Position numbers and translations under genes: made by a program. The notes beneath the pieces were generated by a model that did not search any database, was not told the DNA's origin, and saw only the letters and a list, made by a program, of their open reading frames with translations. Positions 1 to 64,000 of a DNA stretch of 64,000 nt are shown here, one piece after another. Within the stretch, counting starts at the first letter, position 1; each line of letters begins with the position of its first letter. Origin of the DNA: Isoalcanivorax indicus (lineage in GTDB: Bacteria > Pseudomonadota > Gammaproteobacteria > Pseudomonadales > Alcanivoracaceae); NCBI RefSeq assembly GCF_003259185.1, contig NZ_QGMP01000001.1:1674001-1738000 (forward strand), read 5' to 3'.

Positions 1-1006
1 CGTGTGCATCACCGATGGACCCCACTTCCACGCCCAGCAGCTTGAGTTTGGTGCTCATGTCCGCGCCTTCAAAACCGCGCGCGGTATCGCCGCTCAGATG
101 CGCGGCGCAGACACGGGCCATTTCATAACCCGGCGCCACCAGGCCATAAATGCGCCCGGACCAGAGCGCCACCTCACCAATGGCAAATATCGACGGGTCC
201 GAGGTGCGGCAGGCATTGTCGACCACCACACCGCCCCGCTCGCCGGTTTCCAGACCGGCCTCGCGGGCCAGTGCATCGGCTGGCCGGATACCGGCAGAAA
301 ACAGCACCATGTCGGTATCCAGCGTTTCACCGTCGGCAAATTCCAGCCGGTAGCGGGACTGCTCCCCGGCCACGATCTGTTGTGTCGCCTTGCTGGTGTG
401 CACCTTGACGCCCAGCGCTTCGATCTTGCGGCGCAGCAAACGGGCACCGCCATCGTCCAGCTGCACCGCCATCAGGCGCGGCGCAAATTCCACCACATGG
501 GTCTCCAGACCCAGATCCTTGAGCGCCTTGGCGGCTTCCAGACCCAGCAGCCCCCCGCCGATCACCACGCCGCTTTTTGATACCGACGCGCTGTCACGAA
601 TGGCTTCCAGGTCCTCGATCGTGCGATACACCAGACAGTGCGGCTGATCGTTCCCGGGAATCGGTGGCACGAAGGGGTAAGAGCCAGTGGCCAGCACCAG
701 CTTGTCATAAGGCACGCGCTCGCCGTTGCTGCTGACCACCACTTTGGTATCACGCTCGATCCGCTCTGCGCGCTCCCCCAGCCGCAACGTCATGCCGTGC
801 TCATCAAAGAACGCCAGCGTGGTCAACGCCAGGTCCTCGGTGGTCGCCCCACTGAACCAGCTGCTCAACTGCACCCGGTCGTACGCCGGGCGGGGCTCTT
901 CACAGAACACCGTGATGTTGTAGCCATGCTCGCGGGCGGCCAGCGCCTCCAGCAGGCTCTGTCCCACCATACCGTTGCCGATAACCACCAGTTCCGGTTT
1001 GCTCAT
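1..1006 (-). CDS. nirB: Assimilatory nitrite reductase large subunit NirB, N-terminal part (cut by window edge)
   Basis: Reading leftward from the ATG at 1006 gives 335 open codons that run off the window. This is the FAD/NAD(P)H-binding part of NirB, which reduces nitrite to ammonium in the cytoplasm. Visible marks are an N-terminal dinucleotide fold (VVIGNGMVGQ), the segment RPAYDRVQLS typical of NirB-class flavoproteins, a second Rossmann motif (VVIGGGLLGLEAA), and the FAD-binding end (DPSIFAIGE). Family members are about 850 residues, so the 4Fe-4S/siroheme half lies outside. It is divergent from narK. Its 5' leader of about 160 nt carries a sigma-54 promoter, an ANTAR hairpin pair and an intrinsic terminator, so expression should need both nitrogen limitation and nitrate or nitrite. 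The 1-335 frame has no internal stop. Confidence 0.95.
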   Translation of the reverse strand, partial: MSKPELVVIGNGMVGQSLLEALAAREHGYNITVFCEEPRPAYDRVQLSSWFSGATTEDLALTTLAFFDEHGMTLRLGERAERIERDTKVVVSSNGERVPYDKLVLATGSYPFVPPIPGNDQPHCLVYRTIEDLEAIRDSASVSKSGVVIGGGLLGLEAAKALKDLGLETHVVEFAPRLMAVQLDDGGARLLRRKIEALGVKVHTSKATQQIVAGEQSRYRLEFADGETLDTDMVLFSAGIRPADALAREAGLETGERGGVVVDNACRTSDPSIFAIGEVALWSGRIYGLVAPGYEMARVCAAHLSGDTARGFEGADMSTKLKLLGVEVGSIGDAH

Positions 1007-1048
1007 GAACACACCGCTCCTTCACCTGTCCGGCCTTTCACAAGGCAC

Positions 1049-1094
1049 AAAAAAAAGGCACCCACCGCCCGGAGGTGACCGGGCCGTGAGCGCC
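1049..1094 (-). terminator. Leader attenuator terminator of nirB
   Basis: On the minus strand a hairpin with a nine-pair outer stem (GGCGCTCAC with GTGGGTGCC, including G-U pairs) and an inner stem GCCCGG/CCGGGC is followed by eight T (plus-strand A at 1049-1056). It lies inside the nirB leader, 43 bases before the start codon, so it must be overridden for nirB to be expressed. Its left arm (1086-1094) shares bases 1088-1094 with the second ANTAR hairpin, making the two structures mutually exclusive. Confidence 0.88.
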
Positions 1095-1157
1095 TTTGCT
1101 CGCAATTTCGTCGTGATCTGTTCTGCGCCCCGCGCGGCTCGCCATTGAGCCGGGCGC
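1088..1157 (-). promoter_or_regulatory. ANTAR-type antiterminator hairpin pair in the nirB leader
   Basis: Hairpin P1 (1135-1152) has stem CGGCTC/GAGCCG and hexaloop AATGGC, with a possible lower stem GCGCC/GGCGC reaching 1125-1157. Hairpin P2 (1088-1101) has stem GAGC/GCTC and hexaloop AAAGGC. Both loops have A at position 1 and G at position 4, the known signature of RNA bound by ANTAR proteins such as NasR. P2 overlaps the terminator at 1049-1094. The inferred regulator is the NIT-ANTAR protein encoded at 9700-11004. Confidence 0.85.
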
Positions 1158-1175
1158 GGCATACACCAGGGAAAG

Positions 1176-1192
1176 AGCAAGAGTTATGCCAG
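1176..1192 (-). promoter_or_regulatory. Sigma-54 promoter of nirB
   Basis: The minus strand reads CTGGCATAACTCTTGCTC: GG (1190-1189), ten bases, then GC (1178-1177), which fits the -24/-12 consensus TGGCAC-N5-TTGC. The predicted start near 1165 is just upstream of the first ANTAR hairpin, the arrangement known from the Klebsiella nas operon. Confidence 0.8.
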
Positions 1193-1322
1193 CTTGCTGC
1201 TGCGGATCACCCGGGACCCGGCAAACGCCTTCACAGCGCAGCCCTGGCGCGCTCTGCCCGCCCACCGGAGCGCCGCTGATCGGGTACACGGCGCGGCACC
1301 TGCGTCGTCTGCCTGCTTCACG

Positions 1323-1344
1323 CTTGTGCACCGCGCACCACAAG
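1323..1344. promoter_or_regulatory. Inverted repeat between nirB and narK, possible activator site
   Basis: CTTGTG and CACAAG flank a ten-base core that contains GCACC-like half-sites. It lies about 85 bases upstream of the narK sigma-54 promoter and about 130 bases upstream of the nirB one, a usual distance for an enhancer-binding activator such as NtrC. The match to the NtrC consensus is only partial. I see nothing else in the remaining intergenic DNA 1193-1425. Confidence 0.3.
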
Positions 1345-1425
1345 AAGGCACGCCGCCACCGTGGCGCCCCCCATGCCACCGCCGGAATCCACCTTGCGGC
1401 CACGGAATATGCCGTGCACGGATAT

Positions 1426-1443
1426 GTGGCATACATCGTGCAT
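1426..1443 (+). promoter_or_regulatory. Sigma-54 promoter of narK
   Basis: GTGGCATACATCGTGCAT has GG at 1428-1429, ten bases, then GC at 1440-1441. The predicted start near 1453 abuts the first ANTAR hairpin at 1455. The placement repeats that seen for nirB and nrtA. Confidence 0.75.
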
Positions 1444-1454
1444 CGTTATGGACA

Positions 1455-1503
1455 GCGCGCAGCAATGGTGCCGCGCGCAACGATTCAACGGGCAACGGCG
1501 CCC
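1455..1503 (+). promoter_or_regulatory. ANTAR-type hairpin pair in the narK leader
   Basis: P1 (1455-1478) has arms GCGCGCAGC and GCCGCGCGC with one mismatch and hexaloop AATGGT. P2 (1490-1503) has stem GGGC/GCCC and hexaloop AACGGC. Both loops carry A1 and G4. No hairpin with a U tract follows between 1504 and 1612, so control here may act through a weaker GC-rich structure, Rho or translation instead of a classical terminator. Confidence 0.75.
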
Positions 1504-1612
1504 ACCCACCCGGCCTTTATTGCCTGCCGGGCAGGTCTGTGGCCGGTGCCCTTCCATGCAGCGTGCCCAGACGGGTGGCCCGGTCCTCGATATCCGCGAG
1601 TACGGAGACTTC

Positions 1613-3088
1613 ATGGCTACACAGCACGCGCGACTCAATCTGCTGAAACTGTCCGAACCCCGCATCCGTCTGCTGCACCTGAGCTGGATGGCGTTCTTTG
1701 TCAGCTTTGTGGTGTGGTTCTCCCATGCCCCGCTGATGGGCGAAATCCGCGAGGTGTTCGATCTGACCAGCGATCAGGTCAAGGCCCTCCTTATTCTTAA
1801 TGTGGCCCTGACGATCCCCGCGCGGGTGGTGATCGGTTCACTGGTGGATCGCTTTGGTCCCCGGCGTGTGTTCGGCGGGCTGCTGATCATCGCCGCGTTG
1901 CCCTGCTGGGCGTTTGCGCTGTCCACGACCTACGAACAGCTTGCCGTGACCCGTCTGCTGCTCGGGTTTGTCGGCGCTGGATTCGTGGTCGGTATCCGCC
2001 TGATCAGTGAATGGTTTCCGGCCCGCGAAGTGGGCCTGGCAGAAGGCGTCTACGGCGGCTGGGGCAATTTCGGTTCCGCCGCCGCCGCCATGACGTTGCC
2101 AACCCTTGCGATGCTGTTCGGCGGCGAAAACGGCTGGCGCTGGGCCATTGCCAGCACCGGGCTGTTGTCCTGCATCTACGGGGTCATCTTTCTCTGGCGC
2201 GCGCGTAATACCCCGGCCGGCGCTTCCTATTTCCGCCCCAAGAAGGCCTCGGCCCTGGAAGTCAGCAGCCGTCGCGATCTCTACTTCTATATGGCCATGT
2301 GCGTGCCCCTGTACAGTGCGCTGCTGGTCATCGTCTGGCGACTGGGCCCGGGCCAGTTGGGCCTTTACGGCCTGAACGCGCAACTCGCGCTGGTGGCCAT
2401 CATCGTGAGTCTGGCCATCGTGCAGCTCTGGCAAATCTGGCGCGTGAATCACGCACGCCTGCGCGAAGGCGTGCCACAACACGACCGCTACCGCTTCCGT
2501 CAGGTCGCCATTCTTGATCTTGCCTATATGGTGACCTTCGGCTCAGAACTGGCCGTGGTCTCCATGCTGCCGTTGTTCTTCATCGACACCTTCGCACTGA
2601 GTGCGGTGTTGGCCGGGGTCCTGGCCTCAGGCTTTGCCTTCATGAACCTGGTGGCCCGTCCGGGGGGCGGCTGGCTGTCTGACCGCTTTGGCCGCAAACG
2701 CTCCCTCAGCATCCTGCTCTGCGGCCTGATGCTCGGCTATGGCCTGATGAGCCAGATCGGTAGCACCTGGCCTCTGGTGCTGGCCGTCATGGCGACCATG
2801 TGTTGCTCGTTCTTCGTGCAGGCCGGCGAAGGCGCCGTGTTTGCCACCGTGCCCCTGATCAAACGCCGTCTGACCGGACAGATCTCTGGCATGGTCGGTG
2901 CTTATGGCAATGCCGGGGCGGTGTGCTTCCTGACCGTACTGACGTTTGTTGATCCGTCGGTCTTCTTCCTGGTGATCGCCGGTTGCGCTGCCGTGACCCT
3001 GGCGGCGGTACAGTGGCTTGACGAACCCCGCGGGCATATTGCCGAAGTGGATGAGAACGGTCAGGTCCAGTTGATCGAGGTAAGCTGA
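1613..3088 (+). CDS. narK: Nitrate/nitrite transporter, NarK/NasA (NNP) family of MFS
   Basis: A 491-residue inner-membrane transporter that brings nitrate into the cell for assimilation. The start ATG at 1613 follows GGAG at 1604; the longer open frame from 1361 would run through the promoter and leader. Twelve hydrophobic segments are visible. Two glycine-rich nitrate signatures of the NNP family are present, [11 protein letters not shown] near residue 148 and GAYGNAGA near residue 429. A long central cytoplasmic stretch lies around residues 225-300, and the MFS A motif appears as DRFGPRR. The stop overlaps the ATG of the kinase/phosphatase gene by one base, so the two are co-translated. 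The pathway role (uptake rather than respiratory exchange) is inferred from the nirB/nrt/nasR context. Confidence 0.92.
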
Positions 3089-4809
3089 TGACGAGTATGC
3101 CGGACATGGCGGATACCCTGGACGTGCCACAAGGCTCACCACCCGGCACACCCCAGGGCGCCACGCAAGACGCGGCCACCAGCAGCTTGCGTGTGCGCGT
3201 GGGCCAGTGCAGCGAGTGCGGCGTAAAACCGCATAATCAGGATGCTGTGGCGGTGCGCTTGCCGGCGGGCGAACCGCTGCGCACCAAGGGTCTTGTGGCG
3301 GCGCTGGCCGACGGCCTCAGCTCCGCCGAGGCCGGTCGTGAGGCGGCGGAGGCCTGCGTGCTCGGTTTTATCAATGACTACTACGCCACCCCGTCACTCT
3401 GGAGTGTGCCGCGCTCGGCCCAGCGCGTGCTGGAAGCGCTTAACCGCTGGCTATGCCGCCGCACGCTCGCCGGTGAAGATCACCTGTGCACCCTGTCGGT
3501 GCTGATTCTTCGCTCGCGACTGGCGCACCTGTTCCAGGTGGGCGATTCACGTATCTGGCGGCTGCGCGGGCGACAGCTGGAATGCCTGACCGAGGACCAT
3601 AGCCGTCAGGCCGGTGGCCGGCGCCTGCTGACCCGCGCCATGGGCGGGGACACGCGGCTGGATGTCGATTACCGGCATTGCGATCTGCAACAGGGTGACA
3701 TTTTTCTGCTGACCAGCGATGGCGTCCATGATGCCCTGCCCTGGCCCGTGATCGAGGACACCCTGCTCGGCTCGGAAAACCCGCAAGTGGCGGCCGACAA
3801 CCTGGTGCGTTTTGCCCTGAATAATGGCAGCCGCGACAACGTCAGCTGCCAGGTGCTCGAAGTGATCAGCCTGCCGGATGCGAGCGCGGACGACGCTCTG
3901 GCCAGCCTGCGCGAGCTGCCCCTGCCGCCCCCCCTGGCACCAGGCATGCGCATTGACAACCTGACCGTCGTGCATGAACTCTACGCCAGTGCGCGCAGTC
4001 ATCTTTATCTGGTGCGCGACGGTGAAGGGCAGCTCAGCGCCCTCAAGGCGCCGTCGATCAATCTGGAAGACGAACCGGAGGCACTCACCCGCTTTGCCCT
4101 GGAGGGCTGGATCGGAGCACGTCTGCGTAGCGCACATTTGCTCCGGCCGCTGCCACCGGAGGGCCCGCAGAGTTGCCTCTATCAGCGACTCGAATACATC
4201 GACGGCGTCACCTTGCGGCAGTGGCTGCGCGAACACCCCGATGCAGCGGTGGAAGAAAAGCTCTACCTCGCCGATCAACTGCTCAATGGCCTGCGTGCCC
4301 TGCACCGCGCCGATGTCATTCATGGCGACCTGAAACCGGACAACATCATGGTCGACCGCCACGGGCTGGTGAAACTGATCGACTTCGGCAGCTGCTATTG
4401 TCGCGGCCTGGATCAGCCGCCACCACCACTGCCGCTGGGAACACGACACTACACCGCACGTCATGTCAGCGCCGGCGCTGCACCCGATGAACGCGCAGAC
4501 TTGTATGCCGCCGCCGTGATTATCCACGAAATGCTTACCGGCACCCTGCCCGACCCGGACAAACCCGCCCTGCGCCTGCAGCAACACAATGCCTTTGTGC
4601 CCATGTGGCTCAACCAGGCACTGCAACGTGCCCTGCACCCGGATGCCATCCCCTATGCCGATGCCGCCGAATTCCGGGCAGCACTGCGCAGCCCGGCCCA
4701 TCATCCGGCGGTCATCACTTCGCAGCAACGCAACACCTTGCGCGCCTGGCAGGCCAGCACCGTGGTCCTGCTGCTGTTGCTGCTGCTCAGCCTCGCCTTG
4801 CATGTGTGA
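3088..4809 (+). CDS. PP2C phosphatase / Ser-Thr protein kinase fusion with C-terminal membrane anchor
   Basis: This 573-residue bifunctional protein is translationally coupled to narK. Residues about 30-260 form a PP2C domain with metal-site aspartates (ALADGLSS near 75, LTSDGVHD near 211, SRDNVSCQ near 248). Residues about 290-545 form a Hanks-type kinase: ALKAP lysine near 320, catalytic loop HGDLKPDN at 412-419, DFG at 432. The last about 18 residues are a leucine-rich single membrane segment, giving a tail anchor with both enzymes in the cytoplasm. Genes of this architecture recur beside nitrate transporters in Pseudomonas-like bacteria but their substrate is not established. Phosphorylation of NarK or a nitrogen regulator is a reasonable guess only. 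Confidence 0.88.
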   Translation: MTSMPDMADTLDVPQGSPPGTPQGATQDAATSSLRVRVGQCSECGVKPHNQDAVAVRLPAGEPLRTKGLVAALADGLSSAEAGREAAEACVLGFINDYYATPSLWSVPRSAQRVLEALNRWLCRRTLAGEDHLCTLSVLILRSRLAHLFQVGDSRIWRLRGRQLECLTEDHSRQAGGRRLLTRAMGGDTRLDVDYRHCDLQQGDIFLLTSDGVHDALPWPVIEDTLLGSENPQVAADNLVRFALNNGSRDNVSCQVLEVISLPDASADDALASLRELPLPPPLAPGMRIDNLTVVHELYASARSHLYLVRDGEGQLSALKAPSINLEDEPEALTRFALEGWIGARLRSAHLLRPLPPEGPQSCLYQRLEYIDGVTLRQWLREHPDAAVEEKLYLADQLLNGLRALHRADVIHGDLKPDNIMVDRHGLVKLIDFGSCYCRGLDQPPPPLPLGTRHYTARHVSAGAAPDERADLYAAAVIIHEMLTGTLPDPDKPALRLQQHNAFVPMWLNQALQRALHPDAIPYADAAEFRAALRSPAHHPAVITSQQRNTLRAWQASTVVLLLLLLLSLALHV

Positions 4810-4852
4810 CCCTGGCATGCGGCGTCGTCCTCGCTCATTTTTCGGGCATGGT

Positions 4853-4880
4853 TGCACCGGGATAACGCAACTCCGGTGCC
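4853..4880. promoter_or_regulatory. TGCACC / GGTGCC half-sites upstream of nrtA
   Basis: Opposed half-sites TGCACC (4853-4858) and GGTGCC (4875-4880) lie about 125-150 bases upstream of the nrtA sigma-54 promoter. The halves resemble NtrC half-sites, but the 16-base gap is wider than the usual palindrome. No coding sequence was seen in 4810-5169; the rest of this gap holds the promoter, leader and terminator listed separately. Confidence 0.3.
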
Positions 4881-5002
4881 ACCTGCTCTCCTGCCAGCCA
4901 GGGAACGGACCTTTCGCTCACGCGTCGTAAGCCTCACAAGTCACTGATAAATATTTACTTATCCTGCGCATACCGCTGTCTGACCCGAGCCTTCCAGTAA
5001 AG

Positions 5003-5020
5003 CTGGCACACTTCCTGCTT
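5003..5020 (+). promoter_or_regulatory. Sigma-54 promoter of nrtABC
   Basis: CTGGCACACTTCCTGCTT has GG at 5005-5006, ten bases, GC at 5017-5018, close to the -24/-12 consensus. The predicted start near 5030 sits at the foot of the first leader hairpin. Confidence 0.8.
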
Positions 5021-5025
5021 TTATC

Positions 5026-5090
5026 CCTGTGTGCAACAGGATCAATGCGGGTCCTGTTTGCACAGGTCAATTTGTCGGGCAATGGCGCCC
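5026..5090 (+). promoter_or_regulatory. ANTAR-type antiterminator hairpin pair in the nrtA leader
   Basis: P1 has a nine-pair stem AACAGGATC/GGTCCTGTT (5035-5043 with 5050-5058) and hexaloop AATGCG; outer arms CCTGTG and CACAGG extend it, with small bulges. P2 (5077-5090) has stem GGGC/GCCC and hexaloop AATGGC. Both loops have A1 and G4. The right arm of P2 is part of the left arm of the terminator at 5086-5134, so P2 and the terminator cannot form together. Confidence 0.88.
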
Positions 5091-5134
5091 ACACGTATTT
5101 CGGCTTCGGCCTGGTACGCGTGGGCGTTTTTTTT
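5086..5134 (+). terminator. Leader attenuator terminator of nrtABC
   Basis: Arms CGCCCACACG (5086-5095) and CGCGTGGGCG (5117-5126) pair with a single mismatch and are followed by eight T (5127-5134), with a second T run at 5138-5145. It is 36 bases before the nrtA start codon, inside the leader, and forms an attenuator with the overlapping P2 hairpin. Confidence 0.9.
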
Positions 5135-5169
5135 GGATTTTTTTTCGGGAACGGAAAGAGGGATACGTC

Positions 5170-6504
5170 ATGAGCAAGGTACCGGGCCAGGCACAGGACA
5201 AGGCGTCACCGCTAAGCCACAGCGGCCAGCAACGCCGGGATTTTCTCAAGCAATCGGCAGCAGCGCTCGGCGGCGCCACGCTTGCTGCCCCGCTGCTGAC
5301 AGGTCGGGCGCGGGCCAGTGCCGGCACGCCTGAAACACGCACGGCCAAGTTGGGTTTTATTGCGCTGACGGATGCTGCCCCGCTTTTTGTCGCAGCGGAA
5401 AAAGGTTTCTTTGCCAAGCACGGCATGCCCGATGTCGAGGTGCTCAAACAATCGTCCTGGGGCACCACGCGGGACAATCTGGTGCTGGGGTCGCGCCGTA
5501 ACGGCATTGATGGTGCGCATATCCTGACGCCCATGCCCTACCTTATTTCCACCGGCGCCATGACGGCCAACAATCAGCCGACCCCGATGTATATTGTGGC
5601 CCGACTGAACCTGGCCGGGCAGTGCATTTCTGTGGGCCGGGAGTACGCCGATCTGAAAGTCGGCGTGGACACCACGGAGTTCGCCAGCGCGCTGGCCGCC
5701 AAACGTGCCCGGGGCGATGCCGTACGCGCGGCCATGACCTTTCCGGGCGGCACCCATGACCTGTGGATTCGTTACTGGCTGGCTGCCGGTGGCATTGATC
5801 CGAACAGCGATATTTCCACCATCGTGGTCCCACCCGCACAGATGGTGGCCAACATGCGCGTCGGCAGCATGGATACCTTCTGTGTCTGCGAACCGTGGAA
5901 CGAACAGCTGATCCGCCAGAATATCGGCTACACCGCCAACACCACCGGCGAGCTGTGGCACAACCATCCGGAAAAAGCACTCGGCCTGCGCGCCGATTAT
6001 GTCGAACAGAACCCCAATGCCACGAAAGCACTGATCAAGGCCGTCATGGAAGCGCAGATGTACTGCGAGCAACCGGAAAACATCGAAGAAGTGGCGCGCA
6101 TCTGCTCACGCCGTCGCTGGATCAACGCACCCTATGACGACATCATCCAGCGCATGCAGGGTCACTTCGACTATGGCACCGGTCGTGTGGTGGAAAACAG
6201 TCCGCATCGCATGCGCTACTGGAATGATCAGGCATCCTACCCGTTCAAGAGCCATGACCTCTGGTTCCTGACAGAAAACATCCGCTGGGGCTATCTGCCC
6301 CGTGATCTGGATATGCAGGCCCTGGTGGACAGCGTCAATCGCGAAGACCTCTGGCGGGCCGCCGCGGCGGAACTGGGTATCGACAAGTCAGCGATCCCCG
6401 AAGGCACCTCACGCGGCAAGGAAACTTTTTTTGACGGCAAGGTGTTTGATCCTGAAAACCCGCTTGCTTACCTGGACACCCTGGCCATCAAGCGCATGCG
6501 CTGA
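5170..6504 (+). CDS. nrtA: Nitrate ABC transporter substrate-binding protein NrtA, Tat-exported
   Basis: A 444-residue periplasmic nitrate/nitrite-binding protein of the NrtA/TauA-like family, feeding the NrtBC transporter. The ATG at 5170 follows GAGGG at 5158-5162; the longer frame from 5029 would include the leader hairpins and is rejected. A twin-arginine signal is clear: RRDFLK at residues 22-27, then an alanine-rich hydrophobic stretch ending near ARASA. The mature part begins with KLGFIALTDAAPLFVAAEKG, the usual start of this family, and has the length expected for NrtA. It is the first gene of nrtABC, with a sigma-54 promoter and an ANTAR attenuator upstream. Two nitrate uptake systems, NarK and Nrt, are therefore encoded in one locus. 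Confidence 0.93.
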   Translation: MSKVPGQAQDKASPLSHSGQQRRDFLKQSAAALGGATLAAPLLTGRARASAGTPETRTAKLGFIALTDAAPLFVAAEKGFFAKHGMPDVEVLKQSSWGTTRDNLVLGSRRNGIDGAHILTPMPYLISTGAMTANNQPTPMYIVARLNLAGQCISVGREYADLKVGVDTTEFASALAAKRARGDAVRAAMTFPGGTHDLWIRYWLAAGGIDPNSDISTIVVPPAQMVANMRVGSMDTFCVCEPWNEQLIRQNIGYTANTTGELWHNHPEKALGLRADYVEQNPNATKALIKAVMEAQMYCEQPENIEEVARICSRRRWINAPYDDIIQRMQGHFDYGTGRVVENSPHRMRYWNDQASYPFKSHDLWFLTENIRWGYLPRDLDMQALVDSVNREDLWRAAAAELGIDKSAIPEGTSRGKETFFDGKVFDPENPLAYLDTLAIKRMR

Positions 6505-6527
6505 GGCCCTGAACCGGAGATGCTGTC

Positions 6528-7388
6528 ATGACGACTCACGCTTCTGTTTCTCCCCTGGCTTCCCTGGCCTCGCGTATGTCGGCGGCCAGCGACGTCTGGC
6601 CGCGCCTGCGCTATGTTTTGCTGGAGCGCATCCTGCCACCCGTACTGGTCACCACCGCGCTGCTGGTCATCTGGGAACTGCTGTGCCGTGGTGAAGGTGC
6701 GCTGCTGCCCGCGCCCAGTACCGTGGTCACAGACACCTGGGACCTGATCGTCAACCCCTTCTATGACTATGGCGGGAACGACGTCGGCATGGCCTGGCAG
6801 ATCCTGGCCTCGCTGGAACGGGTGGCCTACGGCTATACCCTGGCGGTGTTTGCCGGTGTCGGACTGGGCGTGCTGATCGGCCAGTCTACCTGGGCGATGC
6901 GCGGCCTTGATCCGATCTTCCAGGTACTGCGCACCGTACCGCCCCTGGCCTGGCTGCCCATTTCCCTGGCCGGTTTCCAGGACAGCAACCCCTCGGCCAT
7001 CTTCGTGATCTTCATTACCGCCATCTGGCCGATCATCATCAATACCTCGGTCGGCATCCGGAATATTCCCGAGGACTACCGCAACGTCTCGCGCGTGGTG
7101 CGTCTCAATGGCCACGAATATTTCCGCAAGATCATGTTACCGGCGGCCGCACCCTACATCTTCTCCGGGCTGCGCATTGGTGTGGGCCTGTCCTGGCTGG
7201 CGATTGTCGCCGCCGAAATGCTCATCGGTGGTGTCGGTATCGGCTTCTTTATCTGGGACGCCTGGAACGCCTCGCTCATCAGCGACATCGTTCTGGCACT
7301 GGTTTACGTCGGCATCGTCGGCTTCATGCTTGACCGGCTGGTAATGCTGGCAGGCAACTGGGTAACACGCGGAGAAGGAGGCAAATAA
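6528..7388 (+). CDS. nrtB: Nitrate ABC transporter permease NrtB
   Basis: A 286-residue inner-membrane permease of the BPD_transp_1 type, partner of NrtA and NrtC in ATP-driven nitrate import. Six or so hydrophobic segments are visible. The EAA-like coupling loop reads YRNVSRVVRLNGHEYFRKIMLPAAAPYIFSG broken across residues about 186-216, and the family segment PPLAWLPISLAGF is present near residue 143. It starts 23 bases after nrtA with GGAG at 6515-6518, and its stop overlaps the nrtC start (TAATG), so the three genes form one operon. Confidence 0.93.
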   Translation: MTTHASVSPLASLASRMSAASDVWPRLRYVLLERILPPVLVTTALLVIWELLCRGEGALLPAPSTVVTDTWDLIVNPFYDYGGNDVGMAWQILASLERVAYGYTLAVFAGVGLGVLIGQSTWAMRGLDPIFQVLRTVPPLAWLPISLAGFQDSNPSAIFVIFITAIWPIIINTSVGIRNIPEDYRNVSRVVRLNGHEYFRKIMLPAAAPYIFSGLRIGVGLSWLAIVAAEMLIGGVGIGFFIWDAWNASLISDIVLALVYVGIVGFMLDRLVMLAGNWVTRGEGGK

Positions 7389-8245
7389 TGAGCGCACATT
7401 ATCTGACCATCGAGAATGTCGACAAGACCTTCGTCAAGGGCAAAACCAGCAGTCACGTGCTCGACAAGGTGAACCTCAAGGTCGACAAGGGCGAATACAT
7501 CTCCATCATCGGCCATTCCGGTTGCGGCAAGTCCACGGTGCTGAATATCGTCGCCGGACTGCTGCCGGCCTCCTCCGGCGGGGTGATTCTGGATGGCGCG
7601 GAAGTCACTGCACCCGGACCGGATCGCGCGCTGGTGTTCCAGAACCATTCGCTGCTGCCCTGGCTGACGGTTTACGAGAACGTCGCCCTGGCCGTGAACA
7701 AGACGTTCCGCAAGACCATGAGCCGCGCCGAGCGTCACGAATGGATCTTGCACAATCTGGCCCTGGTGAACATGGGGCATGCTCTGGACAAGCGACCGGC
7801 GGAAATCTCCGGGGGTATGAAGCAGCGGGTCGGCATCGCCCGGGCGCTGGCCATGCAGCCCAAGGTGCTGCTGCTCGATGAACCCTTCGGCGCGCTGGAC
7901 GCGCTGACCCGCGCTCACCTGCAGGATGAGGTCATGCGCATTCAGGGTGAGCTGCACAACACCGTACTCATGATCACCCACGACGTGGATGAAGCGGTGC
8001 TGCTGTCGGACCGTATCGTGATGATGACCAACGGCCCGTCGGCAACCATCGGTGAGATACTGAACATCGAATTGCCGCGCCCGCGGGACCGCATCGCCCT
8101 GGCCGATGACCCCCGGTACAACCATTACAGGCAGGAAGTGCTGCGATTCCTGTACGAAAAGCAGCGCAAACTGGAGAAAATCGATGCCCATCGAAACAGC
8201 CGCAAGGCCACGGACGGCGCCGCCTTCAAGGCAGCGGGAACATAA
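7388..8245 (+). CDS. nrtC: Nitrate ABC transporter ATPase (NrtC/NrtD type)
   Basis: A 285-residue cytoplasmic ATPase. Walker A is GHSGCGKST (42-50), the Q-loop segment is VFQNHSLLPW, the signature is ISGGMKQR, Walker B is VLLLDEPF, and the H-loop is ITHDVDEAV. It lacks the NrtA-like C-terminal sensor domain of cyanobacterial NrtC and so resembles NrtD in length; one ATPase probably forms the homodimer. It overlaps nrtB by one base. No intrinsic terminator is apparent in the 64 bases before the next promoter. Confidence 0.92.
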   Translation: MSAHYLTIENVDKTFVKGKTSSHVLDKVNLKVDKGEYISIIGHSGCGKSTVLNIVAGLLPASSGGVILDGAEVTAPGPDRALVFQNHSLLPWLTVYENVALAVNKTFRKTMSRAERHEWILHNLALVNMGHALDKRPAEISGGMKQRVGIARALAMQPKVLLLDEPFGALDALTRAHLQDEVMRIQGELHNTVLMITHDVDEAVLLSDRIVMMTNGPSATIGEILNIELPRPRDRIALADDPRYNHYRQEVLRFLYEKQRKLEKIDAHRNSRKATDGAAFKAAGT

Positions 8246-8272
8246 ATCCTTCCGCTATATACCCCTGTTCGA

Positions 8273-8334
8273 TTGACAGAACTCATGGGTTCTATCGTAT
8301 CCTCGGGGCATGAGTTCTCCGCATGCCCCCGAGG
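8273..8334 (+). promoter_or_regulatory. Promoter and nested inverted repeats before the MpaB-like gene
   Basis: TTGACA at 8273-8278 is a perfect -35 box, with a weak -10 near 8295-8300. Two inverted repeats are interleaved: AGAACTCATG (8278-8287) with CATGAGTTCT (8309-8318), ten of ten; and CCTCGGGGCATG (8301-8312) with CATGCCCCCGAGG (8322-8334), one extra C. The second hairpin ends in the GAGG Shine-Dalgarno of the downstream gene and could either bind a repressor or hide the ribosome site. Confidence 0.5.
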
Positions 8335-8339
8335 TTACA

Positions 8340-9695
8340 ATGCTGTCACTGGACGCCCTGCGCGCGAAAGTAGAAAACCAGAAGACCCTGATCCCGTCAC
8401 TGTACGGTGATATCGATTTCTCCATGACGCCGGAACGCTTTACCGCCGACATCGCGGATACCTCACTGCTGCCGGCTGATTTTGCGCGCCGTTATCGTGC
8501 CGGCATCCTGGCTGACAGCGAACGCGTCGAACGCGCCCGACTCTACACGCTGCTCGGCGACAATGTGGCCGATGCCTATGCCGCGCTGGCACCGCAGTAC
8601 GGCATGCGCAAACTGATCAACATGCTCAAGCAGGCCTGCGACGAAGGCGTGGAGAACGTGGAGGACGCGCCACAGGAACTGGTGAATTTCATCCGCGAAA
8701 TGGAACAGGTGCCCGACTGGGTGGATATGGACCTGGTTCGCCAGGGCGCGCGCATCAGCCGCACCGTGATGGCCACCCTCAGCCCTTTTGCCATTCGCGG
8801 GGCCTTTATTGCCACCTTCATGAACAAGTATTCCGGCCTGCCCATGGCGCTGACCGGGGCGCTGTCCGGCCAGTCTGCGGTCCAGCGGGTCAACGAAACG
8901 GCCAGCTTCTTCACCACCGCCGCCCTGCCCGGCGCTCTGGAGCGCTACGGCCAGGGCTTCAAGGCCGCCGCCATGGTGCGGCTGATGCACTCGATGGTGC
9001 GCTTCAATATTCTCAAGCGCTCGAAAGTCTGGGACGTGGGCGTCTACGGGATTCCCATTCCCCAGGTGGACCAGATGCCGGCGGGCACCATTCCCGCGTT
9101 TCTCGCCGCCTTCAACACCGTGCGCAAGGGCAAGAAGGCATTCGGCCCCTCCGACCGTGCGGTTGCGGAACTGTGTCGCTACCAGAGTTATCTGCTGGGG
9201 CTGCCCGAGGATCTGCTGCCTGCCGACCCGCAGGACATTTTCGATGTGATGATCACCTACTCCGGCACCCTGCGTGACGGCTATGACGACGCCACCTGTG
9301 GCGAACTGGTGCGCGCCACCATGGGCGCCTACCGCCCCAGGGACAAGTCGTTGCGCAGTCGTATCTTCAACACCGCCGAGCGGGGCTTTGCGCGGGTTTT
9401 CTTCACCCGCACCTTCCTGCGTGGCGAATCCCGATCACGCGCGAGTCTGATGGGCGTCGAGCCGCGCCTGTTCGATTACGCCATGTTTGCCGCCAGCAGT
9501 CTGTATATCCTGCCGCAGATGCAGGCCCACGCCCTGCTGCGCCGTGTTCCCGTTGCCAACGAGATTGCCGACGCGTTCCTGATCCGCAAACTCAATCGCA
9601 TGCTGGTGGAATACGGCCACGCGGAATATGTCACCGATGCCAGCCAGTATCGCGAACACGGCAGCAGCGAGACCCCCGCCAGAAAGAGCGCCTGA
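8340..9695 (+). CDS. Oxygenase MpaB family protein (DUF2236)
   Basis: A 451-residue protein of the DUF2236 family, which includes fungal MpaB oxygenase and the bacterial latex-clearing protein; members are heme or metal oxygenases but the substrate here is unknown. ATG 8340 is preferred because GAGG at 8331-8334 is correctly spaced; an in-frame ATG at 8310 lies inside the inverted repeat and lacks a ribosome site. Family-like stretches are AIRGAFIATFMNKYSGLP and RVNETASFFTTA in the middle, and a conserved arginine/histidine-rich part around VRLMHSMVRFNILKRS. It sits between nrtC and nasR but has its own sigma-70 type promoter, so a nitrate role is not implied. A second, shorter paralogue lies at 39867. 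Confidence 0.8.
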   Translation: MLSLDALRAKVENQKTLIPSLYGDIDFSMTPERFTADIADTSLLPADFARRYRAGILADSERVERARLYTLLGDNVADAYAALAPQYGMRKLINMLKQACDEGVENVEDAPQELVNFIREMEQVPDWVDMDLVRQGARISRTVMATLSPFAIRGAFIATFMNKYSGLPMALTGALSGQSAVQRVNETASFFTTAALPGALERYGQGFKAAAMVRLMHSMVRFNILKRSKVWDVGVYGIPIPQVDQMPAGTIPAFLAAFNTVRKGKKAFGPSDRAVAELCRYQSYLLGLPEDLLPADPQDIFDVMITYSGTLRDGYDDATCGELVRATMGAYRPRDKSLRSRIFNTAERGFARVFFTRTFLRGESRSRASLMGVEPRLFDYAMFAASSLYILPQMQAHALLRRVPVANEIADAFLIRKLNRMLVEYGHAEYVTDASQYREHGSSETPARKSA

Positions 9696-9699
9696 CGCG

Positions 9700-11004
9700 T
9701 CAGTTGCCCAGCACATCGGCCATGGCCACCACGGCACGCGCTACTTCGATCAGACGCTTGCCCTGGTTCATGGCCATCTGCCGCAGCAGGCGATGGGCTT
9801 CGTCTTCCTGCAGCTTGCGATGTTTCATCAGCAACGCCTTGGCACGCTCCAGCACCTTGCGCTCTTCCAGCGCTTCGCGTGCCGCATTCAGTTCATCCTG
9901 CATGCGCTGCAGACGCTGCCCCTGGGTCTGCACCATCTCGATAATCGCCCGCCCCAGTTGCGGGCTGACGCCTTCGGTGTCATACCGCTCCGGCGTCTCA
10001 CCCTGCCCGTCCGCACTGCTGCCGGTGGCACAGAACACCATGAAAGACTCCCCTTGCCCGTCATCGGCATCCAGCAGTTGTTCGATCAGTGACTGATGGC
10101 GGGCCAGCCGCTCACGGGCTTCATGCAGTTTTTCTTCACACAGGCTTTGCAGGCGCTGCTCAAGATGGTCTTCCACCCGCTTCATGGCATCGATGCGTTC
10201 TGTGGTCACCTGGAACCAGCGATCTGCCTGTTCTGCTGTCAGCGACGACGGCAACAGCCCGGTGCAGGCCATGCGCCGGAAACGCTCGACCTCCGCCTGG
10301 TCGGTGCCCGCCAGCAGCGCCTGCCAGAGCGCCACGCTGTCCGGGTCGGCAAAGCCGGTGAAGATTTCGAAACAGCGCTCCTGTGCCTCGATCAGGTGCT
10401 GCATGCGCCGCGCCTGCTCGATATCGAATTCACCCCGGGCGAACCCGGCCGCACCCACCGCCCGTTCCTGACCGGCCGTTTCCTTGCCCTGCATCAGGTT
10501 GAACATGGCCACCAGCATCGCCGAGATGGTCGGGTCCATGGCGCTGTCTGCAGCCTCGAACACCACAGCCAGCAAGGCACGCACCAGTTCGCTGTATTGA
10601 TGAACGGCCTGTTCGGGTGCGAGTTTCAATGCCCGTACCCGGGCGCGCATGGCCGACAGATCACCCAGCACATGCACAGCATGGGCGATGCGGCTGAACA
10701 GACGCGCACCACCCTGCACTCCGCTGGTGCGCGTGCCGACCTGTTTCAGTGCAGAAAAGAAGCCCTGCATGGCGCCATCGGCGTCCGCGCTCAGTGCCTG
10801 GAGCTGGTGGGCAAAGCGCTCGCCATCAGACCCCAGGAACACGTTGGACGCGCCGCGCTCGCGCTGCAGGGCATGGACCAGGTTGCTGATCGCCGCCACC
10901 AGCTGCCCCATGCGCAGAAAGTGCGCGAGACCGTCGATCTCGCACTGTTTGGATGCAATCAGAAAATCGGTGGCGCAGGGGCGCGCGCTATCCGCTTCGG
11001 ACAT
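9700..11004 (-). CDS. nasR: Nitrate-responsive ANTAR antiterminator NasR (NIT plus ANTAR domains)
   Basis: A 434-residue cytoplasmic RNA-binding regulator. Residues about 40-290 are helical and match the NIT nitrate/nitrite-sensing domain, including the recognisable ALQRERGASNVFLGS segment. Residues about 355-432 form an ANTAR domain with the coiled coil (ALEERKVLERAKALLMKH) and the three-helix end with LQEDEAHRLLRQMAMNQGKR. Klebsiella NasR, of similar size, binds nitrate or nitrite and disrupts a leader terminator. Here the targets are most likely the three hairpin-pair leaders at 1088-1157, 1455-1503 and 5026-5090. The gene lies 68 bases downstream of trhO in the same direction and shows no ANTAR hairpins of its own. 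Confidence 0.9.
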   Translation of the reverse strand: MSEADSARPCATDFLIASKQCEIDGLAHFLRMGQLVAAISNLVHALQRERGASNVFLGSDGERFAHQLQALSADADGAMQGFFSALKQVGTRTSGVQGGARLFSRIAHAVHVLGDLSAMRARVRALKLAPEQAVHQYSELVRALLAVVFEAADSAMDPTISAMLVAMFNLMQGKETAGQERAVGAAGFARGEFDIEQARRMQHLIEAQERCFEIFTGFADPDSVALWQALLAGTDQAEVERFRRMACTGLLPSSLTAEQADRWFQVTTERIDAMKRVEDHLEQRLQSLCEEKLHEARERLARHQSLIEQLLDADDGQGESFMVFCATGSSADGQGETPERYDTEGVSPQLGRAIIEMVQTQGQRLQRMQDELNAAREALEERKVLERAKALLMKHRKLQEDEAHRLLRQMAMNQGKRLIEVARAVVAMADVLGN

Positions 11005-11072
11005 GGGCAGTCCCTCCTGGGGAGCGTGAATGCAAGGATCACGCCATACGCAGCCTGGCAGCGCTCCGGGGC

Positions 11073-11999
11073 TCAGGATTCGGCGCGCGGGTCCTGCCCC
11101 AGATGGGCACGCCCCCGCTGCCGCGCCAGTTCGATCTGTTTCTGGCGCTCGGCAAAACGCGCCTTCTGCTCGTCGGTCAACTGGTCATGGCAGTGCGGGC
11201 AGGCCACGCCCGGCTGGTAGAGAGGAGACGCCTTGTCGTCGGCGGAAATCGGACGGCGACAGGCATGGCACTGATCGAAACTGCCCGGGCGCAGGCGGTG
11301 GTCCACGGTGACGCGTTCGTCAAACACGAAGCATTCGCCCTGCCACAGCGACGTGTCTTCAGGCACGTCCTCCAGATATTTCAGGATACCGCCCTGCAGG
11401 TGGTAAACCTCATCAAAGCCCTGCTCTTTCAGAAACGCCGTGGATTTCTCACAGCGAATGCCGCCGGTGCAGAACATGGCAACCTTCTTGTGTTTTGCCG
11501 GGTCCAGATGGGTGCGCACGTATTCCGGGAATTCGCGGAAGCTGGTGGTTTCCGGATTCACCGCGCCCTTGAAGGTTCCCACAGCCACTTCGTAGTCGTT
11601 ACGCGTATCGATCAACAGCACCTCGGGATCGCTGATCAGCGCGTTCCAGTCCTTCGGCTGCACGTAGGTACCCACCACATGGCGCGGGTCAATGCCTTCC
11701 ACCCCCATGGTCACGATTTCGCGCTTGAGCTTGACCTTGGTGCGCAGGAACGGGTGCGCATCGGTGTAGCTTTCCTTGTGTTCGATCTGCGTCAGCGCCG
11801 GCTCCTGCGCCAGCCAGTCCAGCAGAGCATCCACGCCTTCACGCGACCCGGAGACGGTACCGTTGATGCCCTCCACCGCCAGCAACAGGGTGCCGCGCAC
11901 CTCCAGGCGTTTCATTTCCGCGAGCAACGGCTGTTGCAACGCCTCGAAATGCGGCAGACGAACAAACTTGTAGAGTGCAGCGACAACGATCTGTGACAT
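11073..11999 (-). CDS. trhO: tRNA U34 hydroxylase TrhO (UPF0176, rhodanese-like)
   Basis: A 308-residue cytoplasmic enzyme that makes 5-hydroxyuridine at tRNA position 34 using oxygen. Residues 1-100 form the N-terminal UPF0176 domain ([10 protein letters not shown]), residues about 105-215 a rhodanese domain with the active-site loop [12 protein letters not shown] (C177 and C183), and the C-terminal part carries zinc-ribbon-like CHACRRP and CPHC pairs, all expected for the family. ATG 11999 gives the family N-terminus [12 protein letters not shown]; the longer frame from 12332 would run through the BolA-family gene. The gene follows that BolA-family gene in the same direction. Confidence 0.93.
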
Positions 12000-12054
12000 G
12001 GCGTTCGGTAACCTGACCTTCTCTAATCTGACAATATGCTCTGTAGCAAACGGA

Positions 12055-12375
12055 TCAACCGGCCTTGCTGCCCCCACGGCACTGGGGCGAGGCCGCCGTT
12101 TCCCCACCGCGCGCCGTCCATTCCTCCGGGGTGAGGGTGTGCAGGGCCAGCGCATGCACCGGCCCCGCCATTTCTTCGCTGACCAGCGCATAAATGCGCT
12201 GATGACGTCGCACCAGCGACAACCCCTCGAAATCCGGCGATACCACCACCAGACGAAAATGGGATTCCGCAGCCGGACCACTGTGCAGGTGGCTTTCATT
12301 TTCCAGTGACAAGTGTGCCACGGCCAGGCCATCTCGAACCTTGCGCTCGATCAATGCAGCGACTGACATGATCAT
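12055..12375 (-). CDS. BolA family protein
   Basis: A 106-residue protein whose first about 85 residues form a BolA domain ([54 protein letters not shown] split across strands and the helix-turn-helix). BolA proteins partner monothiol glutaredoxins in iron-sulfur handling or act in morphology and stress. The HxS/H spacing is typical of BolA itself more than of IbaG, but this is not certain. The tail is GC-rich and unconserved. AAGAG lies six bases before the first ATG of ATGATCATG. It sits between the carboxylesterase and trhO in one leftward series. Confidence 0.88.
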
Positions 12376-12417
12376 CCACTCTTGCTGATGCGGGGCGCCA
12401 TGATACGCCGGTTGCCT

Positions 12418-13977
12418 TCAGGCTGCATCGTCCCGCTGACCCGGCACCTCTATCACCTCTGCCCAGAAGGCCTCCAGGGGCGCATCGATCAGCGGCCCCT
12501 GACCAGCCTGTCGCTCCCCGGCCTCACGACCAAAGTGCTGCGCCTCGGCACGCCGTGCCCAGTCTGCCCAGCCCGGCTGGCCGCTGCGGGCGAAATCACC
12601 CCAGGCCTGTTGCACCCGCCCACTCAACGCGGCCGCCTCAGCCCCGCCTCCGGTGAACAGCTGGCCCACCGGCGTGTCGGTGATGCCGAACACGAACGGC
12701 ACATCCGAGACATGGCAGGCCCCCAGCGGCAACCCGAACGCCGTGGTTTCCCAGGTAAACTCGAAGCCCCAGGCCGCACCGCCCGCAGCCACCTGCGCAT
12801 CGAGCAGACGGCGGGTGGGTACGCGGAACAACCGGTCCGACTCCATGGCGCTGAAGATATCCAGATCGCAACGTTGCGGGTGGGGGGCCACATGAGCCCG
12901 ATACAGCTCAAAGGCCTGTTCGCCACGCCCGGGCAAGGCGCGCTCGAATCGACGGCGGATTTCAGCCCCATCCAGTTCCCGCAACCGCTCCATACCGACA
13001 CCGCCATTGAAGGGCGGCGCATACTGGAACAGATGCCATTCATCCCGGCAGGTGCCGGCCATTATCTGCTTGTCGCGCGCACTGCCCGCTGCGATGGCGT
13101 CCACCGGACGGTACGGCAAAAGCCCGGCATCAATAACCGGCAAGAAGGTCATACCAAACTGCGGCGTGCTCTCTCGCAGGCCGCGCCGTACCACACACTT
13201 CACGGCCTCCCGCTGGGCACGCACCACATCCTTCGCGGTGGCATGGCGCAGCTTGTCAGCGGCACTGCCGTTGCCCGGCAGACCGGCCACCAGACGCTCG
13301 GCCACCAGACTGGCGTCATCCGGCGCCAACACCATATCGCCAGCGCCGGATTGCAGGATCGCGCGCTGAAACAGCGACGCCGCCTCGGGCGCTGCCAGCA
13401 GCGTCGCCACACTGAACGCGCCCGCCGATTCGCCGAATATCGTCACCTTCTCCGGGTCGCCGCCAAAGGCAGCGATATTGATGCGCACCCATTCCAGCGC
13501 CGCGATCTGGTCGCGCAGCCCGAGATTGCTTTCCGCCTCCAGGGACGGCGCGATATCCGCGAACCAGCCGAACCCCCAGGCCCCCAGACGGTAGGCGGCA
13601 TTCACCACAATCACCTGCTGTGAGCGGGCCAGTTGCTCGCCGTTATACAGCAGTTGCGATGGCGACCCAGCCAGATAGCCGCCGCCATGAAACCAGACCA
13701 TGACCGGGAACGGGCCGTCACCTTCCGGCACCCACAGATTGACTGCCAGACAATCGTCACCGATCTCGTCGACGCCCATCAGCGGGTTCTTTTCCTGCCA
13801 GGTGGCCACGGCAAAGCGGTCTGCCGCACGCACGCCCTGCCAGGGCTGCACCGGCTGCGGACCACGAAAGCGTGCCGCGCCAGTGGCCGGAGCCGCATAG
13901 GGAATACCGCGATACTCGGTGCAGCCTTCACGGGCCAGCCCACTGACCTGACCGCTGCTGATGTCCACCTGCCTCAT
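12418..13977 (-). CDS. Type-B carboxylesterase (alpha/beta hydrolase)
   Basis: A 519-residue esterase of the carboxylesterase/para-nitrobenzyl esterase family. The early conserved block EYRGIPYAAP, the oxyanion-hole sequence VWFHGGGY, and the nucleophile elbow FGESAG (serine 184) are all present; the acid and histidine of the triad lie further on, with the histidine probably in GACHVSDVPFVFG. No signal peptide is evident, so it should be cytoplasmic. It is divergent from the phasin-like gene, and a long inverted repeat lies in the shared upstream DNA. The physiological ester is unknown. Confidence 0.9.
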   Translation of the reverse strand: MRQVDISSGQVSGLAREGCTEYRGIPYAAPATGAARFRGPQPVQPWQGVRAADRFAVATWQEKNPLMGVDEIGDDCLAVNLWVPEGDGPFPVMVWFHGGGYLAGSPSQLLYNGEQLARSQQVIVVNAAYRLGAWGFGWFADIAPSLEAESNLGLRDQIAALEWVRINIAAFGGDPEKVTIFGESAGAFSVATLLAAPEAASLFQRAILQSGAGDMVLAPDDASLVAERLVAGLPGNGSAADKLRHATAKDVVRAQREAVKCVVRRGLRESTPQFGMTFLPVIDAGLLPYRPVDAIAAGSARDKQIMAGTCRDEWHLFQYAPPFNGGVGMERLRELDGAEIRRRFERALPGRGEQAFELYRAHVAPHPQRCDLDIFSAMESDRLFRVPTRRLLDAQVAAGGAAWGFEFTWETTAFGLPLGACHVSDVPFVFGITDTPVGQLFTGGGAEAAALSGRVQQAWGDFARSGQPGWADWARRAEAQHFGREAGERQAGQGPLIDAPLEAFWAEVIEVPGQRDDAA

Positions 13978-13991
13978 ACCTTCTCCTGAAA

Positions 13992-14043
13992 ATTCCTGAC
14001 ACCTGTTTAATTGTCGGACAGCAGAAACAAAAGTGTCAGGAAT
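13992..14043. promoter_or_regulatory. Perfect 11-base inverted repeat between the esterase and phasin-like genes
   Basis: ATTCCTGACAC (13992-14002) and GTGTCAGGAAT (14033-14043) are exact reverse complements separated by 30 bases, centre to centre 41 bases or about four helical turns. It lies in the divergent promoter region, which fits a pair of sites bound by one regulator. Which regulator is unknown; the AraC-type protein at 14600 is the nearest candidate. Confidence 0.5.
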
Positions 14044-14136
14044 GACTGCCTACACTTGCCGCTGTCCTCATGGAGCCACAGGACCTGCTGCCGGGGACCT
14101 TAACCTGACATCCAGTATCTGCAAAGGAGCTTGATA

Positions 14137-14502
14137 ATGCCCCAGTTGAACAAGGAAAGCCTTGACCAGGCCCGTGAAGAACTCACTGCCGCCCGCGACA
14201 AGGCCATCAAGGCCCTGCGTGGCGCCGTCAGCCGCGCCGAGCAGCGTGGTAATGACCTGTTCCAGGAGCTGGTGAAAGCTGGCGAGGCGCTGCAAAAAGA
14301 GCGCGCCAAGGCGCAGAGCAAGGTACAAGGCAAGGTCAAGGCTCAGAAAGCCAGCGCGGAAAGCACCCTGGACACCCTGCGCCAGCGCACCGCCGAACTG
14401 CTCGGCCTGCCGACCCGCGACGACGTTGACGCCCTGAACAAGAAGCTCAACAGCCTGACCCGCAAGGTCCGCAAGATCGAAAAAGCCACTGCCGACGCCT
14501 GA
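14137..14502 (+). CDS. Small phasin-like, alanine/lysine-rich helical protein
   Basis: A 121-residue, almost wholly helical and highly charged protein. It resembles the C-terminal parts of phasins and PhaF/PhaI-like granule or nucleoid proteins: long amphipathic helix to about residue 90, then LLGLPTRDDVDALNKKLNSL, a pattern typical of polyhydroxyalkanoate granule-associated proteins that ends in a short coiled coil. It may coat storage granules or link them to DNA; lysine/alanine repeats support nucleic-acid or surface contact. ATG 14137 is preferred because AAGGAG lies seven bases upstream, over an upstream TTG at 14131. It is followed by a strong hairpin. Confidence 0.7.
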   Translation: MPQLNKESLDQAREELTAARDKAIKALRGAVSRAEQRGNDLFQELVKAGEALQKERAKAQSKVQGKVKAQKASAESTLDTLRQRTAELLGLPTRDDVDALNKKLNSLTRKVRKIEKATADA

Positions 14503-14509
14503 TGTCGGT

Positions 14510-14539
14510 GCATGACCCCGGCCACGGCCGGGGTCATGC
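14510..14539 (+). terminator. Hairpin after the phasin-like gene
   Basis: GCATGACCCCGGCC (14510-14523) and GGCCGGGGTCATGC (14526-14539) are perfect 14-base arms with a two-base gap. No long T run follows, so it may be a strong structural end or a two-way terminator instead of a classic intrinsic one. A possible TTGACA at 14542-14547 for the AraC gene follows at once. Confidence 0.6.
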
Positions 14540-14599
14540 TATTGACACATCTACAGCGCTTCCGTTGACTATGCGGTCTGACTCCTCGGGCTGCATTGC

Positions 14600-15634
14600 A
14601 TGAATAATCCGAACAACATCCGCCCCGGCACCCTCACGGTGGCGTCTTACTGGATCGAATACCTGCTGGATGCCGCGCTGCACCTGGGCTGCGATCTCAG
14701 TGGCGACCTGCTGCGCCTGGGCATCACCGAAGAGCAACTGGAGCAGCCCCACGCCCGTGTGGCCCTGCGCACCGAACAGGCCCTGTTGCAGGCGGCCGTG
14801 AGCCGCACCGCCGACCCCTGCTTCGGCTTGCACATGGGCGAAATGATCCGCCCCCGCTTCATGGGGGAACTCGGCTACGCCACCATGTCCAGCGCCAACC
14901 TGCGTCAGGCGCTGGAGCTCACCATCCCCTTCCAGCGCGTGACCAACGAGTTGATGACCCTGGATGTTGAACGTGAAGACAACCGGCTGATCCTGATGTG
15001 GGAGGCGATCCTGCCGGATCAGCCGGATAATCACCATCGGGTCGAAGCCCTGTGCGCCGGGGCGGTGACCTTCGGCCGCTGGATTACCGGCACCAGTGAG
15101 AATCCGGAGTCCGTGCACTTCCAGCATGCCGCCCCCGAAGACCTGAGCGAATACCAGCGCATCTTCCGCTGCCCGGTGCATTTCAACGCGCCACACAACG
15201 CCGTGATTCTGGACAAGCGCCTGCTGGATCTGCCGATTCGCGACGCCGACCCGGAAGTGCACCGCATCATGCGCCAGCGGGTGCATCAGGCGATGACCCA
15301 GTTCATGGCCCGCGACAACCTGCTGGACCAGGTGCGTGCCGAGATCCAGCGGCAACTGCTGGACGGCACCCCGCAACTGGAAAGCGTGGCCGAGGCCATG
15401 AACGTGAAACCCTGGACCCTGCGCCGCCGGTTGCGCGCCGAGGAAGCCGACTTCACTACCCTGCTGGATGACGAGCGCAAGGCGCTGGCCACCGACTGGC
15501 TGATCAACAGCGACCGACCCGTCAGCCAGATCGCCGCCGACCTGGGCTACTCCGAACAGAGTGCCTTCAATCGGGCCTTCCGCCGCTGGTTTGCCTGTAC
15601 CCCGGTGGCCTATCGTCAGCAGCACCGGGGCTGA
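14600..15634 (+). CDS. AraC-family transcriptional regulator (OruR/ArgR-like, arabinose-binding-type N-terminus)
   Basis: A 344-residue DNA-binding protein. Residues about 20-215 match the AraC_binding-like ligand domain found in OruR/VirF-type regulators, and residues about 235-340 are the two-helix AraC domain ending ADLGYSEQSAFNRAFRRWFACTPVAYR. Such regulators in related bacteria often control lipid or alkane genes, but the target cannot be told from sequence. The last 68 bases overlap the 3' end of the convergent flavoprotein gene. Confidence 0.88.
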   Translation: MNNPNNIRPGTLTVASYWIEYLLDAALHLGCDLSGDLLRLGITEEQLEQPHARVALRTEQALLQAAVSRTADPCFGLHMGEMIRPRFMGELGYATMSSANLRQALELTIPFQRVTNELMTLDVEREDNRLILMWEAILPDQPDNHHRVEALCAGAVTFGRWITGTSENPESVHFQHAAPEDLSEYQRIFRCPVHFNAPHNAVILDKRLLDLPIRDADPEVHRIMRQRVHQAMTQFMARDNLLDQVRAEIQRQLLDGTPQLESVAEAMNVKPWTLRRRLRAEEADFTTLLDDERKALATDWLINSDRPVSQIAADLGYSEQSAFNRAFRRWFACTPVAYRQQHRG

Positions 15635-16733
15635 GCCAGGCCCGTTTGCTCTGCACCAGCGTCAGGCCCGCCGCAAACCCCTGCATCAAAGGCCGATGCA
15701 GGCCCAGCCGCAATAACGCGTATCCGCCCGGCAAGGTGCGATAGAAGGCCCGGGCCAGATGGCGCGTTACCCGCAGTTCACGACGCCAGCTGCTCATCAG
15801 CGCCTGATACCGGGCGGCAACCTCCGGCACCCCCTGCGGGGCCCCGAGCAGGGCCGCCGCCGCCATTTGTCCACTCAGCAAGGCCCCGTAAATCCCCTCG
15901 CCCAGCAAAGCCTCGGCCATACCGGCGGCATCCCCCGCAAACAACACCCGCCCGGCAGTGATGCGGCGCTGATCGCCGTTGACCGGAATCGGGTAGCCCT
16001 GGATACCGGTGAGTGCGTCACTGCCCAGACGCCGCCGGGCATAGTCCAGCAAACGCTCGCGGCTGACACCGTGGCGCTGCCCGTTGCGGCTGTAAAGCCC
16101 GACGTTGACGTGATCGCCTTTGGGAAAGAGCCAGCCGTATCCCCCCGGCTGATCGGCAAAATCCAGCTGCATGCCCGGCCATTCGGCCCCGCACTGCGCA
16201 CGGTCCAGCAATCCCTCGATGGCCACCGCCGCGACGCCCCGGGGTTGCCCGAGCAGCATCCGCCGCACCGGCGAATGCGCGCCATCAGCCGCGATCAGCC
16301 AGCGGCCCCGGAACACCTGGCCGTCCTTGCCGGTGACGCTCACTCCGTCGCCATGCTGCGCCACCCGCGCCAACCCGTGCAGCGTGGCCGCTTGCACGCC
16401 CGCTGCCACCGCCGCCTCCCGATGCCATTGATCCAGTTCCGGCCGATGGGTCATCAGGCAAACCGTGGAGGCTGCGCTGAAACGATCCGGCCAGCGACCG
16501 GCATGGCTCATGTCGATCGCACAGACGGTTTCACGAACCACCGGCGTAATATCAATACGAAAACGCTGCAGCGCCTTGATCGTGACCCCGCCGGCGCAGG
16601 GCTTGCTGGCGCTGCCGTCGGGGCGATCCAGCATCAGCACCGACAGGCCACCGCGCACCAGATCCAGCCCCGCCGCCACGCCCGCAGGCCCGGCACCGAC
16701 AATCAGTACGTCCGCATCCAACACAGCAGGCAT
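15567..16733 (-). CDS. Geranylgeranyl reductase-family FAD-dependent oxidoreductase
   Basis: A 388-residue flavoprotein. The FAD fold VLIVGAGPAGVAAGLDL begins at residue 8, the family motif KPCAGG lies near residue 45, the second FAD block is GRVLFAGDAAGMAEALLGEGI, and YGWLFPKGDHVNVGL is a typical geranylgeranyl-reductase segment. Members reduce isoprenoid chains or act as related monooxygenases; the substrate here is unknown. ATG 16733 starts just before the FAD fold; the longer frame from 16880 adds an unconserved GC-rich stretch. The 3' end overlaps the AraC gene by 68 bases on the other strand. Confidence 0.82.
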   Translation of the reverse strand: MPAVLDADVLIVGAGPAGVAAGLDLVRGGLSVLMLDRPDGSASKPCAGGVTIKALQRFRIDITPVVRETVCAIDMSHAGRWPDRFSAASTVCLMTHRPELDQWHREAAVAAGVQAATLHGLARVAQHGDGVSVTGKDGQVFRGRWLIAADGAHSPVRRMLLGQPRGVAAVAIEGLLDRAQCGAEWPGMQLDFADQPGGYGWLFPKGDHVNVGLYSRNGQRHGVSRERLLDYARRRLGSDALTGIQGYPIPVNGDQRRITAGRVLFAGDAAGMAEALLGEGIYGALLSGQMAAAALLGAPQGVPEVAARYQALMSSWRRELRVTRHLARAFYRTLPGGYALLRLGLHRPLMQGFAAGLTLVQSKRAWLSPGAADDRPPGYRQTSGGRPD

Positions 16734-16873
16734 GGCATCATCCTGAGTCCACAAGGCACGAAAACCGCAGTGTGCGTGGCCTCGGCGCCGAGGTCCATGA
16801 CCGCGACAAGGCGGCGCATGGCCTGCACGGCATTCCCCGCCGAAAGTCCAACCCCGGCACAGGCCCCTGCCCC

Positions 16874-16902
16874 GTGCCATGCGCGCGCGACTCGACTATA
16901 AT
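16874..16902 (+). promoter_or_regulatory. Sigma-70-type promoter of mdh
   Basis: A perfect TATAAT lies at 16897-16902, with a poor -35 (GTGCCA, 16874-16879) 17 bases upstream. This leaves a leader of about 73 bases before mdh and an AGGAG ribosome site at 16971-16975. Confidence 0.6.
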
Positions 16903-16982
16903 GCGCCCCCTCACCGGGTCATCGCCGTCCAGCTCACAAGGCCGGATGTCGCCGGAAGACTCATCTATCTAGGAGACTGTTC

Positions 16983-17963
16983 ATGAAAGCACCCGTACGC
17001 GTCGCGGTCACCGGCGCCGCAGGCCAGATCAGCTATTCCCTGCTGTTCCGCATTGCCTCCGGCGACATGCTCGGCAAGGATCAACCCGTTATCCTGCAAC
17101 TGCTGGAGATCACCCCGGCCCTGGAAGCGCTGAAAGGCGTGGCCATGGAACTGGATGACTGCGCCTTCCCGCTGCTGGCCGGCATCGTGCAGACCGACGA
17201 TCCGATGGTCGCCTTCAAGGACGCCCAATATGCCCTGCTGGTGGGCGCGCGTCCGCGTGGCCCGGGCATGGAGCGCAAGGACCTGCTGGAAGCCAACGCC
17301 GCCATCTTCTCGACCCAGGGCAAGGCCATCAATGCCGTCGCCAGCCGTGACATCAAGGTGCTGGTGGTCGGCAACCCGGCCAACACCAACGCCCTGATTG
17401 CCCAGCGCAACGCGCCGGACATCAACCCGCGTCAGTTCACCGCCATGACCCGTCTGGACCACAACCGCGCCATGGCGCAACTGGCCCAGAAGACCGGCAC
17501 CACCGTGAACGACATCAAGAAGATGACCATCTGGGGCAACCACTCCTCGACCCAGTATCCGGATCTGCACCACGCCGAAGTCAACGGCAAGACCGCCATC
17601 GATCTGGTCGAGCAGGACTGGTACACCGGCAGCTACATCCCGGACGTGCAGCAGCGTGGCGCCGCCATCATCAAGGCCCGCGGTGCGTCCTCCGCTGCCT
17701 CCGCGGCCAGTTCTGCCGTGGACCACATGCGCTCCTGGGCGCTGGGCACCGCTGAGGGCGACTGGGTCTCCATGGGTATCTACAGCGATGGCTCCTACGG
17801 CATCGAGGAAGGCCTGATCTACTCCTTCCCCTGCACCTGCAAGAACGGCGACTGGGCTATCGTCCAGGGCCTGGACGTCAACGATTTCTCCCGCGAGCGT
17901 ATGCTGGCGACCGAGAAAGAGCTGGCTGAAGAACGTGATGCTGTGAAGCATCTGCTGCCGTAA
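16983..17963 (+). CDS. mdh: NAD-dependent malate dehydrogenase
   Basis: A 326-residue TCA-cycle enzyme interconverting malate and oxaloacetate in the cytoplasm. It is of the cytosolic-type/MDH group I (TIGR01759-like) family: NAD motif [19 protein letters not shown] at the start, substrate arginine loop [16 protein letters not shown], and the catalytic histidine H187 in [12 protein letters not shown]. Length is normal. It has its own promoter and a strong terminator and appears monocistronic. Confidence 0.97.
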
Positions 17964-17983
17964 TCATCTTTTCAGGCAGTATG

Positions 17984-18014
17984 AAAAAGCGGGGCCATTG
18001 GCCCCGCTTTTTTT
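17984..18014 (+). terminator. Intrinsic terminator after mdh (probably two-way)
   Basis: AAAGCGGGGCC and GGCCCCGCTTT arms flank a three-base loop, with seven T following on the plus strand and five A before the hairpin. It lies between the convergent mdh and rraA genes and can serve both. Confidence 0.9.
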
Positions 18015-18045
18015 ATGCCGGGGCCAGAGACCCCGGGCGATATGT

Positions 18046-18528
18046 TCAGGCCAGTGCCTGCGGTGAGGTAATGATGCCGTTATTGTCGGCATAGACAAAC
18101 TGCCCCGGCTCGAAGGTGACGCCGCCGAAGCAGACCGGAATATTCAATTGGCCTTCACCCCGCCGCACGCTCTTGATGGGTACACAGCCCAGCGTCATGA
18201 CGCCGATATCCAGCGTGGCCAGAGCATCCACATCGCGGCAGGCGCCGTAAATAATCACCCCTTCCCAGCCGTTTTCCACGGCATTCTCGGCGATCATGTC
18301 GCCGATCAGGGCGTTGCGCAGCGAGCCGCCGCCATCCACGACCAGTACCTTGCCAGTGCCGGGGGTGGCCAGGTGTTCCTTGATACGGCTGTTGTCTTCG
18401 AAACATTTCACGGTCTGGATTTCGCCGGCGAAGGCATTGCGGCCACCGAAGTGGCGCCAGTTCAGGCCGGTAACCACCGACACTTTTTCGGCATGATCAT
18501 CACACAGATCACAGGTTACAAACGTCAC
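18046..18528 (-). CDS. rraA: Ribonuclease E activity regulator RraA
   Basis: A 160-residue protein, the usual RraA length, that binds RNase E and slows RNA decay; the fold is shared with HMG/CHA aldolases. Conserved stretches include LVVDGGGSLRNALIGDMIAENA split over the ligand loop, and GACRDVDALATLDIGV. The start is taken as the GTG at 18528, with CAGGAG at the right distance; the 18720 longer frame contains low-quality upstream sequence and overlaps the repeat at 18561-18592. Confidence 0.93.
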   Translation of the reverse strand: MTFVTCDLCDDHAEKVSVVTGLNWRHFGGRNAFAGEIQTVKCFEDNSRIKEHLATPGTGKVLVVDGGGSLRNALIGDMIAENAVENGWEGVIIYGACRDVDALATLDIGVMTLGCVPIKSVRRGEGQLNIPVCFGGVTFEPGQFVYADNNGIITSPQALA

Positions 18529-18560
18529 GGGATACTCCTGACTCACACATGAAGGGTTCA

Positions 18561-18592
18561 ATGCATCACGGCATGCATCACGGCATGCATCA
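18561..18592. repeat. Short direct repeat GCATCACGGCAT
   Basis: GCATCACGGCAT recurs in tandem (copies starting at 18564 and 18576) and a partial third copy, GCATCAC, follows. It lies in the 61-base gap between rraA and the oxidoreductase and ends at the stop codon of the latter. Likely slippage product without known role. Confidence 0.6.
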
Positions 18593-19282
18593 CTGGCTGC
18601 TGGCTGCCAGACTGCGCAACGCGGCATAACGCAGCCGTCGCGTCCCGGGTTCGGGCAAGGCCGCTGCGGCCACCATGGCCTGCGCCACCGTATCAGACTC
18701 GATGGGCAGCCAGCTGGCATCGCTCCAGCCGGCCAACGGCTTCAGCGCTTTGGCGGACCAGATACCCACTTGCTCACCGAGCCGGAACTCTTGCCGGTTT
18801 CCCAACAACAGGGACGGCTGGATGATGCTCAGGCTGGGAAAGTTGAGCGCCTCGACCGCGGCTTCCATCTCGCCTTTTATCCGCGAGTAGAAAACCCGGG
18901 CACGCGGATTCGCGTTCACCGCAGACACCACCAGGAAATGGTCAGCGCCCTGGCGCCGTGCCAGCCGCGCGGCCTCGACACAGTAATCATGATCAACACG
19001 ACGGAAGGCGGCTTTCGAGCCCGCCTTGCGCAGGGTGGTCCCCAGACAACAGAACACCTGGTCCACGGCAAAATCATCCGCGCAGGCGTCCATGTCATCC
19101 AGCCCGGTCTCGCGTACCACCAGTTTGTCATGGGCCAGCGGGTTGCCCGCCGCATCCACCAGCGGCCGACGTGTGAACACCGTGACCCGGGCCCAGGCAG
19201 GATGGGCCAGCAGGCGCGCCAGCACCGCCTGGCCGATCAGGCCGGTGGCACCCAGCAACAAGGCGCGATAGGCAGTGGTCAT
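18590..19282 (-). CDS. NAD(P)-binding oxidoreductase (atypical SDR, HTATIP2/YbjT-like)
   Basis: A 230-residue atypical short-chain dehydrogenase. The N-terminal dinucleotide motif LLLGATGLIGQAV is intact, FCCLGTTLRKAGSKAAFRRVD and HFLVVSAVNANPRARVFYSRIKGE are the recognised blocks of HTATIP2-like proteins, with a YSRIK tyrosine/lysine pair. Substrate unknown. Its ATG overlaps the stop of the hybrid kinase gene by four bases, so it is co-translated downstream of it. Confidence 0.85.
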   Translation of the reverse strand: MTTAYRALLLGATGLIGQAVLARLLAHPAWARVTVFTRRPLVDAAGNPLAHDKLVVRETGLDDMDACADDFAVDQVFCCLGTTLRKAGSKAAFRRVDHDYCVEAARLARRQGADHFLVVSAVNANPRARVFYSRIKGEMEAAVEALNFPSLSIIQPSLLLGNRQEFRLGEQVGIWSAKALKPLAGWSDASWLPIESDTVAQAMVAAAALPEPGTRRLRYAALRSLAASSQ

Positions 19283-21561
19283 GAAGATTCCCCCGGGGTG
19301 TCATGCTGTTCGTCATCATTCGTTGCCGGCGCCTCTGCGGGCAGCCAGTGGCGCAGCACGGTTTCCAGCCGGTCGAGTTGCAGCGGCTTGGCCAGAAAGT
19401 CATCCATACCGGCGGCCAGGCAACGCGCCTGCACGCCTTCCATGGTATTGGCGGTAATCGCGACGATGGGCACACGCCGCAGGGGCGTCTGGGTGATGGC
19501 ATGCTCGGCCTGTTCGCGCTCGCGAATGCGCCGGGAAACATCGAAACCGTCCATCTCCGGCATCATGCAGTCCATCAGGATCAGATCGAAGGTTTCCTGC
19601 TCCATCAGAGCGAGCGCCGTTTCACCTTCGCTCACGCTCTTGACCTGATACCCCAGCTTGGCCAGCATGCCGCGCATCACACGCTGATTGATCTCATTGT
19701 CTTCCACCAGCAGCAGACGGTAGTTGCGCCGCCGGGCAAGATCTTCCGGGGTTTCCTTGTATTCGTCATCGCCGGGCAGCGCCTCCTCGATGCCGTACAG
19801 GGGCGCCAGCAGGCTGCGCAGACCATAACGGTGCACGGGTTTGGTCAGCACCGGCAGGGCATGCTGTTGCGCCAGCTTCTGCACACTGGCATGGCTGCGT
19901 TCATCCACCGTCGCCAGCAATACCACGTGCACGCCGCGCAGGGCCGGGTCATCCAGCACCGCACGGCACAGGTTCAGGGCGCTTTCGCGGCGCTCGCGGG
20001 TATCCACCAGCAGCAGATCAAAACCCTGCTGCTCGCGCTGTCCGGCGCGCAGGGTTTGCAAGGCATGGTCGTAATCCGTCGCGGCCTGGCAAGCGGCTTC
20101 CAGCACGTCCAGTTCCTCGACCAGAGCGCTGACGGTGCCCGGTGCCGCGCCCGCCACCAGACAACGCTTGTCACGCAGCGCACGGCGCAGTTCACTGCGG
20201 TCCCCCAGTTCCGGCTGCATCGGCAACCGCAGGGTAAACCAGAAGGTACTGCCCTGCCCCGGTACGCTCTCGACCCCGATCTGCCCGGCCATGGCTTCCA
20301 CCAGGCCCTTGCAGACCAGCAAACCAAAGCCGGTATGGCGACTGCTGAACGGGTCCGCGTCAGGGCCCAGGAACTCGTCCTCGAACAGCCGCCGCGCTGC
20401 CAGGGGTTCCATGCCGATGCCCTGATCCACCACGCGCACCTGAAGCAGGCCATCGCGCTCGGCATCGCCGAGGTGATCGACCTCGATACGGATTTCACCT
20501 TCATCGGAAAACTTGATGGCATTACTGAGCAGGTTGTTCAGCACCTGCAGGAAACGCTCGCGGTCACCCCGCACCCGGCGCGGCAGATGACGGCTCATCA
20601 CGCAGGTCAGCTCCAGCCCCTTGCCCTGGGCAATATTGCCGTAGGCATCCAGCGACTGTTCCAGCGCGCCGCGCAGATCGAAAAACTCGTAATCCAGCAC
20701 GATACGCCCGGTGAGAACGCGGCTGTAGTCGAGCACATCATCGATCAGCGACAGCAGCAAACGGCCGGACTGAGCCGCCACCTGATGGTATTCCTTCTGC
20801 TCGCGCGACAGGCGGGTCTCTTCCATCAGGGCCAGCATCCCCAGCACGCTGTTCATGGGGGTGCGCAGTTCATGGGCCAGGCGATACACCAGGCTCAACT
20901 GGACGTCGCGGGAGCGCTTTTGCGGGTCGGCGTCTGGCAGGGTTTCCGCAGCATGCCCGGGGCGACGTTCCCGTGACAGCGCGTGCCAGAAGGTGTCGTA
21001 CAGCCCGGCAAACATGCGGTACAGGTAAACGGCATAGACCGCGAGCAGCAACGCCAGTATCAGCGACTGCGCGCCGCCCACCAGCACCAGGGCGACAATG
21101 CCGGGCACCAGCATCAGGCCGATATAGCTCTGCCGGGTGGGCAGCGCGGCCATCCAGGCACCGGACAGCGCTGTCGTCACGCCGATGTTGTAGACCGCCA
21201 CCGCAAAGAAGTTGAAGCTGATGCCATAGCGCAGCGTCACGACGGCCAGCAGCGCGCCCCAGACGATGGCATGGGCCAGCAGGCCAATCCCGAACAGGCG
21301 CCGCCAGCGCGCCGGACCGGCGGCGTACAGACTGTCGAAACGCAGTGCGACCAGCAGCCGGTAGGCCGTGACGACGAGAATGGCCAGGCCGAAGCCGATG
21401 ACCAGCCCTTCGTCGTCGAAGTACAGGCGGCCCCAGTAGGCGACCAGGACAAAAACGGCAAGGGCCGCCAGAAGTCCGGTGACGGAATTCCAGGCGGCCC
21501 CATGGTCGATACGGCGGAGAACCTTGCGGTCCTTGCTTGCGGGTGCGGCGGTGCGGGTCAT
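19279..21561 (-). CDS. Membrane hybrid sensor histidine kinase with two receiver-like domains
   Basis: A 760-residue inner-membrane kinase. Residues about 25-200 have six hydrophobic segments forming an integral membrane sensor. HisKA follows with the phospho-histidine motif HELRTPMNSVLG, then a HATPase_c domain (NNLLSNAIKFSDEG, VVDQGIGM, GFGLLVCKG). A first receiver-like domain is degenerate: it lacks the acidic pair (CLVAGAAPG) though LLVDTRE keeps an aspartate. The last domain is a normal receiver with LLVEDNEINQR, phospho-aspartate in LILMDCMMPEMDG, and lysine in FLAKPLQ. No HPt domain or partner regulator is adjacent, so a separate phosphotransfer protein is expected. It is divergent from liuR. 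Confidence 0.9.
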   Translation of the reverse strand: MTRTAAPASKDRKVLRRIDHGAAWNSVTGLLAALAVFVLVAYWGRLYFDDEGLVIGFGLAILVVTAYRLLVALRFDSLYAAGPARWRRLFGIGLLAHAIVWGALLAVVTLRYGISFNFFAVAVYNIGVTTALSGAWMAALPTRQSYIGLMLVPGIVALVLVGGAQSLILALLLAVYAVYLYRMFAGLYDTFWHALSRERRPGHAAETLPDADPQKRSRDVQLSLVYRLAHELRTPMNSVLGMLALMEETRLSREQKEYHQVAAQSGRLLLSLIDDVLDYSRVLTGRIVLDYEFFDLRGALEQSLDAYGNIAQGKGLELTCVMSRHLPRRVRGDRERFLQVLNNLLSNAIKFSDEGEIRIEVDHLGDAERDGLLQVRVVDQGIGMEPLAARRLFEDEFLGPDADPFSSRHTGFGLLVCKGLVEAMAGQIGVESVPGQGSTFWFTLRLPMQPELGDRSELRRALRDKRCLVAGAAPGTVSALVEELDVLEAACQAATDYDHALQTLRAGQREQQGFDLLLVDTRERRESALNLCRAVLDDPALRGVHVVLLATVDERSHASVQKLAQQHALPVLTKPVHRYGLRSLLAPLYGIEEALPGDDEYKETPEDLARRRNYRLLLVEDNEINQRVMRGMLAKLGYQVKSVSEGETALALMEQETFDLILMDCMMPEMDGFDVSRRIREREQAEHAITQTPLRRVPIVAITANTMEGVQARCLAAGMDDFLAKPLQLDRLETVLRHWLPAEAPATNDDEQHDTPGESS

Positions 21562-21647
21562 TCAGCGCCATCTCCTTGCGATGACGCGCTAAGGTACCAC
21601 CGGCCTTCCGGTGCCGCCAGCCCCGTTCAGACGACGCGGATCTGCAC

Positions 21648-21676
21648 TTTACGTTAACGTAAACTTGCGGTAGCGT
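21648..21676 (+). promoter_or_regulatory. LiuR operator and liu operon promoter
   Basis: TTTACGTTAACGTAAA (21648-21663) is a perfect 16-base palindrome and matches the known LiuR-type box. Its first half, TTTACG, can serve as the -35 with a TAGCGT -10 at 21671-21676, 17 bases apart. The expected transcript start near 21683 is only two bases before the liuR ATG, and no Shine-Dalgarno is visible, suggesting a leaderless message. Confidence 0.8.
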
Positions 21677-21684
21677 TTGCCCCC

Positions 21685-22107
21685 ATGAGTGAGCGCAAGA
21701 CCTACAGCATCGGCGAACTGGCCCGGGAACTGGATATCACCACCCGGACCATCCGCTTTTATGAGGACATGGGGCTGCTGAGCCCCCGGCGGCGTGGCCA
21801 GACCCGCATCTACAGTCCCGCTGACCGGGTGCGGCTGAAGCTGATCCTGCGCGGCAAACGGCTGGGCTTTTCACTGGCCGAGAGTCGCGAGCTGATCGAG
21901 CTGTACCGCCCTGACCGGGACAACAACCAGATACAGCTGCAGGCGCTGCTCGACAAGATCCAGGAAAAGCGCGACCAGTTACTGCGCCAGTTGCACGACA
22001 TCGAGGTCATGCAGATCGAACTCGACGAGGCGGAGCAGCGTTGCCGCGACGCGATGCGCACCGCAGCAGATGCCACCACAGGCCCTGATACCACCACAGG
22101 ACAATAA
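21685..22107 (+). CDS. liuR: MerR-family regulator of leucine catabolism LiuR
   Basis: A 140-residue MerR protein. Residues 7-75 form the winged helix ([22 protein letters not shown]), followed by a coiled-coil dimerisation helix rich in Q, E and R; no metal-binding cysteines are arranged as in CueR or SoxR (single C near 125), as expected for LiuR, which senses branched-chain intermediates. It is the first gene of the liu operon, two bases before liuA, and is expected to bind the palindrome at its own promoter. Confidence 0.92.
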
Positions 22108-22109
22108 CC

Positions 22110-23276
22110 ATGAGCCACTACCCGACTCTCGACTTTGCTCTCGACGATACCCTCAATGCCCTGCGCGACAGCGTGCGCGCCTTTGCGGACAAGGAAATTG
22201 CGCCGATTGCCGCCCAGGTGGACCGCGACAATGCCTTCCCCAACGCGCTGTGGCGCAAGCTGGGTGATCTGGGCGTGCTGGGCATCACCGTGAGCGAGGA
22301 ATATGGCGGCGCCGCCATGAACTATCTGGCGCATACCATCGTGATGGAGGAAATCTCCCGCGCCTCGGCCTCCATCGGCCTGTCCTACGGCGCGCACTCC
22401 AATCTGTGCGTCAACCAGATCTACCTGAACGGCACGGCCGAACAGAAAGCGAAATACCTGCCGAAGCTGGTCAGCGGTGAGCATATCGGCGCCCTGGCCA
22501 TGAGTGAGCCCGGTGCGGGCTCCGACGTGGTCAGCATGAAACTGCGCGCCGACCGTCAGGGTGACCACTATGTGCTCAACGGCAACAAGATGTGGATCAC
22601 CAATGGGCCGGACGCCCACACCTATGTGATCTACGCCAAGACCGACATCAACGCCGGGCCACGCGGCATTACGGCCTTTATCGTTGAACGCGATGCACCG
22701 GGTTTTTCCCGCGCGCAGAAGCTCGACAAACTCGGCATGCGCGGTTCCAACACCTGCGAACTGGTGTTCGAGGATTGCAAGGTGCCCGCCGAAAACGTGC
22801 TGGGCCAGGAAGGCGATGGTGTGCGCGTGCTGATGAGCGGCCTCGACTACGAACGCACCGTGCTGGCCGGTGGTGCCGTGGGCATCATGCAGGCGGCACT
22901 GGATGTGGTCGTGCCCTATCTGCACGAGCGCAAGCAGTTCGGCCAGGCCATTGGCGAGTTCCAGCTGATGCAGGGCAAGCTGGCCGACATGTATGTCACC
23001 CTGAACGCCAGCCGCGCCTATCTGTATGCCGTGGCGCAGGCCTGTGATCGCGGCCAGACCAGCCGCAAGGACGCTGCCGGTGTGATTCTGTACTGCGCCG
23101 AAAACGCCACGAAGATGGCGCTGGAATCCATTCAGTGTCTGGGCGGCAACGGCTATATCAACGACTACCCTACCGGACGTTTGCTGCGCGACGCCAAGCT
23201 GTACGAGATCGGCGCTGGCACCAGCGAAATCCGGCGTATGCTGATCGGCCGGGAACTGTTCAACGAAACCCGCTAA
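22110..23276 (+). CDS. liuA: Isovaleryl-CoA dehydrogenase LiuA
   Basis: A 388-residue FAD acyl-CoA dehydrogenase that oxidises isovaleryl-CoA to 3-methylcrotonyl-CoA in leucine breakdown, giving electrons to ETF. Family marks: [16 protein letters not shown] (FAD/substrate), [35 protein letters not shown] with the glutamate in the position peculiar to isovaleryl-CoA dehydrogenases near residue 248, and [21 protein letters not shown]. The electron acceptors, etfBA and ETF-QO, are also in the window at 35907-39667. Confidence 0.95.
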
Positions 23277-23306
23277 CGCCAGCACCACCCGCTACCGGAG
23301 CGTGCC

Positions 23307-24914
23307 ATGCCCCGCATTCTGAGTCAGATCAATCCGGCCAGCGACGACTTTCGCCGCAACCGGGAGCATAACCTGGCGCTGCGCGACGACTTGCGTCAGC
23401 ACCTGGCCGCCATCGCCCACGGCGGAGGCGAAGCCGCAGAACAGCGTTTGCGCGAGCGCGGCAAGCTGCCGGTGCGCGAACGGATTGCCCGTCTGCTGGA
23501 CCCCGGCTCGCCGTTCCTCGAGTTGTCGCCACTGGCGGCCATGGGGGTCTACGGCGAAGACGTGCCCGCTGCCGGTTGCGTCGGCGGCATCGGCCGTGTC
23601 CACGGTGTGGAATGCGTCATCGTCGCCAACGACCCCACCGTCAAGGGCGGCAGCTATTACCCGTTGACGGTCAAGAAGCACCTGCGTGCCCAGGCCATCG
23701 CCGCCGAGAACCGCCTGCCCTGCATTTATCTGGTGGACTCGGGCGGCGCCAACTTGCCGCGCCAGGATGAAGTCTTTCCTGATCGCGAGCATTTTGGTCG
23801 CATCTTCTTCAATCAGGCGAATATGTCCGCGCGCGGCATTCCGCAGATTGCGGTAGTGCTGGGCAGCTGCACCGCCGGAGGCGCCTATGTGCCCGCCATG
23901 GCTGACGAAACCATCATGGTGCGCAATCAGGGCACCATCTTTCTGGCGGGGCCGCCGCTGGTCAAGGCCGCCACCGGCGAGGACGTCACGGCGGAAGAAC
24001 TGGGCGGCGCCACCCTGCATTGTGAAAAATCCGGTGTCGCCGATCACCTGGCCGAAGACGAGCCCCATGCGCTGGCGTTGGCCCGCCAGGCCATTGCGCG
24101 CATCAACTGGCGCAAACCGGATCAGGTGACACTGGCCACGCCCGACGCCCCGGCGTGTGATCCGCAGGAACTGTACGGCATCATTCCCGACAACCTGCGC
24201 CAGCCGATGCCCGCGCGGGAGATCATTGCCCGCATCGTCGATGGCTCGGAGTTCGACGAATTCAAGGCCCGCTACGGCAGCACCCTGGTCACCGGCTTTG
24301 CCCGCATCCACGGTTTTCCGGTGGGCATCCTCGCCAATGACGGCATCCTGTTTTCCGAGTCCGCACTGAAAGGCGCGCATTTCATCGAGCTGTGCAACCA
24401 GCGCGGCATTCCGCTGGTGTTCCTGCAGAACATCAACGGCTTCATGGTCGGCCCGAAATACGAAGCCGAGGGTATCGCCAAACACGGCGCCAAGATGGTC
24501 AACGCGGTGGCCTGCGCCAGTGTGCCCAAATTTACCGTGGTTATGGGCGGCAGCTATGGCGCAGGCAACTATGGCATGTGCGGCCGCGCCTATGACCCAC
24601 GTTTCATGTTCATGTGGCCGAATGCCCGCATCAGCGTCATGGGCGGCGAACAGGCGGCCAGCGTGCTGACCCAGGTCAAGGCCGCCTCCATGAAAAAGAA
24701 AGGCCAGCCGTGGCCCGAGGACGAAGCACAGCAGTTCCAGCAGGACATGGTCGAGCAGTACGACAACATGGCGCACCCCTACTACGCCAGTGCACGCCTG
24801 TGGGACGACGGCATCATTGATCCGGTCGACACGCGCGATGTGCTCGGCCTGGCCATTTCCGCAAGCCTGAACGCGCCCATCGGGGAAACCCGCTACGGCG
24901 TGTTCCGCATGTAA
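23307..24914 (+). CDS. liuB: 3-methylcrotonyl-CoA carboxylase beta subunit LiuB
   Basis: A 535-residue carboxyltransferase with two crotonase-like halves. The N-half has [21 protein letters not shown] and [16 protein letters not shown]; the C-half has [18 protein letters not shown] and [20 protein letters not shown], characteristic of methylcrotonyl-CoA carboxylase. It transfers carboxyl from biotin on LiuD to 3-methylcrotonyl-CoA. Length is standard. Confidence 0.95.
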
Positions 24915-24924
24915 GGAGCACGGC

Positions 24925-25719
24925 ATGCCGGTACAACTGCATTACGACGACGCGGTAGCCCGCATCACCCTGAGCCGACCGGAAAAACACAACGCTTTTG
25001 ATGACCGGGTTATTCGCGATCTCACCGGCGCCTTTGACGAGGCCGGCCAGAGCAGGGCCCGGGTCATCGTCCTCGCCGCCGAAGGCAAGCATTTCAGTGC
25101 CGGTGCCGATCTCGGCTGGATGCGCCGCATGGCGGACATGAGCTGGGAAGAAAACCGTGCGGATGCCCGCCTGCTGGCAGGCCTGATGCGCACCATCGAC
25201 CAGGCCGGCAAACCGGTCATCGCCCGGGTCCAGGGCGCGGCCTTCGGTGGCGCCCTGGGGCTGATCTGTGCCGCAGACATTGCCGTGGCCGGTGACAGCA
25301 GCCGCTTCTGCCTGAGCGAAGCACGGCTGGGCATACTGCCCGCCGTGATCGGCCCTTATGTGGTACGCGCCATGGGCGCACGTCAGGCACGCCGCTACAT
25401 GATGACCACGGAAGTCATGTCCGCAACACGCGCCCTGACACTGGGTGTGGTGCATGAAGTGGTCGCCGATGACGCGCTGGACGACACGGTAGCGGCGCTG
25501 GTGGCGCAGCTGCTCAATGGCGCCCCCCATGCTCAGTTGCGCGTGCGCGAACTGGTCAGCCGGGTCAGCGAAGCGCCGCTGGACGATGTACTCACCGACT
25601 GGACCGCCGAACTGATTGCCGGCCTGCGCACTGCCGAAGAAGGCCGTGAGGGTCTGGATGCCTTCCTGAACAAGCGCACCCCGGCCTGGCGGCCGCGCGT
25701 CGACGGAGATGAATCATGA
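24925..25719 (+). CDS. liuC: Methylglutaconyl-CoA hydratase LiuC
   Basis: A 264-residue crotonase-fold enzyme hydrating 3-methylglutaconyl-CoA to HMG-CoA. The oxyanion-hole blocks are KHFSAGADLGWM and GAAFGGALGLICAADIAVA, followed by EARLGILPAVIGPYV. The stop overlaps the liuD start by four bases (ATGA). Confidence 0.93.
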   Translation: MPVQLHYDDAVARITLSRPEKHNAFDDRVIRDLTGAFDEAGQSRARVIVLAAEGKHFSAGADLGWMRRMADMSWEENRADARLLAGLMRTIDQAGKPVIARVQGAAFGGALGLICAADIAVAGDSSRFCLSEARLGILPAVIGPYVVRAMGARQARRYMMTTEVMSATRALTLGVVHEVVADDALDDTVAALVAQLLNGAPHAQLRVRELVSRVSEAPLDDVLTDWTAELIAGLRTAEEGREGLDAFLNKRTPAWRPRVDGDES

Positions 25720-27707
25720 TCCAGCGTCTGCTGATCGCCAACCGCGGTGAAATTGCCTGCCGCATCATGCGTACCTGCGCCCGGCTGGGTATCGAAACCG
25801 TGGCGGTCTACTCCGATGCCGACAGCGACCTGCCCCATGTACGCATGGCCGACCACGCCGTGCATCTGGGTCCGGCCCCGGCCCGCGACAGTTATCTTGA
25901 TATCAGCAAGATCATGGCCGCCGCCCGGCAGAGCGGTGCTGATGCGATCCATCCCGGTTACGGCTTCCTGTCGGAAAACCCGCACTTCGCCGAGGCCTGC
26001 GAGGCGGCAGGCATCACCTTCGTCGGCCCGCAGGCCGACGCCATTCGCCTGATGGGCGACAAGGCGGCCGCGCGTCAGCATATGGCCCGCCACAAGGTGC
26101 CGGTACTGCCAGGCTTTGATGAAGAAGGCGCCGACGATGCGGCCCTGAAGCACGCCGCAACGGAGGTGGGGTTCCCGCTGCTGATCAAGGCCGTTGCGGG
26201 CGGCGGCGGCAAAGGCATGCGCGTAGTCAACAACGCACAGGGTTTTGAAGAAGCCCTGCAGGCAGCACGCCGTGAAGCCCGCAACGCCTTCGGCGACGAC
26301 CGTGTCTTGCTGGAACGCTACCTGCCCCGTGCCCGACATGTGGAAGTGCAGGTGTTTGCCGACACCCACGGCAATGCCGTGCATCTGTTCGAGCGCGATT
26401 GCTCGGTACAACGCCGTCACCAGAAAGTGATCGAGGAAGCCCCGGCCCCCGGCGTAGACCCGACCCTGCGCGAGCGCCTGGGCGAGGCCGCTGTGCGCGC
26501 CGCTCAGTCCATCCAGTATCGCGGCGCTGGCACGGTGGAGTTCCTGCTGGCACCGGACGGCGAATTCTTTTTCATGGAGATGAATACGCGCCTGCAGGTC
26601 GAGCATCCGGTGACCGAATTGATTACCGGCGAAGACCTGGTGGCCTGGCAGTTGACCGTGGCGGATGGAAAACCATTACCGAAAGCGCAAAGCGCCTTGC
26701 AGTTCCGTGGCCACGCGATGGAAGTCCGCCTCTATGCGGAGGACCCGGCGCAGCAGTTCATGCCCTCGTCGGGCCTGCTGGAGGTGTGTCACTGGCCGAC
26801 CCTGCCAGGCCTGCGCATCGACACCGGTTTTGTCGAAGGCAATCGTGTCAGCGACCATTACGACCCGATGCTGGCCAAGGTCATCGTGTTCGGTGAAGAC
26901 CGCGAACAGGCGCGCCGTCAGTTGCAGCGCAGCCTGTGCGCGGTGCATCTTGGCGGCGTTCGTCACAACACCGGCTTTCTCGTCAAGGTGCTGAATCACC
27001 CGGCATTCATTGCCGCAGACCTGTCCACCCGTTTTCTGGAAGAACACGACGAACTGCTGACCTCCACCCACCTGCCAGACCGCGTGACCCTGTTCAGCGC
27101 GGCGGCCCTGCTGTGGCGTGACCTGCTGTCCGATCACGCCGGGCAGGACCCGTGGCAACGGCTGAGCGGCTGGCAGGGGCTCCTGCCCGCCCGCTTCCAT
27201 ACCCGCCTGGCTCTGGACGACGAGGCGGACAGCGTGATGCTCGAGGCCAGCGGAGAGAACTCATGGCAGGTGCGCGTGGGCGAGACTGTGCGCACGCTGC
27301 GCTGGCGCAGCGCTCCGGAAGGCACGGTATTCCGGCGCGGGCGTTTGCATACCGAAGAGGCAGATCGCGAGTTCAGCGCCTGCGTGGTAGGCCGCCACTT
27401 GCATCTGTTTGCCGACGGCTACAGCTGGTGTCTGACACTGGACCCCGCCTTCGAGAGCGGCGCTGCCGGGCAACGCGGCGCGCCCTTTGCCGCGCCCATG
27501 AGCGGCACCGTGGTGGCCCTGCATGTAAAGCCCGACAGCCGCGTCGCCGCCGGTGATCCCGTGATCACCATGGAAGCGATGAAAATGGAACATACATTGC
27601 GGGCGCCCGTCGCCGGCAAGGTAACGGCCCTGCCCTTTGCGGCCGGCGATACGGTCAGCGAAGGCACCCTGCTGGTGACCTTCGACCCCGACGAGACGGA
27701 GGCCTGA
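25716..27707 (+). CDS. liuD: 3-methylcrotonyl-CoA carboxylase alpha (biotin) subunit LiuD
   Basis: A 663-residue biotin carboxylase plus biotin carrier protein. The N-terminal start RLLIANRGEIACRIMRT, the ATP-grasp loop AVAGGGGKGMRVV, the catalytic EMNTRLQVEHPVTE, and the C-terminal biotin site EAMKMEH (lysine 623) are present. It carboxylates its own biotin and passes CO2 to LiuB. Confidence 0.96.
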   Translation: MIQRLLIANRGEIACRIMRTCARLGIETVAVYSDADSDLPHVRMADHAVHLGPAPARDSYLDISKIMAAARQSGADAIHPGYGFLSENPHFAEACEAAGITFVGPQADAIRLMGDKAAARQHMARHKVPVLPGFDEEGADDAALKHAATEVGFPLLIKAVAGGGGKGMRVVNNAQGFEEALQAARREARNAFGDDRVLLERYLPRARHVEVQVFADTHGNAVHLFERDCSVQRRHQKVIEEAPAPGVDPTLRERLGEAAVRAAQSIQYRGAGTVEFLLAPDGEFFFMEMNTRLQVEHPVTELITGEDLVAWQLTVADGKPLPKAQSALQFRGHAMEVRLYAEDPAQQFMPSSGLLEVCHWPTLPGLRIDTGFVEGNRVSDHYDPMLAKVIVFGEDREQARRQLQRSLCAVHLGGVRHNTGFLVKVLNHPAFIAADLSTRFLEEHDELLTSTHLPDRVTLFSAAALLWRDLLSDHAGQDPWQRLSGWQGLLPARFHTRLALDDEADSVMLEASGENSWQVRVGETVRTLRWRSAPEGTVFRRGRLHTEEADREFSACVVGRHLHLFADGYSWCLTLDPAFESGAAGQRGAPFAAPMSGTVVALHVKPDSRVAAGDPVITMEAMKMEHTLRAPVAGKVTALPFAAGDTVSEGTLLVTFDPDETEA

Positions 27708-27709
27708 GG

Positions 27710-29662
<1,953 letters not shown>

Positions 29663-29672
29663 GCCGGGCACA

Positions 29673-31274
29673 CTACCCTTTCAGAAACAGCTCCTGCCCC
29701 CGCGCATGAATACCCTGCGCCACCTGCTTGGCCAGCGTCTGCACCGTCCAGTGCGGCGCGCTGGCCATGGGTTCGGGCAACAGGCTGGCATCGGCCACAA
29801 ACAGCCCTTTCACGTCGTAAACTTCCCCGCGCGCATTGGTCACCGCCTGGTAGCGGTCGACCCCCATGCGGCAGGTGCCATGGCTGCTGAAGGAATTGAT
29901 CCGCAACGAGTACATGCCGCGTACCCCGTAGGTGATCTCGTCCAGCCGCGCATCCAGATCGAACACGCTGGGCGCAGACAGGCGCTGGAACGATGGCAGA
30001 TAGATTTCTTCAGCACCGGCGGCAAAGAACACCCGTGATGCCAGCGCCGCGCCATGTTTGAGTTTCTCGAATTCCGAACGGCTCGGGTTCCAGCTGATGA
30101 CCTTGCGGCCATCCGTATGGCTGCCTTTCCATTTCACTTCGCCACGCCCTTCATCTACCGCGAAGGCATTCAGCCCCGCCAGATGCTTGTAGCTTTTCAT
30201 GAAGTTGATATGGTCCGGCCCGGCGCCCTGATTGCCCTGGATCATCAACTGTTCGGGTTCTGCCAGTGCCGAGAAGAACATGTAGCCGTCGGTTTCAATA
30301 AACTCGTCGATCTCGACGCCCACCAGCGCCCCCCGGAACCCGTGCAGTTCCTCGCGAAAACGCGCCAGCACCTGCACGAAAGGCTGCACCGCCAGATTCT
30401 TGCCCAGCTGGCCACTGACATCCGGGATCTCGCTGCGTTGCAGCAGCAACGGCGTCTGGATGGCACCGCCAGCAGCCACCACCACTTCGGCATCAATGCG
30501 CAGGTCGGCGACTTTCTGCCGGGTGCGCGGATCGCGCACCACGGCTTCGACGCCATAAGCGCGGCCGTTGCGAATCAGTACCCGGGTCACTTCGGTGTCC
30601 GCCATCACCCGCGCGCCGTGGCCCACGGCCCATGGCAAGTGGGTGACCAGGGCCGACATCTTGCGATCCGAGGGGCAACCCGCCAGGCAATGGCCAGTCA
30701 GCGCGCACTGGCGCACATTGCGTGACACCGGCTTCCAGCTGAAGCCCATGCGCTCGCAGCCCTGAATCACCTTGTGCGCCGTGGTATTGATCTCATGGGC
30801 ATCGTTGAGGTGCACATACTGTTCGCGCCCCACTTCCTCGAACAGCGGCTTGATCACGTCCGGCGCCAGGTTCTTCAACCCCAGTTCTCCGGACCAGCGG
30901 CGCAGTACGCTGTCCGGCGGCTGCTGCATCACGCAGGCGCCAATCACGGTGGAGCCGCCGACGCAGGCCCCCTCCGGAAACAGCACGTCTGCGGTGGCAT
31001 TCAACTGGGCCGCCTGCTCCCGGTAGATCTCGGTCATGGTGTCGCCCAGATGCTCGGTAAAGGCGCTGCTGGGATGGTAGGGCCCGGCCTCGACCACCAG
31101 CACCTGGCGCCCGGCACGGGCCAGCTCCCAGGCCACCATGGAGCCCCCGGCGCCGGAGCCGATCACCACCACTTCGGTCTTCAGGGTGAAACGGCCGCTG
31201 ATGCTGTCGTCACGAGCCATATCCCGGGCGGTCGTCACCGGCAGCCCGTCACGGGGAATATTGATTGCACGCAT
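29673..31274 (-). CDS. GMC-family FAD oxidoreductase (module 1 large subunit)
   Basis: A 533-residue flavoprotein. FAD motif VVVIGSGAGGSMVAWEL near residue 36, GACVGGSTVIGACVMQQPP, catalytic histidine in FSSHGTCRMGVDRYQAV, and a cysteine cluster CALTGHCLAGC near residue 190. The partner encoded at 31289 is a gluconate-dehydrogenase subunit-3-like protein, so this is probably a membrane-linked or periplasm-facing alcohol/sugar/sterol dehydrogenase complex. It lacks its own export signal and may be carried out by its Tat partner. Substrate unknown; long-chain alcohols are plausible in an oil degrader. Confidence 0.85.
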   Translation of the reverse strand: MRAINIPRDGLPVTTARDMARDDSISGRFTLKTEVVVIGSGAGGSMVAWELARAGRQVLVVEAGPYHPSSAFTEHLGDTMTEIYREQAAQLNATADVLFPEGACVGGSTVIGACVMQQPPDSVLRRWSGELGLKNLAPDVIKPLFEEVGREQYVHLNDAHEINTTAHKVIQGCERMGFSWKPVSRNVRQCALTGHCLAGCPSDRKMSALVTHLPWAVGHGARVMADTEVTRVLIRNGRAYGVEAVVRDPRTRQKVADLRIDAEVVVAAGGAIQTPLLLQRSEIPDVSGQLGKNLAVQPFVQVLARFREELHGFRGALVGVEIDEFIETDGYMFFSALAEPEQLMIQGNQGAGPDHINFMKSYKHLAGLNAFAVDEGRGEVKWKGSHTDGRKVISWNPSRSEFEKLKHGAALASRVFFAAGAEEIYLPSFQRLSAPSVFDLDARLDEITYGVRGMYSLRINSFSSHGTCRMGVDRYQAVTNARGEVYDVKGLFVADASLLPEPMASAPHWTVQTLAKQVAQGIHARGQELFLKG

Positions 31275-31288
31275 GTCGAGTCTCCCCC

Positions 31289-31870
31289 TCAGGCCGTGGG
31301 CATGGGCGCATTGCCCAGACGGCGCACACCCCAGATGCCCGTCACCGGGCCGTGGTAATCCAGGCCCGGCCAGGTGCGGCTGTCACGCCAGTAGTTGACG
31401 CAGACGGCGGTGTGCAGGGTGGTCATCAGACCGCGCTCGAAGAAGGTGCCGGATTGCATGGCACGGACATAGCGCAGCGCCTCCTCGTCATCCAGACGGG
31501 TAAAGCGGCTGAAACGGAAGCTGGCCATCGGCCGACGCTCGAAGATCCACAGCACCATGGCCATCAGGTCACGGGTCTGGGGCGCCATATCGCCCGCCAT
31601 GTCATTGATATTGGCGACAGTGGGCACTTCACCGGTGCTGGAGGGCAAGCCGAACTGCTCTGTAGGCAGCAGGATTTCGGTCAGGCGGGTCAGGACGCGG
31701 GCTTCTTCTTCGGAAAGGTGTGCGTAAACCGCCTCGCCATTCGGCGTGCGGCGACCTCCCAGTGAGGCGCAACCGGCGGTCAGTGCCATGCCGGTCAGGG
31801 TGGCGGCGCGCAGAAAACCACGGCGGGTCAGCGGTTCAAGCCCTGCTGTTGGCAGGTTGTTGTTATTCAT
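31289..31870 (-). CDS. Tat-exported lipoprotein-like small subunit, gluconate 2-dehydrogenase subunit 3 family (module 1)
   Basis: A 193-residue protein with a twin-arginine motif RRGFLRAA at residue 16, then a hydrophobic run ending LTAGCASLGG, a lipobox-like cysteine. The rest matches the gluconate 2-dehydrogenase subunit 3 fold (LTRLTEILLPTEQ). It should carry the GMC partner (14 bases downstream) across the membrane and anchor it. No cytochrome subunit follows. Confidence 0.82.
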   Translation of the reverse strand: MNNNNLPTAGLEPLTRRGFLRAATLTGMALTAGCASLGGRRTPNGEAVYAHLSEEEARVLTRLTEILLPTEQFGLPSSTGEVPTVANINDMAGDMAPQTRDLMAMVLWIFERRPMASFRFSRFTRLDDEEALRYVRAMQSGTFFERGLMTTLHTAVCVNYWRDSRTWPGLDYHGPVTGIWGVRRLGNAPMPTA

Positions 31871-31931
31871 GGCGCTGTCTCGGGCATTGTTGTTTTTATG
31901 TAAACGCTGCGAGACAGTCTAGGGCACCTCC

Positions 31932-31943
31932 GGATAATTATCC
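31932..31943. promoter_or_regulatory. Palindrome GGATAATTATCC between the two GMC modules
   Basis: A perfect 12-base palindrome with a further imperfect flank (TC-C/A-GA) lies in the 101 bases before the module 1 small subunit, in place for an operator. No terminator with a T run is apparent in this gap. Confidence 0.4.
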
Positions 31944-31971
31944 AGAGTCGCCCTGCGCCAGTTTTGGCCGC

Positions 31972-33525
31972 TCAGGTCACCCGGTCCGCCACGTAATTGG
32001 CCAGGGCGTAAACCGTGACCTGGGGGTTCACGATCAGCGACGAGGGCAGCAGGCTGGCGTCGGCCACATAGACCCCCTCGACCCCGCGCAGGCGCCCCTG
32101 GGGATCACAGGCGCTGTGGGCCGGATCAGTCCCCATGCGGCAACTGCCCTGCGGATGGTAGGAGACCATGCGCAGGTGCTGCGGCTTGTTCACCAGCTTG
32201 TCGACCTGGCGGTCGATATCGGCCTCACGGGTGACCGACAGGGCCTCGCTGGACGGCAGGAAGACTTCTTCGGCGCCGGCCGCCAGGTGCATGCGCACGG
32301 CCGCCTTCAGTGACGCCATCATGGACGGGAAGTCCTTGTCACTGAGTTGATAGTGAATCGCCTTGTGGTCCCCCTGCCAGCGGATCTCACCCACGTTATG
32401 GTCGTGGATCAGGGTCACGATGCCCGCCATGTGGGGGGCGTTCTGCATGTACTCGACAAACGGCTTGCCGGTGCCAGGCTCGTTGATCATGCACAGCTCG
32501 GCGATACCCAGCCCACCGACTTCCAGCACGAAGCCGCCCTTGTCGGGGTGCATGAACTCATCCACGTAAACGCCCAGCATGGCGCCGCGCCAGGGGTGAA
32601 TCGGCTGCGGGTAACGGGCGCCAACATAAAAGGACGGATGGCAGGCGAAATTGCGCCCCACCTGATCATTGCCCAGCCCGCTGCGCTGCAGGATCACCGG
32701 GGTCTGCACCGCACCGGCGGCCATAATGACGCGCGGCGCCGTGACCCGGATATCCGCCACATGGCGGCCAGTCCGGTCCACCACCCTGCCCTCGACGCCC
32801 ACGGCGCGGCCGTTTTCGGTCAGCACCTTGTCAACCCGGGTATCGCTATGGATGCGCGCACCGTGGGCCGCGGCCCAGGGCAGATAGGTCACCAGCATGG
32901 ACTGCTTGCGCTCGGTCTTGCAGCCGGACAGGCAGTGGCCGGTCAGCGCACATTCGCGGATATTGCGTTTGAAGGGCTTCACCGACCAGCCCAGCTTGCG
33001 GGCGCCTTCGCTGAGCACCATGCTGTGCCGGGCGATCTCGTGCGGGCGGTTCTCCTGTATCGACAGGTTCCGTTCCACGCGCTCGAAATAGGGCGCCATA
33101 CTTTCGGGGGTAAAGTCCGTCAGCCCGTAATCGCGGTGCCATTCCTCAAAGATGAAATCCGGGGTGCGGAACGACACACAACCGTTGACCACGGTGGAAC
33201 CGCCGACACAGCGCCCCTGCAGTACCAGCAGATCGCCGTCGGTATTCGCCTGGCCGCCGTGATCCTCGTACAGGGTTTCCAGGCTCTCGGTGAAATCCTC
33301 GGTAAAGTCCTTCGACGGCACATAAGGCCCGGCTTCCAGCACCAGCACATCCAGGCCACGGCGGGCCAGCTCGTAGGCACTCACGGCGCCACCGGCCCCT
33401 GAGCCGATGATGACGACATCGGCACTCAGCTCCAGGCGCTCGCTGCTGATGTCGCTGGCCTGAACCACAGCCAGCCCCTCGCGCGGCATCTCCACGGTAT
33501 CGATTCGGTCTGCAGTGTCGCTCAT
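31972..33525 (-). CDS. GMC-family FAD oxidoreductase (module 2 large subunit)
   Basis: A 517-residue paralogue of the product of 29673-31274. FAD motif VVIIGSGAGGAVSAYEL, GRCVGGSTVVNGCVSFRTP, CALTGHCLSGC near residue 190, and the catalytic histidine region SYHPQGSCRMGTDPAHS. The ATG overlaps the stop of its small subunit by four bases. Substrate unknown; the conserved cysteine triplet is shared with module 1. Confidence 0.85.
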   Translation of the reverse strand: MSDTADRIDTVEMPREGLAVVQASDISSERLELSADVVIIGSGAGGAVSAYELARRGLDVLVLEAGPYVPSKDFTEDFTESLETLYEDHGGQANTDGDLLVLQGRCVGGSTVVNGCVSFRTPDFIFEEWHRDYGLTDFTPESMAPYFERVERNLSIQENRPHEIARHSMVLSEGARKLGWSVKPFKRNIRECALTGHCLSGCKTERKQSMLVTYLPWAAAHGARIHSDTRVDKVLTENGRAVGVEGRVVDRTGRHVADIRVTAPRVIMAAGAVQTPVILQRSGLGNDQVGRNFACHPSFYVGARYPQPIHPWRGAMLGVYVDEFMHPDKGGFVLEVGGLGIAELCMINEPGTGKPFVEYMQNAPHMAGIVTLIHDHNVGEIRWQGDHKAIHYQLSDKDFPSMMASLKAAVRMHLAAGAEEVFLPSSEALSVTREADIDRQVDKLVNKPQHLRMVSYHPQGSCRMGTDPAHSACDPQGRLRGVEGVYVADASLLPSSLIVNPQVTVYALANYVADRVT

Positions 33526-34190
33526 GGGCGGCTCTCCACGGTCTGCGCGCCGGTCTGCGGCAGCGCGGATTCATCAGGCAAGGGGGCATTGCCCAGATAG
33601 GCGATACCCCAACGGTCGGATACGGGGCCGTCGAACTCCACTGGCGGCCAGGTCTTCGGGTCGCGCCAGTAGCTCACGTAAACGAACTGCTTGATCACGG
33701 CATTCATGGTGCGCTGGATGACATTGCCGGTGGACCAGCGGTCGAAATAGGCCACCGCCGCCGCATCGTCCAGATCGACAAAGCGACGCCCGTGCCAGCC
33801 CGACACCACCGCCGCGTTATCGAACAGAGCCAGACCGGCGCCGACGTCCTTGCGCAGATGCGCCGGCAGCATGCCGATCATGGCGTCGATATAGGCCACC
33901 ACCGGCACCTCCTGCAGAGCGGTCAGGGGGGTACCGGCCACGGGCAGCAGCACCTCGGCCGCTCGCCTGAACAGGTGATACTCGCTGTGGCTGAGGTGGC
34001 GAATACCGTCAGGCACCGGCATGCCATCCACCGGCGAGCGGCGCAGCACGGCAAAGGTGCCACCGGCCACCACGGCCAGCCCGGCCGTACCCAGCAGGGC
34101 GGTCTTGAGAAAGCGACGGCGTGAGACCGCTGCCATGGGCGCAGCGGCCTGACGGGCGGCAGCGCGATCGGATTCGGGGGACGAGGTCAT
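33522..34190 (-). CDS. Tat-exported small subunit, gluconate 2-dehydrogenase subunit 3 family (module 2)
   Basis: A 222-residue protein with a strong twin-arginine signal SRRRFLKTALLGTAGLAVVAGG. Unlike module 1 it has no lipobox. The mature part (LFRRAAEVLLPVAG, YWRDPKTWPPVEFDGPVSDRWGIAYLGN) matches module 1's YWRDSRTWPGLDYHGPVTGIWGVRRLGN, confirming a tandem duplication. ATG 34190 has AGGA close upstream; the first ATG at 34223 lacks a ribosome site. Confidence 0.82.
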   Translation of the reverse strand: MTSSPESDRAAARQAAAPMAAVSRRRFLKTALLGTAGLAVVAGGTFAVLRRSPVDGMPVPDGIRHLSHSEYHLFRRAAEVLLPVAGTPLTALQEVPVVAYIDAMIGMLPAHLRKDVGAGLALFDNAAVVSGWHGRRFVDLDDAAAVAYFDRWSTGNVIQRTMNAVIKQFVYVSYWRDPKTWPPVEFDGPVSDRWGIAYLGNAPLPDESALPQTGAQTVESRP

Positions 34191-34320
34191 GGTTCCTGCT
34201 CCAGCCTGTGACGCATCGGTCATCGTCGCAAGACATTACCCAAGGCGGGGGGACGAAACAAGATGTTTACCTGCACACCCTCACTTGACCGGAGAGTGCA
34301 TTCAGGTGAAGGCAGAAACG

Positions 34321-34346
34321 ACAACGCCGGCGGTTGCCGGCGTTGT
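34321..34346 (-). terminator. Terminator of the nfeD-slipin operon
   Basis: ACAACGCCGGC and GCCGGCGTTGT arms are perfect with a four-base loop, and on the minus strand CGTTTC follows. It is 28 bases past the stop of the slipin gene. Confidence 0.75.
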
Positions 34347-34373
34347 GTTATTCCACTGTCCACGAACGCGCAT

Positions 34374-35294
34374 CTAGCGGCGGGTCATGTCCAGCGTCTT
34401 GGTCAGTGCCGCCACGGCAGAACCGATATCGCTCAGCTCGGCGGGCAGGATCATGGTGTTGTTGGTCTGGGCCAGCTTGCCAAACTCACGGACATACTGC
34501 TCGGCCACACGCAGCGACACCGCGTCCTTGCCGCCCTCGTTCTGGATGGCCGCGGCTACCCGCTCCAGGCCGCGTGCCGTCGCCTCGGCAATCAGCTCGA
34601 TTTCCTTGGCCTTACCCTCGGCTTCGTTGATCTGCTTCTGCTTCTCGGCCTCGGACAGGTTGATGGTTTCCTGCTTCTGACCTTCAGACACGTTGATCTT
34701 CGACTGACGCTCACCTTCGGACTGCGCCACCACGGCCCGACGCTCCCGCTCGGCTCGCATCTGCTTTTCCAGCGCGTCCAGAATGGTGGCCGGCAGCTCG
34801 ATGTCGGCAATCTCGTAACGCATCACCTTGACGCCCCAGGGCTTGGCCGCCTCGTCCAGCGCCTCGACCACCTGAGAGTTGATCGTCTCCCGCTCTTCGA
34901 AGGTCTTGTCCAGATCGATCTTGCCGACCACCGAACGCAGGGTCGTCTGCGCCAGCTGCATGGCCGCATAACGGTAGTCATTGATGCCGTAGCTGGCCTG
35001 TTTCGGGTCGATGACCTGCAGGTAGATCACGCCGTTGACGACCACCTGGATGTTGTCCTTGGTAACACAGGACTGGCGCGGTACATCAATCGCTTCTTCC
35101 TTCAGGGTGTGGCGGTAGGCCACCTTGTCGATAAACGGAATCAGCAGGTGGAAACCCGCGTCCAGGGTGGTGGCATACTTGCCCAGTCTTTCCACAACAT
35201 AGGACGACCGTTGCGGTACGATACGCGCCGTTTTTACGATCGCCGTGACGATGAATGCCAGAAACAGAAGCGCCAGAATAGTCGCTATTTCCAT
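34374..35294 (-). CDS. Slipin/stomatin-like SPFH membrane protein (QmcA-like)
   Basis: A 306-residue protein with one N-terminal membrane segment (residues 3-22), then an SPFH/band-7 domain (RIVPQRSSYVVERLGKYATTLDAGFHLLIPF broken at loops) and a long charged coiled coil (EGERQSKINVSEGQKQETINLSEAEKQ). Such proteins form large membrane scaffolds for microdomain or protease function. It follows nfeD by 43 bases, the usual slipin pairing. Confidence 0.92.
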   Translation of the reverse strand: MEIATILALLFLAFIVTAIVKTARIVPQRSSYVVERLGKYATTLDAGFHLLIPFIDKVAYRHTLKEEAIDVPRQSCVTKDNIQVVVNGVIYLQVIDPKQASYGINDYRYAAMQLAQTTLRSVVGKIDLDKTFEERETINSQVVEALDEAAKPWGVKVMRYEIADIELPATILDALEKQMRAERERRAVVAQSEGERQSKINVSEGQKQETINLSEAEKQKQINEAEGKAKEIELIAEATARGLERVAAAIQNEGGKDAVSLRVAEQYVREFGKLAQTNNTMILPAELSDIGSAVAALTKTLDMTRR

Positions 35295-35337
35295 GTAGAA
35301 CTCTCCCGATTGAATGGTAGTGACGGTTGCGTGATCT

Positions 35338-35781
35338 TTATGGTTGTGTAGTCGAAACGCGCAGCAGAATGCCCCGGTTGCCGACTACCCAGGCGACCTG
35401 GCCAGCCTGCAGCGGCTCAGATGATTCGGCGTCCCACTTGGCGCCATTGAGTTGGACCTGCCCTGCCCCGGCGACAAAATCGGTCAGCACCGTGACCCGG
35501 GCGCCGATATGCCCACCGGCCATGTCCCCGCCAGAGCGGTCGCTGACGTTGCCCTTGAACCAGCGCTGGAAGCGCCGCCGCAGCGCAAACAGGGCACCCA
35601 GACTGACCAGGCTGAACAGCAACAATTGCATGGGTAACGTCTCGACGATCCCCAACAGCGTCAGCACACCGACCACCAGGGCGCCGATGCCGAAGAAAAT
35701 GGCGATGATGCCCGTGGCGAAGAACTCGGAAATGATCAGCAAGAGGCCGAGAATCAGCCAGAAGGCGTATCCTGAAAACAT
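35338..35781 (-). CDS. NfeD family membrane protein
   Basis: A 147-residue short NfeD protein: about four hydrophobic segments in residues 5-75, then a C-terminal OB-fold (GHIGARVTVLTDFVAGAGQVQLNGAKWDAES broken by turns). It lacks the ClpP-like protease domain of long NfeD. It is the partner of the slipin downstream. Confidence 0.9.
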   Translation of the reverse strand: MFSGYAFWLILGLLLIISEFFATGIIAIFFGIGALVVGVLTLLGIVETLPMQLLLFSLVSLGALFALRRRFQRWFKGNVSDRSGGDMAGGHIGARVTVLTDFVAGAGQVQLNGAKWDAESSEPLQAGQVAWVVGNRGILLRVSTTQP

Positions 35782-35862
35782 GTTTGTCTATCCCTGTATA
35801 CCCCGGAACCAGAGGCGCATGATAACCGATTGCGCCCTGCTTCAGGGCAAAAAAATCCGGCG

Positions 35863-35887
35863 CAAAAAAAACCCGGCCGAGGCCGGG
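35863..35887 (-). terminator. Terminator after etfBA
   Basis: CCCGGCC (35872-35878) and GGCCGGG (35881-35887) pair, and on the minus strand a run of eight or more T follows (plus-strand A at 35864-35871). It lies just past the etfA stop. Confidence 0.88.
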
Positions 35888-35906
35888 TCTTTTCGTGACC
35901 GCGTTG

Positions 35907-36836
35907 TCAGATCTTGCCTTCCAACTCGGGCACCGCTTCGAACAGGTCTGCCACCAGGCCGTAGTCCGCCACCTGGAAGATCGGGGCTTCTTCGTCCTTG
36001 TTGATGGCCACGATGACCTTGGAGTCCTTCATGCCCGCCAGATGCTGGATGGCGCCGGAGATACCGACCGCCACATACAGCTCGGGCGCGACGATCTTGC
36101 CGGTCTGACCAACTTGCATGTCGTTCGGTACGAAGCCCGCATCGACAGCCGCGCGGGAGGCACCGACGGCAGCACCCAGCTTGTCAGCCACCTTGTACAG
36201 CATCTCGAAGTTGTCGCCGTTCTGCATACCACGGCCACCGGAGATCACGATCTTGGCTGCAGTCAGTTCCGGACGGTCGGACTTGGCCAGTTCTTCGCCA
36301 ATGAAGCTGGACAGGCCAGCGTCCTTGGCCACGTCGATGCTCTCGACGCTGGCAGAACCGCCTTCCGCTGCCACGGCGTCAAACGAGGTGCCACGCACCG
36401 TCATCACCTTGATGCTGTCGCTGCTCTGCACGGTGGCAATGGCGTTGCCCGCGTAGATAGGACGCTTGAAGGTATCAGCAGACTCGACCGAAGAAATTTC
36501 GGAGATCATGCCGACATCCAGCAGTGCCGCCACACGCGGAGCGAAGTTCTTGCCCGTGGTGGTTGCGGCCGCCAGGATATGGCCGTAGTCCTTGCCCACT
36601 TCGGCAACCAGATCACCGATGTTCTCGGCCAGCTGGTGGCCGTAAGCCGCGTTGTCGGCCAGCAGCACCTTGCTGACGCCGTCAACCTTGGCGGCTTCTT
36701 CCGCTACGGCAGCGCAGCCTTCACCGGCAACCAGGATGGTGATGTCACCACCGATGGCCTTGGCAGCTGCCACCACGTTCAAGGTGACCCCTTTCAGAGC
36801 GGCGTTGTCGTGTTCGGCGTAAACTAAAACACTCAT
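35907..36836 (-). CDS. etfA: Electron transfer flavoprotein alpha subunit
   Basis: A 309-residue FAD-binding subunit accepting electrons from acyl-CoA dehydrogenases such as LiuA. The C-terminal FAD domain has [26 protein letters not shown] split at the loop, [23 protein letters not shown] and [18 protein letters not shown], all standard. It overlaps etfB by one base. Confidence 0.96.
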
Positions 36837-37585
36837 CAGATCACCTTCGCTTCATTCTTCAGTTTATCAACCAGCTCCTCGACGGAAGCCACCTTGATAC
36901 CCGCCTGGCGCTCGGCCGGCGGCTCGACCTTGATGGTCTTGACGCGCGGCGTCAGGTCGACATTCACGTCCGCCGGGGAAAGGGTTTCCAGCGGCTTCTT
37001 CTTCGCCTTCATGATGTTCGGCAGGGACGCGTAGCGCGGCTCGTTGAGGCGCAGGTCGGTGGTCACCACCGCCGGCAGGGACAGCTCAACGGTCTGCAGA
37101 CCGCCGTCGATTTCACGGGTCACCTTGACCTTGCCGTCGGCCACATTCACTTCGGAAGCGAAGGTGCCTTGCGGCATGCCACACAGGGCGGCCAGCATCT
37201 GACCGGTCTGGTTGTTGTCGTCGTCGATGGCCTGCTTGCCGAGGATGACCAGGTCAGGCTGCTCTTTCTCGACCAGGGCTTTCAGCACCTTGGCCACGCC
37301 CAGCGGCTGGGCCTGCTCTTCGGTTTCGACCAGGATGGAACGGTCGGCACCCAGGGCCATCGCCGTACGCAGCTGCTCCTGAGCCGCTTTCGGGCCAACG
37401 GTAACCGCCACGATTTCGGTGACAACACCCTTCTCTTTCAGGCGCACCGCTTCTTCCACGGCGATCTCGCAGAAGGGGTTCATGGCCATTTTCACGTTGG
37501 CGAGGTCAACACCGCTCTGGTCCGGCTTGACGCGAACCTTGACGTTGTAATCCACGACCCGCTTGATCGGTACAAGAACCTTCAT
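36836..37585 (-). CDS. etfB: Electron transfer flavoprotein beta subunit
   Basis: A 249-residue subunit binding [23 protein letters not shown] is the usual N-terminus; [33 protein letters not shown] and [20 protein letters not shown] follow. ATG 37585 is preferred over the 37735 frame because it gives the family start with GAGGA nearby. Confidence 0.96.
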
Positions 37586-37669
37586 AGGATCCTCGGAATA
37601 ATTCCATTGGTGACAGGACAGGAGGCGTCTGGCGCTTGCCCGAGCTACCCCCGCGCAAATGAGGCGGCT

Positions 37670-37698
37670 ATGTTGACGGCTGGTTTCGCCAAGGTCAA
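37670..37698 (-). promoter_or_regulatory. Probable promoter of etfBA
   Basis: On the minus strand TTGACC (37698-37693), 17 bases, then CAACAT (37675-37670). The -35 is good and the -10 poor. This leaves an 80-base leader before etfB. Confidence 0.4.
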
Positions 37699-37796
37699 TA
37701 GCCTGAAATGACCGAACCTTTTGATTTTCCAGCAAATAGATTCCGGAAATTTGACGCGCCGGTCACGAACGGCCTGGCAGCACCGGGCGCTTTTCC

Positions 37797-37840
37797 TTGT
37801 AAATCAAAGGCTTTCGGGGTGATAATTTAAACACTCGTTT
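37797..37840 (+). promoter_or_regulatory. Upstream promoter and PsrA-like operator for ETF-QO
   Basis: TTGTAA (37797-37802), 18 bases, GATAAT (37821-37826). Immediately after, AAACACTCGTTTG (37829-37841) fits the PsrA pattern AAAC-N2-4-GTTT used to control fatty-acid oxidation in Pseudomonas. The rest of the 429-base divergent gap 37586-38014 holds the etfBA promoter, a second possible promoter (TGGTCA at 37915, TATACT at 37938) and a direct repeat at 37954-37982. Confidence 0.5.
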
Positions 37841-37953
37841 GAATCAGCGCACGTGACTGGCCCTGCATCCTGCACCGGTGTCACCTTCGGCCAACCGGCA
37901 CGACGCTGATGCAGTGGTCACTCCGCAGGCGGCTATATATACTGCGCGCCCTT

Positions 37954-37982
37954 GTGACTGTGACAAAAGTGACTGTGTCAAA
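37954..37982. repeat. Imperfect direct repeat GTGACTGTGNCAAA in the ETF-QO leader
   Basis: GTGACTGTGACAAA (37954-37967) and GTGACTGTGTCAAA (37969-37982) match at 13 of 14 positions with a 15-base period, just downstream of the predicted start from the TATACT promoter. Confidence 0.6.
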
Positions 37983-38014
37983 GACCACTTCAGGTACCTA
38001 GAAGGAGACAGGCT

Positions 38015-39667
38015 GTGGAACGCGAAGCAATGGAAGTCGACGTCGTCATCGTCGGCGCAGGCCCTTCAGGGCTGGCAACCGCCTGCCGTCTCGGGCAGAT
38101 CGCCCAGGAGACCGGCCAGGAACTCAGCGTCGTGGTGGTGGAAAAAGGCTCCGAAGTCGGCGCCCATATCCTCTCCGGTGCCGTACTGGAGCCGCGCGCC
38201 CTGAACGAACTGTTCCCGGACTGGAAAGACCGGGGCGCCCCCCTGAATGCCCCCGTGACCGGCGACGACATTTTCTACCTGACCGGCGCCGAGAAAGGCA
38301 TCAAGGTCCCCGGCCTCTTCGTGCCGAAGACCATGCACAACGACGGCAACTATATTGTCTCGCTGGGCAATGTTTGCCGCTGGCTCGGCGAGCAGGCCGA
38401 ACAGCTGGGCATCGAGATCTTCCCCGGCTTCGCAGCGACCGAAGTGCTGTATGACGAGAACGGCGCCGTGCGCGGTATCGCCACCGGCGACTTCGGCATC
38501 GGCCACGATGGCGAGAAGAAGCCGAGCTACGCCCCCGGCATGGAACTGCATGCCAAGTACACCATCTTCTCCGAAGGCTGCCGCGGCCACCTGGGCAAGC
38601 AGCTGATGGACAAGTACAACCTGCGCGACGGCGCAGACCCACAGCACTACGGCATCGGCATCAAGGAGCTGTGGGACATCGACCCGGCCAAGCACAAGCA
38701 GGGCCTGGTGATGCACAGCGCGGGCTGGCCACTGACCGAATCCGGCTCCCTGGGGGGCGGTTTCCTCTATCACCTGGAAGGCAACCAGGTCGCCCTCGGC
38801 CTGATCACCGACCTGTGCTATTCCAACCCGCACGTCAGCCCGTTTGACGAAATGCAGCGCTGGAAGACCCACCCGGAAGTGAAGAAGTACCTGGAAGGCG
38901 GCAAGCGCGTCAGCTACGGCGCCCGCGCCATTGCCAAGGGTGGTCTGCAATCGCTGCCGAAGATGAGCTTCCCGGGCGGTCTGCTGGTGGGCTGTGATGC
39001 CGGCACCCTGAACTTTGCCAAGATCAAGGGCAGCCACACGGCCATGAAGTCCGGCATGATCGCCGCCGAGCTGATCGCCGAGGCCCTGAAAGCGGGCCGT
39101 GGCAACGACGAACTGAGCGAGTACAAGGCCGCCTTCGAAAGCAGCTGGGTGTATGAAGAGCTGCACCAGCAGCGCAACTTCGGCGCCTACCAGCACAAGT
39201 TCGGTAATTTCATCGGCTCCGGTCTGGCCGTGCTGGATCTGAACTTCCTGGGCGGCAAGATGCCGTTCACCCTGCGTGACACCACGCCGGATCACGACAC
39301 CCTCAAGCCCGCTGCCGAGTGCAAGGAAATCACCTACCCGAAACCGGATGGCAAGCTGACCTTCAACAAGCTGGATTCGGTGTTCCTGTCGAACACCAAC
39401 CATGAAGAAGACCAGCCCTGCCACCTGCAGCTGAAAGATCCGGACGTGCCGATCAAGCTGAACCTGCCCAAGTGGAACGAGCCGGCGCAGCGCTACTGCC
39501 CGGCGGGCGTTTACGAGGTGGTGGACAACGACGACGGCTCCAAGCGCTTCCAGATCAACGCGCAGAACTGCGTGCACTGCAAGACCTGTGACATCAAGGA
39601 CCCCACCCAGAACATCAACTGGGTGGCGCCGGAAGGCACTGGCGGGCCGAATTACCCGAACATGTAA
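38015..39667 (+). CDS. Electron transfer flavoprotein-ubiquinone oxidoreductase
   Basis: A 550-residue inner-membrane iron-sulfur flavoprotein passing electrons from ETF to quinone. FAD motif VVIVGAGPSGLATACRLG, the quinone/membrane region (GGLQSLPKMSFPGGLLVGCDAG), and the C-terminal 4Fe-4S ligands C in CPAGVYEV and CVHCKTCDIKDPTQN. GTG 38015 lies seven bases after GGAG; ATG 38030 is an alternative. It is divergent from etfBA, forming the whole ETF branch. Confidence 0.95.
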   Translation: MEREAMEVDVVIVGAGPSGLATACRLGQIAQETGQELSVVVVEKGSEVGAHILSGAVLEPRALNELFPDWKDRGAPLNAPVTGDDIFYLTGAEKGIKVPGLFVPKTMHNDGNYIVSLGNVCRWLGEQAEQLGIEIFPGFAATEVLYDENGAVRGIATGDFGIGHDGEKKPSYAPGMELHAKYTIFSEGCRGHLGKQLMDKYNLRDGADPQHYGIGIKELWDIDPAKHKQGLVMHSAGWPLTESGSLGGGFLYHLEGNQVALGLITDLCYSNPHVSPFDEMQRWKTHPEVKKYLEGGKRVSYGARAIAKGGLQSLPKMSFPGGLLVGCDAGTLNFAKIKGSHTAMKSGMIAAELIAEALKAGRGNDELSEYKAAFESSWVYEELHQQRNFGAYQHKFGNFIGSGLAVLDLNFLGGKMPFTLRDTTPDHDTLKPAAECKEITYPKPDGKLTFNKLDSVFLSNTNHEEDQPCHLQLKDPDVPIKLNLPKWNEPAQRYCPAGVYEVVDNDDGSKRFQINAQNCVHCKTCDIKDPTQNINWVAPEGTGGPNYPNM

Positions 39668-39696
39668 TTCGCCGCACAGGCTTTCGTGTCACCCCG

Positions 39697-39722
39697 GAAA
39701 GGCGCCTTCATCGGCGCCTTTC
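39697..39722 (+). terminator. Terminator after ETF-QO
   Basis: GAAAGGCGCC (39697-39706) and GGCGCCTTTC (39713-39722) form a ten-pair hairpin ending in TTTC. It is 30 bases past the stop. Confidence 0.75.
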
Positions 39723-39866
39723 TGCTATGCGGCCCCGCCGCAGGCCCCAGCCATAGCTCCCCTGACGCGATGATACAAATAAATTCATATGTCTCATTGT
39801 GTCGCCCGGACCCGCTCGCTACCATGCCAGTAAAACAAGCGTACGACTGGCGACAGCGAGGACAGC

Positions 39867-40748
39867 ATGACTGCACAAGCCACCACACCGGACAAGCCCC
39901 GGCTGGCGCATCAGTGGCCCACGCCCCCCACGGCCAAAGAGCTGGACGCCCGCTTCCCCGGCATTCTGGATGGCGCCATGCTGCTCTCGGGCGGTGCCAA
40001 CATCATCCTGCAACTGGCCCTGCCCGCCGTGGGCTATGGCGTGGCCGAGAGCCGCGTCACCAGCGGTTCTATCCTGCATCACCCGATCAAGCGCTCGCGC
40101 ACCACCTTCACCTATCTGACGGTGGCCCTGATGGGCAGCCGCGAGGAGAAGCTGGCCTATCGCAAGGCGGTGAACCGCTCTCACGCCCAGGTGCATTCCA
40201 CCGAGGCCTCGCCGGTCAAGTATGATGCCTTCGATGAAAACCTGCAGATGTGGGTGGCCGCCTGCCTGTACTGGGGTTTCATGGACGCCCACCAGAAGCT
40301 GCACGGCCCCGTGAGCCGGGACAAGCAGGCCGAGTTCTATGCACTGGCACGCCCGCTGGGGACCACACTGCAGGTGCGCGAGGACACCTGGCCACAGGAC
40401 CTGGACGCTTTCGAGGCCTATTGGGAGCAGGGCCTGGCCAGACTTCACATCGACGACCGCATCCGCGATTACCTGATGATGATCGCCGACCTCAGGTTTC
40501 TCGGCCCGGTCCCCCGCGTCCTGTTCGGCCGCTTCAACCGCTTCATGACCACCGGCTTCCTGCCACCGCTGCTGCGCGAACAGATGCAGTTGCCGTGGAA
40601 CGAGCGCCAGCAGCGCCGTTTCGAGCGCACGGTGCGCACCGTGGGCCGTTTGAGCCTGCTGCTGCCACGGATCATCCGGCAGATGCCCTATAACCTGGTC
40701 ATGTGGGATTTTCGCCGCCGCCTGAGACGCGGCAAACCGCTGGTATGA
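39867..40748 (+). CDS. Oxygenase MpaB family protein (DUF2236), short form
   Basis: A 293-residue DUF2236 protein: GILDGAMLLSGGANIILQLALPAVGYGVAES at the front, TFTYLTVALMGSREEK, then the conserved H-x-x-V/H-S region NRSHAQVHS, and YDAFDENLQMWVAACLYWG. It is distinct in length and sequence from the gene at 8340. Its substrate is unknown. It shows no operon partner. Confidence 0.8.
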   Translation: MTAQATTPDKPRLAHQWPTPPTAKELDARFPGILDGAMLLSGGANIILQLALPAVGYGVAESRVTSGSILHHPIKRSRTTFTYLTVALMGSREEKLAYRKAVNRSHAQVHSTEASPVKYDAFDENLQMWVAACLYWGFMDAHQKLHGPVSRDKQAEFYALARPLGTTLQVREDTWPQDLDAFEAYWEQGLARLHIDDRIRDYLMMIADLRFLGPVPRVLFGRFNRFMTTGFLPPLLREQMQLPWNERQQRRFERTVRTVGRLSLLLPRIIRQMPYNLVMWDFRRRLRRGKPLV

Positions 40749-40959
40749 GGCCGACCGGGAAAAGAAATGATTGACTTGACGCCAGTTTGGCCTAAGCTGG
40801 TCACAGCGTTAAGGCACGCTGCCGTCTTATCAAGTTCAGTCGAAATCGTCCCGTGTTGGCCCATTCCGTTCCGTTCTTTATAAGTAGCTCATGCATTCAA
40901 GCGCCATCGGCCCTGCTGAAGCAGGCGCCATTACTCCATAAAGAACAGGAATTTGCATC

Positions 40960-41169
40960 ATGTCCAATACCGTTACCGGCACCGTCAAGTGGTTCAATGA
41001 ATCCAAAGGCTTCGGCTTCATTTCCCAGGAAGGTGGCCAGGACGTATTCGCCCACTTCAGCGCCATCACTGGCTCTGGCTTCAAGACCCTGGCCGAAGGC
41101 CAGCGCGTTGAGTTCACCGTGACCCAGGGCCAGAAAGGTCCGCAGGCCGAGAACATCGTTCCCCTGTAA
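40960..41169 (+). CDS. Cold-shock-domain protein (CspA family)
   Basis: A 69-residue RNA chaperone. [20 protein letters not shown] and DVFAHFSAI carry the RNP1 and RNP2 aromatic motifs; length is standard. A leader of up to about 150 bases after a possible TTGACT-N16-TAAGCT promoter (40771-40798) fits the long 5' leaders common for these genes. A terminator follows. Confidence 0.95.
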
Positions 41170-41175
41170 GGCACG

Positions 41176-41207
41176 CTGAACTGGCTCCATACTGAACTGG
41201 CTCCATA
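41176..41207 (+). repeat. Exact tandem repeat of a 16-base unit
   Basis: CTGAACTGGCTCCATA occurs twice back to back (41176-41191 and 41192-41207), seven bases past the cspA stop and just before its terminator. Confidence 0.9.
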
Positions 41208-41220
41208 AAAGCCGTTTCAG

Positions 41221-41250
41221 AAAAGGCAGTGCTCCGGCACTGCCTTTTTT
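41221..41250 (+). terminator. Terminator of the cold-shock gene
   Basis: AAAAGGCAGTGC and GCACTGCCTTTT arms with a four-base loop, followed by further T. Confidence 0.92.
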
Positions 41251-41340
41251 ATTGCGCCACGCCTGTGGCATACTGCGCCCCCGCTCACGCCCTGCCCTGC
41301 CAAGTCGTGCCCTGCTTCCCCTGATCCGGTATAGATAACA

Positions 41341-42927
41341 GTGCTGACCACCGCCAATATCACCATGCAGTTCGGCCCCAAGCCGCTGTTCGAGAACGTC
41401 TCCGTCAAGTTCGGCGACGGCAACCGCTACGGTCTGATCGGCGCCAACGGCTCCGGCAAATCCACCTTCATGAAGATTCTGGGGGGCGATCTGGAGCCCA
41501 GCGCGGGCAATGTGTCCAAGGACCAGAACGAGCGCATCGGCAAGTTGCGCCAGGACCAGTTCGCCTATGAGAAGTATTCGGTGATCGACACCGTGATCAT
41601 GGGCCACGACGAACTGTGGAAGGTGAAAGCGGAACGCGACGCCATCTACGCCAAGGCCGAGATGACCGAGGAAGACGGGCTGCGCGCCGGCGAGCTGGAA
41701 GGCGAGTTCGCCGAAATGGACGGTTACACGGCCGAATCCCGCGCCGGTGACCTGCTGCTGGGCGTCGGCATCCCGGTGGAGCAGCACTTCGGCCCCATGA
41801 GCGAAGTGGCCCCCGGCCTGAAGCTGCGTGTCCTGCTGGCCCAGGTGCTGTTTTCCGACCCGGACATCATGCTGCTGGACGAACCGACCAACAACCTGGA
41901 CATCAACACCATCCGCTGGCTTGAAGGCGTGCTCAACCAGCGTGACTGTACCATGATCATCATTTCCCACGACCGCCATTTCCTGAACAGCGTCTGCACC
42001 CATATGGCAGACCTGGATTACGGCGAGCTGCGGGTTTACCCGGGCAACTATGACGAGTACATGACCGCCGCGACCCAGGCGCGCGAGCGCGTGCAGTCGG
42101 ACAATGCCAAGAAGAAGGCCCAGATTGCCGAACTGAAGACCTTCGTCAGCCGCTTCTCGGCCAACGCGTCAAAATCAAAGCAGGCCACCTCGCGGGCCAA
42201 ACAGATCGACAAGATCAAGCTGGAGGAGATCAAGCCTTCCAGCCGCCAGAACCCTTACATCATCTTCGAGCAGGACAAGAAACTGTTCCGCAACGCGCTT
42301 GAGGTGAAGCAGCTGGCCATGGCTTTCGACCAGCCACTCTTCTCTGGCCTGAATCTCCAGGTCGAAGTTGGCGAGCGCATTGCCATCATCGGCCCCAACG
42401 GCATCGGCAAGACCACGCTGATGCGTTGCCTGGTGGGCGACCTGATCCCCACCGCCGGCGAGATCAAATGGTCCGAAAACAGCCGCCTCGGTTATTACGC
42501 CCAGGACCATGCCAGCGACTTCGCCGAACCGCTGGATCTGATCAGCTGGATGAACCAGTGGGGTCAGGAAAAGGATGACGAACAAGTGATCCGGGGGACC
42601 CTCGGCCGTCTGCTGTTTTCACAGAATGATATCGCCAAGAAAGTGAATGTGCTGTCTGGTGGAGAACAGGGACGTATGCTGTTCGGCAAGATCATGCTGC
42701 AACGCCCTAACATCATGCTGCTGGACGAGCCCACCAACCACCTGGACATGGAGTCCATCGAGTCGCTGAACCTGGCGCTGGAGAACTACCCCGGCACCCT
42801 GCTGTTCATCAGCCACGACCGCGAGTTCGTGTCGTCACTGGCCACACGCATCATCGAACTGACGCCCACCGGCATCGTCGACTACCACGGCAGCTACGAA
42901 GACTACTTGCGCAGCCAGGGCGTGTAA
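41341..42927 (+). CDS. ABC-F family ATPase (YbiT-like)
   Basis: A 528-residue soluble twin-ATPase without membrane segments, of the ribosome-associated ABC-F group. First cassette: Walker [10 protein letters not shown] (34-42), signature reduced to [10 protein letters not shown], Walker [13 protein letters not shown]. Linker near residues 240-310 is charged ([23 protein letters not shown] broken). Second cassette: [29 protein letters not shown]. Length and N-terminus match YbiT. The start is a GTG with no clear ribosome site. Confidence 0.9.
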
Positions 42928-42931
42928 GCCA

Positions 42932-42960
42932 AAGCAGGACGGCCTGGCGCCGTCCTGCTT
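42932..42960. terminator. Convergent terminator hairpin
   Basis: AAGCAGGACGGC (42932-42943) and GCCGTCCTGCTT (42949-42960) form a perfect 12-pair stem between the convergent ABC-F and OmpA-like genes. T runs are short on both sides. Confidence 0.7.
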
Positions 42961-42969
42961 CGGAAACGG

Positions 42970-43824
42970 CTAGCCTCTTGTCCCGCCTGACGCGGCCTGC
43001 GCGGCGTCCTCGATGATCACCTCTACGCGCCGGTTCTGCTGCCGCCCATTCGCCGTGCTGTTGCTCGCGACAGGGCGTTGCAGGCCTACCGCCTCGACAG
43101 ACAGGCGCTGAGCCGCGATACCGCTGCGAATCAGGTATTGCTGAACGGACTCCGCGCGCTGCCGGGAAAGCTGCAGGTTAAACGCGGCACTGCCCACATT
43201 GTCCGTGTGGCCTTCGATCAGCAGGCGTTGGTCCGGATACTGCTTCAGAAAACTGGCCAGCTTGTCGAGGTTGGTGTTGGCGCTGCTGCGCAGTTGCGCG
43301 CTACCGGTATCAAACAACACATCGCCCAATGTCACCACCTGGCCCCGATCGGTCTGCTTCGCCTGCATGTCGTCAAGACGTCGCTGCATGTCTGCCTCGG
43401 ACGTACGTGCCTTGGCTGCATCGGCATGAGCCCTGTCTGCCTCGAGGGTGCGCGCCTGCAAGCGTGCATCGCCGCGCGCTTCATCCAGTTGCGAGCGCTG
43501 GTCTTCGGCCAGCTTGGCCGCTGCCCTGGCGCGGGCGATTTCAACCTGCTGGTCCGCCATATAAACGCGGTGGGCGCCCAATGCCGCCTGGTCACGAGCC
43601 AGCGGCTGTTCCGCCACCTTGACGGCGTCCTCGGCTTCACGGATTTCCACACGCGCACGGCTGGACAGCTCGGGGTCACTTTGCAGCGTGGTGAGTTTGC
43701 CACGCACCTCAGCGGCACCGTCCGGGCTGACGGGACCTGAAGCACAGGCAACGAGCAGGAACGCGGACCCGATCAAGAGCGCACACGTCCTTGCGGGATT
43801 CATCTGTTTCATCACTCTGTTCAT
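42970..43824 (-). CDS. OmpA-like outer-membrane lipoprotein with DUF4398 N-terminal part
   Basis: A 284-residue lipoprotein: signal with lipobox LLVAC, then a helical DUF4398-like region (residues about 30-160), then an OmpA peptidoglycan-binding domain with FDTGSAQLRS, IEGHTDNVGSAAFNLQLSRQRAESV and NRRVEV. It should tie the outer membrane to peptidoglycan. GGAG lies seven bases before the ATG. The ATG overlaps the stop of the upstream small lipoprotein by four bases. Confidence 0.9.
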   Translation of the reverse strand: MNRVMKQMNPARTCALLIGSAFLLVACASGPVSPDGAAEVRGKLTTLQSDPELSSRARVEIREAEDAVKVAEQPLARDQAALGAHRVYMADQQVEIARARAAAKLAEDQRSQLDEARGDARLQARTLEADRAHADAAKARTSEADMQRRLDDMQAKQTDRGQVVTLGDVLFDTGSAQLRSSANTNLDKLASFLKQYPDQRLLIEGHTDNVGSAAFNLQLSRQRAESVQQYLIRSGIAAQRLSVEAVGLQRPVASNSTANGRQQNRRVEVIIEDAAQAASGGTRG

Positions 43825-44222
43825 CGTTGCTCTCCCATACGCTTCATTTCTTCATTCAGAGCATCGGCATCGCGGCCCATCTGACGGTTGACCTCGGCCG
43901 CCTTGGCGGCGGCCGTCCTGGCCATCGCCAGCTCGGCGGCAATGCGAGACTGATGCGCGAGATGTTCAGCTTCGTTCATCCGTTCAGCAGCCACTGCACG
44001 TTCAGCCTGCGCCAGCTTCCGGCTGGCTTCATCCAGTTCGCCACCGGCATACTGCCGGGCATCGGACTGTTCGGCGCTGGCGATCGCATTCCTGGCCGCC
44101 TCCAGCGACGAGGTCGGCGCCACAGGGGTCGAGGCACATGCAGCGAGCATCAACGCGATAACGGCCATACCCACGGTAGCAGGCAGGCGTCTCAGAAAGG
44201 CGGCTTGTCGTGATTTATGCAT
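43821..44222 (-). CDS. Small DUF4398 lipoprotein
   Basis: A 133-residue lipoprotein with signal MHKSRQAAFLRR then ALMLAACAS lipobox, followed by an alanine/glutamate-rich coiled helix. The third of three consecutive ATG codons is taken as the start because GGAG is seven bases upstream. It is paralogous to the DUF4398 part of the downstream OmpA-like protein and co-translated with it. Confidence 0.85.
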   Translation of the reverse strand: MHKSRQAAFLRRLPATVGMAVIALMLAACASTPVAPTSSLEAARNAIASAEQSDARQYAGGELDEASRKLAQAERAVAAERMNEAEHLAHQSRIAAELAMARTAAAKAAEVNRQMGRDADALNEEMKRMGEQR

Positions 44223-44371
44223 CATCATTCTCCATCGGAAGTACACCCCGGCATACGCCATGCGGGCTGACCTCTCGGTACGCCAACGTACTAATGCGGA
44301 TTGAACAGGCAGGGACGGGGCACGCAGGATCTGTAAAACACAGCCTCGGCGCGCCCCTGTCTTCTTGACGC

Positions 44372-44542
44372 TTACTTCTTGATGTCGTTCTTGGCATTGC
44401 CGTAAGTACTTTGCACTTTTCCTTCGGCATTCTTGGCTTTGCCTTTGCCTTCCATCTCGCTGTTATCCAGCGCCTTGCCGGTCTTTTCCTTGACCTTGCC
44501 TTCAGCCTGCTTGAGCTTGCCCTTTACCTGGTCCTTGTTCAT
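44372..44542 (-). CDS. CsbD-family small stress protein
   Basis: A 56-residue, very lysine-rich protein MNKDQVKGKLKQAEGKVKEK with the CsbD repeats. Proteins of this family rise in general stress; the biochemical role is not known. AAGGAG lies before the ATG at 44542. It is the next leftward gene upstream of the DUF4398 pair. Confidence 0.92.
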   Translation of the reverse strand: MNKDQVKGKLKQAEGKVKEKTGKALDNSEMEGKGKAKNAEGKVQSTYGNAKNDIKK

Positions 44543-44662
44543 GTGATTCTCCTTGTATGATGATTCCCGAGAGCCGAGCCGACACACGCTCGTGCACAGT
44601 TCAGGTTATGCGCCTTGCGTCCGGTGATCTGTACGCCAGCACACCGATGCCCGGCCTTGCGT

Positions 44663-44878
44663 TTACAGGTTTGGTTCGCGCTTGATGACAAGCAGTATGA
44701 AGCCGCCGAGCGCCGCCGCAGAACCGGCGACAAAGTACCAGGTGGTGCTGTCGGTGAAACGACCGGCAAAGGTTTCAAATACCTGTTCACCCACGCTCTG
44801 TGAGGCCTGATAACCGAAGTACAGCAATACGGCTCCAGCGATCAGGAGAAGAATACCGAGTATGTGTTGAGTGGCCAT
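44663..44878 (-). CDS. DUF3185 small membrane protein
   Basis: A 71-residue protein with two membrane segments (residues 6-23 and 47-65) and the family motif ILLLIAGAVLLYFGYQASQS. Function unknown. It lies 84 bases upstream of csbD in the same direction. Confidence 0.88.
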   Translation of the reverse strand: MATQHILGILLLIAGAVLLYFGYQASQSVGEQVFETFAGRFTDSTTWYFVAGSAAALGGFILLVIKREPNL

Positions 44879-44992
44879 AAGGGGTCATCCGTGTTATGAA
44901 GTATCATGCCAGGGCATGCCTTACCATGAGCCGGCCACCTCCTCGACGTCTGTACGCTGGCCAACATAACCGGGCTACCCAGGACAGTCTCC

Positions 44993-45742
44993 ATGATCAA
45001 GGCGCCCCGATATCAGGACAATCAGTTGCTTGGCGCCCTCTCCCACGATGCCAGAGAGCGCCTCTATCCCCACCTGCGTCTGGCCGAGCTTCCCCTTGAG
45101 TCGGCGCTTTATGAATCCGGGGATGTCATGAAAGATGTGTTCTTCCCCACCGACGCCGTGATCTCCCTGCTTTATGTCATGGAAGATGGCCATGCTTCCG
45201 AGATTGCCATGATCGGCCATGAAGGCATGGTCGGCATTGCATTATTCATGGGGGGATTGAGCACACCCAGTCGCGCCATCGTGCAATGTCAGGGGCATGC
45301 CTGGCGCCTCGGCAGAAAACAGTTGATGGCAGAATTTGATCTGCATGGCCAGTTTCATCATCTGCTGTTGCGCTACACCCAGACACTCATTACCCAGATG
45401 GCCCAGACGGCCGTCTGTAACCGCCATCACAGCATTGACCAGCAACTCTGTCGTTGGCTGTTGCTGTCACTGGATCGCCGCAAGGGTGACAGGCTGGATG
45501 TGACTCAGGAGCTGATTGCGGGCATGCTGGGCGTGCGTCGGGAGAGCGTCACCAAAGCAGCGAGCAAGCTACAGGACGCTGGCGTCATTCAGTACCATCG
45601 TGGGCATATTCATGTTCTGAATCGCCCCGAGATAGAACGACGCTGCTGCGAATGCTATGCCGTCGTCAAAAATGAATTTGACCGACTCCTGGATGATGCC
45701 AGCAAGATACCGCGGCACCTGAAGGCGCCGACAGAAAAATGA
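44993..45742 (+). CDS. Crp/Fnr-family transcriptional regulator
   Basis: A 249-residue regulator with an N-terminal cNMP-like beta barrel (residues 15-130) and a C-terminal winged helix (LDVTQELIAGMLGVRRESVTKAASKLQDAGVIQYHRG). There is no N-terminal cysteine set, so it is not an oxygen-sensing Fnr. It lies divergent to the DUF3185-CsbD genes and may control them, but I saw no clear palindrome between them. Confidence 0.88.
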   Translation: MIKAPRYQDNQLLGALSHDARERLYPHLRLAELPLESALYESGDVMKDVFFPTDAVISLLYVMEDGHASEIAMIGHEGMVGIALFMGGLSTPSRAIVQCQGHAWRLGRKQLMAEFDLHGQFHHLLLRYTQTLITQMAQTAVCNRHHSIDQQLCRWLLLSLDRRKGDRLDVTQELIAGMLGVRRESVTKAASKLQDAGVIQYHRGHIHVLNRPEIERRCCECYAVVKNEFDRLLDDASKIPRHLKAPTEK

Positions 45743-45804
45743 GATGATGTCGTCGCCGATGCCTCGGGCAGGAGGGCACAGCCGCGCCCCCCGCCCGGCC
45801 CGCC

Positions 45805-46158
45805 TCAGAGCTGGATCATGGGTACAAAACCACCGAATATCAGACGCTTGGCGTCAAACGGCATCGGATTGACGTGCGGCTGCAAGCGCGGGTCCTCCAT
45901 TACCTTCTTCATCCCCGCATCGCGCACCGCCTTCGACGGCCATATGACCCAGGAAAAGATCACGGTTTCGTCCGGTTGGCACTTCACTGCCATGGGGAAG
46001 GACGTCACCTCACCGTCCGGCACATCATCCCCCCAGCACTCCACATATTGTGTCGCCCCGTGCTCCATGAACACTGGCCCGGCCTCGTTGATATGCTTCT
46101 GAAAGTCAGCCTTGTTTGCAGTGGGTACTGCAGCCACAAATCCGTCTACGTACGACAT
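45805..46158 (-). CDS. DUF1428 family protein
   Basis: A 117-residue dimeric alpha/beta-barrel-like protein, MSYVDGFVAAVPTANKADFQKH with the aromatic and ECWGDDVPDG blocks of DUF1428. No known activity. GGAGACAAGC lies before the start. Confidence 0.9.
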   Translation of the reverse strand: MSYVDGFVAAVPTANKADFQKHINEAGPVFMEHGATQYVECWGDDVPDGEVTSFPMAVKCQPDETVIFSWVIWPSKAVRDAGMKKVMEDPRLQPHVNPMPFDAKRLIFGGFVPMIQL

Positions 46159-46314
46159 GCTTGTCTCCTGTGTGTCGCCTTATCACAACGGCAGCACGAT
46201 GCCGCCGTATCAGACTGTCGTCTCGCTGGCCGCCGTTTCGACAGCCGGTCGAAAACCCCGTGACGACAGCAGGACCATCCCGCCATGAAAAGCACATCAC
46301 GGCTCATCACCAGA

Positions 46315-46830
46315 TCAATACCGAAGGCGCTGAAGCCATCTGACAATGCCCCGGCCTTGCAGACATAGCAGAAGCCCGACGGCAATGCGCAGCACATCAT
46401 AAACCAGCTGCGCGCGAATACGTCCCTGGGAAGTCCCTGCGAAACCGCGCTGATCCTGCCAGAGAAACACGGTGTTATAAGCCAGAGAAGGCAGCGCCAG
46501 CGCGATCAGGCCAACGCCGAGTACCGCATAGGCAGCAACCTGGAATTCCCCGGCAACAGGGGCCATGGCATTCGCCTGAGACGAGGGGGGCATATCCGGC
46601 ATCAGGGCCCGGGCCAGCGCCGCTGGCCAGGCTATGAGTGACAGAACCAGAACGAAATAAGCAGCAAACAGGACGGCGTAATACAAATGCCAGCGATCAG
46701 GAAACCCCGCGCTGTCCAGCGTGATCATCTCGAGCGCTGCGAATGAGTACAGCAGCATCTGAATACCCTTGAAAACGCCATAGATGCCCAATAAACGAAG
46801 GGCCAGCGCAAGCAGCGGCAAAGGGGTCAT
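46315..46830 (-). CDS. Hypothetical membrane protein, four to five segments
   Basis: A 171-residue protein starting MTPLPLLALALRLLGIYGVFKG, with hydrophobic segments near residues 3-25, 50-70, 94-116 and 145-162. No family is recognised. ATG 46830 is preferred because it begins the first segment; the longer frame from 46908 adds cysteine-rich unconserved residues. Confidence 0.65.
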   Translation of the reverse strand: MTPLPLLALALRLLGIYGVFKGIQMLLYSFAALEMITLDSAGFPDRWHLYYAVLFAAYFVLVLSLIAWPAALARALMPDMPPSSQANAMAPVAGEFQVAAYAVLGVGLIALALPSLAYNTVFLWQDQRGFAGTSQGRIRAQLVYDVLRIAVGLLLCLQGRGIVRWLQRLRY

Positions 46831-46981
46831 GGTCGTCTCTATGTGGCATGATCTGCGTAATACTAACCTCACAGATGCGGCAATCCCACACGGTCCGCAT
46901 CGACACACTCACTCTGAACTACACCATCGAAGGTGATGACAAGCCGCTGCTGCTTGACTGGTTTCGGCAAAAACACCTCGC

Positions 46982-47776
46982 TCAAGGCGACATAAAATAC
47001 ACCACCATCCGCAAATGCCGGTGTTCGTCCACGGTCAGCATTTCGTGATCGAACTGATGCACCCTGCCCGCCGCATCGCCGACCTCATGGAAGCCCCGCG
47101 CATAACCGCTGGGGTCGGATGACGCCCACCAGCGGCGGAAGTCCGGTGATACGGCTTTCAGCCCCTCGACCAGGGCCACCATTGCCGGATCATCCGGCGT
47201 GGCCGCCATATCGCAGCGGAACTGCGCCAGCAAACGTGGTGCTTCGTCTCGCCACTGCGGCAGCCGCTGACGCAGCGCCGGGTCGGCAAACAGCATGTGC
47301 AGGATATTCCGTTCCTGCCGGGGGCGCTGTTCCAGATCCAGCAGTTGCTGGGCCGCAGCATTCCAGGCAATCACATCCCAGCGCAGGTTGGTGACGTAGG
47401 CAGGACGGAGCGTCAGATCATCCATCAGTTGCTGCACACGGGGCGACACCTGGTCCCACTGGTACGCTTCCACCGGCGGCGGGCGGCGCTGGGCGAGCAG
47501 AAAAAGATGGCAACATTCCGCGTCATCCAGCTTCAGGGCTTTCGATAACCTGAGAAGGACCTCTTCGGAGGCATTGATATCACGGCCCTGTTCGAGCCAG
47601 GTGTACCAGGTCAGCCCCACCCCGGCGAGCGTCGCCACTTCTTCCCGGCGCAAGCCCGGGGTGCGGCGGCGGCCGGTGGGTGGCAAGCCGACATCCACCG
47701 GCCGCAGTGTTTCCCGGCGTTGGCGCAGGAAAGCGGCCAGTGCATCGCGACGTCGTTCGAGGCTGCGTTCGGGCAT
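46982..47776 (-). CDS. MmyB-like helix-turn-helix regulator
   Basis: A 264-residue regulator with an N-terminal XRE HTH (LRREEVATLAGVGLTWYTWLEQGRDINAS) and the MmyB ligand-binding domain following (RPAYVTNLRWDVIAWNAAAQ, ILHMLFADP). These proteins bind small lipids or other ligands. It is divergent from the MFS pump and an inverted repeat lies between, so it likely regulates it. Confidence 0.9.
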   Translation of the reverse strand: MPERSLERRRDALAAFLRQRRETLRPVDVGLPPTGRRRTPGLRREEVATLAGVGLTWYTWLEQGRDINASEEVLLRLSKALKLDDAECCHLFLLAQRRPPPVEAYQWDQVSPRVQQLMDDLTLRPAYVTNLRWDVIAWNAAAQQLLDLEQRPRQERNILHMLFADPALRQRLPQWRDEAPRLLAQFRCDMAATPDDPAMVALVEGLKAVSPDFRRWWASSDPSGYARGFHEVGDAAGRVHQFDHEMLTVDEHRHLRMVVYFMSP

Positions 47777-47812
47777 GGTGCGGCTCCCGGCAAGGGTATG
47801 GCGACGGATAAC

Positions 47813-47830
47813 GGTATTACTCTGAATACC
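47813..47830. promoter_or_regulatory. Inverted repeat GGTATT-N6-AATACC, likely operator
   Basis: Perfect six-base arms with a six-base spacer, 37 bases upstream of the MmyB-like start and 77 upstream of the pump start; a TATATT and TATAAA region for the pump lies just downstream (47843-47860). Confidence 0.5.
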
Positions 47831-47906
47831 AGGATAAGCAGCTATATTGTACCTGTATAAATCACAGCACAGACTGACGCCTCCCGTCCACATTCCAGGA
47901 GGCACC

Positions 47907-49466
47907 ATGCAGGCCTGCTCCACCGACCTCACCCTTGAAGACGCCCCGCCACCACCCGCCGATGCCCGGGCCTGGGCGGGGCTGGCGGTGCTGGCCCTGC
48001 CCACCTTCCTGCTCGGGCTGGATGTCACCGTGCTCTATCTCGCCCTGCCCGCACTCGCCGCCGATCTGCAACCCGGCAGCACCCAGGCCCTGTGGATCAT
48101 GGATATCTACGGCTTCATGATCGCCGGCTTCCTGATCACCATGGGCGCACTGGGCGACCGCATTGGCCGCCGTAAACTGTTGATGATCGGTGCGGCGTTG
48201 TTCGGCCTGGCTTCCGTGCTGGCGGCCTTTGCGCCCAGTGCCAACGCGTTGATCGCCGCGCGGGCGATGCTGGGTATCGCCGGTGCGACCCTGATGCCCT
48301 CAACACTGGCGCTGATCAGCAACCTGTTCAGCCAACCCCGGCAGCGGGCCCTGGCCATTGGTGTCTGGGCAACCCTGTTTGCGCTGGGCATGGCTGCCGG
48401 GCCGGTGGTGGGTGGCCTGCTGCTGAGTCTGTTCTGGTGGGGCTCCGCATTTCTGGTGGCGGTGCCGCTGGTGCTTCTGCTGCTACTGCTGGCGCCTCGT
48501 CTGCTGCCCGAACACCGGGCCAGCAGCCAGGCGCCTCTGGATCTCGGCAGCGTGGCGCTGTCGCTGGCTGCCATTTTGCCGGTCATTTACGGCATCAAGG
48601 AACTGGCGCGGCTTGGCCTGCATGGCAACGCGCTGCTGAGTCTGTGTGCCGGGCTGATGCTGGCCGTGGTGTTCGTACGGCGACAACAACGTCTGGCCCA
48701 TCCCCTGCTGGACATGACCCTGTTTGCCAGCCGCCGTTTCAGCGCCGCACTGGTGGTCTTGCTGGTGGGCCTTGTGGGGGTTGCCGGAGTGATGCTGCTG
48801 GTCACGCAATACCTGCAATTGGTGGCGGGCCTGTCACCGCTCGCGGCGGGGCTATGGATGGGGCCGCCAGCCCTGATGATGGTCTGCGCCGGGATCGGCG
48901 CCCCCCTCCTTGCGCGGCGTTTCAGGCCCGGGCTCGTGGTCGCCTCGGCCCTAACGCTGTCCACCCTTGGCTATCTGCTGCTGGCCCGATTATCCGCATC
49001 GGCCGAAGCCGTACCCGTGGCCATCGCTGGCTTCTCGCTGGTATATCTGGGTCTGGGCACGATCGCCGCGCTGGGCACGCATCTGGTGGTCAGTGCGGCA
49101 CCGCCTGCCCAGGCAGGCTCGGCCTCTGCCATGTCCGAGATGGTGCAGGAGATGGGCATCGCCCTGGGCGTTGCACTGCTGGGCAGCCTGGCCACCCTGC
49201 TCTATCGGGTTCGCATGGCGACGCTGCCGGAAGTCACCGCAGGGGAGCTGGCGCCGGACCACCCGGCTCTGGACAGCCTCTGGGGTGCCGCCCGTGACGC
49301 GGGCACGTTGATATCGCCGTCGATGCTGGAGGAGGCGCGCGCCGCGTTTGTGCACGGGCTGAACATCACGGCGGGCCTCAGCGGCCTGGCGATACTGCTG
49401 CTCGCGCTGCTGGCCGCCCTGACATTACATCATGTCAGGGCGCTGGATGACGGAAGCCACGCGTGA
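47907..49466 (+). CDS. MFS multidrug efflux pump, DHA2 family (SmvA/QacA-like)
   Basis: A 519-residue inner-membrane antiporter with about 14 hydrophobic segments. Family marks are LDVTVLYLALPALAADL (motif D1), WIMDIYGFMIAGFLITMGALGDRIGRRKLL (broken at the loop; motif A), and LGIAGATLMPSTLALI (motif C). ATG 47907 follows AGGAGG. The substrate range is unknown; SmvA-like members export cationic biocides. Confidence 0.9.
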   Translation: MQACSTDLTLEDAPPPPADARAWAGLAVLALPTFLLGLDVTVLYLALPALAADLQPGSTQALWIMDIYGFMIAGFLITMGALGDRIGRRKLLMIGAALFGLASVLAAFAPSANALIAARAMLGIAGATLMPSTLALISNLFSQPRQRALAIGVWATLFALGMAAGPVVGGLLLSLFWWGSAFLVAVPLVLLLLLLAPRLLPEHRASSQAPLDLGSVALSLAAILPVIYGIKELARLGLHGNALLSLCAGLMLAVVFVRRQQRLAHPLLDMTLFASRRFSAALVVLLVGLVGVAGVMLLVTQYLQLVAGLSPLAAGLWMGPPALMMVCAGIGAPLLARRFRPGLVVASALTLSTLGYLLLARLSASAEAVPVAIAGFSLVYLGLGTIAALGTHLVVSAAPPAQAGSASAMSEMVQEMGIALGVALLGSLATLLYRVRMATLPEVTAGELAPDHPALDSLWGAARDAGTLISPSMLEEARAAFVHGLNITAGLSGLAILLLALLAALTLHHVRALDDGSHA

Positions 49467-49544
49467 TCCGCGACTGTCGATCTCGGTTGCGGTCAAGCGA
49501 CTTCATTGACGGCATTGACAAACATACGCTGGAGGGAGAAGCCC

Positions 49545-49931
49545 ATGCATGACGATGCGCGCGCCTACAACGCCCGCCAGACACCGGACGATCGGGCCAT
49601 CTGCGATCTGCTGGCCCACGAAATCGATCGCCATCTGCCGGAGGCAGAAAGCCGGGTATGGCATGCCCACCCGGTCTGGTTTCTGGATGGCAATCCGGTG
49701 GTCGGCTACAGCAAGCTCAAGCACTGCGTGCGCCTGCTCTTCTGGAGCGGCCAGTCGTTCGAGGAACCCGGCCTGAAAAAGGAAGGCCGCTTCAAGGCGG
49801 CCGAAGCCCGTTACACCCATGTGGATCAGGTGGACACCGATGCCTTGGCTCGCTGGCTCGGCAAGGCCCGGGACATACAATGGGATTACAAGAACATTGT
49901 GCGCCGCAAGGGTCAGCTGGAACGCTTGTAA
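49545..49931 (+). CDS. DUF1801-domain protein
   Basis: A 128-residue cytoplasmic protein with the YdhG-like DUF1801 fold: HAHPVWFLDGNPVVGYSKLKHCVRLLFWSGQ broken at loops, and ending ARDIQWDYKNIVRRKG. ATG 49545 follows GGAGGGAG. No known activity; it follows the MFS pump by 78 bases. Confidence 0.85.
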   Translation: MHDDARAYNARQTPDDRAICDLLAHEIDRHLPEAESRVWHAHPVWFLDGNPVVGYSKLKHCVRLLFWSGQSFEEPGLKKEGRFKAAEARYTHVDQVDTDALARWLGKARDIQWDYKNIVRRKGQLERL

Positions 49932-49949
49932 GCCGCCGCCCATGGCGGA

Positions 49950-51041
49950 CTATCGCCGGTGACGGCAATGCATGATCGCCGGCGACGCCTCGGGCATGTC
50001 CATGGCCAGGCCGGCCTGATGCCTGAGCACATTCAGGATGCCCAGTTTGCCGGGTAAAGGACTTTGCGGTGCTCCCCAATGCCGGTACAGGGTAAAGGCG
50101 CTGCTGATGGCCCGCTCCGGTGATCCCCAACGGGCGAACGGCGTGCTGCGGAAACGGGAAGACAGCAGTAACTCACGGGCCGCGTCTTGCGGTGGCACGC
50201 CGCGAAGGCAGGCCGTGTACAACTGCGCTTGCAAGAATTCCCAGTAGTCGATTTGTTGGCGTACCATCTTGCGCGTGGCCAGCGGCCCGTGGCCCGGTAC
50301 CAGCACATCTGCATCCAGCTGCAGCAACCGTTGCAGCGCACGAACCAGATTCTCCACCGGCCCGGCCCAGGCAACAGGCGTCGAATCGGCGAATACGATA
50401 TCGCCGGTGTAAGCCACCCGCCGCTCCGGCACAAATACGATGATATCGCCATCGGTATGGCCCGGGCCCACCTGGGTCAGTAGCAGTTCCACACCATTGA
50501 TGCGCAGCGCCGTCTCTTGCACAAAGGTTTGCGTGGCGGCTTTTACCCGCACACCCCGAAAATCATAGGGTGACAACATCTCGCCCATGTAGCAGCCAAA
50601 GTCAGAGACGGTGCGCATGGGAAAATGCCGCGACACCGAAGCCGCGTGCTTGAGCGCGGTCATGGCGCGGGGGCTGGTGTGGTGCATCTGATCGACGCAG
50701 GCTTGCGACGCAATAATGGTCTGCTCCGCAAACAACTGGTTGCCCCAGCAATGGTCACCATCGGCATGTGTATTGATGACATGGCTGATGGGCGAATCCG
50801 CTGTAACGGTCTGCATCGCGTCCAGCATTTCGGTGGTATGCCCCAGGTCCCAGCAGGTATCAATCAGGACGCTCTGGCCCTTGCAATCCAGCAAGCCGAT
50901 ATTGGTTTCGCCCCAGGCGCCGTTGGGCACCATCCAGGCATAGCTGTCTTGCGCGACGCGATAGAGCCCCTCACGAAACAGTGGCCGCTCGCCGAAGCGT
51001 GTCAGCAACCTTCCGGGGCCCGTCAGCCATGTTGCGCCCAT
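49950..51041 (-). CDS. Metallo-beta-lactamase-fold hydrolase
   Basis: A 363-residue hydrolase with the zinc motif THADGDH (H92, D94, D96, H97), a further histidine in VGPGHTDGDIIVFV, and DIVFADSTPVAW. No signal peptide. It is the second gene of a TetR-divergent pair, 12 bases after the FAH-family gene; the two may act in succession on a cyclic or keto substrate, which cannot be named. Confidence 0.88.
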   Translation of the reverse strand: MGATWLTGPGRLLTRFGERPLFREGLYRVAQDSYAWMVPNGAWGETNIGLLDCKGQSVLIDTCWDLGHTTEMLDAMQTVTADSPISHVINTHADGDHCWGNQLFAEQTIIASQACVDQMHHTSPRAMTALKHAASVSRHFPMRTVSDFGCYMGEMLSPYDFRGVRVKAATQTFVQETALRINGVELLLTQVGPGHTDGDIIVFVPERRVAYTGDIVFADSTPVAWAGPVENLVRALQRLLQLDADVLVPGHGPLATRKMVRQQIDYWEFLQAQLYTACLRGVPPQDAARELLLSSRFRSTPFARWGSPERAISSAFTLYRHWGAPQSPLPGKLGILNVLRHQAGLAMDMPEASPAIMHCRHRR

Positions 51042-51053
51042 GCCGTCTCTCCG

Positions 51054-51953
51054 TTACAGGATGGTATGCGTGATCTCGCCGACGCCTTCGATAGCAAGGC
51101 GCAAGGTGTCGCCGCGTTCGAGCAAGCGGCCCGCTTCCATCCCGCAGCCGCCGGGCAGTGTGCCGGTGCCGATCAACTCGCCGGGGAACAGGGGCTCGTT
51201 ACATGACAGAAAAGACAGCAGCTCGCCGAGCGAGTAACGCATGCCGGCCGTAGAGGTGCGTGTCACCAGATCGCCGTTGAGATGAACGGTGCCCGCCAGT
51301 GCGTCAATGCGCGGCAGCACTTCGTCGGCGGTGACCAGCTGCTGCGAGATTGACGACATGAAATGTTTGCATTTTTGCGGACCGAAACCGGATTGCATTT
51401 CTGCGCGCTGAATGTCCCGGCCTGAAAAATCATTCAACACGACGAAGCCGCCAATGGCGTCCAGTGCTTGCTCGGGTGAGGCGTTGTGCAGCGGTTTGCC
51501 GAGCACGATGCCGAGCTCCAGCTCATAGTCGAAAGCGCGGGTGTGATCGGGATAGGCGACGGCGGTATCACCGGCAACGATGCTCAGATGATTGCCGAAG
51601 TAATAGATCGGCTGGCGCTGCCACAGGGCGGGTGGCCGGAAGGCCGGGAAGGGCCGGCGCATCACGGTTTCGTACAGCCGCGTCAGGGGATACACCGACG
51701 GCATGAAGCGGCGCACATAGCCGCGCGAGGATTGAATCCAGTGGCGCTCGAACAACATGCCGTCGCGAAACGAGCGCGGCTGAAACGGCAGTAATGCGGT
51801 TTCCCCGGTCCGGGTAACGTCAGGTTGCAGCCCTGCGACAGCAGGCGCGAGCGGCAACAACCAGTCCGGCGGCTGTGCGCCAGGCGGACCATCGATGACC
51901 ACCAGGCGTGAGCCTTCCGGGGCGGCTGCGTCGCGCAGGCGTTTGATTTTCAT
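51054..51953 (-). CDS. Fumarylacetoacetate hydrolase-family enzyme
   Basis: A 299-residue enzyme with the FAH C-terminal domain: ELELGIVLGKPL, FVVLNDFSGRDIQRAEMQ, KCKHFMSSI, and the end GTGTLPGGCGM. Members cleave beta-diketones or hydrolyse/hydrate dienes. ATG 51953 has GGAGG eight bases upstream. Its promoter region carries two TetR-type palindromes. Confidence 0.88.
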   Translation of the reverse strand: MKIKRLRDAAAPEGSRLVVIDGPPGAQPPDWLLPLAPAVAGLQPDVTRTGETALLPFQPRSFRDGMLFERHWIQSSRGYVRRFMPSVYPLTRLYETVMRRPFPAFRPPALWQRQPIYYFGNHLSIVAGDTAVAYPDHTRAFDYELELGIVLGKPLHNASPEQALDAIGGFVVLNDFSGRDIQRAEMQSGFGPQKCKHFMSSISQQLVTADEVLPRIDALAGTVHLNGDLVTRTSTAGMRYSLGELLSFLSCNEPLFPGELIGTGTLPGGCGMEAGRLLERGDTLRLAIEGVGEITHTIL

Positions 51954-51981
51954 CCACAAGTCCTCCGTGATGCGCTAGCAT

Positions 51982-52030
51982 GTATCCAACTGGATACCTG
52001 CGATATGCCGTAAAGTATCCAGTTGGATAC
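51982..52030. promoter_or_regulatory. Pair of TetR-type operators
   Basis: GTATCCAACTGGATAC (51982-51997) and GTATCCAGTTGGATAC (52015-52030) are 16-base palindromes of the form GTATCCA-NN-TGGATAC and are reverse complements of each other, 33 bases start to start. They fill the 100-base gap between the divergent FAH and TetR genes. Confidence 0.88.
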
Positions 52031-52053
52031 CCCCTGTCAAACGGAGCAACGGG

Positions 52054-52665
52054 ATGGCAAAGGTGTCAGGCATCGTTATGCCGGAAGGCAAACGGCTGCT
52101 GCTGAACGCTGCGGCACGATTGGCCGCACGTCGCGGCAGCGCGCACGGACTGGTGTTGCGAGAAGTCGCGCGGGAAGCCGGGCTGAACCACAACACCTTC
52201 TATCGCCACTTTGATGATATGGACGCGATGTTGCAGGCCATCGCGGAAGACTTCGCCACCCAGCTGCGCCAGGGCATTCGTGCGGCACGGGCGAACGCGG
52301 CACCCGGCGCGCCGCCTTCCCTCGACGTGGTCGGCTGGCTGTTCGATCACGCGCAACAGTATGCGGACGTCTTCACCGTCGCCCTGCGTGAACTGCACGG
52401 CCCACCGGGGCCGCTGCGTGATGTCGTGCGCCAGACCCTGGCGGATATTGCCCAGGACATGCACGAGGACCTGTGCCGGTTTCCCGGACTTGGCGCGATC
52501 GACCCGGTTCTTCTGCGTCAGGCCGTCGACCTGCTGGTGCGCCATAGCGTCTGGCTGTGCCTGGATTTCCTGGAGCAACCCGAGCGCCGCGAGGCGTTGC
52601 TGGATAACGCCCGGGAAGCCTTTACCACCCTCACCCTCGGCGTCCTGGCCCGCAGCAAGCCCTGA
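52054..52665 (+). CDS. TetR-family transcriptional regulator
   Basis: A 203-residue repressor-like protein: HTH at residues about 12-60 (LLLNAAARLAARRGSAHGLVLREVAREAGLNHNTFYRHF broken at the turn), ligand domain beyond. It is divergent from the FAH/MBL genes; the two palindromes between them are its likely operators. GGAG precedes the ATG. Confidence 0.93.
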   Translation: MAKVSGIVMPEGKRLLLNAAARLAARRGSAHGLVLREVAREAGLNHNTFYRHFDDMDAMLQAIAEDFATQLRQGIRAARANAAPGAPPSLDVVGWLFDHAQQYADVFTVALRELHGPPGPLRDVVRQTLADIAQDMHEDLCRFPGLGAIDPVLLRQAVDLLVRHSVWLCLDFLEQPERREALLDNAREAFTTLTLGVLARSKP

Positions 52666-52679
52666 GCGATCGTCATCTT

Positions 52680-53561
52680 TCAGTGACGCACGTGGTCGAT
52701 CAATGCCCGTAACTTTGGCGCCAGGTTTTTGCGCTGTGGGTAATAGAGATAAAACCCGGGGAATGGCGGCAGGAAGTCCTCAAGTAACCAGACCAGCTCG
52801 CCGCGTTCCACGTAGGGCCGGAAGGTCTCGCGCGTCGCAAAAGTGATACCGGCACCACACAGCGCCGAACGCAGCATCAGGCGCAGGTCATTGGTGGTGA
52901 TTTGCGGTGCCACGGCAACGTCAAAGGCAACGTTGTTTTCTTCAAACTCCCACCGGTAAGGCGCAACACTCGGCGCCCGGCGCCAGCCGATGCAGCGGTG
53001 GTGAATCAGATCGCGGGGATGGGTGGGCGCGCCATACGTGGCCACGTAGGCCGGTGCGGCCACAACGGCTTCTCGTTGGGCGCCGGTAACGGGCACGGCA
53101 ATCATGTCCTGTTCAATCACCTCTCCCAGTCGCACGCCCGCGTCGAAACCGGCCGCAACGATATCGAACTCCTCATCGGTGACCGTCACATCAAGGGTGA
53201 TCGCCGGGTGGGCCTCGGCAAAAGCCGCGAGCAAGGGACCGGATAGAAACTCCTCGGCGATCGAGGTCACGGCGAGCTTCAACAGGCCGCGCGGCTGATC
53301 TTCCGCCGCCAGGCTTTCCAGCACCCCGGTAATGTCGGACAGCGGTCGCGCCAGCGCCGCTGACAACCTCTCACCGGCTTCGGTCAGCCTGACCGAGCGC
53401 GTGGTGCGCGTGACCAGCGCAGTGCCGATGCTGTCTTCCAGGCGCCGCATGCCCTGGCTTACGGCGGAGCGGGTCACACCGAGTCGGTCCGCCGCAGCGC
53501 GGAAGCTATCTGCTTCCGCCACCGCCTGAAACAAAGAGAGCAAATTCAGATCGATATTCAT
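52680..53561 (-). CDS. LysR-family transcriptional regulator
   Basis: A 293-residue LTTR with N-terminal HTH (NLLSLFQAVAEADSFRAAADRLGVTRSAVSQGMRRLE broken at the turn) and a C-terminal periplasmic-binding-like co-inducer domain. It is divergent from the SDR gene, its probable target. ATG 53561 is preferred over an upstream TTG at 53567. Confidence 0.9.
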   Translation of the reverse strand: MNIDLNLLSLFQAVAEADSFRAAADRLGVTRSAVSQGMRRLEDSIGTALVTRTTRSVRLTEAGERLSAALARPLSDITGVLESLAAEDQPRGLLKLAVTSIAEEFLSGPLLAAFAEAHPAITLDVTVTDEEFDIVAAGFDAGVRLGEVIEQDMIAVPVTGAQREAVVAAPAYVATYGAPTHPRDLIHHRCIGWRRAPSVAPYRWEFEENNVAFDVAVAPQITTNDLRLMLRSALCGAGITFATRETFRPYVERGELVWLLEDFLPPFPGFYLYYPQRKNLAPKLRALIDHVRH

Positions 53562-53658
53562 TGTCAAGCACCGCTAACCGCCGAGTCCAGAAGTGAAGGG
53601 ATACCGGCTACAACGGGAAATGTCTACCTTTCCTTCATCCACACAGAAGGAGAGCACA

Positions 53659-54381
53659 ATGAACAAAATTGTTCTGGTAACCGGCGCGTCCGGCGGCATT
53701 GGTGAAGGCATCGCCCGGGAGCTCGCTGCCCACGGCGCCAAGGTGTTACTCGGGGCGCGTCGAGGCGACCGTATTGACGCCATCGCCAAGGAAATTCGTG
53801 CAGCCGGCGGCACGGCAGAGGCTCGGATACTGGACGTCACTGATTGCAGCGCCATGGCAGCGTTCGCCCAGGCCGCCCTGGACCTTTGGGGGCGCATCGA
53901 CGTTTTGGTCAACAATGCCGGTGTCATGCCTCTGTCCCCCCTTGCCGCCGGGAAACTGGATGAATGGGAGCGCATGGTCGACGTGAACATCAAGGGGGTG
54001 CTCTGGGGCATCGGTGCCGTGCTGCCGATCATGACGCGGCAGGAGAGCGGTCAGATCATCAACATCGGCTCGATTGGCGCGTTGCAGGTCGTGCCCACTG
54101 CCGCCGTCTATTGCGCCACAAAATTTGCGGTGCGCGCGATTTCCGATGGGCTGCGACAGGAAAGCAGTGCCATCCGCGTGACCTGCGTGAACCCCGGCGT
54201 GGTGGAAAGCGATCTGGCGTCGACCATTACGCATGAAGACACCAGGGCGGTGATGGATCAGTACCGTGCCATTGCGTTGCAACCAGAGGATATCGCCCGG
54301 GCGGTACGTCAGGTGATCGAAGCACCGGATAGCGTGGATACCACCGAGATTACCCTCCGACCCACAGCCTCCCCGCAGTGA
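53659..54381 (+). CDS. Short-chain dehydrogenase/reductase
   Basis: A 240-residue classical SDR: NAD(P) motif TGASGGIGEGIA, NNAG, catalytic serine in NIGSIGALQ and tyrosine/lysine YCATK. GGAG lies before ATG 53659, and the 53593 frame is rejected. Divergent from the LysR gene; substrate unknown. Confidence 0.93.
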   Translation: MNKIVLVTGASGGIGEGIARELAAHGAKVLLGARRGDRIDAIAKEIRAAGGTAEARILDVTDCSAMAAFAQAALDLWGRIDVLVNNAGVMPLSPLAAGKLDEWERMVDVNIKGVLWGIGAVLPIMTRQESGQIINIGSIGALQVVPTAAVYCATKFAVRAISDGLRQESSAIRVTCVNPGVVESDLASTITHEDTRAVMDQYRAIALQPEDIARAVRQVIEAPDSVDTTEITLRPTASPQ

Positions 54382-54406
54382 AGCGCGGGCATGAGAGGAA
54401 GCACCT

Positions 54407-54925
54407 ATGACAGTTTCCCTGGATAATCGCCGCTCGAATCACGTCGCATATGCCGTGCTGATCACGCTGACTTGCGTGATCAGCGCCATGCCGGCGTACG
54501 CCACGAAGACATCGGCGGCAGCGCGCAATCAAGCTATCGTGCAGCACGCTTTTGACAACTGGGCTCGGGGCAGCAATGTCTTTACCGAACTTCTGGCCTC
54601 TGATGTCAGATGGACAATACACGGCTCGGGCCCGATGGCCGGCACTTACGTCGGTCTTGAACATTTCATTGCGCAAGCTGCTGCGCCGCTGACCAGCCGC
54701 CTGATGAGCCCGCTGATTCCCGAGGTTCATGATATCTGGGCGGTGGGCGACGCCGTGATTATCCGCTTCGACGCATCGGCCACAACAACCTCGGGTGGCA
54801 TCTACACCAACCAGTTTGTCTGGATCTTCAGGATGCACGAGGGTCTTGTCACGGATGCGGAGGCGTTCCTGGATCTCGTGGCCTATCAGGACGTGGTCGA
54901 CAACAATGTTGCGAGACAGCCGTGA
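54407..54925 (+). CDS. Exported NTF2/SnoaL-like protein
   Basis: A 172-residue protein with an N-terminal Sec signal (VLITLTCVISAMPAYA) followed by a SnoaL-like cone fold (QHAFDNWARGSNVFTELLASDVRWTIHG, ending FRMHEGLVTDAEAFLDL). It is 25 bases after the SDR and probably co-transcribed; periplasmic. Confidence 0.82.
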   Translation: MTVSLDNRRSNHVAYAVLITLTCVISAMPAYATKTSAAARNQAIVQHAFDNWARGSNVFTELLASDVRWTIHGSGPMAGTYVGLEHFIAQAAAPLTSRLMSPLIPEVHDIWAVGDAVIIRFDASATTTSGGIYTNQFVWIFRMHEGLVTDAEAFLDLVAYQDVVDNNVARQP

Positions 54926-55031
54926 TCCCTGGCTTCCGGTTGTGGAGAGGATGTCGAATTGCCACCGCGCCTTTCGACTAACGGCGACCAATCCGGTCAG
55001 CCTGATGTGCAGAGCGTTTGTGGAGAGCGTT

Positions 55032-55253
55032 ATGGCAGAAGAGAAAAAGGTACAGGGTCCGGCGTCCTACTTCCCGTCTATCGAGAAGCGCTACGGGTTC
55101 CCCATCAGCCACTGGCTTGAGCTGCTGGAAGCACAAAAAGAACTCAAGCACATGGAGATGGTGGCGCTACTGAAGAATGATCACGGGCTTGGCCATGGGC
55201 ATGCCAATGCGTTGGTCGCTTATTTCCGTCATCAACGCGGCGCTGAGCATTAA
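55032..55253 (+). CDS. DUF4287 small protein
   Basis: A 73-residue protein, GPASYFPSIEKRYGFPISHW and HMEMVALLKNDHGLGHGHANA, matching DUF4287. ATG 55032 follows GGAG. Function unknown. Confidence 0.85.
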   Translation: MAEEKKVQGPASYFPSIEKRYGFPISHWLELLEAQKELKHMEMVALLKNDHGLGHGHANALVAYFRHQRGAEH

Positions 55254-55328
55254 ACCGTACACAACAACGATCCATGTGCAGTATGGCGTACATTCTGGTG
55301 TGTCATGCGCGGGCAATGATGCAGGTTT

Positions 55329-57602
55329 TCAGCGGGTGCGCAGTAGCAGGCTCATTCCCACCGTGCGCGGTGCGCCCGCCAGGGCGCCGTAGTCGCCGCC
55401 GCCATTCAGGGCAAAGACAGCCGTCATGTAATCTTCATCCGTGAGATTGCGCGCCCACAATTCGACCTCCCAGCGCGCATGACGCACACCAACGTGGGCA
55501 TCCAGCAGTCCCCTGCTGTCGACATGACTGCCGGTGCCGCGCTCGGTGGTGCCGTGATAACCGCTGCGCCAGTGGTAATGCAGGCCGCTGTACAGCTGGC
55601 GGCCGTCGCTCAGCAGGTAGACGTGGCGCAGGTCGGCGTAGGCGGTCCAGCGCGGTGCATTGGCCATGCGTTCACCGCTGAGGTCACAGAACAGCTCGCC
55701 GGATTCCGGCGGGCACGGTGCTTCCGGAAAATCGAGGTAACGCGCGTCGTTGTAGCCCGCCCCGGTGGCCAGATTCAGGCTGCCAGGCAACGGGGTCTGC
55801 GCCTCCACTTCCACCCCGCGGGAACGCACCCGTTCAACATTGATGATGTTATTCATCTGCGGGATCAGTGGCGACGAATCCGGGTTGTAGGTCAGCGCCT
55901 GGTAATCACGAATCTCGATCTGGTACAACGTCATGCTCACCTGCGCCTGGCCGGGCAGCGGCGCGATCACGCCGGCTTCCAGACTGCGGCTTTGCTCCGG
56001 CCTGAAGGTCGGCGGCACACTGCCAGACACCGTCTCACCATTGATGCCCCCTGGCTTGAAGCCGGTGCTGACGCCGGCCTGATAACGCACGCCCGACGCC
56101 ATGGTGTAACCGCCATACAGGCCACCATCCAGACTCTCGTCGCGGCGCCGGTGACGGGCATCGCTGTTCTGCCCCAGCAGCGCCGCACGCAGGGCCAGAA
56201 ACTCGGGGATCGGCGGTATCGGTTGCAGGCCGCCCACGCGTCGCGCTGTGGTGCCGTGCGTACGATCGTGGCTGTGGCGCAATACCGCGCTGACATCAAT
56301 GCCGGGCCGGGGTGCCCAGTCTGTCTGCGCATAAAGGGCTCGGTGACGAGCGGATTCCGTGCCCGGCGACACCACCGTGCCGCCATCGAGCACACTCGCC
56401 AGCAGCGCATCGTCCATCGGCGGCAATCCCATGCCGGCCGTAAACCAGCGCGCCGCATCCGGGCCATATTGCAGGCCTCGCACCCGGTCATGGGATTGCT
56501 CCAGATAATAGGCGCCCAGGCGATAATCCAGTGACACGCCCAGCGCCCCTTCCAGACGCAACTCCTGACTCCACTGCTGATGCGCCATGCTGGCCCCACC
56601 GCGCGGCGCCACCGCCAGATCGATGCTGTCCAGGTCATACCAGGCATCCATCTGCCAGTCGCGCCAGCCGGTCACACTGACCAGGCGCAGCGCGGGCGAC
56701 ACCCAGGCATCCAGGTGCAGGGTGGCGGAATCCTGATCCATCAGTCGGCGATTGTCCGAGTCTTGCGCCACCTGGCGCGAGTAAGGGTTGGCGGGCAACA
56801 GCGGATGTCCCAGTGCAGCCGCCCGGGCCTGCGAGGCCTGGCTGTAGTGCGCGACAGAATAGGCGCAGCACGCTTCATCAAGCCGCGTGCGTTCAAGCAG
56901 CAGGCGCGCCCGCATATCCGCCAGCGGCTGCCACAACAGTTGAACCCGGGCGCCATCATGATATTCGTTGTTGAGCTTGCGGCCATCAAACCGGTTGTCG
57001 ACCACACCGTCGCGCCGGTGACGATAGGCCGATACGCGGGCAGCCAACTGCCCCGGCAGCATTTCGCCGTTGGCCACCAGTTGATGCTGCATCAATCCGT
57101 GACTGCCCAGCGTGCTCTGCAAGGCCGCGCCGGTATGCCACTCAGGTGGGCGATGACGCAGATGCAATGCGCCCACGCTGGTCGCCGGGCCAGGCCCGGC
57201 CAGTGCCGGCGTACGCACAATCTCCACCGATTCCAGATCGTAGAGATGCGCAGGAAACAGGGCCTGGCGCCCCAGATACACCTCATCCACAGTGACGCCA
57301 ACACTGCCGCGCATGCCATCATTGAACGCGGTGGTGCCGAGGCCACGCAGAAAAATGCCGGTATTGCGATTATCCGGCTGGGTCATCTGCAACGACACGG
57401 TGCGCAATGCCAGCTGTTCGGCATCGATACGATGGTCGCTGATCGACCGGGGCACGTCAGCGCCTTGCTCCGCGACCACATCAATGACCGGTAGCTGCGC
57501 CGCCCGGGCGACAGACTGCAAGGCCACCAGGCCCAGCACACTGCACCATAGCGCGACGGTATATGACCACCGCCTGAAGAAGTCGGCCTGACTGCACCAC
57601 AT
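55329..57602 (-). CDS. TonB-dependent outer-membrane receptor with an atypical plug
   Basis: A 757-residue receptor: signal peptide to about residue 35 (SVLGLVALQSVARA), plug residues about 40-160 and a 22-strand-type barrel with a C-terminal aromatic end GMSLLLRTR. VTVDEVYLGRQALFPAHLYDLESVEIVR is the usual plug segment, but the next part reads TPALAGPGPATSVGALHLRH where family members have LRGPQGTLYG. No clear TonB box is seen after the signal. The gene is 31 bases past the kinase gene in the same direction, so co-transcribed. Ligand unknown; several barrel segments resemble Fe-siderophore receptors. Confidence 0.85.
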   Translation of the reverse strand: MWCSQADFFRRWSYTVALWCSVLGLVALQSVARAAQLPVIDVVAEQGADVPRSISDHRIDAEQLALRTVSLQMTQPDNRNTGIFLRGLGTTAFNDGMRGSVGVTVDEVYLGRQALFPAHLYDLESVEIVRTPALAGPGPATSVGALHLRHRPPEWHTGAALQSTLGSHGLMQHQLVANGEMLPGQLAARVSAYRHRRDGVVDNRFDGRKLNNEYHDGARVQLLWQPLADMRARLLLERTRLDEACCAYSVAHYSQASQARAAALGHPLLPANPYSRQVAQDSDNRRLMDQDSATLHLDAWVSPALRLVSVTGWRDWQMDAWYDLDSIDLAVAPRGGASMAHQQWSQELRLEGALGVSLDYRLGAYYLEQSHDRVRGLQYGPDAARWFTAGMGLPPMDDALLASVLDGGTVVSPGTESARHRALYAQTDWAPRPGIDVSAVLRHSHDRTHGTTARRVGGLQPIPPIPEFLALRAALLGQNSDARHRRRDESLDGGLYGGYTMASGVRYQAGVSTGFKPGGINGETVSGSVPPTFRPEQSRSLEAGVIAPLPGQAQVSMTLYQIEIRDYQALTYNPDSSPLIPQMNNIINVERVRSRGVEVEAQTPLPGSLNLATGAGYNDARYLDFPEAPCPPESGELFCDLSGERMANAPRWTAYADLRHVYLLSDGRQLYSGLHYHWRSGYHGTTERGTGSHVDSRGLLDAHVGVRHARWEVELWARNLTDEDYMTAVFALNGGGDYGALAGAPRTVGMSLLLRTR

Positions 57603-57633
57603 CCCTGGATTCCCCCCAGAACAGTTTCTTTTT

Positions 57634-59691
57634 TTATGCCTGCGGACCACCACCCAGCAGTGGCAATCGCAAGCGGGCCACCGTGCCGCACCCGTCTTGC
57701 GCCGGCAGCAACGCAATATCGCCGCCATGATGGCGAACGATCTCACGACACACATACAGGCCCAGCCCGGACCCCGCGGTGGTCTGCTCGTTGGCAGCGC
57801 GGTAATACTTCTCGAATACCTTTTCCACATCTGCCGGTGGCACGCCCGGCCCCTGGTCGCGCACGGTAATCACGGCATGATCCCCCTCGCGGGACAGGCT
57901 GAGCGCCACCGGCGTATCAGCGGGCGCGTATTTCAGTGCATTGTCCACCAGATTGGCCACCACCACCCCGACAAGATCGGGATCAACGCGGGCCGGAATG
58001 GCCTCGTCCGGCAAGGAGATATTCAAGCGTTCATCGGCGCTCGGGGCAATGCGACTTTCCAGAATATGGCGCAGATCACAATATTTCAGACGCAGGCGCG
58101 ACGGGGATGCAATGCGGTCGTCCGCCAGCAGGTTCTCGATGACGCCGATCAACCGGGCCACCGACCGGCGAATACGCGATACGCGGCGATGCACCGGCTC
58201 GTCCACCGGCGTCGCTTCGGCCGCCAGGCCCTGCGCGGCGGAGTCGATCACCGCCAGGGGTGTGCGCAACTCGTGGGACAACATGGCGACAAACTGGCGC
58301 TGGCTCTGCAGCGCGCGCCGTTCGCTTTCCAGCGCCTCCCGCAAACGCCCCTGAGCGTCGGTGCGCTCGGCCACCTCCGTACGCAAGCGATCGTTGGCCA
58401 CATCAAGATCGTGCGTGCGTTCCCGCACCCGGGCTTCCAGCGCCCGTTCGGCAGCCTGGGCGGCCTGCAGCGCGGCCTCCTGGGCACGACGGCGCCTCAG
58501 TTCCGTGCGCCCGGCGCGTTGCGCCAGCACCAGATTGAGCAGCACCAGATGCACCAGCGCGCCGACGTTCGGCAGATGATCCACCAGCGGCACTGTCTCC
58601 AGCAGCTCGAACGCCCTGGCAATCACCGCCAGCAAACCCGCCACCAGCGGCATGAACGCGATGGCATAGACCCGCACGCTGCGATGCCGGAACAAGGCGT
58701 GCAGCATCATGCCGGCAAAGCTGACGATGGCCACCACGGTGAGCAACCTGAAGGCGCGTACCGGATCAAACCCCGGCTGCAGGCCTGCCGCGCCGGCCGC
58801 CCCCAGTATGATGAAAGCGGCAATCAGCACGCGCCCGAACTGGTAAAGACGCGGATAGTAAAGTCGCGTCCTGAAGGCCAGCAGGACAAAAGACGTCATG
58901 AACACCGCACTGGCGGCAAACAGGGTCCGCGAGGTCGGGTAATACCAGGCCGCGAAGGCGGGCACCATCTGTAGCAGGTAGCCGCCGACCACCAGCGAAA
59001 ACAGCGCCGTGGACAACAGCGCGAGAGCGTAGCGCAGGTAAAGCGGGTCTTTCAGACCGCGCCAGAAAAACAGGTTGATCACCACCACCAGCAGCATCAT
59101 GCCAAAGTACAGCCCGAACCCGGCATATTCGGCAGCCACAAAACGCGACATGGCGGTATGTTCGAACAGCAGCAGGTCTATCGCCAGGCGCGGTGTGGTG
59201 ATTTCCAGATAATAGACCGTCACACTGTCGGCGGCGGGAGACAGCAGGAAGGCCGCGCCACGATAGGGAATATCACTGTCATTGCGGCCCTCGGTCAGCG
59301 CGCGCACCCGCGTCCTGAAGCCCTCATTCGTCACATCGTGCAGCGCCACGTGCGCGACATAGGCAGGCAGCAACTTCAGTACCCAGTCGCGACGCGCCGT
59401 ATCGCTGCGTTGCAGGCACAGCCGCAGCCACACGGTTTCATGGTTTTTCACATGCACACCGGAACGGGGCAGCGGCACAAAGGCACTTTCCGGCAAAGCT
59501 GCCACCTCTTCCACCGACCCCGGCGACAGCTCCGGGGAGACACGTGTCAGCCCGGCACCCAGTGTGGCGACACCGAATTCGCCCGCTTGCGTGAGCTGTG
59601 CCGCCGTACAGCCGGGCGCGGCGGCCGCAGGCGTGCACCAGGACAGCAGCACCAGAGCCAGGCCCCAGCACAAGGCGCCGCCACGCAACAT
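57634..59691 (-). CDS. 7TMR-DISM sensor histidine kinase
   Basis: A 685-residue kinase: Sec signal to about residue 25, an extracytoplasmic 7TMR-DISMED2 domain (residues about 35-165, beginning after TRVSPELSPG), seven membrane segments at about 185-385, a coiled coil at 400-440, HisKA with HELRTPLAVIDSAAQGL, HATPase with NLVDNALKYAPAD, VRDQGPGVPP and GSGLGLYVCREIV. DISMED2 domains bind sugars or related small molecules in other kinases. ATG 59691 is preferred as it starts the signal peptide. The response regulator is divergent at 59800. Confidence 0.9.
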   Translation of the reverse strand: MLRGGALCWGLALVLLSWCTPAAAAPGCTAAQLTQAGEFGVATLGAGLTRVSPELSPGSVEEVAALPESAFVPLPRSGVHVKNHETVWLRLCLQRSDTARRDWVLKLLPAYVAHVALHDVTNEGFRTRVRALTEGRNDSDIPYRGAAFLLSPAADSVTVYYLEITTPRLAIDLLLFEHTAMSRFVAAEYAGFGLYFGMMLLVVVINLFFWRGLKDPLYLRYALALLSTALFSLVVGGYLLQMVPAFAAWYYPTSRTLFAASAVFMTSFVLLAFRTRLYYPRLYQFGRVLIAAFIILGAAGAAGLQPGFDPVRAFRLLTVVAIVSFAGMMLHALFRHRSVRVYAIAFMPLVAGLLAVIARAFELLETVPLVDHLPNVGALVHLVLLNLVLAQRAGRTELRRRRAQEAALQAAQAAERALEARVRERTHDLDVANDRLRTEVAERTDAQGRLREALESERRALQSQRQFVAMLSHELRTPLAVIDSAAQGLAAEATPVDEPVHRRVSRIRRSVARLIGVIENLLADDRIASPSRLRLKYCDLRHILESRIAPSADERLNISLPDEAIPARVDPDLVGVVVANLVDNALKYAPADTPVALSLSREGDHAVITVRDQGPGVPPADVEKVFEKYYRAANEQTTAGSGLGLYVCREIVRHHGGDIALLPAQDGCGTVARLRLPLLGGGPQA

Positions 59692-59799
59692 GATCACGGT
59701 CTCACCACCGGCAGCCATGTGCTGCGAGCACCTGGCAAGCTGGCTATACTGGCCAACGGACAACGTCGGGCCGGGAAAGGCAACATCAGAAGGGGATAC

Positions 59800-60489
59800 A
59801 TGATAGGCAAGGGAATCCGTGTCTGTGTGGTCGAAGACGACGAAGACCTGCGCGAGGAGCTGGTCTGCGCCCTGTCGCGGGAAGGCTTCGAGGTACGCGC
59901 CTTTCCCGGATCACGAGAGCTTTACGCCGCATTGCTGCATCAGAGCACCGACCTGTTGCTGCTTGATCTGGGTCTGCCCGGTGAAGACGGCCATACCATC
60001 ATGCGTCGTCTCAAGGATGCCATGCCCGTCGGTATTGTCATCTGCTCTGCCCGCAGCGCCGTGGATGAACGTGTTCTCAGCATGATGACCGGCGCCGATG
60101 CCTATCTGGTCAAACCGGTCGACATGCGCGAGCTGGTGGCCACGCTGATCAGTGTTTATCGCCGTCTCGGCAAGAGCACCGCCCCTGCCCTCCCCGATGC
60201 CCCACGCTGGTCTCTGGCCGATGAAGGCTGGACACTGCGTGCGCCGGATGGCGCCTCCCTGCCGTTGAGCCCCTCCGAAGGCACAGTCCTGAAACTTTTG
60301 TTTAGCACCCCCGGGCAGCCGGTCTCCCGCGACAGTATCGTTCAGGCGCTGGGCCACAACAGCGACTATTATCTGGATCATCGCCTGGACATGCTGTTCA
60401 GTCGCTTGCGCCGCAAGGTACGGGAGCATTGTGGCGAGCGCTTGCCTGTGCGTGCGGTGCGAGGTATCGGCTTTATTCTGCGTCCCTGA
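59800..60489 (+). CDS. OmpR-family response regulator
   Basis: A 229-residue regulator with receiver residues E12, D13 and D14, phospho-aspartate D56 in LLLLDLGLPG, lysine in AYLVKPVD, and a C-terminal winged helix (LSPSEGTVLKLLFSTPGQPVSRDSIV). It is divergent from the kinase gene 108 bases away and 220 bases upstream of the large surface protein gene; it is the likely partner of the kinase. AAGGGG precedes ATG 59800. Confidence 0.9.
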   Translation: MIGKGIRVCVVEDDEDLREELVCALSREGFEVRAFPGSRELYAALLHQSTDLLLLDLGLPGEDGHTIMRRLKDAMPVGIVICSARSAVDERVLSMMTGADAYLVKPVDMRELVATLISVYRRLGKSTAPALPDAPRWSLADEGWTLRAPDGASLPLSPSEGTVLKLLFSTPGQPVSRDSIVQALGHNSDYYLDHRLDMLFSRLRRKVREHCGERLPVRAVRGIGFILRP

Positions 60490-60709
60490 TTTTCCACCGG
60501 CGAAGCGGCTCTTCGCAATGCCCCCGGTCGTAATGTGAGTTAGCGGTGAGTTTCGCAACCATCCGTGAGTGTCCCCGTCTTCCCCCGCGTCTAGATTTAC
60601 CCCCATGTAACGTACCGTAGCTGGATCGTCGCTGCGCCGTAACAGGCCGGGCCAGGCGTTGTGCCTGCAGCCAGGCCAATAACAAACGCTCCTTGGGGGA
60701 GATTATCCA

Positions 60710-63700
60710 ATGTATTTGCCTGCTAGCGGCCTTCGCGCCCGCCTGGCCTTGCTGATGCTGGTCCTGCTGACCACGCTGTCCAGCGTGGCCGGGGCCGACA
60801 TCATTCGCGCTTTTGATACCCGTGCCAGCTTTGATCAGCGCGGTGACATTCAGTTGATCGGCAACACGCTGCTCACCTGTACCGGTACCGGGTGTGCCAA
60901 TATCCAGAACGGGACGGACACCGGCGGCAGCGCCCATAACGGCAATCGCAACATGGTGTACGTCAATGTCGACGCCATGGCGGGCTTCCCCAATTCTTCC
61001 TCTGCCGATCTCGCACTGCCCGCCGGGGCCACGGTGCAGTTCGCCGGCCTTTACTGGGGCGCCCGCGCGGCGGAGACCTCCCTGACCCGGGGCGATATCC
61101 GCTTCCGCGTTCCCGGCACCCCCGGTTATCACCAGATCAGTGCCGCGGTAGTCGACACCGTGCCCAATCAGTGGACCAACGCCTCCTCCCATCCTTACCA
61201 GGCGATGGCCGATGTCACCGCCCTGGTCGCAGCGGCGGGCTCCGGCACCTACACCGTGGCGGACCTCACCGCCAACAACGGTAACGGCGGCACACTGGGT
61301 AACTATGGTGGCTGGGGTCTGGTGATCATCTACCAGGATAGCAACGAGCCCTTCCGTCGGCTGATGGTGTATGACGGCGCCGCCGAAGTGGACAACAGCA
61401 ACAACGTCAACATCACCGTCGAAGGCCTGCTGACGCCCCTGACCGGCGCGTTCAGCACCTATCTGGGTGCCCTGGTGTGGGAAGGCGACCTGAGCTACTC
61501 CGGCGACCAGTTCCGCCTCAATGGCACCGCATTGAGTGATGCCCGCAACCCGGCCAACAATTTCTGGAACAGCACCATCACCCGGCTGGGCCAACACATC
61601 ACCACCAAGAATCCGCATTACGTCAACCAGCTTGCGGTGGACATCAACTACGTAGATGCCTCCGGCATTCTGGCCAACGGCGCTGACAGCGCCACGCTGA
61701 CCTTTTCCACCACCATGGACGCCTACGCCCCCCATGCTGTGGCGTTCGTGGTAGAGCTGCATGCCCCCGACCTGATCAGCTCGCTGGATATCGACGGTGT
61801 GGATGTGGACGGCGGGTTGCTGCTGCCCGGCGATGAAATCGAATACACCATTACCTTCAGCAACACCGGCGCCGACGATGCCACCAATGTGCTGCTGGAA
61901 GCACCGCTGCCTGCGGGCGTGACCCTTGTGCCCGGCAGCCTGGAGATCATGACCAACGCCAGCGGAGCCCCGACAGGCCCGCAAACCGACGCCGTGGGCG
62001 ACGACCTGGCCGAGTTCGACGGCAATAGCGTGATCTTCCGCGCGGGCACCGGCGCCTCGGGCTCCGAGGGCGGCGCCATGCCGGTGGGCGAAAGTGCCAG
62101 CCTGCGTTTCCGGGTGCAGGTGGATAGCACGCCGGCCGTGGTCGGCGAGACCCTGTCCAGCGAAGTCTTTGTGACCTACAACTCCGCCACGCTGGGTACG
62201 GAATACAATGCCTCCGGCAGCGTCACCCTCAACCTCAGCGTCGCCAGCGAAGCCGAGATCGAGGACGAACTCGAACTGACCCTGCTGGACATCACGGCCG
62301 GCACGCCCACCAGCGTCACGGTCGGTGGTCAGCTGACCTACACCTTTACCGTCGCCAACAGCGGCAACCTGAGCCTCAGCAATCTGAGCCTGGATATCGA
62401 CCTGCCGGTGACCGGTGTGAGCTGCACCAACGCCAGCCTGGCGCCCTCGGCGCAGACGACCTGCCAGGCCACCGTGACCCTGACCCAGGACATGCTGGAC
62501 AACGAAGAAGTCAGCTTCAGCGCCAGCGCCACGGCCACCGGGCCACTCGGGACGTTCAGTTCGGTGTCGGTCAGCGAAACCACGCCGCTGGATCTGTTGC
62601 CGGAACTGGTCAGCATCGCCCGCTTTGCGCCCATTGATGCGCTCACCAATGCCGACCCGGTCGGCTTCCTGGTGACCTTCAGCAAGGAGGTTACCAACGT
62701 CGATGTTAGCGACTTCATGCCTGTCGGCGCCGCCGCAGGGACCGCGTCGATTCTGAGTGTCGCCACGCAAGGCGGCGCGCACAGTTATCTGGTCACCGTC
62801 ACGGGCATCGCCGAAGCCAACGGCACACTGGGGCTGGCCCTGTCCCCGGCCAATGACATCGAGGACAACGCTGGCGCGGCGCTGGCAGACCTCGCGCCCA
62901 CCGGCATCAACCAGACCTATACGCTGGACAACACGCCACCGCCAGTTCCTGTGGTGAGCGGCATCAGCGATGACACCGGCGTCAGCGACAGTGACGGCAT
63001 TACCCAGGACAACACCCTGCTGTTCCAGGGCACCGGTGAAGCAGGCAGCCTGATCACCGTCTACCTGGACGGCACACCGCTGGGCACCACCCTGGTCGAC
63101 GGCACTGGCGTCTGGACCTTCGACCACAGCGGCACCACGCTGCCCGACGGGACCTACGCCATCACGGCCACCGCCGAAGACAGCCTGGGCAATACCTCTG
63201 CACTGTCCGGCGCACTGACCGTAGTCATCGACACGCAAGCCCCTGTCCCGACACTGGATCAGGACGGCGCTCAACTGAACGACAGCACCCCGACCCTGAC
63301 CGGCACCACGGAACCGGGCGCCTCGGTGGTCGTGGTGGTGGACGGCGAGACCTACACCACCACCGCTGATGCCACCACCGGCCAGTGGAGTGTCACCGTC
63401 ACCGAGGAACTGGCGGACGGCCAGCACCCCGTCGAGATCACCATTACGGATCTCGCTGGCAACAGCGGCAACGACACCTTCAGCCTGGACATCGACGGCG
63501 AGCCGCCTGCGCTGGAAAGTATCCAACGCCACGCCCCCACCGAAGAGATCACCAACGCCAACATCGTGACCTTCCTGGTGAGCTTTGACGAAGCAGTGGT
63601 GAACCTGGACGTCACCGACTTTGTGCTGACCGGTGCTGCCGCAGGCGACGCCATGATCAGCAATCTGGTGCCGCAGCCGGGTGGCCTGCAATACCTGATC

Positions 63701-64000
63701 GAGGTCTCCGGCCTCGACACCGCCGACGGCCTGCTGGGCCTGGCGATTTCCGCCACGGCCGACATTCTCGACAGCCATGGCAATGCCCTGGTGCCCGCCG
63801 TGCCGCCGATCAACGAAGGCTATGTTCTCGATAACACAGCGCCAGTGCTGGACGGGGCCACTGTCGACGAGGACACCCTGACCCTGGGCTTCGACGAAAC
63901 ACTGGATGACGCCAGCGTGCCCGCACCCGGCGATTTCACGGTGGTGGTCGATGGCAACCCCGTCACAGTGACCGGCGTGAGCGTGGTCGGATCAGACGTG
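60710..64000 (+). CDS. Very large repeat-containing surface protein, N-terminal 1097 codons (cut by window edge)
   Basis: ATG 60710 follows GGGGGAG and opens 1097 codons with no stop to the window end. A Sec signal is at residues 1-28 (LMLVLLTTLSSVAGA). Residues about 30-345 form a beta-rich domain with no confident family. Residues about 350-500 and 520-640 resemble DUF11/isopeptide-type repeats (DEIEYTITFSNTGADDATNV, SVTVGGQLTYTFTVANSGNLSL). Two similar domains (about 643-740 and 947-1040; LTNADPVGFLVTFSKEV and ITNANIVTFLVSFDEAV) alternate with two bacterial Ig-like domains (about 741-843 and 844-934). A SwmB-like repeat begins near 1040. It is probably an outer-surface adhesin or sheath protein; the C-terminus is needed to say how it is exported. 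Confidence 0.9.
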   Translation, partial: MYLPASGLRARLALLMLVLLTTLSSVAGADIIRAFDTRASFDQRGDIQLIGNTLLTCTGTGCANIQNGTDTGGSAHNGNRNMVYVNVDAMAGFPNSSSADLALPAGATVQFAGLYWGARAAETSLTRGDIRFRVPGTPGYHQISAAVVDTVPNQWTNASSHPYQAMADVTALVAAAGSGTYTVADLTANNGNGGTLGNYGGWGLVIIYQDSNEPFRRLMVYDGAAEVDNSNNVNITVEGLLTPLTGAFSTYLGALVWEGDLSYSGDQFRLNGTALSDARNPANNFWNSTITRLGQHITTKNPHYVNQLAVDINYVDASGILANGADSATLTFSTTMDAYAPHAVAFVVELHAPDLISSLDIDGVDVDGGLLLPGDEIEYTITFSNTGADDATNVLLEAPLPAGVTLVPGSLEIMTNASGAPTGPQTDAVGDDLAEFDGNSVIFRAGTGASGSEGGAMPVGESASLRFRVQVDSTPAVVGETLSSEVFVTYNSATLGTEYNASGSVTLNLSVASEAEIEDELELTLLDITAGTPTSVTVGGQLTYTFTVANSGNLSLSNLSLDIDLPVTGVSCTNASLAPSAQTTCQATVTLTQDMLDNEEVSFSASATATGPLGTFSSVSVSETTPLDLLPELVSIARFAPIDALTNADPVGFLVTFSKEVTNVDVSDFMPVGAAAGTASILSVATQGGAHSYLVTVTGIAEANGTLGLALSPANDIEDNAGAALADLAPTGINQTYTLDNTPPPVPVVSGISDDTGVSDSDGITQDNTLLFQGTGEAGSLITVYLDGTPLGTTLVDGTGVWTFDHSGTTLPDGTYAITATAEDSLGNTSALSGALTVVIDTQAPVPTLDQDGAQLNDSTPTLTGTTEPGASVVVVVDGETYTTTADATTGQWSVTVTEELADGQHPVEITITDLAGNSGNDTFSLDIDGEPPALESIQRHAPTEEITNANIVTFLVSFDEAVVNLDVTDFVLTGAAAGDAMISNLVPQPGGLQYLIEVSGLDTADGLLGLAISATADILDSHGNALVPAVPPINEGYVLDNTAPVLDGATVDEDTLTLGFDETLDDASVPAPGDFTVVVDGNPVTVTGVSVVGSDV

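Follow-up and report, generated by a model that had tools for sequence, protein, structure and literature searches.

What controls transcription of the nitrate transporter genes nrtABC in Isoalcanivorax indicus? The genes lie within the 64,000-nucleotide stretch of the genome analysed here (the window), and an initial annotation had proposed that the leader preceding nrtA is a complete ANTAR attenuator, the second in the window beside that of nirB. Our analysis favors this reading: with a probability of roughly 0.93, we consider the nrtABC leader to be a transcription attenuator under the control of NasR.

Gene content of the locus

The window carries nirB (minus strand), followed by genes for a NarK-type transporter, a kinase/phosphatase fusion, nrtA, nrtB, nrtC and an MpaB-like oxygenase (all plus strand), and then nasR (minus strand).

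3088-4809, plus strand: PP2C phosphatase-serine/threonine kinase fusion, following the NarK-type gene immediately and preceding the nrtA leader
5170-6504, plus strand: nrtA, nitrate-binding protein of an ABC transporter (NMT1_2 family, Tat signal), ATG at 5170, preceded by AAAGAGGG
6528-7388, plus strand: nrtB, nitrate ABC transporter permease (TIGR01183, 317.7 bits, over the cut-off)
7388-8245, plus strand: nrtC/D, nitrate ABC transporter ATPase (TIGR01184, 352.1 bits, over the cut-off)
8310-9695, plus strand: MpaB/Lcp-like oxygenase, 3' of nrtC and in the same direction (PF09995, weak match)
9700-11004, minus strand: nasR, NIT and ANTAR one-component nitrate-responsive antiterminator (PF08376, E 1.2e-57; PF03861, E 7.8e-18)

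In sister genomes the phosphatase/kinase fusion gene stays beside the NarK-type gene; the oxygenase gene is missing between nrtC and nasR in two of them (G001 and G003). Behind nirB, outside the window, an 893-amino-acid protein is encoded that reads, by its N-terminal sequence, like a molybdopterin nitrate reductase.

Elements of the nrtA leader

The intergenic region ahead of nrtA contains a promoter element, two hairpins and an intrinsic terminator.

5004-5019, plus strand: sigma-54 element TGGCACACTTCCTGCT, from sequence reading, with a predicted +1 at 5030
5030-5064, plus strand: P1 hairpin, 14 pairs with one bulged base, nine of them contiguous (folding and scanner)
5073-5093, plus strand: P2 antiterminator hairpin, seven pairs with one bulged C (scanner and folding)
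5084-5092 and 5120-5128, plus strand: stem of an intrinsic terminator with an inner hairpin, T tract of eight T at 5127-5134 (scanner and folding)

The sigma-54 promoter named in the initial annotation is present: GG at -24 (5005-5006) and GC at -12 (5017-5018) stand ten bases apart, TGGCACACTTCCTGC, in the spacing TGGC-N9-GC, and the element is kept in relatives. No sigma-70-like promoter was found in 4800-5300. Candidate NtrC sites in the window were none better than two mismatches, a quality of site that occurs there about every 600 bases, and no convincing NtrC site was found upstream of either the nrtA or the nirB promoter; candidates with one mismatch are present in G001 and G003.

The base of P1 coincides with the predicted +1 at 5030. 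Its loop, AATGCG (5044-5049), has both A1 and G4 and is closed by the pair C5043-G5050. P1 had been described as a nine-pair stem; the loop and nine contiguous pairs are as described, and the full stem comes to 14 pairs with one bulge. A linker of 18 nt separates the contiguous stems of P1 and P2. The P2 stem consists of GGGC paired with GCCC and then TGT with ACA across the bulged C, and the expected loop AATGGC was located at 5081-5086, again with A1 and G4 (closing pair C5080-G5087). The terminator's 5' arm is built from P2 loop positions 4-6 plus the P2 3' arm. Terminator, eight-T tract and overlap with P2 were all confirmed, with the extent of the overlap corrected from 5086-5090 to 5084-5092. 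Every element of the proposed attenuator could be read directly, and the leader was found again by an independent scanner. Rfam returned no match on this leader at gathering thresholds; a Spot 42 hit obtained with E up to 1 scored 18.5 bits against a cut-off of 80 bits, and we took this weak match as chance.

Folding of the nrtA and nirB leaders

The full nrtA leader folded with a z score of -4.87 relative to 200 dinucleotide shuffles. For complete leaders, the terminator form was more stable than a forced P1 plus P2 form, by 9.5 kcal/mol for nrtA and by 13.3 kcal/mol for nirB. When the nrtA RNA was cut 7-34 nt past the P2 loop, before the 3' arm of the terminator, it folded P1 and P2 or retained the P2 core. 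P2 and the intrinsic terminator that precedes the first gene were mutually exclusive in these foldings, and the modeled order of folding is that expected of an attenuator whose default outcome is termination.

A second leader at nirB and the expectation from chance

The nirB gene is preceded by the same elements on the opposite strand.

1177-1191, minus strand: sigma-54 element of the nirB leader, TGGCATAACTCTTGC, from sequence reading, with a predicted +1 at 1165
1049-1156, minus strand: nirB attenuator, with P1 loop AATGGC at 1146-1141, P2 loop AAAGGC at 1097-1092 and T tract at 1056-1049

We defined a leader for scanning as two A..G.. hexaloops with C-G closing pairs and stems of at least four pairs, within 90 nt, and with a terminator overlapping P2. 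On both strands of the window this rule matched in exactly two places, the nrtA and nirB leaders, compared with two matches in 5.12 Mb of composition-matched first-order Markov sequence and none when the rule was made stricter. The earlier argument that the pair of leaders is not a product of chance is borne out by these counts. That the nrtA leader repeats the geometry of nirB is correct for the order of elements and their overlap, and not for exact distances (37 nt from loop to loop in the nrtA leader versus 49 nt in the nirB leader). A whole-genome search for P2 followed by a T tract also returned only these two leaders, although, as a pattern search, it may have overlooked any leader with a P2 different from CAANGGCG.

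The NasR regulator

A cognate ANTAR protein is encoded in the same genome, 3 to 5 kb from the nrtA leader: nasR is the only ANTAR gene found (one ANTAR match). Its product has an N-terminal NIT domain and a C-terminal ANTAR domain, with both matches spanning nearly the full profiles, and its best match in the PDB is the nitrate regulatory protein 4akk (E 2e-61). In the alignment to 4akk, the nitrate-pocket pair E175/R176 is retained, and the Klebsiella oxytoca RNA-binding residues R340, K345, K347 and R366 correspond to R, R, K and R; a K345R form of K. oxytoca NasR has been reported to behave like wild type. Some of the autoinhibition contacts of the K. oxytoca protein, in contrast, are not kept: R193, Q194, W362 and N373 are A, R, H and G. 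The off state of the window NasR may therefore be held differently, and the interface between its NIT and ANTAR domains may differ.

Conservation of the leaders within the genus

P2-terminator matches were obtained in all six genus genomes that have nasR (the window genome included) and were confined to the nas locus. The nirB leader is intact in all six. One genus genome, which lacks nasR and nrtA and has no close nirB, gave no leader match in the pattern search.

The initial annotation had suggested comparing the nrtABC leader in related genomes. Four genus genomes have nrtABC: the window genome, two with a readable leader, and one whose contig starts inside nrtA. In both congeners with readable sequence upstream of nrtA the leader is kept, with bases of the P1 stem changed and P2 invariant. 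Across the three nrtA leaders, where P1 bases have changed, pairing mostly survives as G-U, and G003 has lost one pair; the case for covariation therefore depends on a wider set of leaders.

Two genomes without nrtABC (G004 and G006) have a sigma-54 promoter and an ANTAR leader at the corresponding place of the locus, ahead of a gene for a formate/nitrite-family transporter. In addition, G001 and G003 each have a divergent second nrt-like ABC operon with its own leader; the binding protein it encodes is about 36% identical to NrtA.

5662-6700 of L150, minus strand: formate/nitrite-family transporter with its leader, G006
6900-7900 of L151, plus strand: formate/nitrite-family transporter with its leader, G004
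7590-10982 of L148, plus strand: second nrt-like operon
6863-10250 of L149, minus strand: second nrt-like operon

In the second nrt-like operon of G001 the P1 loop is GACGAT, the sole departure from A1 among 13 leaders of the genus. The odds seem to us about even that the sigma-54 promoter and ANTAR leader form a portable module, one that keeps its place in the nas locus whatever nitrate or nitrite importer follows it: nrtABC in the window, the formate/nitrite-family transporter in two sister genomes and the divergent second nrt-like operon in two others.

Leaders at NasR loci of other bacteria

The scanner also matched at 59 of 80 NasR loci taken from other genomes, and several of the scanner-negative loci, including one of Serratia and one of Prodigiosinella, hold a looser version of the leader. 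The sigma-54 motif TGGC-N9-GC lay at most 100 nt upstream of the P1 loop in 55 of 57 leaders with strong terminators versus 10% of random windows. Because MAFFT misaligned the P1 stems of this mixed set, we counted pairs outward from each loop instead of fitting a covariance model. P1 pairs 5-8 are not part of the scanner rule; they were formed in 44, 40, 30 and 37 of 52 leaders versus shuffled means of 24.5, 22.5, 18.6 and 19.8, and they display several pair types.

Other regularities were seen among the leaders in L032-L111. Distances from the predicted +1 to the P1 loop cluster near 12 and near 36 nt. The P1 loops vary at positions 5-6, the P2 loop is AANGGC in all 57, and P2 loop bases 4-6 double as terminator stem.

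Alternative explanations

The terminator could be nothing other than the end of the upstream kinase/phosphatase transcript, with P1 and P2 as chance hairpins. It does lie 3' of that gene, which ends at 4809, and a transcript reading through would meet it; however, the sigma-54 element lies past the end of that gene and ahead of the terminator, random sequence seldom shows the dual-loop signature, and the same arrangement recurs at nirB and is conserved before different transporter genes in sister genomes. We judge this explanation very improbable. Attenuation by a leader peptide deserves equally little credence. A frame is open from an ATG in the P1 loop (5045) to a TGA that overlaps the nrtA start (5173), but the ATG, which has no ribosome binding site, is separated from the predicted +1 by only some 15 nt, and no run of regulatory codons was seen in the frame. 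In relatives the frame is either fused in frame to nrtA (G001) or shifted (G003), and we dropped the leader-peptide explanation because of this lack of conservation.

A different question is whether the reader of the leader, taken as a genuine ANTAR target, is not NasR but a NasT-type response regulator like those of Pseudomonas or Paracoccus. Other genera of the same family do encode shorter proteins whose match to NasR is confined to its ANTAR end. The single ANTAR gene found in this genome, however, is fused to a NIT domain, which makes a NasT-type reader highly unlikely here. Control by NasR is well supported at the level of sequence, where everything required of a NasR-type ANTAR attenuator is present.

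Proposed mechanism

The predictions that NasR binds the nrtABC leader, that nitrate is needed and that readthrough follows come by analogy from work on NasR and nasF of K. oxytoca (nasF is the counterpart of nrtA). Under nitrogen limitation, the sigma-54 promoter, presumably under NtrC control, would initiate transcription where P1 begins. In the default state, the terminator would form from 5084 on and stop RNA polymerase at the T tract. Once the NIT domain of NasR has bound nitrate or nitrite, the ANTAR domains would engage the A1/G4 loops of both hairpins and hold P2 in place; the terminator would be deprived of its 5' arm and nrtABC would be transcribed. The matching leader would control nirB and probably also the genes that follow, as far as a nasA-like gene. 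With matching leaders at nrtABC and nirB, nitrate uptake and reduction would share one control with two inputs, nitrogen limitation acting via the promoter and nitrate via the leader.

Relation to known systems and significance

The window leaders resemble the NasR/nasF system of K. oxytoca (PMC3369936, PMC7496416) in their NIT-ANTAR protein, the A1/G4 hexaloops of P1 and P2, the overlap of P2 with the terminator and the position of the target leader before nitrate assimilation genes. Whereas K. oxytoca has a single nasFEDCBA operon, nrtABC and nirB are here transcribed separately, each behind a leader of its own. The same RNA motif with overlapping terminators appears in the passages of Ramesh et al. 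2012 (PMC3369931) that describe ANTAR dual-hexaloop leaders found by covariance search; these precede genes for nitrate and nitrite transport and for nitrite reductase, with several per genome forming regulons. Alcanivorax-group leaders are not mentioned in those passages, although the supplementary tables of that paper may already list them, and the one paper found that joins Alcanivorax with antitermination concerned a phage. Antitermination in a leader also governs nirBD-PA1779-cobA of P. aeruginosa, as far as the work cited as reference 10 in PMC3795266 is summarized there; this is likewise an assimilatory nirB(D) system with antitermination-type leader control, but it is tied to NasS-NasT and not to a one-component NasR.

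Mechanism and motif are thus already known (PMC3369931, PMC3369936, PMC7496416), and the nrtABC leader is a sound further example. The minor new points are the leader before the formate/nitrite transporter in two sister genomes and that of the divergent second nrt-like operon in two others. The findings extend NasR-type attenuation to an Alcanivorax-group bacterium and indicate that the genome's only ANTAR protein may act on both nitrate uptake and nitrate reduction through two separate leaders. The leaders of nrtA, nirB, the second nrt-like operon and the formate/nitrite transporter form a compact natural set, presumably read by one kind of protein, which would be useful for defining ANTAR recognition beyond A1 and G4.
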